Virus record (IMG/VR): IMGVR_UViG_3300021247_000085
Coordinates: 1 to 29,454 of that record
DNA from: a virus
DNA length: 29,454 nt
Direction: 5' to 3' (one strand)
Numbering within the stretch: position 1 is the stretch's first letter; the number at the start of each line of letters is the position of its first letter. The notes below the pieces were generated by a model, which saw only the letters and a list, made by a program, of their open reading frames with translations, had not been told where the DNA came from and made no database searches. Both the position numbers and the translations under genes were made by a program. Shown here in pieces: positions 1 through 29,454 of the stretch.

Positions 1-267
1 TTTGCTCGTGCCATGAGCAATGGCGTAAGGTGGTTCTGCCCAGACATTTATGAAGGTCCAGTCTATGTTCCAGAGGAAATGGAAAACATCACAGAGGATG
101 TTCAAGCTGTAGAGGTGAAAAAACAGCTGAACGAAGACCAATGGAATCGCCTTATAAAGTCCATTGAAGAAGGTAAAACAGAGTTAATTGAGTGGGCAAT
201 GAACAATGTGGAAATGACTGATGAGCAATTAGCACAGATTTCTAAACCTAATGATCTGATTTTATGA
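1..267 (+). CDS. RecT-like single-strand annealing protein, C-terminal fragment
   Basis: The frame is open from base 1, so the gene starts upstream of the window and only the last 88 codons are present. The residues read FARAMSNGVRWFCPDIYEGP followed by VYVPEEME. This resembles the end of the RecT family core, where a conserved Arg-Ala stretch is followed by a Phe-Pro-Asp-like turn and a Tyr-x-x-Glu-Glu segment. The rest is an acidic helical tail, as is common after the RecT core. RecT proteins anneal complementary DNA strands during phage recombination. The RecE-like exonuclease at 1339-1896 and SSB-like protein at 2125-2385 support this. The ATG at 13 lies inside the conserved segment and is probably an internal methionine. 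The assignment rests on a short fragment; another annealase family is possible. Confidence 0.6.
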   Translation, partial: FARAMSNGVRWFCPDIYEGPVYVPEEMENITEDVQAVEVKKQLNEDQWNRLIKSIEEGKTELIEWAMNNVEMTDEQLAQISKPNDLIL

Positions 268-356
268 AACGCTGGAAATTTCGCCTTACTTGGTCAATAA
301 TTACTTTACTTTCCCTATCTATTTGGGCAATTATAATACACTACTCATGCAACTAA
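264..356 (+). CDS. Tiny single-pass membrane peptide
   Basis: A 30-codon frame starts at an ATG that overlaps the TGA of the RecT-like gene (ATGA) and ends inside the next gene, overlapping its start codon by 10 bases. It begins MKRWKFRLTW and continues with a hydrophobic stretch (about residues 9-27, rich in Ile, Leu and Trp), then HYSCN. The basic N-terminus followed by one hydrophobic helix is the layout of a small inner-membrane peptide. The ATGA junction suggests translational coupling. Function is unknown. It fills the 79-base gap between two genes that otherwise abut tightly, which favours it being real, but a frame this short could occur by chance. Confidence 0.4.
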   Translation: MKRWKFRLTWSIITLLSLSIWAIIIHYSCN

Positions 357-1348
357 CTACACAACAACAAGGCTGGATTCGTTTAGCCGACATGAAATCT
401 TCCCTATTTGAGGAACTGCAAAAGGCAGAACTTCAGATTCAGGGCATCCTCTCAGAAATCAATACTGAGAATCTAAAATCTGCGAAATCAATAATGTCAG
501 AGGCTAAAGAAAAGCGAATGTCATTTACAAGGCTCATAGATGACAAACTCATAAATCCTGCAATGGAATATGAGAAACGCATGGCTAACATCATATCTGC
601 TGCTGCTGTGGTAGAGTTAGAGATGCGTAAGAAAGCAGAACAAGAGGCATTACAAGCGCAAGAAATCCTCAATGAAGAGGCAGCACTTCGTACTCACATT
701 ATTAACGAATGGTTCAGAATCGCAGCAGAGAATCGGCTAAACTACGAAAAAGCCATTGAGGCATCTTATCGCAATTGTTTATCATGTAGGGTACCAGCTG
801 AGAAAATACCTGCGATGATAGCTGATATGCAGCACATTTTGGATCAGTTCGAAATACCTCAGATGACTAAATTTAATAGGGTTTTGGTTTCTGAGGTTCG
901 GGCAATGGAAATCTATAACTCCATTGACAAGTATGATCCTGTTTTCGACCTAATGAAAGCCAAAAAGAACGCTGCTGAAAGGTGGATTAACTATGAAATG
1001 GACTTAGCCAATGCTGACGTTGCTATAAAAGCTTTAGAGAAGGCTGCCAATGAGCGTGAAACTGCAATAGCAGAGGAAATAGCCATTGAAACTGCTACCA
1101 ATGTACTTATAGCACAAGCAGAGACAGTAACCATAGAAACGCCTAAAATAAAGCGTGAAATGAAGGTTGTCGTAGTAGAATCAGAATCTTGGGCAAAAGC
1201 GGTGCTGGTGAACTTTATTAAGGTGTTCCCAGTGGATAAGTTGCGTGTAAAGTCATGGAGCAAATTAACTTTGGCTCAAATGGCAGAGGCATTAGGCAAG
1301 TCAGGTGCTGAATTGACTAACTTACAAATGGAAGAGGTATGCAAGTAA
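347..1348 (+). CDS. Long alpha-helical protein of unknown function in the recombination module
   Basis: 333 residues from the ATG at 347; a TTG at 290 would extend it but would overlap most of the small peptide gene upstream. The protein is nearly all predicted helix and rich in Ala, Glu and Lys. Coiled-coil-like stretches lie around residues 15-130 and 205-255. Two cysteines sit close together near residues 144-147 (CLSC). The C-terminal 70 residues are more compact, with a WAKAVLVNF segment and a KSWSKLTLAQMAEALGKSG segment. I do not recognise the family. Its place between a RecT-like annealase and a RecE-like exonuclease, overlapping the latter by 10 bases, suggests a role in recombination or end processing, such as a scaffold or nuclease partner. 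That role is inferred from context only. Confidence 0.75.
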   Translation: MQLTTQQQGWIRLADMKSSLFEELQKAELQIQGILSEINTENLKSAKSIMSEAKEKRMSFTRLIDDKLINPAMEYEKRMANIISAAAVVELEMRKKAEQEALQAQEILNEEAALRTHIINEWFRIAAENRLNYEKAIEASYRNCLSCRVPAEKIPAMIADMQHILDQFEIPQMTKFNRVLVSEVRAMEIYNSIDKYDPVFDLMKAKKNAAERWINYEMDLANADVAIKALEKAANERETAIAEEIAIETATNVLIAQAETVTIETPKIKREMKVVVVESESWAKAVLVNFIKVFPVDKLRVKSWSKLTLAQMAEALGKSGAELTNLQMEEVCK

Positions 1349-1896
1349 GTAACGTTCAATTCTACAAGAACAATTTTGATGCTTATTCTAAAATAGTTGG
1401 TTTTAGCTACTCCTCTATCAAAAGCGGTGGGTTTCTACCCACTGCTAAAATGAGGCTTGGCACAGCTGTGCATAACTACTTATTAGAGCCTTCAGAATAC
1501 AATCATGAGCATCGTGAAATAGTTGTACCTATCGCAAATGCAATAAAAGCCGAATTAAGCGGTATATTGCCTTTTCTTGATACTGAGTTATCTGTAACGG
1601 CTGACTTCGAATACGCAGGAATGATTATGCCCTACAAGGGCAGGGTTGACATGGTAAGAACTGGTAAAATAGTCATAGATTTGAAGGTTTCAGAGTTACC
1701 ACTAAATAAGTCAATTGCTCATTTTGGCTATGACTATCAAGTTAATGGCTATATGGCAGCGACTATGTGTGACTATGGCATGATAATTAGGGTTGATCCA
1801 AAGACACATAAGATTGAAAAGAAAATGATTACGAAAGACACTACATGGTGGGAGGCTCAAATCCTTCGCCTTGGAGTACCAAAGGAAATTTATTAA
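1339..1896 (+). CDS. RecE-like PD-(D/E)XK exonuclease, compact form
   Basis: 185 residues. The order of motifs matches the RecE C-terminal nuclease domain (DUF3799-type): GTAVHNYLLEP at 41-51 (His45), GRVDMV at 101-106 (Asp104), VIDLKVS at 112-118 (Asp114 and Lys116, the DxK pair) and YDYQVNGYM at 131-139 (Gln134). These residues bind metal and DNA in this fold. RecE-type enzymes digest one strand of a duplex 5' to 3', leaving a 3' tail for RecT. The protein is shorter than a typical RecE nuclease domain of roughly 260 residues; the N-terminal helical part looks reduced, while all core motifs remain. It overlaps the preceding helical protein by 10 bases. Confidence 0.85.
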   Translation: MQVSNVQFYKNNFDAYSKIVGFSYSSIKSGGFLPTAKMRLGTAVHNYLLEPSEYNHEHREIVVPIANAIKAELSGILPFLDTELSVTADFEYAGMIMPYKGRVDMVRTGKIVIDLKVSELPLNKSIAHFGYDYQVNGYMAATMCDYGMIIRVDPKTHKIEKKMITKDTTWWEAQILRLGVPKEIY

Positions 1897-1906
1897 ATGA
1901 ACTGCA

Positions 1907-2098
1907 ATGATATTAATAATAGTTTTATTACTCGGTATTTCGTTTGTTGTATATTGTTGGGTAAATCTTTTTGACGTTGTAGATATTGAAGATTGGAGGT
2001 ATATGCCATGGTCTGAAAGGTTTTTTTACATAGCACTACCTTTTATTGCTCTTATGTTTGCTTTCTTATTAGTATTACAACTTTGTAAATTATTTTAA
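1907..2098 (+). CDS. Small two-helix membrane protein
   Basis: 63 residues with two clear hydrophobic segments, about residues 1-22 and 40-62, joined by an acidic loop that contains DVVDIEDWRYMPWSERF. It follows the exonuclease stop by 10 bases. Both termini would lie on the same side of the inner membrane. I do not recognise the family. Small membrane proteins in early phage operons sometimes serve in superinfection exclusion or host takeover, but nothing in the sequence shows this. The start at 1907 is the first usable ATG; an ATG at 1897 is in another frame and runs into a stop after 25 codons. Confidence 0.6.
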   Translation: MILIIVLLLGISFVVYCWVNLFDVVDIEDWRYMPWSERFFYIALPFIALMFAFLLVLQLCKLF

Positions 2099-2124
2099 AT
2101 AATTAATCACTAAATCCATAACAA

Positions 2125-2385
2125 ATGGCACTCATTAACATTAGCATCTGCCTATCCGACATCCCAGAATGGGCAAGAAAAAAGTCAGAAAACGGCAAAT
2201 GGTACTGCAGCCTGACAGTTGCAGACAGAAAAGAAAAAGACAAGTATGATAACACTCATACAGTTTACGTTAACAAGACCAAGGAACAACGTGAAGCCTC
2301 TGCCGATAAACATTACGTTGGCAATGGTAAGGCGGTTGAATTTACTCCTAAGACTGAAGAACCTGGCTCAGATTTACCATTTTAG
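2125..2385 (+). CDS. Putative ssDNA-binding protein with SSB-type C-terminal tip
   Basis: 86 residues. The body alternates beta-strand-like stretches with charged and aromatic residues (about 1-65), consistent with a small OB fold. The last residues are EEPGSDLPF, which match the acidic tip ending in Pro-Phe that bacterial SSB proteins use to dock exonucleases, RecQ and primases. The neighbours are RecT-like and RecE-like proteins upstream and a helicase and primase downstream, all likely partners. It is about half the length of E. coli SSB, as small phage SSBs often are. The OB fold is inferred from pattern; the C-terminal tip is seen directly. A candidate terminator follows 14 bases after the stop. 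Confidence 0.6.
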   Translation: MALINISICLSDIPEWARKKSENGKWYCSLTVADRKEKDKYDNTHTVYVNKTKEQREASADKHYVGNGKAVEFTPKTEEPGSDLPF

Positions 2386-2398
2386 TTAGCAATCCTTC

Positions 2399-2430
2399 CT
2401 CCTGGCATTTCTATGCTGGGGGTATTTTTA
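2399..2430 (+). terminator. Candidate intrinsic terminator after the SSB-like gene
   Basis: Arms CTCCTGGCA (2399-2407) and TGCTGGGGG (2414-2422) form a 9-bp stem with three G-T wobbles around a 6-base loop. ATTTTTA follows directly. The wobbles make it weaker than the terminators at 2993-3064 and 13771-13800. It sits in a 58-base gap and would end or dampen the early recombination transcript. Confidence 0.5.
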
Positions 2431-2443
2431 AAAACACAATAAC

Positions 2444-2791
2444 ATGAAATCCTCAATAATGTCAACAATCCAGCACATTAAGCTGGCAATCGAATTCGCT
2501 CAAGATATTCAAAGATCATCAAAAGGTAACGCAGGAAAGACATTTAAAAACTATGAAAAGCATCTGCAATGGATTCTTAGAGACTTCAAGACTAATCCTT
2601 TATTCCCTGATGAGGTAAGACAAGGAATAGACAAAGAACTTAAATCTGATATGTTTGCACTCGAAGGATTAAGGGAGAAAATACCTTTGATTCCTGCTGA
2701 TTATAGGTGCGATCTTGAGGAGGCTATTGATGCGATATTAGAAGGTAGAACTGTAAAAATAATGATACATGAACTTAATAGAAATAAATAA
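2444..2791 (+). CDS. Hypothetical protein
   Basis: 115 residues, mostly helical by pattern, with a charged central part and no membrane segment or known motif. It starts 52 bases after the SSB-like gene, downstream of a candidate terminator, and overlaps the next small gene by 23 bases. A second methionine at residue 6 (MSTIQHIKLA) is an alternative start. I do not recognise the family. The position at the edge of the replication block suggests an early-expressed accessory role, but no function can be read from the sequence. Confidence 0.65.
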   Translation: MKSSIMSTIQHIKLAIEFAQDIQRSSKGNAGKTFKNYEKHLQWILRDFKTNPLFPDEVRQGIDKELKSDMFALEGLREKIPLIPADYRCDLEEAIDAILEGRTVKIMIHELNRNK

Positions 2792-2945
2792 AGCAGGATT
2801 AATTGAAGGCATAAATGGATTAATGATAAAGCCTTCAACTTTAAGAGAATTACGAATAGCAATAGAATTAACGCTGGAGATGTATAAAACGGAAGAAATA
2901 AGTGATGAAATGGTGGATATAATTAATAAAAATCTGGTAAAATAG
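2769..2945 (+). CDS. Small hypothetical protein overlapping the previous gene
   Basis: 58 residues beginning MNLIEINKAGLIEGINGLMI, predicted as two or three amphipathic helices with an acidic middle (YKTEEISDEMVDIINKN). It starts 23 bases before the end of the upstream gene and stops at 2945, immediately before the -7 promoter-like box at 2946. Base composition is sharply AT-rich (about 25% GC in the first 60 bases), unlike the upstream genes. No family is recognised. The helical make-up would allow a small DNA- or protein-binding role, but that is speculation. The full-length open frame and tight packing support it as a real gene. Confidence 0.5.
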   Translation: MNLIEINKAGLIEGINGLMIKPSTLRELRIAIELTLEMYKTEEISDEMVDIINKNLVK

Positions 2946-2953
2946 TATCTTTG
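2946..2953 (+). promoter_or_regulatory. Candidate Bacteroidota -7 promoter element
   Basis: TATCTTTG matches the Bacteroidota primary sigma factor -7 consensus TAnnTTTG exactly. No clear -33 TTTG box is visible at the expected spacing. Transcription would start near 2960, just before the structured RNA. It lies directly after the stop codon of the 58-residue gene. Confidence 0.5.
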
Positions 2954-2959
2954 CATAGT

Positions 2960-3064
2960 TGGAGGTAGAAGCCCAGCAATTAAAAACATTTTAAGCCTGA
3001 AGGGGCGATACTGCCAAGTGTATGTACACTTGCTTCTACCAGTATCAAACCTTCAGGTTTTTTT
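2960..3064 (+). ncRNA. Candidate structured small RNA with predicted pseudoknot
   Basis: About 105 bases between a -7 promoter match and an intrinsic terminator, with no convincing reading frame. Nested pairings: outer stem AAGCCTGAAGG (2993-3003) with CCTTCAGGTTT (3050-3060); middle stem GATACTG (3007-3013) with CAGTATC (3040-3046); inner stem CAAGTGT (3015-3021) with ACACTTG (3026-3032), loop ATGT. The seven bases left on the 3' side between the inner and middle stems, CTTCTAC (3033-3039), are exactly complementary to GTAGAAG (2965-2971) near the 5' end, predicting a pseudoknot. The match can extend to nine bases (2964-2972 with 3032-3040) by opening one pair of each stem. The RNA could be free-standing or a leader that controls the helicase starting at 3068. 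I recognise no known RNA family. Structure is seen in sequence; transcription and role are inferred. Confidence 0.6.
2993..3064 (+). terminator. Intrinsic terminator formed by the outer stem of the small RNA
   Basis: The outer stem has eight perfect pairs (CCTGAAGG 2996-3003 with CCTTCAGG 3050-3057), plus a G-T and two A-T pairs. It is followed by seven T residues (3058-3064). Two further stems fill the loop. It ends three bases before the helicase ATG, so it either ends the small RNA or attenuates transcription into the replication genes. Confidence 0.7.
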
Positions 3065-3067
3065 ATT

Positions 3068-4570
3068 ATGATATTAAGACCATATCAGCAAAAGTTATCA
3101 GATGAATTAGCCAAATGTTTATCATCAGGTAAAAGAAAAGTAGTTGCACAACTTGCAACAGGAGGAGGTAAAACAATTTGTTTCGCCTCAATTTCAAAAC
3201 GATTTACTGATAAATCAGGTAAATCAGTTGTGATTTTAGTTCATAGGAAAGAACTATTACAACAAACAAGAAGGGCATTATCTCAGCATTTCGGCATTGA
3301 AGCACAAATAATTATTGCAGGAATGAAGCATATACCTGAAGCAAAAGTTTATGTTGCAATGGTTGAAACTTTAAAAAGAAGAATTGAGTGGATAAGAAAC
3401 ATTGGTTTAGTAATTATTGATGAGGCACATATTGCAAACTTTAATAAAATACATGAGCATTTTGAAGATGCTTTTTTTATTGGTTTTACTGCAACACCAT
3501 TAGCATCAGGGAAAGACAAACCAATGAAAAATTACTATGAAGACATTGTTTGTGGTGTAGATATACCTGATCTGATTAAGATGGGTAATCTTTGCCAAAA
3601 TGCTACTTATGCTGCAAGAGATGCAGTAAATAGAAATGCGTTAAATGTTGTTGGCGGTGAATTTGACACAGGACAAATGGCACTTGAGTTTTCAAAACCA
3701 AAATATATTAAGAATGCAGTTAAAATCTATGCAGAAAAGGCAAATGGTACAAAAGCAATAGTATTTAATGTAAATATTGAGCATTCTATATTAGTTAATC
3801 AGGCTTTTTTAGATGCTGGATATGATTCAAAGCATCTTGATGGAACTACACCTGAAAATGAAAGAGAAGCAATTTTAGCATGGTTTGAAATGACTGAAGG
3901 TGCAATATTGAACAATGTAGGAATAGCTACAACAGGATTTGATGAACCTACTATTGAAACAGTTATTGTGAATCGTTCTACAATGTCAATGCCTTTATGG
4001 TTGCAAATGACAGGCAGAGGATCAAGACCTATAAATGACAAAAAGGTATTTACAATTTTAGATATGGGTGGAAATGCCATTACTCATGGCGATTGGTGTG
4101 ATAGTAAAGATTGGACAGAAATATTTCATAATCCACCAAAAAAAGGCAAAGAAGGTGTTGCACCAGTAAAAGAATGCCCACAATGTTTTAAGATTTTGCA
4201 TACTCGTACAATGGAATGTGATGAATGCGGATATATCTTCCCACCACCAAATCCAACAGTTGAGGAAGAGTTAAAGGAGTTTGTTTTAGTAACAAAGAAC
4301 CTTGATGTATCTGAAATGATATCTAAAAACAAAGATAAAAAGCCTTATTACACATTTTTTCAGATAGGTTTCAATTTAGCAACACAGGCTAAATACAATA
4401 CTTTAGAAATGAACCAAGAAAAGTTTAATTTTATCCTCCGCACATATTTTGAAAAAGCTGAGGTTTGGTGTAGAGCAAAAGGCATAAAGTTTAACAAGTT
4501 TCATAGAGAATTAGCAGAAAAAACATTAACCGATAACATTAAAAAATCATTCAAGACATGGAATCCATAA
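3068..4570 (+). CDS. Superfamily 2 DEAH-box helicase with C-terminal zinc ribbon
   Basis: 500 residues. Visible motifs: Walker A ATGGGKT at 30-36, Walker B DEAH at 118-121, motif III TATP at 141-144, and motif VI QMTGRGSRP at 313-321 with arginines 317 and 320. Four cysteines at 370, 373, 384 and 387 (CPQC and CDEC) form a zinc ribbon after the second RecA-like domain. This is a RecG/UvrB/Res-like ATP-dependent DNA translocase of the type common in phage replication modules. It probably unwinds or remodels DNA for the primase-helicase encoded next, with which it overlaps by 13 bases. The start ATG is three bases after the terminator T-run, so its expression may depend on read-through. Base composition is AT-rich. 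Confidence 0.92.
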   Translation: MILRPYQQKLSDELAKCLSSGKRKVVAQLATGGGKTICFASISKRFTDKSGKSVVILVHRKELLQQTRRALSQHFGIEAQIIIAGMKHIPEAKVYVAMVETLKRRIEWIRNIGLVIIDEAHIANFNKIHEHFEDAFFIGFTATPLASGKDKPMKNYYEDIVCGVDIPDLIKMGNLCQNATYAARDAVNRNALNVVGGEFDTGQMALEFSKPKYIKNAVKIYAEKANGTKAIVFNVNIEHSILVNQAFLDAGYDSKHLDGTTPENEREAILAWFEMTEGAILNNVGIATTGFDEPTIETVIVNRSTMSMPLWLQMTGRGSRPINDKKVFTILDMGGNAITHGDWCDSKDWTEIFHNPPKKGKEGVAPVKECPQCFKILHTRTMECDECGYIFPPPNPTVEEELKEFVLVTKNLDVSEMISKNKDKKPYYTFFQIGFNLATQAKYNTLEMNQEKFNFILRTYFEKAEVWCRAKGIKFNKFHRELAEKTLTDNIKKSFKTWNP

Positions 4571-6711
4571 TCAGTTTTTATAAAAATATTAGTGAAAAGG
4601 TATCTACTGAAAAAATGCCTTTATCTATCTTTTTGTATAATGTAAAGCATGGTAAATGGGAAAAGTTAGCGCAAGAGATCAGAAAAATTAGCGATCATAA
4701 CCAAAGGCAGGAGAAAAAGCGTGAAATAATGCCTCATGTTACAATCTCAGGATACTTTCAGGAAAATCGTAAAATTGAGAACTTAACACTACATTCTAAT
4801 TTTATTGGAATGGATATTGACGATATTGAAAGCGAAATTGAAAGTACCAGGGCATTACTTTCTACTGATCCATATATTTATGCCATTTTTAAATCAGTAT
4901 CTAATACTGGGCTTTGTGCAATATTTCGAATTGATGGCGAAAAGCACAGAGATGCTTTTGATGCTATTGCAGATTACTTAAAAAACAAGTATCAAATTAT
5001 TGTTGATCCTTCAGGTAAAGATGTAAGCAGAGCAAGATATGTAAGCTATGATCCTGATATGCACTTGAATGAAAAAGCTGCAATATTTAAAAAGTACTTA
5101 CCAAAGCCAAAAAAGCTTAAAATAACAAACACAATATTTGTTCAAACAGAATTTGATGAAGTAATAAATCAAATGGTTAAAAAACAAGTTAATTGTGTTG
5201 AAGATTATCGTGATTGGTTAAGTATAGGTTTTGGATTAGCTGATAAGTTTGGTGAACAAGGAAGGCATTATTTTCATGCTCTTTCTCAAATTTCAGGTAA
5301 ATATGAAAAATCAATGTGTGATAAACAATATACACATTGTGTAAAACATAGGACAAATACTTCAAAAGTTACAATTGCGACAATTTATTACCATGCAAAA
5401 CAGGCTGGCATTAATATTTATACTGAAAAAACACGCAAAATTGCAGCCGTTACATCTTCACAGAAGAAAGCTGGTTTATCAGCAACACAAATAGCTGATA
5501 ATCTTGAAAAGTTTGAAGGTATACCAAAGCAGGATGCAGATGATATAATTAGACAAGCTTTTCAATCTAATGGAGATGTAAAAACAGGTGAAAGTATAGT
5601 TGATCAAGTTAGGGCATATCTCAGACACCAGTACCAATTGAAAAGAAACGTAATTACTCGTAAAATAGAAAACAATGGTAAAATACTTGATGAGATAGAA
5701 TTAAACACTATGTTTTTAGATTGTAAAAACATATTTACTGAATTATCTTCAGAGATATTTATGAAGATTGTTTTTTCTAATAATACACCATCTTATAATC
5801 CTTTATTAGAATGGTTCGAAGAAAATACTGGCAATCCAGTTGGGGTAATAGATGAGTTTTTTTCATGCTTTGATACTCCTGATGATATCAAGTATTTTGG
5901 TAAAAAATGGCTTGTTGGTGTTATTTCTGCTATACATGGCATACATTCTCCATTAATGTTAATTCTGGCAGGAGAAAAACAAGGTACAGGAAAAACTGAG
6001 GCCTTTAGAAGAATGCTACCAAAGGCATTAATTCCATATTATGCAGAAAGTAAACTTGATGCTGGTAAAGATGATGAAATACTTATGACGCAAAAACTCA
6101 TAATCATGGATGATGAAATGGGTGGAAAGTCAAAGAAAGAAAGCAAAAGACTAAAAGAATTAACAAGTAAACAAACATTTACGCTGCGTGAACCATACGG
6201 GAAAATGAATGTAGACTTAGACCGTTTGGCAGTTCTTTGCGGAACTACTAATGATCTTCAGATATTAAACGATCCTACTGGAAACAGGCGTTTATTACCT
6301 ATGCAAATATTTGGCATAGATCATAAAAGATATAATGCAATAAATAAAGATGATTTGTTTATTGAAGCTTATAATTTATGGCAGTCTGGTTTTGAATGGC
6401 AGTTGACTACTGAAGATGTAGAAAGAATGGCAAAGAAAAACGACAAGTTTGAGGAATATTCAGTTGAATATGATTTAATTAACAAATACTATCAATTACC
6501 TGAAAGTTCATGGTTTGTAGAACTTACTGCTACTGACATAAAGGTATCATTGGAAGCAAAATCAAGTCAAAAGCTATCACTTCGTAAAATAGGATTTGAA
6601 TTAAAAAGGTTGGGTTATGAATGCGAAATAAAAAAGATAAATCGAACTACTCAACAATTGTACAAAGTATCTGAAAAGACTGAAAATACCTATAAACCTT
6701 ATCCTTTTTAG
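4558..6711 (+). CDS. VirE/BT4734-type primase-helicase
   Basis: 717 residues. The N-terminal part resembles the BT4734-like/VirE-N primase domain: MDIDD at 85-89 (Asp86 and Asp88, DxD metal site), SVSNTGLCAIFRID at 113-126, and DPSGKDVSRARYVSYDPD at about 150-167. A middle region around residues 200-280 resembles a PriCT-type primase C-terminal domain. The C-terminal half is a VirE-type P-loop ATPase: GEKQGTGKT near 472-480, a Walker B IIMDDE near 514-519, and a later TTND stretch that fits a sensor motif. It would prime and unwind DNA at the phage origin. The iteron-rich candidate origin begins at its stop codon. The domain pairing is well known in Bacteroidota mobile elements. Confidence 0.88.
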   Translation: MESIISFYKNISEKVSTEKMPLSIFLYNVKHGKWEKLAQEIRKISDHNQRQEKKREIMPHVTISGYFQENRKIENLTLHSNFIGMDIDDIESEIESTRALLSTDPYIYAIFKSVSNTGLCAIFRIDGEKHRDAFDAIADYLKNKYQIIVDPSGKDVSRARYVSYDPDMHLNEKAAIFKKYLPKPKKLKITNTIFVQTEFDEVINQMVKKQVNCVEDYRDWLSIGFGLADKFGEQGRHYFHALSQISGKYEKSMCDKQYTHCVKHRTNTSKVTIATIYYHAKQAGINIYTEKTRKIAAVTSSQKKAGLSATQIADNLEKFEGIPKQDADDIIRQAFQSNGDVKTGESIVDQVRAYLRHQYQLKRNVITRKIENNGKILDEIELNTMFLDCKNIFTELSSEIFMKIVFSNNTPSYNPLLEWFEENTGNPVGVIDEFFSCFDTPDDIKYFGKKWLVGVISAIHGIHSPLMLILAGEKQGTGKTEAFRRMLPKALIPYYAESKLDAGKDDEILMTQKLIIMDDEMGGKSKKESKRLKELTSKQTFTLREPYGKMNVDLDRLAVLCGTTNDLQILNDPTGNRRLLPMQIFGIDHKRYNAINKDDLFIEAYNLWQSGFEWQLTTEDVERMAKKNDKFEEYSVEYDLINKYYQLPESSWFVELTATDIKVSLEAKSSQKLSLRKIGFELKRLGYECEIKKINRTTQQLYKVSEKTENTYKPYPF

Positions 6712-6829
6712 GTTAAGGTTAAAGATGGTTTAAGGATACGTAAATTTTATCCTTAACCGCTGAAAGCCTTATTGGTATTGCTTTTCATTAATTGGTTAAG
6801 GATGTTAAGGATAAAATACTATTAAAAGT

Positions 6830-6870
6830 TATATATATGTATATATATATACACACACACACACACACAT
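6830..6870 (+). repeat. Alternating purine-pyrimidine (TA)n(CA)n tract
   Basis: 41 bases alternate strictly between pyrimidine and purine: an AT run (broken once by a G) followed by nine AC units (6851-6868). Such DNA melts easily and can adopt left-handed Z-DNA under supercoiling. It lies between the two iteron clusters and could serve as the unwinding element. The exact unit number may vary by slippage or assembly error. Confidence 0.8.
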
Positions 6871-6881
6871 TATTACATATA

Positions 6882-6889
6882 TAGTTTTG
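6882..6889 (+). promoter_or_regulatory. Possible -7 promoter element within the iteron region
   Basis: TAGTTTTG matches the Bacteroidota -7 consensus TAnnTTTG. No -33 box is visible; the AC repeat occupies that spot. Transcription would begin near 6896 and run through three iterons into the nuclease gene at 6980. A chance match in AT-rich DNA is possible. Confidence 0.3.
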
Positions 6890-6979
6890 CAACGTTTTTT
6901 TAATTTATCCTTAACCACTTTAAATAACTATAAATCAATAAGTTATGCGGTTAAGGTTAAGGATAGAAAATTTTTTAGC

Positions 6980-7342
6980 ATGAATAAAGAGCAATTTTTA
7001 GCGTTTTTACCACAAAATGAAGACCAATTTTCAGCAGCAGTTAACACATTTATTAACCATAACTATCCAAATTGGAGAAAATATTACTTTCATGTACCTA
7101 ATGAATCTGCAACTAATGCTAAAATCAGGTCTAAGCTGGTATCAATGGGATTACTTGCAGGAGTTCCTGACTATTGTTTTTTGAAGCCTACTACTTGGTT
7201 TATGGAATTGAAGATGCCATATAACTCACTTTCACCAAAACAAAAATTATTGCATGAGATTTGGACAAAAAACGATATTGAAATTTACACTTGTAAAACA
7301 ACATTTGAGGTTTATAGTGTATTAGAAAAAAAATACTCATAA
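6980..7342 (+). CDS. VRR-NUC domain nuclease
   Basis: 120 residues from the ATG at 6980. The core fits the VRR-NUC branch of PD-(D/E)XK nucleases: Glu14 in the first helix, HVPNES at 38-43, GLLAGVPD at 58-65 with catalytic Asp64, FMELKMP at 74-80 with Glu76 and Lys78, and LSPKQKLLHEIW at 84-95 with Gln88. Small stand-alone VRR-NUC proteins are common in phages, where they probably cleave branched or damaged DNA intermediates; related domains act as Holliday junction resolvases. A TTG at 6887 would add 31 residues translated from iteron DNA, so the ATG is preferred. It closes the AT-rich replication block. Confidence 0.88.
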   Translation: MNKEQFLAFLPQNEDQFSAAVNTFINHNYPNWRKYYFHVPNESATNAKIRSKLVSMGLLAGVPDYCFLKPTTWFMELKMPYNSLSPKQKLLHEIWTKNDIEIYTCKTTFEVYSVLEKKYS

Positions 7343-7358
7343 TAGTACGAATTATTTC

Positions 7359-7366
7359 TAATTTTG
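7359..7366 (+). promoter_or_regulatory. Possible -7 promoter element before the packaging genes
   Basis: TAATTTTG matches TAnnTTTG and lies in the 30-base gap before the ATG at 7373. Transcription would begin at about the start codon, giving a nearly leaderless late transcript. No -33 box is visible, so the call is weak. Confidence 0.25.
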
Positions 7367-7372
7367 TTGTAA

Positions 7373-7576
7373 ATGAAAAAAGGCTTTTACATCCGCAAGT
7401 CAAAAGACGGCTCATTTGTACTAAATGTCAATAGAGATGATTTTAAGGCGTTTTTAGACACTCTGCAAACAAATGAAGGTTGGGTACGTTTTCGCATTTA
7501 TGAGCGAAATGAGGTAGATGAAAAAGGCTTTACTCACAATATGGAAGTTTTGATGAATACTAACAAAGAAAACTGA
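7373..7576 (+). CDS. Hypothetical protein preceding small terminase
   Basis: 67 residues. The sequence suggests a short beta strand (FYIRKSKDGSFVLNVN), a helix (RDDFKAFLDTLQ) and a further strand pair (GWVRFRIYERNEV), a small alpha/beta protein with mixed charge. The last base of its TGA is the first base of the small terminase ATG, so the two genes are translationally linked. No family is recognised. Small proteins in this place sometimes regulate late genes or packaging; nothing here settles that. Confidence 0.65.
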   Translation: MKKGFYIRKSKDGSFVLNVNRDDFKAFLDTLQTNEGWVRFRIYERNEVDEKGFTHNMEVLMNTNKEN

Positions 7577-7923
7577 TGGCAAAGAATTACCAAATATCCG
7601 ATATAAAAAAGGCTATTGATGGTAGTGGTGGTTACATAACTGAAATTGCAGCAAGACTCAAATGTGACTGGCATACCGCAAAAGACTATATTACAAAATC
7701 GGGTCTTGAGGAATATTTAAAGTTGGAAGAAGAAACAAGGCTTGATAAGGCTGAAAGGAAACTTGATCAGCAGATTGATGCTGGTGATACTACTGCTTTG
7801 ATATTCTTCCTAAAAACCAAAGGAAAGAAAAGAGGCTACATAGAACGCCAAGAAATCACTGGTGCCGATGGGGATAAGCTCAATGCAATCACAGTAGAAA
7901 TTATCAATGGGGCAACCACTTAA
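7576..7923 (+). CDS. terS: Terminase small subunit
   Basis: 115 residues. A helix-turn-helix is visible at about residues 15-38 (GGYITEIAARLKCDWHTAKD), followed by a charged helical linker. A TALIFFLKTKGKKRGY segment at about 73-88 is typical of Bacteroidota phage small terminases. The small subunit recognises the packaging site on concatemeric DNA and loads the large subunit. Its end overlaps the large terminase start by 17 bases, the usual arrangement. Assignment relies on the helix-turn-helix, that segment and context. Confidence 0.85.
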   Translation: MAKNYQISDIKKAIDGSGGYITEIAARLKCDWHTAKDYITKSGLEEYLKLEEETRLDKAERKLDQQIDAGDTTALIFFLKTKGKKRGYIERQEITGADGDKLNAITVEIINGATT

Positions 7924-9055
7924 AATACAAACAAACAAAGTATTTGACATACTTGCTAAATCACAAGCAAGAGTTACTGTTATGCAGGGCGGTAGTCGTA
8001 GTGGTAAGACTTACAACATCATTCTGTGGTTTATCATTAAGCTACTGCAGGAGAGAGGTAATACTTTGTCAATTGTTAGGCAATCACTTCCAAGCATCAA
8101 AGGCTCAGTCCTTCGTGACTTCATTGAAATCCTCCTAAAGATGGGAATTTACGATGAGGCGAATCACAACAAGACTGAGCAAACCTATAACCTCAATGGT
8201 AACCTTGTTGAGTTCGTTAGTGTTGACCAGCCTCACAAAATAAGAGGGCGTAAACGCACATACCTCTTTATGAACGAATGCACCGAGATGTCTTATGAGG
8301 CATGGGTGCAGCTTACAATGCGTACTGAAGGTAAAATAGTAGTGGATTACAACCCTTCAGACGAATACCATTGGGTTTTCGACAAGGTGATACCAAGAGA
8401 TGACGCTGATTTTTACATTACTACTTACAAGGACAATCCATTCTTAGCAAAGGAATTGATTGAAGAGATTGAGCGTCTAAAAGATGCTGATGAGAATTAC
8501 TGGCTGATCTATGGACTCGGGCAGAAAGGAAACATGAACGATACCATTTACACCCATTGGAAGCCTTGCAAGGAATTACCTGAAGGCGAAACTGTATATG
8601 GTTTGGACTTTGGTTATAACGTACCTACTGCTTTGGTTAAGGTGGTATTTCATGAGAATGCTGCGTATGCTCAAGAGATGTTGTATGAGACAAAGCTAAC
8701 TACATCAGACCTTGTAGAGCGTGTTAAGGCTCTCAACATTTCACCCTATGATGAAATCTTCTGCGATGCTGCTGAGCCTAAAACAATTGAAGAACTTACC
8801 AGGGCTGGGTTAAATGCGAAGTTGGCTTTAAAGGATGTTTACGCTGGTATAATGAAGGTAAAATCAATGCCTCTTTATGTTACAAATGATAGCGCAAATC
8901 TGATAAAGGAGCTTAACAACTACAAGTGGAAGACTGATGCAAATGGCAAGCAGGGTAAAGACCCTGTAAAGTTCAATGATCATATCTCTGATGCGCTTAG
9001 ATATGCTATTTACACAAAATTAAACGCACCTCAATTAACATGGGGTATAATATAA
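7907..9055 (+). CDS. terL: Terminase large subunit
   Basis: 382 residues, Terminase_3-like. The ATPase half shows Walker A GGSRSGKT at 28-35 and Walker B YLFMNEC at 119-125, with the catalytic glutamate at 124. The nuclease half shows LDFGYNVP at 233-240 (Asp234), IFCDAAEPKTIEEL at about 284-297 (Asp287) and the C-terminal NDHISDALRYA signature. These acidic residues form the RNase H-like nuclease metal site. The protein pumps DNA into the prohead and cuts the concatemer. It overlaps the small subunit gene and is followed four bases later by the portal gene. The length is slightly short for the family but all motifs are present. Confidence 0.96.
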   Translation: MGQPLKIQTNKVFDILAKSQARVTVMQGGSRSGKTYNIILWFIIKLLQERGNTLSIVRQSLPSIKGSVLRDFIEILLKMGIYDEANHNKTEQTYNLNGNLVEFVSVDQPHKIRGRKRTYLFMNECTEMSYEAWVQLTMRTEGKIVVDYNPSDEYHWVFDKVIPRDDADFYITTYKDNPFLAKELIEEIERLKDADENYWLIYGLGQKGNMNDTIYTHWKPCKELPEGETVYGLDFGYNVPTALVKVVFHENAAYAQEMLYETKLTTSDLVERVKALNISPYDEIFCDAAEPKTIEELTRAGLNAKLALKDVYAGIMKVKSMPLYVTNDSANLIKELNNYKWKTDANGKQGKDPVKFNDHISDALRYAIYTKLNAPQLTWGII

Positions 9056-9059
9056 CAAT

Positions 9060-10439
9060 ATGGCTATTTTAGATATATTCAAGAGAAATAAAGGAATCAA
9101 TCCATATCCGACAGTACAAAGGGAATTGCAACCGATAAACGGGGTTGTGTTGCAGAATTACGATCAGGGTGCTTATGTTACTGAAGGATATATGGGTAAT
9201 AGCGATGTTTACTCTATTGTTACATTCCTTGCAAGAAAGGCTGCGTCAATTCCTTGGTATGTGTACAAGATGAAGCCAGGCGATAGGGCAAAGACTTCTT
9301 TGGAACGTTACAAGCAATTAAGCAAAGGTCTTGCCAACAAAGGAGCATTCGAAAGGGCATTGTTAGAGCGCAAGAATGCCTATGAGGAAAACATTGTTAC
9401 CAATTCACCATTGGCTAAATTGCTTGAGAGACCTAATCCAATGCAGGCTCAAGACCAGTTCTTTCAGAACTTGTTTGGGTTTAGGATCCTATCGGGTGAG
9501 GGCAATATCTATGGAAATGATGGTGGTACTGCTGGCAGTAGATTCGTGGAGTTAAACGTTCTGCCTACACAGTTCCTTGAAATCTATCCTGATCCAAAAG
9601 ATATTTATGGACTTCTTGGGTACAAGTTAATGGTTGGACAAGGTATTAACATACCAAAGGATCAGGTCTGCCATTGGAAGTCCTGGAACCCTGACTTCAA
9701 CGATGTAACACGCTCACATCTTAGAGGTGTTTCGCCTTTGCGTTCTGCTTGGAAACTCTTGAGAATGTCAAACAACGCTGCTGATGCCTCTGCAAAGATG
9801 ACTCAGAACGGAGGTGCTAAAGGTGCGCTTGTTCCTGAAGTGGTAAATAACAATGTGCCACAAATGACACCTGAGCAGGCATCAATGATACAAAGGGCAA
9901 TAAACGATAGGTTAAACGGCACAGATAACAAGGGTAGCATTGGCGTTATGCAATATCCTTATAACTATCTCAACTTTGGCTTGTCTTCAGTTGATATGGA
10001 ATTGGTTAAAACATTGCAGATGACACTTCACCAATGGTGTAGGGTATTCCAAATGCCGATAGTGTTATTTGACACAGATACTTCATCTTACAACAACTAT
10101 AACAATGCAATGCGTGACTTGATCACGAATACCATTGCTCCGCTTTGTGGTGAATTAAGAGATGAACTAAATTCATGGCTGGTACCTCGCTTTGGTGAGA
10201 ACGTTTACATCGATTACGACATCTCTGCACTTCCAGAACTTCAGGCAGATATGGAAAAGATGGTTGCTCAACTAAAACAAGCTGATTGGTTGACTTTCGA
10301 TGAGAAGAGAACTGCAATGGGTTATGAGGAGAAACAAGGTGCTTACCAGTATTCTTACGTTTCGCAAGGTCTCATACCACTTGAGCAGACAATGATGGAC
10401 TTAACTATCCCAAATGATAACAGCAACAACAACCAATGA
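9060..10439 (+). CDS. Portal protein, HK97 type
   Basis: 459 residues. It starts MAILDIFKRNK, and an N-terminal domain carries GYMGNSDVYSIVTFLARKAA, matching the HK97-family portal pattern in which a conserved segment ends in an Ala-rich helix before a Pro-Trp. The middle contains LERPNP and a long SVDMELVKTLQ helix, and the C-terminus is the clip and crown region ending in Asn-rich NNNQ. The portal is the dodecameric ring at one capsid vertex through which terminase drives DNA and to which the tail attaches. It sits four bases after the large terminase and upstream of the head morphogenesis gene, as expected. Confidence 0.93.
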   Translation: MAILDIFKRNKGINPYPTVQRELQPINGVVLQNYDQGAYVTEGYMGNSDVYSIVTFLARKAASIPWYVYKMKPGDRAKTSLERYKQLSKGLANKGAFERALLERKNAYEENIVTNSPLAKLLERPNPMQAQDQFFQNLFGFRILSGEGNIYGNDGGTAGSRFVELNVLPTQFLEIYPDPKDIYGLLGYKLMVGQGINIPKDQVCHWKSWNPDFNDVTRSHLRGVSPLRSAWKLLRMSNNAADASAKMTQNGGAKGALVPEVVNNNVPQMTPEQASMIQRAINDRLNGTDNKGSIGVMQYPYNYLNFGLSSVDMELVKTLQMTLHQWCRVFQMPIVLFDTDTSSYNNYNNAMRDLITNTIAPLCGELRDELNSWLVPRFGENVYIDYDISALPELQADMEKMVAQLKQADWLTFDEKRTAMGYEEKQGAYQYSYVSQGLIPLEQTMMDLTIPNDNSNNNQ

Positions 10440-10617
10440 GGAGATTTGGCAAATAGTGATGAATAGGTTTCCAAAGTTGCCAACCGAAAGAACTTGCATT
10501 ACTGAGCATAGGTTGAGAAATGAAGTGAGGCATAGCTATAAAATGAGATTATACGATGAACGCCAATCAGCGCAAAGAATATTGGAGAAAGGTGGAACGA
10601 CTTCGGGCGCAGCTTGA
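10414..10617 (+). CDS. Possible small overlapping protein between portal and head morphogenesis genes
   Basis: 67 residues. The frame overlaps the portal end by 26 bases and the next gene by 62 bases, and covers the otherwise empty 116 bases between them. The sequence has a helical N-terminal part (NEEIWQIVMNRFPK) and a basic middle (HRLRNEVRHSYKMRLYDERQ), with a low-complexity end. An internal ATG at 10459 would give a 52-residue form. No family is recognised. The long overlap with the next gene argues for caution; the lack of any other gene in the gap and the protein-like composition argue for it. Confidence 0.45.
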   Translation: MITATTTNEEIWQIVMNRFPKLPTERTCITEHRLRNEVRHSYKMRLYDERQSAQRILEKGGTTSGAA

Positions 10618-11410
10618 TGCAAAGTATTTTGAACAAGTGCGAAATAGTATAATAGCACAGTTCAAGAGATTTGCTCGAGATATCGAAGCCATTGGTGTTG
10701 ATGCTGCACGTTCAAGGCTTGGACTCGATTTGTGGGATAAAGAGATGCTCAAGATATTTGAGGCGATGTACAAGGAATCTGTGGTGTTATTTGGCAATAG
10801 TGTATATCGAGCATTAAAGATAGAGGCTAACCAGAAAGCAGAAACCTTTGGTTTTAATCGTGAGTGGACAGACGCGGTTCTTGAGTTCTTGCTAAAGCAG
10901 GGGTTTGTATTGGTGGCAGATATTACATCTACCACCAAGAAGAAACTGCTTGATATAGTAAGCAAAGGGATTGAAGAAGGAATGGGAGTGGATGAAATAG
11001 TGCGAATTATTACCTCTGATGAGCAGTTATCTTATGCGACATTTAGAGCAAGGCGAATAGTAAGGACAGAGGTGATGAGGTCTTCCAACATAGGAGCGAT
11101 GAAAGGAGCAGAGGCACATCCTTTTGTAGTTGATAAAGAATGGATTAGCGCAAGGGATGCACGAACAAGGAGAATACCTCAAGATGAGTTTGATCATGTT
11201 GAACTTGACGGGGTGATAGTTGGGTTTGATGAACCATTCACTTCAACTGGTAAGAAAGGTGAGCCTGTCGCAGCCATGCAGCCTGGGGATATAACTGCCC
11301 CAGCTGGATTTACCATCAATTGCAGATGCACAGTAGCCTTTATCCCTAAAAGAGATGCCAATGGTAGGCTTATGATGAAACCGAGATTAAATGAACCACA
11401 AATAAGATAA
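10556..11410 (+). CDS. Head morphogenesis protein (SPP1 gp7 / Mu gpF-like)
   Basis: 284 residues. The long helical N-terminal half is followed by a segment with FRARRIVRTEVMRSSNIGAM, then KEWISARDARTRRIPQDEFDHVELDG. It ends with APAGFTINCRCTVAFIP, the Cys-containing signature of the SPP1 gp7 (Phage_Mu_F) family. In relatives this minor head protein binds the portal and a few copies enter the procapsid. It lies between portal and protease genes as in many siphoviruses. The ATG at 10556 follows in-frame stops, and the start is supported by the helical MNANQRKEYW opening. Confidence 0.9.
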   Translation: MNANQRKEYWRKVERLRAQLDAKYFEQVRNSIIAQFKRFARDIEAIGVDAARSRLGLDLWDKEMLKIFEAMYKESVVLFGNSVYRALKIEANQKAETFGFNREWTDAVLEFLLKQGFVLVADITSTTKKKLLDIVSKGIEEGMGVDEIVRIITSDEQLSYATFRARRIVRTEVMRSSNIGAMKGAEAHPFVVDKEWISARDARTRRIPQDEFDHVELDGVIVGFDEPFTSTGKKGEPVAAMQPGDITAPAGFTINCRCTVAFIPKRDANGRLMMKPRLNEPQIR

Positions 11411-11411
11411 T

Positions 11412-12578
11412 ATGCCAATTTACAGATGCGATAATGGAAAATATAGAATAGGGGATGGCGAGTGTGTGTTTACTACAAGACAGAACGCAATTCAAGCCTA
11501 TGCAGCTTATTTAGCGCAAGAGGATGATGAAGATAACCATGATGAATATCACAAGGCTGCTGATATGAATAAGGTTAGTTTTGACTTTGATGATACTTTG
11601 ACACAGGATAGGTATCAGAAAAAAGCAATGCAGTTAAAACAGGAAGGGAAAACTGTTTATATCATAACAAGAAGGCAGGAGGAGCAAAGCAAAGCAGTTT
11701 ATGAGGTGGCAGATGAGATTGGTATTCCAAGGTCAAGAGTTTATTTCACCAATGGCAAGTTGAAATGGGAAACAGTGAAGAGACTTGGTATTGGTACTCA
11801 TTACGATAATAATGAGGATGAAATAAGGCTAATAAGAGAAAACACTGATGCAAAAGGTATTTTAGTGAAAGAAAATAATAAAAGTATGATATACAAATAC
11901 AAACAAAACGGACTTGAAGTAAAAGACATAGATTCAAAACAGGGCATCATCACAGGCTATTTCTCTGCATTCGGAAATGTAGATTCTGATGGTGACATAA
12001 TGATGCCAGGCGCATTTAAACGCAGTATTGAGGATTGGGGGCCAAATGGCAAGGGTAGAATTAAGCACCTTATGAATCACGATCCATCTCAGCCTTTGGG
12101 CAAGATTATCGAACTAAAGGAAGATGGTTACGGCTTGTACTATCGGTCTCAGATAGGTAAGCATAGATTAGGTCAGGATTTCATCAAGATGGTGGAATCA
12201 GACCTCATTAAGGAGCATTCTATTGGATTTAGGACATTAAGAGAGCAAAAGTCTAATGATGCCAACGAAATACATGAGGTAATGCTTTTTGAAGGTTCAT
12301 CACTAACTGCGTGGGGTGCGAATGAGGCAACGCCTGTTATTAACATGAAGTCGATAACTTCTGTCGAAGAGTTAAAAGAAACAATTCGTAATTTTGAGAA
12401 GTTTATCAGGCACTCTGATGTGACTGATGAAACAATAGATCTTTGCCTTATTAAAGTTAGACAACTTGCCCAAATGGTCGAGATGATGAATAGCACGAAG
12501 GTTACCACAGTGGAGCCAACGCAGCAAAAAGAATCAGTGCCAGTGGAATCATTTATTAACATCATCAAAAACATTTAA
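11412..12578 (+). CDS. HAD-like domain fused to HK97-type prohead protease
   Basis: 388 residues with three parts. Residues 1-35 form a short module, MPIYRCDNGKYRIGDGEC then an AYAAYLAQ helix. Residues 54-150 look like a HAD-family phosphatase: DFDDT at 58-62 (Asp58 and Asp60), YIITRR near 83-88 (motif II Thr86), lysines at 116 and 118, and THYDNNEDE at 129-137 (motif IV acids). Residues 170-330 match the HK97 prohead protease: GYFSAFGNVDSDGDIMMPGA, NHDPSQPLGKI with His223, and HSIGF with Ser270, the likely catalytic pair. The protease cleaves the scaffold part of the capsid protein encoded next, two bases downstream. The HAD domain keeps its catalytic residues, so it may be an active phosphatase; its role in head assembly is unknown. 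Confidence 0.9.
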   Translation: MPIYRCDNGKYRIGDGECVFTTRQNAIQAYAAYLAQEDDEDNHDEYHKAADMNKVSFDFDDTLTQDRYQKKAMQLKQEGKTVYIITRRQEEQSKAVYEVADEIGIPRSRVYFTNGKLKWETVKRLGIGTHYDNNEDEIRLIRENTDAKGILVKENNKSMIYKYKQNGLEVKDIDSKQGIITGYFSAFGNVDSDGDIMMPGAFKRSIEDWGPNGKGRIKHLMNHDPSQPLGKIIELKEDGYGLYYRSQIGKHRLGQDFIKMVESDLIKEHSIGFRTLREQKSNDANEIHEVMLFEGSSLTAWGANEATPVINMKSITSVEELKETIRNFEKFIRHSDVTDETIDLCLIKVRQLAQMVEMMNSTKVTTVEPTQQKESVPVESFINIIKNI

Positions 12579-12580
12579 AA

Positions 12581-13750
12581 ATGGAAGAGTTAAAAAAGTT
12601 TGAGGATGCTCTTGCATCCAAGCTTTCTGAAATGAAAGCAGAAGTTAGCGCCAACACAGAAAAGGCTGCTAAGCAATTCGAAGACAAGGTATCTCAGGTT
12701 AATGAGCAGCTTGTTAAATCTAATCAGTCTCTTGAAGAGGCTCGTAAAGAAGTTCTTGAAGCAAAAGCTGCTCTTGGCAAAATCGCTGCTAAAGAGGAAG
12801 TTAAAGTTGCTACTTCTTACGCTGAGCATATCAACAATATCAAAGGTGCAATAGCTGAAGCAGTAACCAAAGGATGGGATGACATCAAGTCTGCTGCAAG
12901 AAATGGAGGTAAAGGGTTCTCTTACGAACTCGACCAAAAGGCTGTTGGTACAATGACTATCAGCAACAACCTCACTGGTTCTGTTTACACTTCCTATGTT
13001 GACAACCCAGCTTTGAGGTCTTTTGTTAATCCTCACTTGCGTTCTGTATTCAATATCATCCCTGTAAGCACAGGTTCTGTGTCTTTCCCACGCGGTAATA
13101 CCCCCGTCGGAGAAGGTTCTTTTGGTAAGCAAACTGAAGGTTCTGCAAAGCCTCAAGTTGACTACGATGTAACTGTAGTAAATACTGCATTGTCTTTCAT
13201 CGCTGGTTATGCTAAAGTTTCTCGTCAAATGATTGATGATTTGCCTTTCCTTCAGGCTTACCTTCAGCAATCTTTGATTGAAGACTTCCAAAAGGCTGAA
13301 GATACTTACTACCTCAACGCAATCGCAGCCTCTGCAACTGCTGGTTCATCTTCAGGTGCCAACACTGCTGAAAAGTTCATTGATTACCTTGCTCAGCTTG
13401 GTGCATTGAACTGGACTGCTAATCTTGCTCTGACCACTCACGCTGGTTGGGCAGGACTTCTGAAAACAAAGCCTGCTGATTACTCTGTTCCTGGAGGTAT
13501 GGTTATCGACAACAATGGTAATGTAAGAATTGCAGGTGTTCCTGTTGTACCTCATAGCCTTGTGACTTCTGGTAAAATCTATGTAATGGACTCTACTAAG
13601 TTTGCCATTGCACAGCAATCAGGTCTGTCTGTAAGGTCAACTGAGTTCGATCAGGATGATTTTATCAAGAACCTCATCACATTCCGCTGCGAGGCTCGTT
13701 GTGAACTTCTTCAGTTCCAGCCAGGCGCTGCGGTTTATGGTAACATATAA
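12581..13750 (+). CDS. Major capsid protein, HK97 fold
   Basis: 389 residues. Residues 1 to about 80 are a charged coiled coil (long Lys/Glu/Ala heptad-like stretch), which fits the delta scaffold domain that HK97-type capsid proteins carry and the prohead protease removes. The mature part follows from about residue 100, with a GTMTISNNLTGSVY opening, an SVSFPRGNTPVGEG stretch near the E-loop, and a long central helix with YAKVSRQMIDDLPFLQAYLQ. The end FQPGAAVYGNI is typical. Higher GC and common codons fit a highly expressed gene. A strong terminator starts 20 bases after the stop. It forms the icosahedral shell. Confidence 0.93.
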   Translation: MEELKKFEDALASKLSEMKAEVSANTEKAAKQFEDKVSQVNEQLVKSNQSLEEARKEVLEAKAALGKIAAKEEVKVATSYAEHINNIKGAIAEAVTKGWDDIKSAARNGGKGFSYELDQKAVGTMTISNNLTGSVYTSYVDNPALRSFVNPHLRSVFNIIPVSTGSVSFPRGNTPVGEGSFGKQTEGSAKPQVDYDVTVVNTALSFIAGYAKVSRQMIDDLPFLQAYLQQSLIEDFQKAEDTYYLNAIAASATAGSSSGANTAEKFIDYLAQLGALNWTANLALTTHAGWAGLLKTKPADYSVPGGMVIDNNGNVRIAGVPVVPHSLVTSGKIYVMDSTKFAIAQQSGLSVRSTEFDQDDFIKNLITFRCEARCELLQFQPGAAVYGNI

Positions 13751-13770
13751 TTCCTGTTTCATGTTGTATT

Positions 13771-13800
13771 GGGGGAGGTGTCGTGCCTTCCCCTTTTTTT
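13771..13800 (+). terminator. Strong intrinsic terminator after the major capsid gene
   Basis: GGGGGAGG (13771-13778) pairs with CCTTCCCC (13786-13793) in eight pairs with one G-T, around loop TGTCGTG, followed by seven T residues. It would end most transcripts after the capsid gene and lower expression of the methyltransferase gene starting at 13805. Confidence 0.85.
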
Positions 13801-13804
13801 AATT

Positions 13805-14305
13805 ATGCCATATTCCTACGACTATTTTAAGAGAGAGTTCCTTGAACACATGACAATGAATTTCGAATCGCATATATCTATTTTAGATATTGGAGCGGGG
13901 TGTGGCACCTATGGCACATTGCTAAAAGGGTTCTTTGAATTTATTGATGGTGTAGAGGTTTATGAACATTACATAAAGCAGTTTGAACTTGACAAGATAT
14001 ATAACAATATATTTTGCAGGGATGCCTTAGATGTAAACGTTCATGCTTACGATTACATTATTTTAGGTGATGTCATTGAACACATGACATTCTTTGAGGC
14101 TAAGAAGCTAACGACAAGGATTCATGCGCTTGATAAGAAAATGATGGTCGCTATACCTTACATGATGCCACAAGGAGCAGTAGGCGGTAATGATTATGAG
14201 ATTCATAGGCAGGATGATCTGACTCATAAGATATTCATTGAGAGATACCCAATGATGCATAATCTGTTCAAGAATGAGCATTATGGTGTTTATATAAATT
14301 ACTGA
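13805..14305 (+). CDS. Class I SAM-dependent methyltransferase
   Basis: 166 residues from the ATG at 13805; a TTG at 13769 would place the start inside the terminator and is rejected. Motif I is LDIGAGCGTYG at 27-37, the SAM-binding glycine loop, and the post-loop region VEVYEHY at 50-56 carries the acidic residue after strand 2. The segment YDYIILGDVIEHM at 82-94 is the motif IV region of methyltransferases acting on small molecules or sugars. It lacks the NPPY or PC motifs of DNA methyltransferases, so DNA is an unlikely substrate. It sits one base upstream of a glycosyltransferase gene, suggesting that the pair builds a methylated glycan, perhaps on capsid or tail protein. Substrate is inferred. 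Confidence 0.85.
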   Translation: MPYSYDYFKREFLEHMTMNFESHISILDIGAGCGTYGTLLKGFFEFIDGVEVYEHYIKQFELDKIYNNIFCRDALDVNVHAYDYIILGDVIEHMTFFEAKKLTTRIHALDKKMMVAIPYMMPQGAVGGNDYEIHRQDDLTHKIFIERYPMMHNLFKNEHYGVYINY

Positions 14306-14306
14306 C

Positions 14307-15284
14307 ATGAATATACTTTGTAGCATTCACCTATACCCTCCAGCGCACAACTGCGGTGCAGAGTATATGTTACACCATATTGTAAAACATTTACAAGTTA
14401 AAGGTCACAATATTCGTGTATTGCTACACCAAGCTAACCACTATCGAATCACAAATAACTATACTTTCGATGGCGTGGATGTGTTTCCACCCAATGCCAA
14501 TCTCATTGAGGGTATGTTTCGATGGGCAGATGTAGTATTTACGCATTTGGATTATACAAGGTGGACAATTCACACTGCTAAGATTTACAAAAAACCAGTA
14601 TTTCATTTAATCCATAATTCCCATCCTTACCCAGAGATTATAGACGCAGAGCATAGGCAACACATCATATATAATTCTTTTTGGTTAAAAGACCTATTGC
14701 AATACAATTTCCCTAATTTTGTAATAACGCCTCCTTGCGACTTTAGACACTACGACTTAAAAATTGAACCTGCGAAGAGCGAATATATTACACTAATCAA
14801 CTGCAACGAGAACAAAGGGGGCAAGGTCTTTGTAGATATAGCAAGAGCAATGCCTCATAAGTCATTTCTTGGTGTTCTTGGTTCCTATGATGAGCAAATA
14901 ACTCAAGATTTACCTAATCTGACTTACATCAAGAATAATCCAAATATATTGGATGCTTATAGGCAAACAAGAATACTGCTAATGCCTTCGGATTATGAAT
15001 CATGGGGGCGAACGGCAACAGAGGCAATGTGTAGCGGTATTCCTGTTATAAGTTCTGAGGCTAATGGATTAAAAGAGAATTGTGGTAAAGCAGGAATATA
15101 TATCAAAGACCGAAACGATGTCAAAAGCTGGGTTAAGGCTATCACATCCCTGGATGATGAAAAAGCCTACGCTATTGCATCAAAGAAAGCAAAAGCACGA
15201 AGTCGAGAACATGATCCAAGAGAAGCACTTGATAAGTTCAATGATTGGATGCAAGAAAAAGTACAACAATGGCGATATACATAA
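14307..15284 (+). CDS. GT-B glycosyltransferase (GT4-like)
   Basis: 325 residues. The N-terminal Rossmann half begins MNILCSIHLYPPAHNCGAEY, matching the start of GT4 enzymes with a Gly-Ala-Glu acceptor loop. The C-terminal half carries PSDYESWGRTATEAMCSG at 227-244, the E-x7-E nucleotide-sugar motif with Glu231 and Glu239, then IPVISSEANGLKEN. Such retaining enzymes move a sugar from a nucleotide donor. The gene lies between the capsid and head-tail connector genes, next to a methyltransferase. Some phages glycosylate virion proteins using enzymes encoded beside structural genes, so the capsid or tail is a likely target; host surface glycans or other substrates are alternatives. It overlaps the connector gene by 16 bases. 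Confidence 0.9.
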   Translation: MNILCSIHLYPPAHNCGAEYMLHHIVKHLQVKGHNIRVLLHQANHYRITNNYTFDGVDVFPPNANLIEGMFRWADVVFTHLDYTRWTIHTAKIYKKPVFHLIHNSHPYPEIIDAEHRQHIIYNSFWLKDLLQYNFPNFVITPPCDFRHYDLKIEPAKSEYITLINCNENKGGKVFVDIARAMPHKSFLGVLGSYDEQITQDLPNLTYIKNNPNILDAYRQTRILLMPSDYESWGRTATEAMCSGIPVISSEANGLKENCGKAGIYIKDRNDVKSWVKAITSLDDEKAYAIASKKAKARSREHDPREALDKFNDWMQEKVQQWRYT

Positions 15285-15829
15285 ATAGTGTAACAATTAA
15301 CGCTGACGCAGTTGCAGAGCCTGTAAGCAGGACTGATGCAAAAAATTGGATGCGTATTGATTACACCTCTGATGATACATTAATAGATTCTTTAATATCA
15401 GCAGCAAGGCAACACCTTGAGAAACTCACAGGGCGTTCACTTGTTAATAAGCTAATCACTGCCAACATAGAACTAACTGGTAGCATCCCAAATGTTTGGG
15501 TAGTTGATTTACCATATTCTCCTTTGGTTTGTATTAACAGCATAAACATAAAGGAAGGCATTAACGACAATGAAGCACTAACTGTAAATGATGATTATGA
15601 GGTGATAGGTGGTAAGTTGTGGCTCTACTCCGCAGGGATTTACAATGTTGTTTATCAAGCTGGTTATGGTAGCATTCCAAATGATTTGAAGAACGATATT
15701 CTTACTTTGGTTTCATGGATGTATGAGAATAGAGGAAAGCAAATGAATGCTGATCCTAAAAAATCAGTTTCACAATATCCTTCATGGGAAGGCTTGAACT
15801 ATCATCAATATAGACAAGTAGTAATCTAA
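15269..15829 (+). CDS. Head-tail connector protein (gp6-like)
   Basis: 186 residues from the ATG at 15269, overlapping the glycosyltransferase stop by 16 bases; an upstream TTG at 15245 is less likely. The N-terminal helical part contains SRTDAKNWMRIDYTSDDTLI followed by LISAARQHLEKLTGRSL, the pattern of the phage head-tail connector (HK97 gp6-type) family, in which an AKxxLR-like helix precedes an AAR-x-x-x-E helix. The C-terminal part includes LKNDILTLVSWMYENRGK, the second family helix. A beta-rich insertion sits between (residues 65-130). The protein forms the ring under the portal. Confidence 0.88.
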   Translation: MAIYINSVTINADAVAEPVSRTDAKNWMRIDYTSDDTLIDSLISAARQHLEKLTGRSLVNKLITANIELTGSIPNVWVVDLPYSPLVCINSINIKEGINDNEALTVNDDYEVIGGKLWLYSAGIYNVVYQAGYGSIPNDLKNDILTLVSWMYENRGKQMNADPKKSVSQYPSWEGLNYHQYRQVVI

Positions 15830-16275
15830 TGGCGAAAGGGTTCAACATAGAAATACCTGATAAAGCATTTAACAATATTCTTAAAAAGTATAAGAATAAA
15901 GTTGATGCTGTTGCCTCAGAGATGGATATGGAACTTGCTGCGCATGGAGAACTAATGGCAAGAAGTGCGAAGAATCTATGCCCAGTTGATACAGGTGTGC
16001 TAAGAGCCTCAATAAGCCTCAAGAAAGACCAATTCTTGAATTATCAACTCGTAGCACAAAAGAAATACGCTGCTTATGTTGAGTTCGGCACAGGGCAAGG
16101 ATTTGAATTACCAGAGTACGTAGAATGGCAGGAATTAGCTGCGAAATACAAGGGTAAAGGAGCAAGACAAGTTAATTTACCTGCGAGACCATACATGAGA
16201 CCTTCAATTTTGGCTTATTGGCCTAAATTTAAGGAGCGTGTAATACAAATATTAAAAGATGAAAGACGCAAGTAA
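15829..16275 (+). CDS. HK97 gp10-like head-tail joining protein
   Basis: 148 residues. The family motifs are CPVDTGVLRASI at about 50-61, KYAAYVEFGTGQG near 78-90 and PARPYMRPS near 121-129, all typical of HK97 gp10/DUF64-type tail completion proteins. The ATG overlaps the TAA of the connector gene by one base. The protein joins the tail terminator to the head connector. The gene order connector, gp10-like, tail completion, tail tube matches long-tailed siphoviruses. Confidence 0.9.
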   Translation: MAKGFNIEIPDKAFNNILKKYKNKVDAVASEMDMELAAHGELMARSAKNLCPVDTGVLRASISLKKDQFLNYQLVAQKKYAAYVEFGTGQGFELPEYVEWQELAAKYKGKGARQVNLPARPYMRPSILAYWPKFKERVIQILKDERRK

Positions 16276-16690
16276 TAGCGTTCGAACGATATATGTGAGT
16301 GCCTTATATGGTAACATCTCCTATAATGGGCAAGATGTGCCTGTTTATGGGCAGACACCATTTCGCACTACTCCAAAAAACTATGTAGTAATTTCATCTA
16401 TAACTGAAACTGCTGTAAATACTAACCAATCATTCGGGAATAATGTAGATGTTGTTATAGACATTTTCAGTGAACAATATCGTATTTACGATAACGCAGT
16501 AGTGGATAATATTGCAGGGCAGATTCTCAATATTCTTATTCCTGATACTGCTGTGGATGGCTTTGATGACGCAGACTTTGAAGTGTTCCCAACGGCAAGA
16601 ACTTCGTCAACTTACTTACCTTTGCAAAATGGCGATAATTTTGTAGCCAGAAAGATAATAACAATAAGTAATTTAGTAAATCAAAAATAA
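16259..16690 (+). CDS. Tail completion/terminator protein (DUF3168-like)
   Basis: 143 residues, overlapping the gp10-like gene by 17 bases. The middle has VVISSITETAVN, a strand and loop typical of gpU-type tail terminators, then a FGNNVDVVIDIFSEQYRIYDN stretch (about 61-81) and a helix with DNIAGQILNILIPD. The last strand is FVARKIITISNLV. This alpha/beta layout and the position right before the tail tube gene indicate the tail terminator that caps the tube and meets the head. The family assignment is by pattern and position. Confidence 0.75.
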   Translation: MKDASNSVRTIYVSALYGNISYNGQDVPVYGQTPFRTTPKNYVVISSITETAVNTNQSFGNNVDVVIDIFSEQYRIYDNAVVDNIAGQILNILIPDTAVDGFDDADFEVFPTARTSSTYLPLQNGDNFVARKIITISNLVNQK

Positions 16691-16696
16691 AGTAAA

Positions 16697-17128
16697 ATGG
16701 GTCAGATTTTAGGATCAATTCAAAACATCGAAATAGATGTTGCTGGTGGTTCATCATATAAGAACCTTGTTTGTCTGCGTACATCTTCAGTAAACACTAC
16801 AATGGATGCAACAACAGAGCAAACCAATTGCGGTGTTTTAACCTCACCTTCAGAGCCTCAAATGACAGTTGACTTTGATGCAATTTGTGAAACTGCTCCG
16901 ACAGTTGCTCAAGTTAGCTATGAGGACATTCTTGCAGCAATGGTTAATAAAACTGTTGTTACTGTAAGGGTTCAAAACCCAACTGTAACGGGCGCATCAG
17001 TAGGAACAGTTTATTATCATCAGTTTAGCGGTTATGTTACTGATTTGACTTTGAACCAATCAACTACTGAATTTATTAACTTCTCAGGCACCATTCAGTC
17101 TACTGGTGTTCTTGATGTAATTGCTTAA
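16697..17128 (+). CDS. Major tail tube protein
   Basis: 143 residues, six bases after the terminator gene. The protein is nearly all beta strand, with few charged residues. It opens MGQILGSIQNIEIDVAGGSS, and a loop with DATTEQTNCGVL precedes a strand ending MTVDFDAICE. A helix YEDILAAMVN at about 75-84 is followed by strands, and the last strand pair reads EFINFSGTIQSTGVLDV. This single helix within a beta barrel is the layout of siphovirus tail tube proteins, which stack in hexameric rings to form the DNA conduit. The tail chaperone genes follow directly, as expected. Confidence 0.82.
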   Translation: MGQILGSIQNIEIDVAGGSSYKNLVCLRTSSVNTTMDATTEQTNCGVLTSPSEPQMTVDFDAICETAPTVAQVSYEDILAAMVNKTVVTVRVQNPTVTGASVGTVYYHQFSGYVTDLTLNQSTTEFINFSGTIQSTGVLDVIA

Positions 17129-17130
17129 TT

Positions 17131-17511
17131 ATGAACTATTGCACTTTAACTTTAAACGATACTAAAATTGGACTTAAATTCGGGATGGCATCTTATAGGT
17201 ACCTTTCAACTAAGTTAGTTGAAGGAAAAACACATCAAGGTGCAGACATAAACGAAATAGGCATAGCACATATACTTTATAGCGGTTATTTTAATAACTG
17301 TTTAATAAAGGATGTAGAGCCTGAGTATAGCTTTGAGGTATTCGCTGATTGGGTTGAGGGTAATCTTACTAATACTGAAGCAATGGAACAAGTGAAAGCA
17401 ATTTTGGAATTATGGACAAACAATCAGTTTGTGCAGAAAGCCTTGGAACCTGAAGCAAAAAAAAAGACTACACCTTTGAAGAAATCGAATCCTTCGCCTT
17501 CGGGCAAATAG
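17131..17511 (+). CDS. Tail assembly chaperone, G-type (short product)
   Basis: 126 residues. An N-terminal beta region is followed by helices with INEIGIAHILYSGYFNNCLI and FEVFADWVEGN, then a Lys-Pro-rich tail KKKTTPLKKSNPSPSGK. It sits between tail tube and tape measure genes, where lambda G and its analogues lie. The unstructured C-terminus after Lys-Lys-Lys is what is left when ribosomes do not shift on the A9 run at 17457-17465. G-type chaperones bind the tape measure protein and help tube assembly; they are usually absent from the mature virion. Confidence 0.82.
   Translation: MNYCTLTLNDTKIGLKFGMASYRYLSTKLVEGKTHQGADINEIGIAHILYSGYFNNCLIKDVEPEYSFEVFADWVEGNLTNTEAMEQVKAILELWTNNQFVQKALEPEAKKKTTPLKKSNPSPSGK
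17460..17466 (+). promoter_or_regulatory. Programmed -1 frameshift slippery site
   Basis: In the chaperone reading frame the bases read A AAA AAG, the classic -1 slippery heptamer, within a run of nine A (17457-17465). A -1 slip joins the frame ending at 17759 without any intervening stop codon. The continuation DYTFEEIESFAFGQIGLLPD resembles G-T type chaperone extensions. No strong downstream hairpin is seen; a weak CGAA/TTCG stem lies a few bases on. Confidence 0.85.
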
Positions 17512-17759
17512 GACTACTTCCTGATTCTTTTTACGCCATGAGTCCGAGACACTTTAGTCTTATGCTCAATGGCTATCAAGATAAACAGGTCGATACCTAT
17601 AGACAAACAAGGCTTTTGATGTTTACAATGGTTCGGTTGATGGGTGATCCAAAGACTGCACCTAAATCGCCAGAGGCATTATGGGAATTGCCAGGCGATG
17701 AAAAGCAAGGAATGAGTGAAGAGGACATGAGAGAAATCTTTAAACGATTAAGTAAATGA
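17466..17759 (+). CDS. Tail assembly chaperone, T-part made by -1 frameshift
   Basis: The frame has no stop from the slippery site to 17759, giving 97 residues attached to the first 112 of the G-type protein (fusion of about 209 residues, 17131-17759). It reads DYTFEEIESFAFGQIGLLPD, then SFYAMSPRHFSLMLNGYQDK, and ends with EEDMREIFKRLSK. The MSPRHF-type segment after a Phe-Tyr is typical of T-parts, in which a membrane-like or helical domain binds the tape measure. An ATG at 17538 lies inside this frame and could be mistaken for a separate gene start. The stop overlaps the tape measure start by four bases. Confidence 0.82.
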   Translation, partial: DYTFEEIESFAFGQIGLLPDSFYAMSPRHFSLMLNGYQDKQVDTYRQTRLLMFTMVRLMGDPKTAPKSPEALWELPGDEKQGMSEEDMREIFKRLSK

Positions 17760-19627
17760 ATGAAGATTTTATATTTCGGCTTGGTGCGGATGTTTCCTCA
17801 TTCACTAAATCCATCACAGAAGTTGAGGCTGAGTTAAAAAGCGCAAGGGCAGCGGTAAAGACTGCTCTTGGTGATGATTTAATTCAAGCAAATAAATACG
17901 TTGAAGACCTTGAGCAATCTTTGAAGAATCTCAAGGCGGTAGGTGTTCAGGTACCTGGGTCTAAAGAGGCTGCTAATGGCTTAAAAAACATTGCACCAGC
18001 AGCACAAAAAGCACAAAACACACTCACAGGACTTTCTGGGGTTGTAAGAGATTTGCCTTTCGGGTTTGTTGCGATTCAGAACAACCTTCCGATATTGGCG
18101 GATCAGTTTAGTGCATTGAGTAAAGAATCGGGTGGTATTGGTGGTGCATTAAAGAATTTAGGTGGTGCGTTAATCGGCCCAGCTGGTATTGCATTTGCTT
18201 TTGGTGCTGTGACTTCAATAGTTACATCTTTAATCCAGGAATATGGCTCATTAGGTGAAGCACTTAATGTAATATTAGGAATTACAAAGCCTTTAACAGA
18301 GGCACAAAAAGCATACAACAAAGCATCATTTGAGGCTGCAGGAAACGCAGCTGCAGAAGAGGCGAAGGTTGCAATTCTTACAAAGACATTACTTGATAAT
18401 AAAAAGCCTCAAGCAGATAGACTTGCAGCCTATGGTGAATTAAAGAAAGTTGCTCCTGATGTTGTATCTGGCATTTCAGACGAAAATGCGCTTACTGATG
18501 CATCAAACATACTTATAGCTGCCAATAGTAAATTAAGGGCAGAATCGGTGCGTTTGAAGGTTCAGGAGGCAGGGATAACTGCAGCACTTACTACCAACGA
18601 AACTAAGATAGCAGAACTTAGGGCAAAACTAATAAAAGCTGATGCAAAATATGTTCAAAGTGCTGCTGCATTAAATAAAACGAAACAACAAGCTATAATT
18701 ACTGGTTTTGGTTCAGTAACGGCAGAGGAAGCAGCATTAAATGCATTTAACAATAGTGCAAATGCAGTAAGTGAACTACGTGCACAAATCAAAGTTCTTA
18801 CAGGAGAAAATCAAACATATCTCAATCAACTTGATCCTGTTGTTTTAGGTATTGCAGGAATAAATGAGCAGACAAGGGAACAGGTTAAGAACCTTAAAAA
18901 ACAAGAAGAAAATACCAAAGGAACAGCAACAGCAACAGAAAACTACGGCAATAGCCTTAAAAATGGTGCTGAAGGTACCTACGAACTCGCAACAGCAAAC
19001 AACGCACTATCTTCATCTTTGACAGGTGCTGAGGCTACTGTAAAGGCTAACACATTCTTTTTCCAAAAGTGGAATGAGGCAATAGGTGAAACAAAACGCA
19101 GCCTTGGTCAGGCTCTTGCATTGGTGCCAAAACAACTACCGACAACAGCACCAGCGGTTAATCCGAATCAGGCTAATATTGGTCAGCAAAGCAAAGAGGC
19201 ATCAGATGCGCTGAAGACATTGAACAAAGAGGCTAATTTGGAATCTGCATTTAATTTGGCTAATGAAACTTTCTTCAGCCCATTGCAAAACTTATTCAGC
19301 GATTTAATCAGCGGTGCTGATGGTGCTTTCAAGGCTTTTGCAAAAGCAGTTCTTCAAGCAATCAATCAGATAGTTGCAAAGATTATTGCGACAGGGATAA
19401 TTTCATTACTTGCGAATTTAATAAGCGGTGGAACTGCAGGACTTGGTAAAGCAGTTCTTGGTGATATTTTAGGAAGCCTCGGTTTTGGTAATGTTAAGGC
19501 ACCAAACTTCTCAGGTGTCGGAGCAGGAGCCTTGAACATGGCAGGAGCGGTTAATGTGGTATTAAGAGGTCAGGACTTGGTTGGATCATTGAATAGAACA
19601 AACGCACAAATAAGTAGAGTTGGCTAA
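17756..19627 (+). CDS. Tape measure protein
   Basis: 623 residues. It starts with a helical region NEDFIFRLGADVSSFTKSIT (the tape measure opening of Bacteroidota phages), followed by long Ala/Lys-rich helices. Hydrophobic segments lie around 128-160 (GGALIGPAGIAFAFGAV) and 525-565 (IVAKIIATGIISLLANLISG). Such segments may form a channel in the host membrane during DNA ejection. At roughly 1.5 angstrom per residue the tail would be about 90-95 nm long. It follows the chaperones with a four-base overlap. No lysozyme or peptidase domain is visible, so tape-measure-borne wall hydrolysis is not evident. Confidence 0.9.
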   Translation: MNEDFIFRLGADVSSFTKSITEVEAELKSARAAVKTALGDDLIQANKYVEDLEQSLKNLKAVGVQVPGSKEAANGLKNIAPAAQKAQNTLTGLSGVVRDLPFGFVAIQNNLPILADQFSALSKESGGIGGALKNLGGALIGPAGIAFAFGAVTSIVTSLIQEYGSLGEALNVILGITKPLTEAQKAYNKASFEAAGNAAAEEAKVAILTKTLLDNKKPQADRLAAYGELKKVAPDVVSGISDENALTDASNILIAANSKLRAESVRLKVQEAGITAALTTNETKIAELRAKLIKADAKYVQSAAALNKTKQQAIITGFGSVTAEEAALNAFNNSANAVSELRAQIKVLTGENQTYLNQLDPVVLGIAGINEQTREQVKNLKKQEENTKGTATATENYGNSLKNGAEGTYELATANNALSSSLTGAEATVKANTFFFQKWNEAIGETKRSLGQALALVPKQLPTTAPAVNPNQANIGQQSKEASDALKTLNKEANLESAFNLANETFFSPLQNLFSDLISGADGAFKAFAKAVLQAINQIVAKIIATGIISLLANLISGGTAGLGKAVLGDILGSLGFGNVKAPNFSGVGAGALNMAGAVNVVLRGQDLVGSLNRTNAQISRVG

Positions 19628-22040
19628 AGTACTGAAATACACAATGGACTTCAAGTCCATAGATAACAAGGATTATTCTGCGTGGTTTCGCATAGAGGGT
19701 GAATCTCTGCCAACTATTGACCTCACACCTGGTCCAAGACCTGTGGTATTTCGGGAATACAATACCGATGAGGATATCTTCAAGCCAATTCGGACATTCC
19801 TCGTTGAAATTCAGATTCAGACCAACGTTAATGGCGTTTCACTTGATACATTCATAAAGAACAATGATACAGATATTGAAGTCTATATCATGGAAGGTGC
19901 CAATATTCTCTGGCGTGGTTTCGTTTTACAAGATGATATTGAAGAGGTATGGGATGATGGTAATCATTACCTTGTTGTACGTGCAGCGGAGGGTTTTGGG
20001 TTACTGAAATCAATTCCTTTTGCCGTATCAGGTGCAGAAGCAGTAGGTAAATACACACCATTGCAATTTATTGAAAATGCTCTTTATACACTTTTTACGG
20101 GTGGTGTTACTGCTGATTATTACGTTCTTAATAATATTTTCCATGATAGTATGGTCGATACTGCGGGAAGGCATCCGCTCAATCAGTGCTATCTTGATGC
20201 AAAGACTTTTCAGCAGGAAGGAACGGTTTATGATGATTCATACACTGTTATAGAAAAGATATGCACCGCATTCGGTCAGTCTATTTTCTTTTATGAAAAT
20301 CAGATGTGGTTATTTAGACCAGAGGAATTGTACACATCGTACAATAATAATCTGCGTTTGGCAAATGTCACAACATCAAGCCAATTCGAGATATTAAAGC
20401 GGTTTGATGTTGAGGTAGGAGTAGGTAGAGAGATGCAACCTATTATGCCTGAAATGTTGCGGAGCATCAATAGGGCAACAAAGTTTGATGAGGTTGATTT
20501 CTACTACACCGAATTCGATGAGGTATTACAAAATGAAACCCTTGGAAGGGGTGCATTAATTACAAGTGGAGCGACCTCAAAGGAGTTTGCAGTGGATTCA
20601 TGGACATTCCGTAGCGGTACACTTGATTCAACCACAGCAGGAAGTGGGGTATTTAGAGCAAGAGAAATCTATAATAGTACCCTTGTAGGTGGATTATTGG
20701 AAAGGTACATTTACATGACTTTGCCTTCTCCTTCAGGAAATTACCAATGGGTGAAATCACAATCAGTAAAAGTAGAATCACTTGCTAATATCAACTTTTC
20801 AGTAGATTTCAAATTCACCACCGCAATGTCACCAACCTATTCAGCCGTTGCAGTTGCATGGGTTATTGTGGAATCATTAGGGACTTATTACTGCCTTAAT
20901 CAAGAAGGAGAATGGATATCTGCTGCATCGTTATTCGCAGCCACTGCATCACCTATTTCGGTTGATATTAGCACTTCGTCAAATGTAGATACAACTACTT
21001 GGAATACTGTTCAAGTGGAATCTAATGTAATACCTTTTGCAGGAAATCTAACTGTTTATCTTGGTGCGCCAACGTTATCTACATCGTCTTTTGTTTATTA
21101 TAAGAATCTTGAAGTTCAATATCAACCATCGTTCCAAGCTGGTGATAATGTGCGGAAGATATTGGGTATAAATTCATATTTTAATAAGTCAAGTACAATA
21201 AATAACTCTTTCAAACAAGAGATATTCCTTGATGACCATTTCTCCGCATTGCACAAAGGGGCAATATTCCAATCTGACCAAACTACTTTAACGGATGCGG
21301 ATTGGTATAGATATCGTTTCGCAGGTGAATCTTATGGATTTAGAAAGCAGAATGATGTTGCTCATTGGGAGCATAATCGTTTCAATCGGAACAAGATAGA
21401 TGTCAATATGTACGGATTATGGTGGGATGATGCAGGGAATCCTGCGTTTATGGGATTTCAGAATACATATCGGTTCATGGATGACGATGTAAACAAATTG
21501 TACTACGCAGCCAATATCAGTGAGATTGACCTTGTGAATAATACATGGCAGGGAACATTAGTAGAAGTATGGGATCAGACGAAAGACCTACCGACTACGC
21601 AAACCTTTGAGGCTGATTTCACGCTTGGTACATATACAACGGCAACCCTTACGGCTCCACTTACATTGGTTACATCGGGGGGATTTAGCATACAGACAAG
21701 CAATACTGCGAGATATGATGCTGCTACGACATTAACAACACCAGTCACAGTTGGTATTTTTGGCAATGTTTCATGTAGTACTTATCCCAAAAATGTTACC
21801 TTTGAATTGCGGAAATCAGGTACTGCAATACGGACTATAACTTACCCTGTTTACGTGGCAAATCAGCCATTCACTTTTGACTTATCCGTAGGTACTCAAA
21901 CTATTGCAACAAATAACACTTTCACTGTGGTAATTACTGGGCATTCATCGGTGACAATTGGAGGAGGAGATATGAAGATTAACACACCAGGAACGGCTTA
22001 TACTTTTGACACTTACACAGATAATTATTTATATCAATAA
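19620..22040 (+). CDS. Large tail-tip/baseplate protein
   Basis: 806 residues with a TTG start overlapping the tape measure stop by eight bases; an ATG at 19644 would remove a probable first beta strand (KVLKYTMDF). Residues 1-150 are beta-rich with DYSAWFRIEGE, IFKPIRTFLVEIQIQTN and ILWRGFVLQDDIEE, matching the distal tail protein region of Bacteroidota siphoviruses. Residues about 335-510 look like a jelly-roll carbohydrate-binding insertion. Later parts include YRYRFAGESYGFRK and a C-terminal beta domain (about 660-806). It probably forms the tail tip at the end of the tape measure and carries host-contact modules. The exact hub homologue is not settled. Confidence 0.75.
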   Translation: MAKVLKYTMDFKSIDNKDYSAWFRIEGESLPTIDLTPGPRPVVFREYNTDEDIFKPIRTFLVEIQIQTNVNGVSLDTFIKNNDTDIEVYIMEGANILWRGFVLQDDIEEVWDDGNHYLVVRAAEGFGLLKSIPFAVSGAEAVGKYTPLQFIENALYTLFTGGVTADYYVLNNIFHDSMVDTAGRHPLNQCYLDAKTFQQEGTVYDDSYTVIEKICTAFGQSIFFYENQMWLFRPEELYTSYNNNLRLANVTTSSQFEILKRFDVEVGVGREMQPIMPEMLRSINRATKFDEVDFYYTEFDEVLQNETLGRGALITSGATSKEFAVDSWTFRSGTLDSTTAGSGVFRAREIYNSTLVGGLLERYIYMTLPSPSGNYQWVKSQSVKVESLANINFSVDFKFTTAMSPTYSAVAVAWVIVESLGTYYCLNQEGEWISAASLFAATASPISVDISTSSNVDTTTWNTVQVESNVIPFAGNLTVYLGAPTLSTSSFVYYKNLEVQYQPSFQAGDNVRKILGINSYFNKSSTINNSFKQEIFLDDHFSALHKGAIFQSDQTTLTDADWYRYRFAGESYGFRKQNDVAHWEHNRFNRNKIDVNMYGLWWDDAGNPAFMGFQNTYRFMDDDVNKLYYAANISEIDLVNNTWQGTLVEVWDQTKDLPTTQTFEADFTLGTYTTATLTAPLTLVTSGGFSIQTSNTARYDAATTLTTPVTVGIFGNVSCSTYPKNVTFELRKSGTAIRTITYPVYVANQPFTFDLSVGTQTIATNNTFTVVITGHSSVTIGGGDMKINTPGTAYTFDTYTDNYLYQ

Positions 22041-22645
22041 TGGCAGATCCAGTCAAAGCAGAAGGTTTAGTCATAGCGTACACCATCGGTAGTACAATCT
22101 ACCCTTTGGCGTGTGCGAAGAATGCATCTATGACCATCTCAAGGGATATGCTTGAACTTGCTCCTAAAACAAATAATACACATAGGCAATTCATACCTGG
22201 GAAGAGGGCAGCGACCATTTCTGGGTCAGGACTTGTTAAGATTGTCGGCACTACTCAACACGGGATTGATTTCTTTGAGGACTTACTGACCACAGTTGAT
22301 ACGAAATACACTGCTTATCTTGATATCATTGATCCGCAGAATAATTATCGGGTTTATCAATTTCAGTGTTATGTTACCGAGGTAACTTATGATTCAACGG
22401 TGAATAATTTCGCACAATATAACTATTCATTGCAGGTAACGGGTGGATTTACGGAGTTGACTGTGGTTGATACCTATACTGTGGCATCTGGAACGATTAC
22501 GGGTAGGTCAACGTCTACGCATAAACTTGTGGCTATTGGTTATCGTGGAGCATGGTATTACAACTATTCGGTAGTAGGAACAACAATAACATTGGGCAGT
22601 GCACTTAACGGAGTTTCTGTTGTGGCTGCCTACATAGCATTATAA
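22040..22645 (+). CDS. Second tail-tube-like protein
   Basis: 201 residues; the ATG overlaps the upstream TAA by one base. The first 145 residues fit a tail tube fold: a strand with GLVIAYTIGSTIYPLACAKN, then SMTISRDMLELAPK, a GKRAATISGSGLVKI strand pair, a short helix (GIDFFEDLLTT) and strands with YRVYQFQCYVTEV and AQYNYSLQVTGGF. About 55 residues follow (GTITGRSTSTHKL and on), forming an extra small beta domain. Its place after the tail-tip protein, far from the main tube gene, suggests a tip or baseplate ring using the tube fold, or a tail tube ornament. Confidence 0.6.
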   Translation: MADPVKAEGLVIAYTIGSTIYPLACAKNASMTISRDMLELAPKTNNTHRQFIPGKRAATISGSGLVKIVGTTQHGIDFFEDLLTTVDTKYTAYLDIIDPQNNYRVYQFQCYVTEVTYDSTVNNFAQYNYSLQVTGGFTELTVVDTYTVASGTITGRSTSTHKLVAIGYRGAWYYNYSVVGTTITLGSALNGVSVVAAYIAL

Positions 22646-22646
22646 T

Positions 22647-22985
22647 ATGGCAGAACATAATTTAAAACCAATTAGGAGAGGCGATACATGGAGTATGCAA
22701 CTCGATTTCTTTGAGGATGCTTGTGAAACTACTCCTATTGATGTTTCATCATGGGTATTTAAACTCATGGCAAAGAATGCTGCTGGTGTAACGCAGTGGA
22801 CTTGGGATAACACAGTTTTCGCAGCAGGAGCCACAACAAATCAAAGAATAGTAACTTTGTCAGCAGTCACAACTGCTGGTTATTCTGTTGGTGAGTATGC
22901 TTATGATCTGCAAGTCACAAAAGCCTCAACTGTGGATACCTACATGACTGGTTTTGTTATTGTTGAAGAACAAATCACAAGCTAA
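22647..22985 (+). CDS. Beta-sandwich baseplate/fibre-anchor protein
   Basis: 112 residues. The pattern is a single beta sandwich: KPIRRGDTWSMQLDFFED, then VSSWVFKLMAKNAAG, TNQRIVTLSAVTTAG, and a closing GEYAYDLQVTKAS with MTGFVIVEEQ. The opening RGDTW with alternating strands resembles the N-terminal domain of baseplate upper proteins (BppU-type) that anchor fibres in siphoviruses. It overlaps the first fibre gene by one base (TAATGA). It may link the tip to the fibre. The RGD is a coincidence of the family pattern rather than an integrin site. Confidence 0.55.
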   Translation: MAEHNLKPIRRGDTWSMQLDFFEDACETTPIDVSSWVFKLMAKNAAGVTQWTWDNTVFAAGATTNQRIVTLSAVTTAGYSVGEYAYDLQVTKASTVDTYMTGFVIVEEQITS

Positions 22986-25291
22986 TGACGATAAAGGTTA
23001 CATATAACGTTACTGATGTTTACATGAGCCAATCGGTCTCTCCTGTTTACATCACTGTTTCATATAGCGATGGAGGTGCATCGGGAGGAGGTGTATGGGG
23101 GTCTATCACAGGGACTTTGAGCAATCAGACCGATCTTCAGAACGCATTGAACGCAAAGTTCGATGACCCGACAGGCACAACTTCGCAATATTTAAGAGGT
23201 GATGGGTCTTTGGCTACGTTTCCTGCTTTGACTGGTTATGTGCCATATACAGGGGCAACTACTAATGTTGACTTAGGCGAATACAAAATAAAAGCAGGTC
23301 AGGTAACGCTTGATACTTCACCGACAGGAACGGCTGCGGTAGGTACGATAAGGTGGAACGATACTACTGGCACTTCAGAGACTACTTTGAAGGGTGGCAA
23401 CGTTATTTTAAAGAATGGCGTTGATTTGGTGGCAAGGGTGGTGAATAAGGTTACACCAAATACTACATTGACAAAAGCAGCGTATCAAGCGGTAAGGATA
23501 TCTGGAGCTCAGGGTCAGAGATTAGCCGTAGCTTATGCACAGGCAAACAATGACGCAAATAGCGCAGATACAATAGGTCTGGTTACGGAAACAATCGCTA
23601 CCAATCAGGAAGGTTTCATCATGACTATGGGAAGTCTGGAGGGCATCAATACGACAGGGTCATTACAAGGCGAAACTTGGGCAGATGGTGATGTGCTTTA
23701 TTTATCTCCAACTACGGCAGGGGCATTGACTAATATCAAGCCTACTGCGGTTACAGGGCATATAGTGGTGATTGGATATGTTGAGTATGCTCATGCGAAT
23801 AATGGCAAGATTTATGTGAAGGTCATGAATGGGTGGGAATTAGGAGAATTACATGACGTTGATGTTATTGGAGCAGCAAATAATGATGGTATATTTCTAA
23901 ATACCAGTACTGGACTTTGGGAACATAAAAGCATAGCCACAGTTCTTGGATACACTCCAGAACAGCCTTTAACGTTCAATTCTCCGCTTTCAAGGTCTGT
24001 CAATGCTGTAAGTATTCCACAGGCAACAGGGTCAGTAAACGGCTTTCTTTCGGCTACTGATTGGACTACATTTAACAATAAGCAAAACGCTTTAGGTTTC
24101 ACTCCTGCCAATGCTGCGACTACGTTAACGATTAATGGTGTTACATACGATTTGTCTGCTAATCGGTCGTGGACAATTGCAGCAGGGATAAGCGGTAGTG
24201 GTGCAGCAGGACAGGTAACATATTGGACTGGTGCAAGTGCGGTGAGTGGTTCGAATAATCTGTTTTGGGATAATGCACAAGGTAGGTTAGGTATTGGGAC
24301 TAATGCGCCTGCAGCTGATTTAGATATAAGTAAATCAGTTGGTTCTGGCGGTATAGTTTTTGGGAGGCTAACAAATACAAACGCTTCGGGGGAATCAGGT
24401 ATAGTAGTAAGAAATGACGTTTTAGAATTTGGAGCAATAGAAATATATGGCTCAACATTTGTAAATACAAGTTTAAGAAATAGGGCAAGTTTTACATCTT
24501 CGGGAGCAAATGGTTTTTCAGTTAATTTATACAACAACTCTTCTACTGCTAACTTTTCAATTTTTAGGACAATATCAGTAACAGAATGTTTGCGGGTATT
24601 TAATTCAACTGGTAATCTTTTATTACAAAACGGAGGCACATTCTCCGATGGTGGTCAGAGGTTGCAGGTAATAGGCGACACCCTCCTTCGTGGTTCGGGT
24701 GCTACATCAGCCACAACTGCGCTGACGGTGCAGAATAGCGATAGCACTAATTTGTTGAGGGTTAGGAATGACGGCGCTTTGTTGTTTAGCAATGGTTCTG
24801 ACCTTCAAATATATAGCCAACAAAATAGCGCAAGAAGTTCAGGCATAGGTTCAGGATTTGCTTTTCAAAGTTCATTAGGTTCAGGTTTCGCTGGACCTGA
24901 TTTTAGATTTTTTAATGGTTTTGCAAGTTCAGTAATAACATCAGGTGCAAGAGTAGGGATATTAGTTAATAGCATAGGTTTTCAGCCAACAAGCGGAACT
25001 GCTACATACACGATTTTGCAATTAGAGAGTTTAATCAACCAAACAGGCGGTGCAAACGGAATCACAAGAGGCTTATACATTAACCCTACTTTGACTGCTG
25101 CTGCTGATTTTAGGGCGATTGAAGTTAGTGCAGGGGTAACAGTATTAGCGCCATCAGTAACAGCGAGGGCATCATTGAGAATTCCAAGCGGTACTGCACC
25201 AACAAGTCCTGTTGACGGTGATATTTGGTTTGACGGAACTAACATACAAATGAGAATCGGAGGGGTAACAAAGACATTCACATTAATATAA
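22985..25291 (+). CDS. Tail fibre protein, first
   Basis: 768 residues, rich in Thr, Ser, Gly and Asn and low in charge, typical of long trimeric fibres. An N-terminal anchor (about 1-50) is followed by a Gly-rich hinge (GGASGGGVWGS), a YLRGDGSLATFPALTGYVPY stretch and a long middle with GLVTETIATNQEGFIMTMGS. Then come beta-repeat regions with TFNSPLSRSVNAVSIPQA and LGIGTNAPAADLDIS, and a C-terminal RIPSGTAPTSPVDGDIWFDG segment. No intramolecular chaperone (Peptidase_S74) is visible at the C-terminus. It probably binds a host surface glycan or capsule. The opposite-strand frame within this gene is a shadow. Confidence 0.85.
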   Translation: MTIKVTYNVTDVYMSQSVSPVYITVSYSDGGASGGGVWGSITGTLSNQTDLQNALNAKFDDPTGTTSQYLRGDGSLATFPALTGYVPYTGATTNVDLGEYKIKAGQVTLDTSPTGTAAVGTIRWNDTTGTSETTLKGGNVILKNGVDLVARVVNKVTPNTTLTKAAYQAVRISGAQGQRLAVAYAQANNDANSADTIGLVTETIATNQEGFIMTMGSLEGINTTGSLQGETWADGDVLYLSPTTAGALTNIKPTAVTGHIVVIGYVEYAHANNGKIYVKVMNGWELGELHDVDVIGAANNDGIFLNTSTGLWEHKSIATVLGYTPEQPLTFNSPLSRSVNAVSIPQATGSVNGFLSATDWTTFNNKQNALGFTPANAATTLTINGVTYDLSANRSWTIAAGISGSGAAGQVTYWTGASAVSGSNNLFWDNAQGRLGIGTNAPAADLDISKSVGSGGIVFGRLTNTNASGESGIVVRNDVLEFGAIEIYGSTFVNTSLRNRASFTSSGANGFSVNLYNNSSTANFSIFRTISVTECLRVFNSTGNLLLQNGGTFSDGGQRLQVIGDTLLRGSGATSATTALTVQNSDSTNLLRVRNDGALLFSNGSDLQIYSQQNSARSSGIGSGFAFQSSLGSGFAGPDFRFFNGFASSVITSGARVGILVNSIGFQPTSGTATYTILQLESLINQTGGANGITRGLYINPTLTAAADFRAIEVSAGVTVLAPSVTARASLRIPSGTAPTSPVDGDIWFDGTNIQMRIGGVTKTFTLI

Positions 25292-25296
25292 ACAAT

Positions 25297-25596
25297 ATGA
25301 TAAACAAAATCCAGCCTATCACTATTTCTTATGTAGCAGGCTCACCGAAAACAGCAGAATGGTTCGAAATCTACTCTTCTTTTGACAATCTCGACAACGC
25401 TGCGAATTTGCAATGGTCATTGAGAGAGAACGCTCAAGATGCAGATGGCAACGACTACGCAGGAAACGTAATCCAATCAGGCGCATTGGCTTGTGAGAAT
25501 CAAGACTACGCAGATTGGTCAACAGACCCAAATGCAAATGCTTGGATAATTGATTGGGCAGCAACACAGCTTAACATCACTTTGATTCCTGCATGA
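25297..25596 (+). CDS. Small hypothetical protein between fibre genes
   Basis: 99 residues, acidic, with many Asn, Asp and Ala. It opens MINKIQPITISYVAGSPKTA and has NLQWSLRENAQDADGNDYAG in the middle, ending WIIDWAATQLNITLIPA. A mixed beta-and-helix pattern with a Trp-rich C-terminal helix is seen. It lies between two fibre genes and overlaps the second by four bases (ATGA), so coupled translation and a role in fibre assembly, as chaperone or adaptor, are likely by context. I do not recognise the family. Confidence 0.7.
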   Translation: MINKIQPITISYVAGSPKTAEWFEIYSSFDNLDNAANLQWSLRENAQDADGNDYAGNVIQSGALACENQDYADWSTDPNANAWIIDWAATQLNITLIPA

Positions 25597-28334
25597 GGAT
25601 AAATAAATCTCTTATTGCTTATACGCCAACGACAGGGGCAGGGAGTGGTACAGTTACATCAGTAGCTTTAACCGCTCCAACAGGCTTTACTGTCACAGGC
25701 TCACCTATAACATCAAGTGGAACACTTGCTTTGTCCTTCGCAACAGGGTACGGCATCCCTCCGCTTATGACAGGCAACGCAGGGCGGTTCCTAACCACCA
25801 ATGGCACTACAATGTCATGGGTGAATATCGCAGGGACTGACATAACAGGAGCAGCACTAACTGAGACGGATGATACCAACGTAACAATGACGCTCGGTGG
25901 CACTCCTTCAACTGCTTTGCTACGATCCGTCTCAATGACGCTCGGATGGGCAGGGCAACTTGCTGTCTCTCGTGGTGGTACTGGTGCTGCTACCTTAACT
26001 GGGGTCCTCATTGGGAATGGTACAAGTGCAATTACAGCAGTTGTTGGTGGCCCGAATCAAATCCTTCGTGTCAATGGTACTGCGACTGGGTATGAGTTCT
26101 ACTCAGCTACCTTCCTAACCAATCCAATGACGCTAAATGGTGACATGATAGCGCAGATTGCGGGTGTTCCAGGCAGGATTGCAGGTCCGACTCCTGCGAC
26201 AAAGCACTTTCTTACTTCCACAGGCACAGGGTCGGCAGCCAATACACCAACTTGGCAAACGCTATCAGCTGCTGACATAACTGGATCTGCTCTTACAAGA
26301 ACTAATGATACAAACGTAACCATAACTCTCGGTGGCTCTGCATCAACTGCTTTGCTTAACGCTGCATCCCTTACAATGGGATGGACAGGTCAATTATCGG
26401 CAGGGCGTGGAGGCACAGGCACAAGCGGAGTGAGTGGTGTAATGTTCGGTAACTTAACTGCCCCTGTGACTGGCATTACAGGCATAGGCGGTCAGATTCT
26501 AAGGATTAACCCAAGTACGTTAGCCTACGAGTTTTGGAGTGCTACATACATGGATAACCCAATGACAAGTCTTGGGGATATTATCTATGGCAACGCAGCA
26601 GGTGCGCCATTGAGATTAGGAGCCAATACCACTGCCAACAATATGTACTTGCGCTCTGTGTCATCAGGCTCTCCTGCTTGGGCATCAATTCAAGGAGGTG
26701 ATATAGTTGGCGCTGCATTGACTGAAACCGATGACACAAATGTCACTATGACTCTCGGAGGTACGCCATCTAATGCGCTCCTTCGTTCGGTTTCAATGAC
26801 TTTAGGTTGGACAGGGCAGTTAGCAGTCGGCAGAGGAGGTAGCGGGGCATCTACTTTAACAGGTGTTTTAATCGGAAATGGAACTTCAGCATTTACAGGG
26901 GTGGCAGGAACGGCTAACCAAATGCTGCGGAGAAATAGTGCAAATACTGCGTATGAGTTCTTTACGCCATTATTCCCGACTGGTAGCGGTACAACTAACT
27001 ACGTTGCAAAGTGGACACCATCAGGTGCAGTTTTAGGAGATAGTCAGATTTTAGACAATGGAACGAATGTAGGAATAGGTATTTCACCATCTCATAAACT
27101 TGATGTAAACGGAACTATTGCATTATCAGGTACGGCTTTTGCAGTAAAATCATCTACTTATAATGTTATTTATGATGGTGGTGGTTCTGCGACATTAACT
27201 TTAGGGGATGCAACTACTCCACTAAATGCTTATGATAATACTTCTCACTCATTTAGAAATAGAGGCGGAGGAGTTGGTTTTGCAGTTATAAATGCAACAG
27301 GGTTAGGCGTAGGTATTTCACCATCTCACAAACTTGATGTAAACGGAAACATAGGTTTAGCAGGTAAAATATTTGCAGGATTTGGTGGTATATTTCATGC
27401 TATTTACGACCAGAATGCTAATCAAGCTATAACTATTGGGGATAGTTCAAATCCGAATACATATTACGCTCAAACAAATCATGTATTTACAGACAGACCT
27501 GGAACAACTACATTCGGTACTTTTTCATCAGCAGGATTAGTTTTATCAACAGGTCGTTTACAGTTGCCATCAGCGAATTATTTAACTTATGGCGGTGTTT
27601 ATGGTGTTAATATACCATCCATAACAGGTACAAGCGGCACAGGTGCTTTCTTGTCATTCCATCCATCGGGAAGCAGTTCGGGGGAGAGAATGAGGCTTTC
27701 TGATAATGGGCAACTGCGTTTGAATGGTTATACTTCTACTACATCGTTCACAGGTATAGTACAAGGATATTTAGCGTTTACAAGTGGAGGGAATATTATC
27801 ACAACAGCAACTCCGGGCGGTGTATCAGGAACACAGAATTACCTTGCAAAATTTGATAGCACAGGCATAGCAGTCGGTAATAGCCGAATCGTTGACGATG
27901 GCGCAAACTTTCTATTTAATGGTGCATCATCTGTTGTGACAGGATTAAATCTTGTAGGAAGCATATCTGCGACCGATTCTGGTGGTGGGGTGACTATATT
28001 ACGCAGGTCAGCAGTACCTTCTGCAAGTGATTCATTGGGTATTATTGATGCTTGGGGTATTACTACTGGCTCAACTTACGTTTGGGGAGGGGGAATAGAG
28101 ATAAGAGCATCACAAGCATGGAATAGCACATCGGCAGGAACAGAAATAGCCATAGCCACCACTCCTGACAATACTACAAGTGCAACAGATATGTTTGTTT
28201 TCCTAAATAATGGCGCAGTTAGGTTCATTGGCAGGACATCAAATCCGTTAAGTCCAGTTGCAGGGACAATGTATTACAACTCCTCTGCAAATAATATGAG
28301 ATATTATAATGGTACTTCATGGATAACTTTTTAA
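25593..28334 (+). CDS. Tail fibre protein, second, with three long repeats
   Basis: 913 residues, Thr/Ser/Gly/Ala-rich. The N-terminal part has GSGTVTSVALTAPTGFTVTG and a segment with SSGTLALSFATGYG, a common opening in Bacteroidota phage fibres. Three copies of about 90-98 residues start at residues 83, 228 and 370. Each contains T-x-x-DTNVTxTLGG, a SMTLGW-like strand, a GQL-x-x-x-RGG turn and an ExF/YEF ending. Two shorter units share SPSHKLDVNG with near-identical DNA. The C-terminal part ends NNMRYYNGTSWITF. The repeats probably stack along a trimeric shaft, with the tip for receptor binding at the end. No S74 autocleavage domain is visible. Confidence 0.85.
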   Translation: MRINKSLIAYTPTTGAGSGTVTSVALTAPTGFTVTGSPITSSGTLALSFATGYGIPPLMTGNAGRFLTTNGTTMSWVNIAGTDITGAALTETDDTNVTMTLGGTPSTALLRSVSMTLGWAGQLAVSRGGTGAATLTGVLIGNGTSAITAVVGGPNQILRVNGTATGYEFYSATFLTNPMTLNGDMIAQIAGVPGRIAGPTPATKHFLTSTGTGSAANTPTWQTLSAADITGSALTRTNDTNVTITLGGSASTALLNAASLTMGWTGQLSAGRGGTGTSGVSGVMFGNLTAPVTGITGIGGQILRINPSTLAYEFWSATYMDNPMTSLGDIIYGNAAGAPLRLGANTTANNMYLRSVSSGSPAWASIQGGDIVGAALTETDDTNVTMTLGGTPSNALLRSVSMTLGWTGQLAVGRGGSGASTLTGVLIGNGTSAFTGVAGTANQMLRRNSANTAYEFFTPLFPTGSGTTNYVAKWTPSGAVLGDSQILDNGTNVGIGISPSHKLDVNGTIALSGTAFAVKSSTYNVIYDGGGSATLTLGDATTPLNAYDNTSHSFRNRGGGVGFAVINATGLGVGISPSHKLDVNGNIGLAGKIFAGFGGIFHAIYDQNANQAITIGDSSNPNTYYAQTNHVFTDRPGTTTFGTFSSAGLVLSTGRLQLPSANYLTYGGVYGVNIPSITGTSGTGAFLSFHPSGSSSGERMRLSDNGQLRLNGYTSTTSFTGIVQGYLAFTSGGNIITTATPGGVSGTQNYLAKFDSTGIAVGNSRIVDDGANFLFNGASSVVTGLNLVGSISATDSGGGVTILRRSAVPSASDSLGIIDAWGITTGSTYVWGGGIEIRASQAWNSTSAGTEIAIATTPDNTTSATDMFVFLNNGAVRFIGRTSNPLSPVAGTMYYNSSANNMRYYNGTSWITF
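25839..26969 (+). repeat. Three diverged tandem protein repeats within the second fibre
   Basis: Copies span 25839-26132, 26274-26567 and 26700-26969, with offsets of 435 and 426 bases. Each encodes a unit with DTNVTxTLGG and RGGxG turns. The DNA has diverged much more than the protein, so the duplication is old and kept by selection on structure. Confidence 0.75.
27078..27348 (+). repeat. Pair of 37-base near-identical direct repeats within the second fibre
   Basis: Copies at 27078-27114 and 27312-27348 differ at one base (T/C) over 37 bases and encode GISPSHKLDVNG in the same frame. The offset is 234 bases, or 78 codons. This marks a recent duplication or gene conversion, unlike the older repeats upstream. 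Confidence 0.8.
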
Positions 28335-28339
28335 ATTTG
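28332..28339 (+). promoter_or_regulatory. Possible -7 promoter element before the lysis-type genes
   Basis: TAAATTTG matches TAnnTTTG and overlaps the stop of the second fibre gene. Transcription would begin near 28346, nine bases before the ATG at 28355. No -33 box is visible. It may drive the end genes separately from the tail operon. Confidence 0.3.
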
Positions 28340-28354
28340 TATAAATTCTAAATT

Positions 28355-28735
28355 ATGAACTACAAACAACTGATTGAAACTATGCAGTTAATTGCTGCGA
28401 ATGTTGGTAACCAAGAAACAAAAGTGCAGAAGAAACTTGTCAAGATTCACGCTAAACTCAAGACATACTATGAGGAATACTCTGAGGCTTTGGGTGACTT
28501 AAAACTTGATCATGCATCTACAGATGACAAGGGGAATGTGATTATGAATGAGAAAGGGGAGTATAGCTTTACTAAAGATGCCATGAAGAAACTAAATGCT
28601 GACATTAAAGTACTACTTGACAAAGAATTTGATTTCAAGGTTATTGAGGTAGTAAATCCTGAAGGACTTGAAATTCACACATATTTAAAAGATTTCGTAA
28701 AAGGTGTAAAGTTTAAAGAAGAAGACGATGAATGA
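28355..28735 (+). CDS. Helical hypothetical protein downstream of the fibres
   Basis: 126 residues. Helices (KQLIETMQLIAANVGNQETK, KLVKIHAKLKTYYEEYSEAL) are followed by a beta hairpin with DDKGNVIMNEKGEYSFTKDA, then LNADIKVLLDKEFDFKV and an acidic end KFKEEDDE. It is cytoplasmic by composition. The pattern of a helix pair, a GNVIxxEKGEYSFT hairpin and a KEFDFKVIEV strand is a frequent but uncharacterised phage family near tail fibre and lysis genes. It overlaps the next gene by eight bases. The function is unknown. Confidence 0.7.
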   Translation: MNYKQLIETMQLIAANVGNQETKVQKKLVKIHAKLKTYYEEYSEALGDLKLDHASTDDKGNVIMNEKGEYSFTKDAMKKLNADIKVLLDKEFDFKVIEVVNPEGLEIHTYLKDFVKGVKFKEEDDE

Positions 28736-28940
28736 TCTCCAGTTTATAGCAGACAGGCTTGAGGCTATTGATAGTAAATTCGATGAGAAACTTGATAAGA
28801 TACTTGTGCAGACAACCAAAACAAATGGTAGGGTATCAGGCTTAGAGGACTGGAAGAGAGGCGTAATGAAGTCTATATGGTGGTTTATGGGTATTGTCGG
28901 AGCAATAATTGCTTTATTAATTCAAAAGTATATATTATGA
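28728..28940 (+). CDS. XhlA-like small membrane protein, possible holin partner
   Basis: 70 residues. An amphipathic helix with DRLEAIDSKFDEKLDKI precedes TNGRVSGLEDWKRGVMKS, then a membrane segment at about 49-67 (IWWFMGIVGAIIALLI). The TNGRVSGLE-W motif followed by one C-terminal membrane helix is the layout of the XhlA hemolysin-like family, found next to holins in phage lysis cassettes. It likely assists in membrane permeabilisation. The stop overlaps the ATG of the next membrane protein gene by three bases. Confidence 0.7.
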   Translation: MNDLQFIADRLEAIDSKFDEKLDKILVQTTKTNGRVSGLEDWKRGVMKSIWWFMGIVGAIIALLIQKYIL

Positions 28941-29167
28941 GTAATTTTCTTTCTTTAAACAAGCGTGATGCCATCAATGGTATCATTGTTGCATTTTTGT
29001 CTGCTGCTCTTGCTGGTACAATTGCTGCTCTTGAAGTAGGTGCTTTGCCATCTATTGAAGATCTTAAATCTGATGCTATCTTCGGTCTCAAGGCTGCTGC
29101 TGCTTATTTACTTAAAAACATATTTTCAAATAATGAGGGTATTTTTGGTTATACTGATTCTAAGTAG
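28937..29167 (+). CDS. Small membrane protein, holin candidate
   Basis: 76 residues from the ATG at 28937; an earlier start at 28877 lies within the upstream gene and gives a poor N-terminus. A hydrophobic Ala-rich helix lies at about 13-33 (NGIIVAFLSAALAGTIAAL), then a polar loop (LPSIEDLKSDAI) and a second Ala-rich helix at about 47-63 (FGLKAAAAYLLKNIF). Two helices and a small size suit a holin or holin-like pore protein. The gene overlaps the next lipoprotein gene by 35 bases. The identity is by position and topology only. Confidence 0.65.
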   Translation: MSNFLSLNKRDAINGIIVAFLSAALAGTIAALEVGALPSIEDLKSDAIFGLKAAAAYLLKNIFSNNEGIFGYTDSK

Positions 29168-29454
29168 TTGCAACCCTGTCAAACAAGTACTGAAAAAACC
29201 AGCCTATTTTAACGTAATTAAGGATTCTGTTCTTAAAGGGGGGTATTGTGTAAACGATACCTCTTTTCTTTATATTACAGACACTTTAGAAACTACTGAT
29301 ACTTTGTATGAGGTTATGACAGATACTTTGCAATTAAAAGATACTACTATTTTATGGGATGTAAAATATAGGACAATAACCAATACCCGAATAATTAGGG
29401 ATAGCATTAAATCTGTTGTTATAGATTCCTCTATGGCATCTGTGTTACGAAAAG
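29133..29454 (+). CDS. Lipoprotein, spanin candidate, cut by the window end
   Basis: An open frame from ATG 29133 runs off the window with 107 codons and no stop. The start MRVFLVILILSSC gives a very short signal with lipobox LSSC, with the lipidated cysteine at residue 13. The body is rich in Thr and Asp with three TDTL units (about residues 48-70), then beta-like stretches (TILWDVKYRT, ITNTRIIRDS). Lipoproteins with such Asp-Thr repeats beside holin genes are frequent in Bacteroidota phages and may act as outer-membrane spanins. Its start lies within the upstream gene in another frame, like Rz/Rz1 pairs. The C-terminus and the presence of a membrane helix cannot be judged. Confidence 0.6.
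   Translation, partial: MRVFLVILILSSCNPVKQVLKKPAYFNVIKDSVLKGGYCVNDTSFLYITDTLETTDTLYEVMTDTLQLKDTTILWDVKYRTITNTRIIRDSIKSVVIDSSMASVLRK

Follow-up and report, generated by a model that had tools for sequence, protein, structure and literature searches.

Directly upstream of the replication genes in the viral DNA studied here (the window, a stretch of 29,454 nucleotides) lies a structured RNA leader. Such leaders come in several layouts, all of which keep one contact, in which the loop of a 5′ hairpin kisses the inside of a hairpin resembling a terminator. The leader is a genuine, widespread phage RNA, carried by dozens of viral contigs ranging from ~30-kb phages to contigs of more than 130 kb, and it is apparently undescribed. 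That the RNA is structured is near certain, and sequence comparison makes a cis-regulatory role likely. The account that we lean toward, with somewhat better than even confidence, is a cis-acting, terminator-coupled kissing 5′ leader that sets read-through into operons of Bacteroidota phages.

The leader lies in an intergenic gap of 122 bases, between the stop of a 58-amino-acid open reading frame (ORF; 2769 to 2945) and the helicase ATG at 3068. An earlier note, which proposed an undescribed structured RNA here, had listed a −7 promoter match, three nested stems, and seven T's at the end of the outer stem, three bases before the ATG, and all of these are present where it placed them (Table 1). 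It had also described a 7-base pseudoknot in the 3′ bulge between the inner and middle stems. The pseudoknot is real and lies in that bulge, but it comprises 8 bp, or 9 bp counting G2964-C3040; C3040 is common to the pseudoknot and P3, and G3032 to the pseudoknot and P4. The 5′ strand had been located correctly, but the hairpin around it, P1, had been overlooked. The P1 loop (AGGTAGAAGC) is complementary over 8 to 9 bases to GCTTCTACC, in the bulge between P4 and P3, and since the 5′ strand sits in this loop, the pseudoknot is a loop-bulge kissing contact. If a kissing leader is defined by a 5′ hairpin loop with at least 7 nt of covarying complementarity to the terminator interior, the window copy has 9 nt. 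The predicted fold has an energy of −37.1 kcal/mol (z-score, −4.46), and none of 200 shuffles was equally stable. Among cultured phages, the window helicase is nearest to those of Flavobacterium and Cellulophaga phages. Elsewhere in the window, a second terminator-like hairpin (2399 to 2428; CTCCTGGCATTTCTATGCTGGGGG TATTTTT) stands directly before an ORF at 2444, with no promoter and no convincing kissing partner.

Table 1. Parts of the leader in the window and the genes that follow it.
Feature	Position	Strand	Evidence or remark
−7 promoter element (Bacteroidota-type, TAnnTTTG), TATCTTTG	2946..2953	+	Position conserved in leader family; sigma-ABfr consensus in PMC7366714
Whole kissing-loop leader RNA, type I layout	2954..3064	+	Folding, covariance models, covariation
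P1, 5′ hairpin	2958..2977	+	Stem GTTGG 2958-2962 / CCAGC 2973-2977; 10-nt loop 2963-2972; double changes in 6 of 7 pair columns
Pseudoknot 5′ strand GTAGAAGC, within P1 loop	2965..2972	+	Pairs with 3032-3039; covariation
A-rich linker, P1 to P2	2978..2992	+	AAAnATT-like in many members
P2 5′ strand (outer, terminator-like stem)	2993..3003	+	Partner 3050-3060; double changes in 9 of 9 modelled pairs
P3 5′ strand	3007..3013	+	Partner 3040-3046; folding, covariation
P4, inner hairpin	3015..3032	+	3015-3021/3026-3032; folding, covariation
Pseudoknot 3′ strand GCTTCTAC, bulge between P4 and P3	3032..3039	+	Covariation
P3 3′ strand	3040..3046	+	Folding, covariation
P2 3′ strand	3050..3060	+	Folding, covariation
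U-run of intrinsic-terminator-like end, seven T's	3058..3064	+	Three bases before ATG 3068; family T-columns after P2
Superfamily 2 DNA helicase (ResIII + Helicase_C), downstream gene, replication module gene 1	3068..4570	+	
Primase/helicase (phrog_15962), second gene	4558..6711	+	

When 2.9 million viral contigs were searched for the pair of core strands at the right spacing, 20 contigs were returned, 12 of which repeat the whole anatomy; L007-L010, L016, L017, L019, and L021, in which the anatomy is missing, were dropped. Allowing any base at the middle core position of either strand brought in more than 40 further members. The free middle bases are Watson-Crick, mostly C:G and A:T, in 45 of 45 promoter-bearing matches of standard order, while the six non-Watson-Crick matches of this search carry no promoter and have coding-like sequence. 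A covariance model trained on eight relatives with the window excluded (R1) recovers the window with a score of 54.5 bits (E = 6.5e-8 over 743 kb searched), which, together with the shuffle result, bears out the earlier claim that the pairings exceed chance. A second model with the window among its training sequences (R2) scores it at 73.9 bits.

The helices are also supported by covariation. In alignment A5 (36 sequences, 35 distinct), which was fitted to P1 to P4 so that their counts are biased toward structure, standard pairs fill 97.5% of pair cells and double changes occur in 27 of 34 pairs; covariation scores 0.522, a value reached by 0 of 500 shuffles (0.168) and far from that of slid controls (at most 0.089). 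The pseudoknot, which lies outside the fitted model, is paired in 100% of cells and has double changes in 5 of its 8 pairs. A plain, unfitted MAFFT alignment of eight members gives the same picture for P1 to P4. Compensatory changes, the check that the earlier note had suggested, are found in every helix, the pseudoknot included.

The identity of the kissing sequences is free, and their complementarity is kept. In one relative (L192) with near-identical P2 to P4, a core A:T pair is swapped to T:A, and the second leader of the same contig has an altogether different core (CTTAACCC / GGGTTAAG), with all eight pairs intact. These two leaders (L192:11068-11542, minus strand) lie ~360 bases apart, with a 69-amino-acid ORF between them and unrelated kissing cores. 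The bias of a core search was removed by a core-blind test, in which 80 viral loci were retrieved by helicase protein only (alignment A7); the helicase as a single-sequence query returned no loci. A leader lies directly upstream in 10 of the 14 helicase loci with at least 52% identity and upstream DNA (three of the 10 are identical), such that most close relatives with the same helicase retain the pairings. Six cores occur among the helicase-retrieved leaders (GGTAGAAGC, GTTGCAGC, GTAGCGG, GTCGCAG, GGTGGAATC, and GTGAGAAC), each complementary to its own terminator interior over 7 to 9 nt. Mismatched core comparisons reach a pairing of at least 7 in 52 of 380 cases, a background that includes leaders with a common core. 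The more distant helicases among the retrieved loci, seemingly inside operons, have no upstream leader.

Only 6 of 111 bases distinguish the leader of L347 from that of L212, and two compensated pseudoknot pairs account for four of the six; the gene behind the L212 leader is unrelated to that behind the L347 leader. The pair, near-identical with nearly only the core differing, looks as if a leader had been duplicated or exchanged and then re-addressed. From the sequences compared, we infer that the kissing sequence may change provided that both strands change together.

The contact is kept even where the order of the parts is permuted. In type I, the layout of the window, the P1 hairpin comes first and its partner is the 3′ bulge of the terminator stem. 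In type II the order is swapped: the 5′ hairpin loop carries the GCTTCNAC strand, and the terminator stem encloses a AGGTNGAAGC hairpin; carriers include Flavobacterium phages snusmum9-1 and hattifnatt9-1 and contigs of 131 and 141 kb. The type II leaders in the latter two (L111 and L120, respectively) precede proteins unrelated to those encoded downstream of the leaders in the small phages. Type III terminators carry the partner in their apical loop (L182, L185, L201, and others). The leader of Flavobacterium phage 11b has the cores CGGGCAGG/CCTGCCCG.

Whole-record model searches mostly gave one strong match per phage. A core-free scan revealed three leaders in snusmum9-1 (at about 9090, 13022, and 14066), each with another core, and a second leader with a different core is present in L192, L185, L126, L165, G417, G434, G422, and G444. 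Given the noise floor of these scans (59 antisense matches against 19 and 28 in controls for snusmum9-1 and the G records; 101 against 15 and 13 for L126 and L165), second leaders were counted solely when the full anatomy was present. The annotated start of the snusmum9-1 gp032 helicase (MN812237.1 position 9166; L108:1667) falls inside the leader RNA; translation more likely begins at an ATG at about 9202, downstream of the U-run.

Nearly all leaders are preceded by a Bacteroidota-type −7 promoter and followed by the ATG of a gene. The motif TAnnTTTG is the −7 consensus of the Bacteroidota primary sigma factor, sigma-ABfr (PMC7366714). It occurs exactly, and at a near-constant upstream distance, in 34 of 56 non-redundant leaders, compared to 3.2% of random windows from the same contigs, and leaders without the exact motif mostly have a one-base variant. 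Within the window alone its count is at chance level (37 seen, 36 expected), but its placement is conserved across the family. At the other end, the G/C-rich stem P2 followed by seven T's has the anatomy of an intrinsic terminator. In 24 of 36 members a T immediately follows P2, and T makes up 91 to 94% of the four columns after that.

The ATG follows the start of the U-run by 4 to 46 nt in 61 distinct cases. The 61 downstream proteins form 29 groups without similarity at an E value of 1e-4; helicases, DUF6291 proteins, DNA methylases, and a GIY-YIG protein are represented. We count this diversity as support for what may be a generic role of the leader. The earlier note had suggested that the RNA controls replication genes. 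The leader does precede them here, but it is not special to the replication genes of this phage.

No Rfam 15 family matched the window, 11 relatives, or the type II and III loci at gathering or permissive thresholds (the best subthreshold match was manA-II, at 19.2 bits against a gathering score of 100), in line with the earlier proposal of an undescribed RNA. No description of the leader was found in the freely accessible journal literature searched. BLAST of the window leader against phages gave noise only. In the genome_contigs set, an exact-core pattern found 71 loci, none of which scored with the model at those sites; one model match there (L041; E = 0.037) lies away from the exact-pattern sites. 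Under stricter filters and with no positive-control genome, neither R1, run on 395 Bacteroidota genomes, nor R2, run on 320 genomes from the family to which Chryseobacterium belongs, found a leader. A relaxed pattern gave 2 matches in the 395 genomes, which we read as chance coding matches. The RNA looks restricted to phages, and these searches suggest that it is probably mostly absent from resident prophages. No convincing leader was found in phi18:1, phi46:1, FPSV-S1, P12024S, PM116P4, or the first 50 kb of phi13:2 and crAss001, in a scan that also missed the 11b leader. Many copies of the core pattern, 62 to 64 bases in length and partly in tandem, occur in Leptolinea tardivitalis (L024, L036, L045, L047, L052, L076, and L082); these are apparently an unrelated repeat family with GGTAGAAGC...GCTTCTACC arms.

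Under the cis-acting reading, transcription would start a few bases upstream of P1, from a −7 promoter whose position is observed and whose activity is predicted. P1 would fold first, and its loop would then be kissed by a bulge or loop inside the following terminator hairpin, a pairing demonstrated by covariation. P2 and the U-run, which have the anatomy for it, would act as an intrinsic terminator right before the next gene. With no space left for another promoter, that gene would have to be expressed via transcripts that pass the terminator. The contact would tie the 5′ end to the terminator and may set the frequency of read-through, the stability of the terminated ~105-nt RNA, or both. Since cores differ within one phage and core changes are paired, each leader would therefore act on itself and not on its neighbors.

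How the contact would influence termination is constrained by what folding predicts. When P2 was forbidden in constrained consensus folding, its strands stayed unpaired at a loss of at least 16.8 kcal/mol, and no conserved antiterminator or alternative fold excluding the terminator was found by this approach. This makes a two-state attenuator or riboswitch of the classical kind unlikely; the contact would have to work kinetically, via a bound factor, or once termination has occurred. In these models termination would be the default, with no sign of regulation by mutually exclusive folds. The pseudoknot and P2 can coexist, and how the former would affect termination is therefore not obvious. 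The earlier note had left a choice between a free phage RNA and a riboswitch-like attenuator. The leader or attenuator side of that choice fits better, but a usual metabolite riboswitch is unsupported and was rejected: core identity is unconserved and complementarity alone is kept, the downstream groups are unrelated, and no conserved alternative antiterminator fold was found. Leader-peptide attenuation was likewise set aside, as no conserved small ORF was seen when judged by eye.

The most serious competitor, which we nevertheless consider unlikely, is a trans-acting free small RNA, in which the terminated ~105-nt product would act by its shape on host or phage machinery and the adjacent gene would live on leak-through. 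A free RNA of this kind, transcribed from its own promoter to its own terminator, would resemble what is seen, which counts against the cis reading, and the compact fold, the unrelated neighboring genes, and termination as the default in the absence of an antiterminator all agree with it. Against it stand the near-constant position directly before an ATG, the presence of several leaders per phage before different genes, and the permuted layouts; the short distance to the ATG is itself weak evidence for cis action, because phage genomes are compact.

More speculatively, and at low confidence, the leaders could constitute a protein-free RNA addressing device of Bacteroidota phages, built of kissing-coupled terminators whose loop is an exchangeable address. 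Addresses would diverge by paired changes within genomes and among competing phages, and each terminated leader would control only operons with the same address, as self-contained timers or inter-phage immunity groups.

We regard as improbable a form of trans kissing control, like pT181-type attenuation or P4 CI immunity, in which a terminated leader would kiss nascent leaders with the same core and enforce their termination. Replication genes would thereby be under negative feedback, and the core would define immunity groups. Leaders do often precede replication genes, near-identical leaders show a compensated core change, one phage may hold different cores, and pT181 attenuators are natural RNA-RNA regulators with engineered orthogonal variants (PMC3753616). 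However, in cis the partner strands already pair with each other, no alternative antiterminator was found, many leaders stand before non-replication genes, and no leader was seen in the sampled host genomes.

Start regions in Bacteroidota are A/T rich, and the U-run could be such an initiation region instead of a terminator, the hairpin and its kissing partner serving to protect the mRNA end or to keep the start region open. A stabilizing or translation-tuning 5′ untranslated region of this kind would fit with P1 beginning within a few bases of the likely start site. We think it a poor candidate: the T-run directly follows P2 over four T-rich columns while the ATG distance varies, and the T-runs of other start regions in the window reach at most 5, compared to 7 at the leader. 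Very unlikely is a put-like element, a folded 5′ RNA that would bind RNA polymerase and make it ignore its own and later operon terminators. The folded RNA directly behind a promoter recalls HK022 put (PMC9378689), but put contains no terminator, and the leader family appears to conserve no core nucleotides that could contact polymerase, only complementarity. Finally, a DNA-level feature, either a replication origin or half-sites in inverted orientation for a DNA-binding protein, is strongly disfavored and hardly credible. In DNA the core pairs do form inverted repeats, and a replication module is where the window copy is located, but P1, P2, P3, and P4 covary independently, the cores are placed in loops, one genome may hold different cores, and non-replication genes lie downstream.

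The regulation of gene expression in Bacteroidota phages is hardly known. The leader can be recognized without protein homology, predicts transcription starts, and is open to direct test in cultured Flavobacterium phages (snusmum9-1 and 11b). It shows an unusual combination of kissing sequences that are free yet perfectly co-changing, permuted layouts that keep the contact, and distinct cores per phage, and it offers a naturally occurring collection of terminator-coupled leaders whose pairing sequences differ from one another.

Several known systems share parts of this combination. In P4 CI RNA immunity, the leader of a phage replication operon has self-complementary segments and is prematurely terminated. 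The window leader likewise has self-complementary segments before a replication operon and would end transcripts early, but it belongs to another host group, many of its relatives precede non-replication genes, and only cis partners are seen. The pT181 attenuator works by an antisense RNA. RNA-RNA recognition regions govern its leader terminator and differing sequences yield orthogonal regulators (PMC3753616), a likeness to our family; here, both kissing partners lie within the same leader. HMP_4078 (Fremin and Bhatt 2021; PMC8040213) is a phage-near structured candidate of ~109 bp, mostly from Bacteroidetes and located close to D5 and integrase domains. It is described as palindromic with no predicted intrinsic terminator, and by this description it would differ from the leader. 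The HMP-PP (thiS) riboswitch also has a pseudoknot-capable structure within an intrinsic terminator before a gene, but there the pseudoknot and the terminator base are mutually exclusive and the ligand decides between them (PMC6478431), whereas in the leader the two are compatible, the core is free, and the downstream genes are not metabolic. The put RNAs of HK022 are ~70 nt long, lie downstream of early promoters, form two stem-loops, and need no phage protein (PMC9378689). They have neither an integral terminator stem with a U-run nor a kissing contact, both of which the leader has, and antitermination is known for put alone. Leader and put are alike in being phage RNAs with a pair of hairpins, folded directly behind a promoter, which for the leader is predicted to start transcription a few bases upstream of P1.
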